Assembly (NCBI GenBank): GCA_021160245.1
Contig: JAGHCW010000124.1
Coordinates: forward strand, 1-5,744
Length of the DNA: 5,744 bases
Direction of reading: 5' to 3'
Origin: a bacterium
GTDB lineage: Bacteria > B130-G9
In this document: positions 1 through 5,744 of the stretch, piece after piece
How positions within the stretch are numbered: position 1 is the stretch's first letter
Layout of the letters: every line of letters begins with the position of its first letter
The notes under the pieces: generated by a model
The model's input: the letters and a program-made list of their open reading frames with translations, nothing else
Told to the model about the DNA's origin: nothing
Database searches by the model: none
Translations under genes and position numbers: made by a program

Positions 1-2742
1 ATCTATCTGAAGAGATACGGGCCTCTTGTTCAATAGGTCCTCATAGACGCGAGCCTGCTCGCCGGAAAGCGCTTTCTTGGCCGCCGGCAACATCGCCCCG
101 AGCCTCGGCCCAACCTGCCGCAGGTTAAACCTCACAGAGGGCTCCGCAATGCCGTCTAGCGAGGTGACAACATCCACGCTTTTGACGTTCAGCTCCTCAA
201 GCAGGTCTCCCATGAAGCGATGCAGGCTGTCCTTCTGCTCCGGAGCCTCCAGCCTAACGAGAAGCCGGCCAAGTGGCTGTCGAACCTTGATCCCGGCCTT
301 GTTTCGAGCCGCGAGGCCGAGGCTTACGACTCGCTTCGCTAGTGCCACGCTCTCCTCGAGCTCCTGGTCGATCAAACTCTCATCCACGGTCGGGAAATCG
401 CAGAGATGAACGCTCTCGGGGCCATCGGGATGAACGCTTACTACAAGCTTGTGGTACATCTCCTCAGCCATGAACGGAATGATCGGCGCGACGATCTTCG
501 CTATGTTCACTAGCACGGTGTACAACGTCTGATAGGCCGCCTGCTTGTCCTCGTCCGAGCTTGCGCGCCAGAAACGCCGCCGATTGCGCCGGATATACCA
601 ATTAGACAGGTCATCAAAGAACGCCTCGACGTGTTTGATAACGCGCATCGCGCTGTATTCTTCATATTCCCGCGTAACGTTCCCGATGACGGTGTGAAGC
701 CGCGACAGAATCCATCGGTCAAGCTCGGTCAGTCCGTCAGTCGAGTCGCCATCCAGCACAACGCTCGGCTGGTCGAGGCTCGCATACGTCAAAAAGAAAG
801 TATAGGCGTTCCAAAATGTCAGCAGCTTGCGCTTGATCTGCCTCGCCGGCCCATATCCAAAATTGAGGTTAAAAGCGTTGTTGTGCGACGAGAAGAGCCA
901 ACGCATGATGTCCGCGCCCATCTTCTCGACCGCATCGTCAAACCATATAACGTTGTGACTGCTCTTGTGCATCGAATCGCCGTGCTCATCAGCGACTTTC
1001 TCGTAGATCAGGACCTTCTGATACGGCGCCCGACCCTCCAATGTTACGCTCATAAACATCATGGAGTAAAACCACAGGCGTATCTGCTCCCGCATCTCCG
1101 AGATAAATTCGGCCGGGAACCACCTCTCCCAGTATTCGCGGTCCTCGTTGTATTTGAGCGTGGAATAGGGAACGATGCCGGCGTCGAGCCAACAGTCCCC
1201 AACATCCTCCGTTCTTATCGCCTCGCCGCCGCATTCTTCGCACTTGATTCTGACTTTATCGATCCAGGGCCGATGTAGCTCGGGAAGGTCATCAACCGAA
1301 AGAGACGCGCGCTCCGCCAACTCCTCACGGGAGCCGACGATCGTTATGTGCCCACAGCTTTCGCAGTAGTAGAACGGCAGAGGAAGGCCCCAGAACCGGC
1401 GCCTCGAGATGCACCAATCCTGCATGTTGTTCAGCCAGTCCTCCATCCGCTTGCCCATGTAGTCCGGCATCCAGGTTACTTTGCGCGACGCCTCAATCAA
1501 CGGCTCCCTCAACTGACCGCATTTGATGAACCACTCGTCCACGAGGCGGAAAATGAGCTCGTCGTTGCATCGCCAGCAGACGGGGTATCTATGCACGAGC
1601 GTCTTAACCTCGAAGAGATAGCCCTTCTCTCGAAGAGACTGATAGACGAGGCGGGCAACCTCAGTTACGAGCTTGCCGGAGAACTCGCCAAAATCGTTAG
1701 TATAACGGCAGGTGTCGTCCACAGGATTTACGATGCCGATGCCCTCACGCTTATGTATCTCAAAGTCATCGGCGCCGCAGCCGGGAGCCACATGGAGCAC
1801 TCCCGTGCCCTCCGTCTCGCCGACCATCTCGGCGCAGATAACCCTGTGGTCAATCTCCCTCTGCGCCGGTAGCTCCTCAAATGGACTGCGGTACTTCAGC
1901 CCCTTGAACTCCTTCCCGATGTGCTCGGAAATGACGCGGGCGCCGGGCAAAACGCTCTCAAGCGTTCCCTTTGATAGAATGAGGGTCTTGCCGTCGTGCT
2001 CTGCCTTCACGTAAATCAGGTCCGGGTTCACAGCCAGGGCGGTGTTCGCGGCGAGCGTCCAGGGGGTAGTTGTCCAAACCATGAAGTACTCGTTATCACG
2101 CCCGACAATGGGAAGCTGCAGAAAGACCGATGGATGCTGAATCTCACGATACGAGTCGGCCATCTCGTGCTGCGAGAGCGAGGTTCCGCATCTTAGACAC
2201 CACGGCATGATGTGCCGCCCGCGATAGAGCCAACCGTTCTCATAACAGCGCTTGATGAACATCCAGATATACTCGATGTTCGTGTCTGTCATCGTGTAGT
2301 AGCTGTTGTCCCAGTCCATCCACTGCCCGAGTCGCCTCGACTGCGCGCTGATTACAGAGGCGTATTTCAGCACACGCTCCTTGCACTTTTGGGAGAACTT
2401 ATCCAGCCCATACTCCCGGATGTCGGCCTTGCAGTTTAGGCCCAGGTATTTTTCCACCTCGACCTCAACCCAAAGCCCCTGACAGTCGAAGCCGTTCTGG
2501 TAGCGCTGGTGGAATCCCTGCATCGACTTGTAGCGAACGAATATGTCCTTATAGGTACGGCCCCAAGCGTGGTGGACGCCCATCTTATTGTTCGCCGTCA
2601 TCGGCCCGTCGATGAACGAGAAGACCTTGCCGTCTTGGTTCTTCTGCACAAGTTGCTGGAAGGTTTTGTGCTCCTCCCAGAACTTCAAAATCCTAAGCTC
2701 GAGCTCCTGCTGATCGTAGTTGGACACCACCTTCTCAAACAT
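1..2742 (-). CDS. ileS: Isoleucyl-tRNA synthetase (3' end outside the window)
   Basis: This cytoplasmic class I synthetase charges tRNA-Ile with isoleucine using ATP. The frame is intact from ATG 2742 to the left edge, giving 914 residues. Family members of this type run somewhat over 1,000 residues, so only the C-terminal tail is missing. The HIGH-type motif reads GVHHAWG (residues 55-61) and the KMSKS-type loop reads MHKSS (591-595). The CP1 editing domain shows WTTTPWTLAANT from residue 223 and HVAPGCGADD ending at D325-D326. CxxC pairs lie at 182/185, 389/392, 460/463 and 501/504, matching the two zinc sites known in Thermus-type IleRS. DCWLDAG precedes the second half of the catalytic domain. 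NWYIRRNRRRFW (714-725) marks the anticodon-binding domain. AGGAG at 2750-2754 lies 7 nt before the ATG and supports this start. The GVHHAWG and MHKSS variants fit a divergent IleRS subgroup rather than ValRS or LeuRS. No T-box leader was seen. Confidence 0.97.
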   Translation of the reverse strand, partial: MFEKVVSNYDQQELELRILKFWEEHKTFQQLVQKNQDGKVFSFIDGPMTANNKMGVHHAWGRTYKDIFVRYKSMQGFHQRYQNGFDCQGLWVEVEVEKYLGLNCKADIREYGLDKFSQKCKERVLKYASVISAQSRRLGQWMDWDNSYYTMTDTNIEYIWMFIKRCYENGWLYRGRHIMPWCLRCGTSLSQHEMADSYREIQHPSVFLQLPIVGRDNEYFMVWTTTPWTLAANTALAVNPDLIYVKAEHDGKTLILSKGTLESVLPGARVISEHIGKEFKGLKYRSPFEELPAQREIDHRVICAEMVGETEGTGVLHVAPGCGADDFEIHKREGIGIVNPVDDTCRYTNDFGEFSGKLVTEVARLVYQSLREKGYLFEVKTLVHRYPVCWRCNDELIFRLVDEWFIKCGQLREPLIEASRKVTWMPDYMGKRMEDWLNNMQDWCISRRRFWGLPLPFYYCESCGHITIVGSREELAERASLSVDDLPELHRPWIDKVRIKCEECGGEAIRTEDVGDCWLDAGIVPYSTLKYNEDREYWERWFPAEFISEMREQIRLWFYSMMFMSVTLEGRAPYQKVLIYEKVADEHGDSMHKSSHNVIWFDDAVEKMGADIMRWLFSSHNNAFNLNFGYGPARQIKRKLLTFWNAYTFFLTYASLDQPSVVLDGDSTDGLTELDRWILSRLHTVIGNVTREYEEYSAMRVIKHVEAFFDDLSNWYIRRNRRRFWRASSDEDKQAAYQTLYTVLVNIAKIVAPIIPFMAEEMYHKLVVSVHPDGPESVHLCDFPTVDESLIDQELEESVALAKRVVSLGLAARNKAGIKVRQPLGRLLVRLEAPEQKDSLHRFMGDLLEELNVKSVDVVTSLDGIAEPSVRFNLRQVGPRLGAMLPAAKKALSGEQARVYEDLLNKRPVSLQID

Positions 2743-2823
2743 CAATTCTCTCCTAGAATGCTAATATAAGCTCGCAGCCTCTGCCGCCCAAAACTCCAAA
2801 CCGCGACATCTTAGGCTTCAGAG

Positions 2824-2853
2824 ACTATAAGTAATGCCACTGCGTATCGTCAA
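2824..2853 (-). promoter_or_regulatory. Sigma70-like promoter for ileS
   Basis: On the minus strand, TTGACG (2853-2848) and TATAGT (2829-2824) are separated by 18 bases. Each hexamer has one mismatch to consensus. Transcription would begin near 2817, giving a leader of about 75 nt before the ileS ATG at 2742. That leader is too short for a T-box, and no T-box consensus is visible. The assignment rests on sequence match and position only. Confidence 0.6.
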
Positions 2854-3080
2854 GAAAGCCTGCAGGGCAAAGCCACCTCATAAAACATGAACGAGAAGGT
2901 CAGCGGCGATGACAGATTTTCAAGAAGCCGCTCTGCGACCAGGGTTTTCGTAATTCTTGGGCCTGGTTGTTTGGGTCATTGGTGATGTGGCCTTTTCTGG
3001 TTCAGGGATACAGGAAGAACGCTTTTAACTGAGCGGGTCCGGAGACGAATACCAAAACTCCCCTCCTCCGCAGAAATAGC

Positions 3081-3109
3081 TTGACATCGCGTTCTTGAGG
3101 CACTAGATT
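3081..3109 (+). promoter_or_regulatory. Sigma70-like promoter for the cysteine-rich/propeller genes
   Basis: A perfect -35 hexamer TTGACA (3081-3086) is followed after 17 bases by TAGATT (3104-3109), which matches the -10 consensus at four of six positions. The predicted start near 3116 lies about 355 nt before the start codon at 3471. This is the best plus-strand promoter seen upstream of these genes and implies a long 5' leader. An ATG at 3112 would fall at or before the transcription start, which argues against a gene beginning there. Confidence 0.55.
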
Positions 3110-3159
3110 ATATGTACCCGAATTGCGGTGGAGAGTTGAGGTACCGGCATGTTCATCGT

Positions 3160-3200
3160 AGATGTTGCGCTAGTATTTTCGAATGCTACAAGATGTTGCG
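3160..3200 (+). repeat. 10-bp direct repeat flanking a UUCG hairpin
   Basis: The decamer AGATGTTGCG occurs at 3160-3169 and again at 3191-3200, 31 bp apart, close to three turns of B-DNA. Between the copies lies TAGTATT (3171-3177), TTCG (3178-3181), AATGCTA (3182-3188). This folds as a 7-bp stem, with one G-U wobble in RNA, closed by a UUCG tetraloop. The second copy runs directly into the G10 tract. The unit lies about 45-85 nt after the predicted transcription start, so it could act as a repeated protein site or as an RNA structure in the leader. No known riboswitch family was recognised. Confidence 0.5.
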
Positions 3201-3209
3201 GGGGGGGGG
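3200..3209 (+). repeat. Homopolymeric G10 tract
   Basis: Ten consecutive G residues lie in the leader, about 260 bases before the start of the cysteine-rich gene. Such tracts are prone to slipped-strand length change in cells and also to length error in sequencing. It lies inside a weak open frame (3149-3442), where a one-base change would alter that frame. Whether it is functional cannot be told from one sequence. Confidence 0.9.
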
Positions 3210-3386
3210 TAGCGCAGTGCTATCTTTTCTTGTCCGGCATAGCCTCCTCCTTCGCACGAGCTGCGCAGCGCAAGCCGGCGACGGTGGACCCAACTGGACG
3301 AGGCCCCCGTGCGCGCACCACCATAAGTTCACCTTGGCTGGTCCCGTTTTGGAAAAAGCCGACCAAGAGGTTTTATCCCCTCGGCC

Positions 3387-3416
3387 GGCGAGGCAGAGCG
3401 CCCGAAGGCGCTCGCC
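3387..3416 (+). other. GC-rich hairpin in the leader, two competing folds
   Basis: GAGCGCC (3396-3402) and GGCGCTC (3407-3413) form a perfect 7-bp stem around the tetraloop CGAA. An alternative pairing, GGCGAG (3387-3392) with CTCGCC (3411-3416), uses part of the same 3' arm, so the two are mutually exclusive. The structure lies 55-84 nt before the start codon at 3471. No U-run follows, so it is not a typical intrinsic terminator. It may shape translation or stability of the downstream message. Confidence 0.45.
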
Positions 3417-3458
3417 AAACAGCCAATATCAACTATCGATAACAATGCAGAAAAAGAT

Positions 3459-3463
3459 GAGGT
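3459..3463 (+). promoter_or_regulatory. Shine-Dalgarno site for ATG 3471
   Basis: GAGGT lies 7 nt before the ATG at 3471, an ideal spacing. The TTG at 3508, which opens the frame of the cysteine-rich protein body, has no comparable site. This shows that translation is meant to begin at 3471, although that frame then diverges from the protein body. Confidence 0.7.
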
Positions 3464-3470
3464 AAGTCAA

Positions 3471-3513
3471 ATGAATAAGAGATCTTTCGTGATAATGTCA
3501 ATATCTATTGCTA
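3471..3513 (+). other. Displaced signal-peptide start of the cysteine-rich protein (frame-split)
   Basis: ATG 3471 with its Shine-Dalgarno site encodes MNKRSFVIMSISIA, a basic n-region followed by a hydrophobic core. After codon GCT (3510-3512) the frame turns Arg-rich (RRRNRG) and ends at TAA 3624-3626 after 51 codons. Skipping one base, for example A3513, joins it to GAGIVAYVWASG in the frame that runs to 3882. This restores a normal signal peptide ending near ASG-CC and a 136-residue product. The frames could be joined anywhere from 3496 to 3624, but signal-peptide continuity favours about 3510-3514. A sequencing or assembly error, a true inactivating mutation or +1 frameshifting would all look like this. 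Confidence 0.65.
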
Positions 3514-3882
3514 GGCGCCGGAATCGTGGCCTATGTTTGGGCAAGCGGTTGTTGCCCGGGCGGAGGCCCTGGAGAGACTCCGTGCATATGCGATGGCCAG
3601 GCGATTCAGGTGGGCTCCAGCTGTAATTGGACGTTCAGTGTCCATCATAGTCGTGAGTGCGGCACAGACCACGACGTCTCTCTGAAGATCAGTACTGGTG
3701 GGAATCCCTACACATCGTTCTTGATGACACGAATGTCGTCTTCTCCATATCCTGTCTGCATGCTGTACCAGAAGACGTTGACGCTAAGCTCCAATACCAC
3801 ATACGACTATTACTTCGAGTGCCCCGATTGCGCTGAAACGTGCTGTGCGGGATACATCAACACAGGGAGTTGCGGCGACTAA
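3508..3882 (+). CDS. Small cysteine-rich secreted protein, family not recognised
   Basis: As an uninterrupted frame this runs from TTG 3508 to TAA 3882 (124 codons), but TTG 3508 lacks a Shine-Dalgarno site. The real start is probably ATG 3471 in another frame, which would give 136 residues. Using TTG as residue 1, the N-terminal segment to WASG is the rest of a signal peptide. Cleavage before C15-C16 is plausible, and ASGC is only a loose lipobox. The mature part has 12 cysteines (15, 16, 26, 28, 39, 51, 84, 105, 108, 112, 113, 122), many in close pairs such as CPDC and TCC. It also has alternating strand-like stretches (WTFSV, TLTLSS, YDYYFEC). This pattern suggests a disulphide-stabilised beta domain outside the cytoplasm; a metal-binding role is possible but less likely. 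The propeller gene follows 76 nt later on the same strand, so co-expression is likely. I know no matching family. Confidence 0.65.
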   Translation: MLGAGIVAYVWASGCCPGGGPGETPCICDGQAIQVGSSCNWTFSVHHSRECGTDHDVSLKISTGGNPYTSFLMTRMSSSPYPVCMLYQKTLTLSSNTTYDYYFECPDCAETCCAGYINTGSCGD

Positions 3883-3892
3883 CACAACCAAC

Positions 3893-3922
3893 GAGGGCGG
3901 ACTTGACCCGGTCGGGTCCCTC
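3893..3922 (+). other. Hairpin between the cysteine-rich and propeller genes
   Basis: GACCC (3905-3909) and GGGTC (3914-3918) pair around GGTC. An outer pairing of GAGGG (3893-3897) with CCCTC (3918-3922) is also possible, sharing one base with the inner stem. No T-run follows; the next bases are C-rich. It is therefore probably not an intrinsic terminator but could be a processing or stability element between co-transcribed genes. Confidence 0.35.
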
Positions 3923-3940
3923 CCCTCTCTACACAATGAA

Positions 3941-3945
3941 AGGAG
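3941..3945 (+). promoter_or_regulatory. Shine-Dalgarno site for the propeller gene, long spacing
   Basis: AGGAG lies 13 nt before ATG 3959, longer than usual, and 19 nt before the next in-frame ATG at 3965. An in-frame CTG at 3953 would sit at an ideal 7 nt, but CTG starts are rare. ATG 3959 gives a normal signal peptide and is preferred. A CTG start would add only two residues and leave the export signal unchanged. Confidence 0.55.
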
Positions 3946-3958
3946 ATGTGAACTGATC

Positions 3959-5744
3959 ATGAGAATGATTGTGCTTTTTGTAGCTATGGCGTTTCTAGTG
4001 TGCTCCTGCGCTTGGGCACAGGATTTCACTCATTATTATAACCGCTTTAGCGGCGGCGGTCAGGCGGTCGTGGATTCGCACGGCGCCGTTTGGTATCAGC
4101 TCGGGTCGCAGATGATAGGATTCGATCCGGCGGCGGATATGACAACGGTGTTGCGGTTGCCCTTTTCGGGCGATGCGAGCATTGCACTTGGTGCTGAAGA
4201 TGCTGTCTGGGTGTATTACAGTAACATCTGGCGAATTCGTGACGGACAGATGCAGGTGTTCATGCTCCCGACCGGCACCGGCAAGGCGCTTGCCACTTCC
4301 CCGGATGGAACAGTTTGGGTCGGCAAGTTGAAGACTCAGACTCAAGAATATGTTCTGCTCCGATACGAGAATGGAGCTTGGGAGGAGGTGGATAACTACC
4401 CATCCTCGAGAACGCCGAGGGGAATGTGCTTCGAGCTGGACGGGACCGGTTGGTTCGGGCTAAAGGAAGGCCTGGCCAAGTACGATCAGGGAGAATGGAC
4501 GGTTTTTGATTACGACTTGTCCGATTTGAGCGATATGATCGTGTCCTCGCAAGGCGAGGTTTGGGTAAGCCAGGGCTGGAGACAACATATTCAGGTCTTT
4601 GAGGATGGCGAGTTCATTCGCGAATATAAGATGTCCGACGGTCTTGCCGGGGCATACCCTGGACCCATGGCCGAAGATACAGCCGGCAACATCTGGGTCG
4701 TGGACTCCCCCATTTCCCGTGGCGCCGGTGTCTCGATGTTTGATGGCGAGTCGTGGCATGCCTACAATACACTGAACAGCGGTCTGCCGTCCAACGTAGT
4801 CTCCGACGTGGCAGCTTCGCCCGACGGGGCCGTGTACTTCACAACCGCGTGCGGGCTTGCCCGCCACAAGAATGGCCTTTGGAACACATTTAGCGGTGGC
4901 GATAACTGCATCGTGAACAATGACGTGTGGTCCGTCGCTGTAAATGCCCTGGGCCGGGCGTTCTATGGGACCTGCTATGACCAGATTGGCTACTACGACG
5001 GTGCAAGTTGGAGTCAACTTAACAACCCGGCCGGCGGGCTGTCCACGATCTGCGACATCTGTTTCGGTGCCGATGAGTCAGTGTGGATTGCGTCCAACAA
5101 TGACCTCAGAGTCTGGCATGGTTCGATGATCAGCTACAGAAGGGCAGGGACGGGAGGTATCAACCTGGACAACACGAAGGCCGTCTGCCTCGATGATCGC
5201 GGTAGAATATGGGCCTGTTCAGGAGGTGATTACGGTGGCGTCGCCTGTTATGATTCAGGTTCCTGGATGTCCTGGGCGGTTGGGGACTTAGAGCCGGAGC
5301 CTCGCTGCATTGCTTGTGATGGGGACGGCAGGATATGGGTCGGCACGGAAAAGGGCATCGCGGTATTCCAAGACGAGACGTTGGTTGATTGGTACCCTGA
5401 GTATGGCTACACAAGCGCAATTGCCTGCGACCAGGACGGCTTTCTCTGGATAGGTTTCGATCGCAGTCGGATGGGCCTCCTCCAGTTTGACGGTGAGAAT
5501 GAGCTGGCCTGGTACTCGATGGACGATGGCCTTCCGTCGAATTGGATCAAATGCCTCGAGTGCGACGCCGGGAACAACATCTGGGTGGGGACGGGCGATG
5601 GCCTCGCGAAATTCGACCGGACCGAGTGGACGATGTGGGACATCGACAACGGCATCCCGGTGAACGAGATACGAGACATCTCGACCGCGCCGAACGGCGA
5701 TATCTGGTTTGCGACCCCAGCCGGCCTCTTGTGCCTCGAATCGG
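3959..5744 (+). CDS. Exported multi-blade beta-propeller protein, Reg_prop-like (3' end outside the window)
   Basis: The frame is open from ATG 3959 to the right edge (595 full codons). Residues 1-20 form a signal peptide with hydrophobic core IVLFVAMAFLV and cleavage expected after AWA (A20/Q21). The rest is a tandem array with strand motifs such as IWVGT, VWIAS and LWIGF, each followed by GL-type turns and a YDxxxW-like strand. The core aromatic recurs at residues 45, 84, 120, 165, 202, 246, 293, 336, 376, 418, 460, 497, 542 and 583, about every 41 residues, giving 14 repeats, enough for two seven-bladed propellers. GLPSN-type loops (275-279, 524-528, 565-569) are typical of two-component regulator propeller repeats (Reg_prop). 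Such repeats occur in periplasmic sensors of hybrid two-component systems and in secreted proteins. No kinase, anchoring or sorting domain is visible because the C-terminus is missing. Cysteines are unusually frequent for this repeat type, especially from residue about 295 on. Confidence 0.88.
   Translation, partial: MRMIVLFVAMAFLVCSCAWAQDFTHYYNRFSGGGQAVVDSHGAVWYQLGSQMIGFDPAADMTTVLRLPFSGDASIALGAEDAVWVYYSNIWRIRDGQMQVFMLPTGTGKALATSPDGTVWVGKLKTQTQEYVLLRYENGAWEEVDNYPSSRTPRGMCFELDGTGWFGLKEGLAKYDQGEWTVFDYDLSDLSDMIVSSQGEVWVSQGWRQHIQVFEDGEFIREYKMSDGLAGAYPGPMAEDTAGNIWVVDSPISRGAGVSMFDGESWHAYNTLNSGLPSNVVSDVAASPDGAVYFTTACGLARHKNGLWNTFSGGDNCIVNNDVWSVAVNALGRAFYGTCYDQIGYYDGASWSQLNNPAGGLSTICDICFGADESVWIASNNDLRVWHGSMISYRRAGTGGINLDNTKAVCLDDRGRIWACSGGDYGGVACYDSGSWMSWAVGDLEPEPRCIACDGDGRIWVGTEKGIAVFQDETLVDWYPEYGYTSAIACDQDGFLWIGFDRSRMGLLQFDGENELAWYSMDDGLPSNWIKCLECDAGNNIWVGTGDGLAKFDRTEWTMWDIDNGIPVNEIRDISTAPNGDIWFATPAGLLCLES

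Follow-up and report, generated by a model that had tools for sequence, protein, structure and literature searches.

A two-base gap splits the signal-peptide frame of a cysteine-rich protein gene in one copy of a duplicated bacterial operon

Results

Organization of the locus

The window, by which we mean the whole 5,744-nucleotide stretch of DNA analyzed here, opens with ileS, a gene for isoleucyl-tRNA synthetase that reads away from the remaining genes as one intact frame and is still open at the window edge (Table 1); the name is that given in the preliminary description and fits the sequence. On the other strand follow a sigma-70-like promoter, a leader, a gene for a putatively secreted Cys-rich protein whose reading frame is broken within the signal peptide, and an intact gene for a secreted beta-propeller protein of the Reg_prop type. 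The latter matched Pfam PF07494 with an E value of 2e-25 (86 bits against a cutoff of 20.4), a test made on the window copy, while the propeller proteins of the other operons discussed below were assigned by sequence similarity. The propeller frame continues beyond the window into contig C172 (positions 1-461) by way of an exact 99-base overlap that covers window positions 5646-5744.

Table 1. Features of the window, with positions counted from its first letter.
Feature	Position	Strand	Basis
ileS (isoleucyl-tRNA synthetase), divergent neighbor	1..2745	-	ORF list; name from the preliminary description, fits sequence
Sigma-70-like promoter (TTGACA, 17 nt, TAGATT)	3081..3109	+	sequence, alignments
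Leader	3110..3470	+	alignments to operon copies
Hairpin GCCGACCAAGAGG..CCCCTCGGCCGGC	3358..3389		pattern search, sequence
Shine-Dalgarno GAGGT	3459..3463	+	sequence; 7 nt spacing to ATG 3471
Signal peptide, first part, frame 0 (MNKRSFVIMS)	3471..3500	+	ORF list, relatives
Two-base difference from both intact relatives	3499..3505	+	DNA alignment
Signal peptide, second part, +1 frame (LLLGAGIVAYVWA)	3505..3543	+	alignment to paralogue
Cys-rich mature protein and stop, +1 frame, no known family	3544..3882	+	searches, relatives
Secreted Reg_prop beta-propeller protein, intact	3959..5744	+	ORF list, Pfam

A reading frame split within the signal peptide

Two overlapping open reading frames are listed downstream of the leader, one in frame 0 that starts with ATG (3471-3626, 51 aa) and one in the +1 frame that starts with TTG (3508-3882, 124 aa). 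The ATG with its ideally spaced GAGGT, recognized early on as the start of a signal peptide, was confirmed, and frame 0 indeed opens with a signal-peptide-like sequence, beyond which it is without homology up to its end. The +1 frame provides a signal-peptide-like continuation that leads into a Cys-rich stretch. This frame is closed by a TAA at 3493-3495 and is open from a TGT at 3496 to the stop at 3880-3882, in agreement with the more than 120 open codons described before, and any switch between the two frames must therefore lie within about 3496-3510. Codon usage, scanned along the frames, proved too noisy to place the switch point.

The open length by itself is weak evidence that the +1 frame is a gene. 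In first-order Markov simulations of the region, 17 of 5000 runs kept a 128-codon stretch open, but among the 128-codon stretches of the window itself 15% are open when any frame and strand is allowed and the real genes are counted.

Intact relatives and the two-base gap

Upon searching the window's own genome (G000, a draft assembly of 244 contigs) and 97 others at the protein level, we found two relatives of the +1 frame: a paralogue in the same genome, on contig C103 (E 6e-13, 38% identity), and one more copy, on contig C37 of G001, a genome that belongs to the same taxonomic family but to another genus (E 4e-21, 43% identity). Both are encoded in a single open frame from the conserved ATG, with 137 aa for the paralogue, which begins MTRKSLVIMSICLLLGAGFAAYVWA, and 134 aa for the G001 copy, which begins MSKRSLIVLSICLVVGAGIALYVWA. 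The N-terminus that the window holds in frame 0 is thus carried by both relatives within the one frame of the mature protein, which supports the proposed division of a signal peptide between two frames in the window, and the comparison with homologues that had been called for shows that the frame shift itself is not conserved. We take homology to these intact copies to be decisive for the +1 frame being the protein frame. The Shine-Dalgarno sequence and the ATG at 3471 are likewise conserved in the relatives, the paralogue having AGGAG with the same 7 nt spacing.

The Cys-rich protein matches no family model searched, with nothing above the cutoff in Pfam or NCBIfam and no match among PDB sequences. 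A profile search of 386 genomes found the family in G000 and G001 only, with no further members, and scans of the named genome contigs, with the single protein and then with the alignment, yielded no relatives. A single-sequence structure model reached a mean pLDDT of 40 and was unusable, and a literature search returned nothing relevant.

Between the ATG and the beginning of the mature part, the DNA alignment of the three copies has no gaps other than two bases missing from the assembled window sequence alone, which fall at about 3499-3505, within or next to the codon for a Cys common to both relatives. The exact missing bases are not assignable, several placements in the alignment being equally good. 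The preliminary description had put the mature protein one base out of frame near 3510-3514; the effect on the frame holds, while the size and position do not, as the window lacks two bases farther upstream. Past the gap, 8 of the 12 differences between the window and C103 in the signal-peptide region fall on third codon positions, an excess suggesting that the +1 frame was once under selection for its protein product. By these alignments, the +1 frame is the one that served as the protein frame until recently.

Initiation at TTG 3508, the first start codon of the open +1 frame, would leave the gene translated, giving a product of 124 aa whose signal sequence is truncated. We consider this very improbable, as no Shine-Dalgarno sequence was seen upstream of 3508, the conserved start signals of the relatives lie at ATG 3471 instead, and the product would be without the positively charged start and half of the hydrophobic core, both of which the relatives keep.

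A family of operons with a conserved leader

Judged from the alignments, the window locus is one of several paralogous operons, composed of the promoter, a conserved leader, the Cys-rich gene, and the gene for the secreted propeller protein. A -35 element of the TTGACA/TTGACG type is conserved in the other operon copies. The leader is 76-78% identical between the window and C103 (L033 6790-7125) and is also recognizable in three operons of G001 (L028 690-1000, L029 1890-2215, and L030 4120-4430), and its conservation exceeds that of the mature protein encoded downstream. As the leader is this similar to that of C103, whereas the mature protein is closer to G001 (43% versus 38%), the comparison suggests that leader and signal peptide have been homogenized between the two copies in G000.

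The leader is probably non-coding. We examined whether the ORF starting at ATG 3149 encodes a small protein and dismissed this reading, since differences among the copies show no third-position excess; most pairs have fewer differences at third positions than at positions 1 and 2. The consensus structure of the leader has 65 predicted pairs, 7 of them with a change on both sides, and a covariation term near zero, too little to establish RNA structure as the conserved element. The hairpin GCCGACC..GGCCGGC has six matches in G000 and G001, found only in leaders of this operon family and two of them in the leader on G001 C37; it is absent from the other two of the four genomes searched (G002 and G003), and a control with the reversed pattern gave zero matches. 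Read on the minus strand, the hairpin is followed by TTTTT and looks like an intrinsic terminator, which, if it acts as one, would stop antisense transcription. Neither Rfam nor tRNA scans matched anything in the window.

Some further differences were observed in and around the leader. A run of ten G at 3200-3209 corresponds to seven in the C103 copy, a difference of three. At 3302-3309, the window is without two further bases compared with the other four leader copies, which is the second two-base difference in the operon. In addition, contig C172 of G000 carries, past the end of the propeller gene that begins in the window, a 59-base segment (676-734, L014) matching part of the leader at 83% identity; the segment precedes a nucleotidyltransferase-like and HEPN-like gene pair, named by sequence impression only.

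Discussion

Loss, sequence error, and real frameshifting had been put forward as explanations of the split frame. Our comparison retains loss or error, with loss favored, and speaks against frameshifting, given that the relatives are in a single frame. Programmed +1 (or -2) ribosomal frameshifting would join the two halves of the protein, and it finds some encouragement in the presence of both signal-peptide halves, in the shortness of the switch region, and in the downstream RNA at 3505-3600, which folds mildly better than shuffles (z -1.9, with 9 of 200 shuffles as good). We nevertheless judge it highly unlikely, first because the two relatives that keep the gene use one frame and need no shift. 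The string GCT AGG C, which had been likened to the +1 sites of Ty elements, does not hold up as such a site: its frequency is at chance level, with 0.61 occurrences of this 7-mer expected in a shuffled window and one found, and the two-base gap lies 5-11 bases upstream of it. AGG was rightly described as not clearly rare, being an ordinary Arg codon here with 15 of the 1510 codons in ileS and the propeller gene (9.9 per 1000), third after CGC (25) and CGG (18). Furthermore, after a +1 slip an Ala-tRNA decoding GCU would be unable to pair again with CUA, which counts against frameshifting, and no prfB-like Shine-Dalgarno stimulator was seen by eye. Frameshifting of the prfB, Ty1, and Ty3 type has in common with the window that a +1 switch is needed for the full product. 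The window differs from these systems in that its switch is not conserved in relatives and has no matching shift site, with neither a rare codon nor a stop in the A-site.

We consider it likely that a recent two-base loss inactivated this copy of the Cys-rich gene while the rest of the operon stayed intact. Compared with the two intact relatives, the gene would have lost two bases in the region coding for the signal peptide; translation begun at ATG 3471 would then run out of frame and end at 3626, and thus the exported Cys-rich protein would not be made from the window copy. As the leader, the mature frame, and the downstream propeller gene are still intact, such a loss would be recent. A mature frame without a stop is also what is expected of a functional gene, and in this respect it counts against inactivation. 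The alignments show that the two bases are missing from the assembled sequence; that the change is real in the organism, and the gene silent, is our inference. The pattern resembles that of bacterial pseudogenes formed by small indels in paralogous families, with no notable difference: one copy is disrupted while a paralogue and a relative with the region in a single frame exist (C103 and G001 C37), the downstream frame has not yet decayed, and the neighboring genes are intact. Such frame-broken copies are commonplace among duplicated genes.

A sequence or assembly error is the main rival, according to which the gene would be intact in the organism and the consensus would be without two bases. 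Such an error is unlikely in our estimate, although it deserves weight: the genome is a draft in 244 contigs, the Cys-rich gene is otherwise undamaged, and its locus, part of a duplicated family, has overlapping contig ends nearby. Besides the 99-base overlap at the window's end, C103 has exact 127-base ends in common with C184 and C182, and the operon family is thus located at branch points of the assembly graph. The paralogue, however, is only about 77% identical here, so that k-mers of the two copies would hardly be confusable, the gap does not lie in a homopolymer, and the two long genes of the contig, ileS over 2.7 kb and the propeller gene over 1.8 kb, are free of frame breaks.

Read as a recent two-base loss, what might have been a recoding signal becomes an ordinary gene disruption. 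The comparison also reveals a small group of duplicated operons that share a conserved leader, together with a Cys-rich, putatively secreted protein that matches none of the family models searched. It is conceivable, albeit highly improbable, that the frame break is instead a tolerated on/off state of the Cys-rich gene in these duplicated operons with their unusually conserved leader, through a reversible small indel or low-level frameshifting. The Cys-rich gene is absent from two of the three operon copies in G001 and hence appears dispensable, while its propeller partner is kept. On G001 C164, the propeller gene follows directly after the leader. On G001 C58 (L028 1065-2990), the leader is followed by a propeller protein that starts with the signal-peptide residues of the Cys-rich family itself, MSKRSLIVLSIC, as would result from an in-frame deletion of the Cys-rich gene. 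Across the operons, the Cys-rich gene is intact in two, frame-broken in one, and missing from two.
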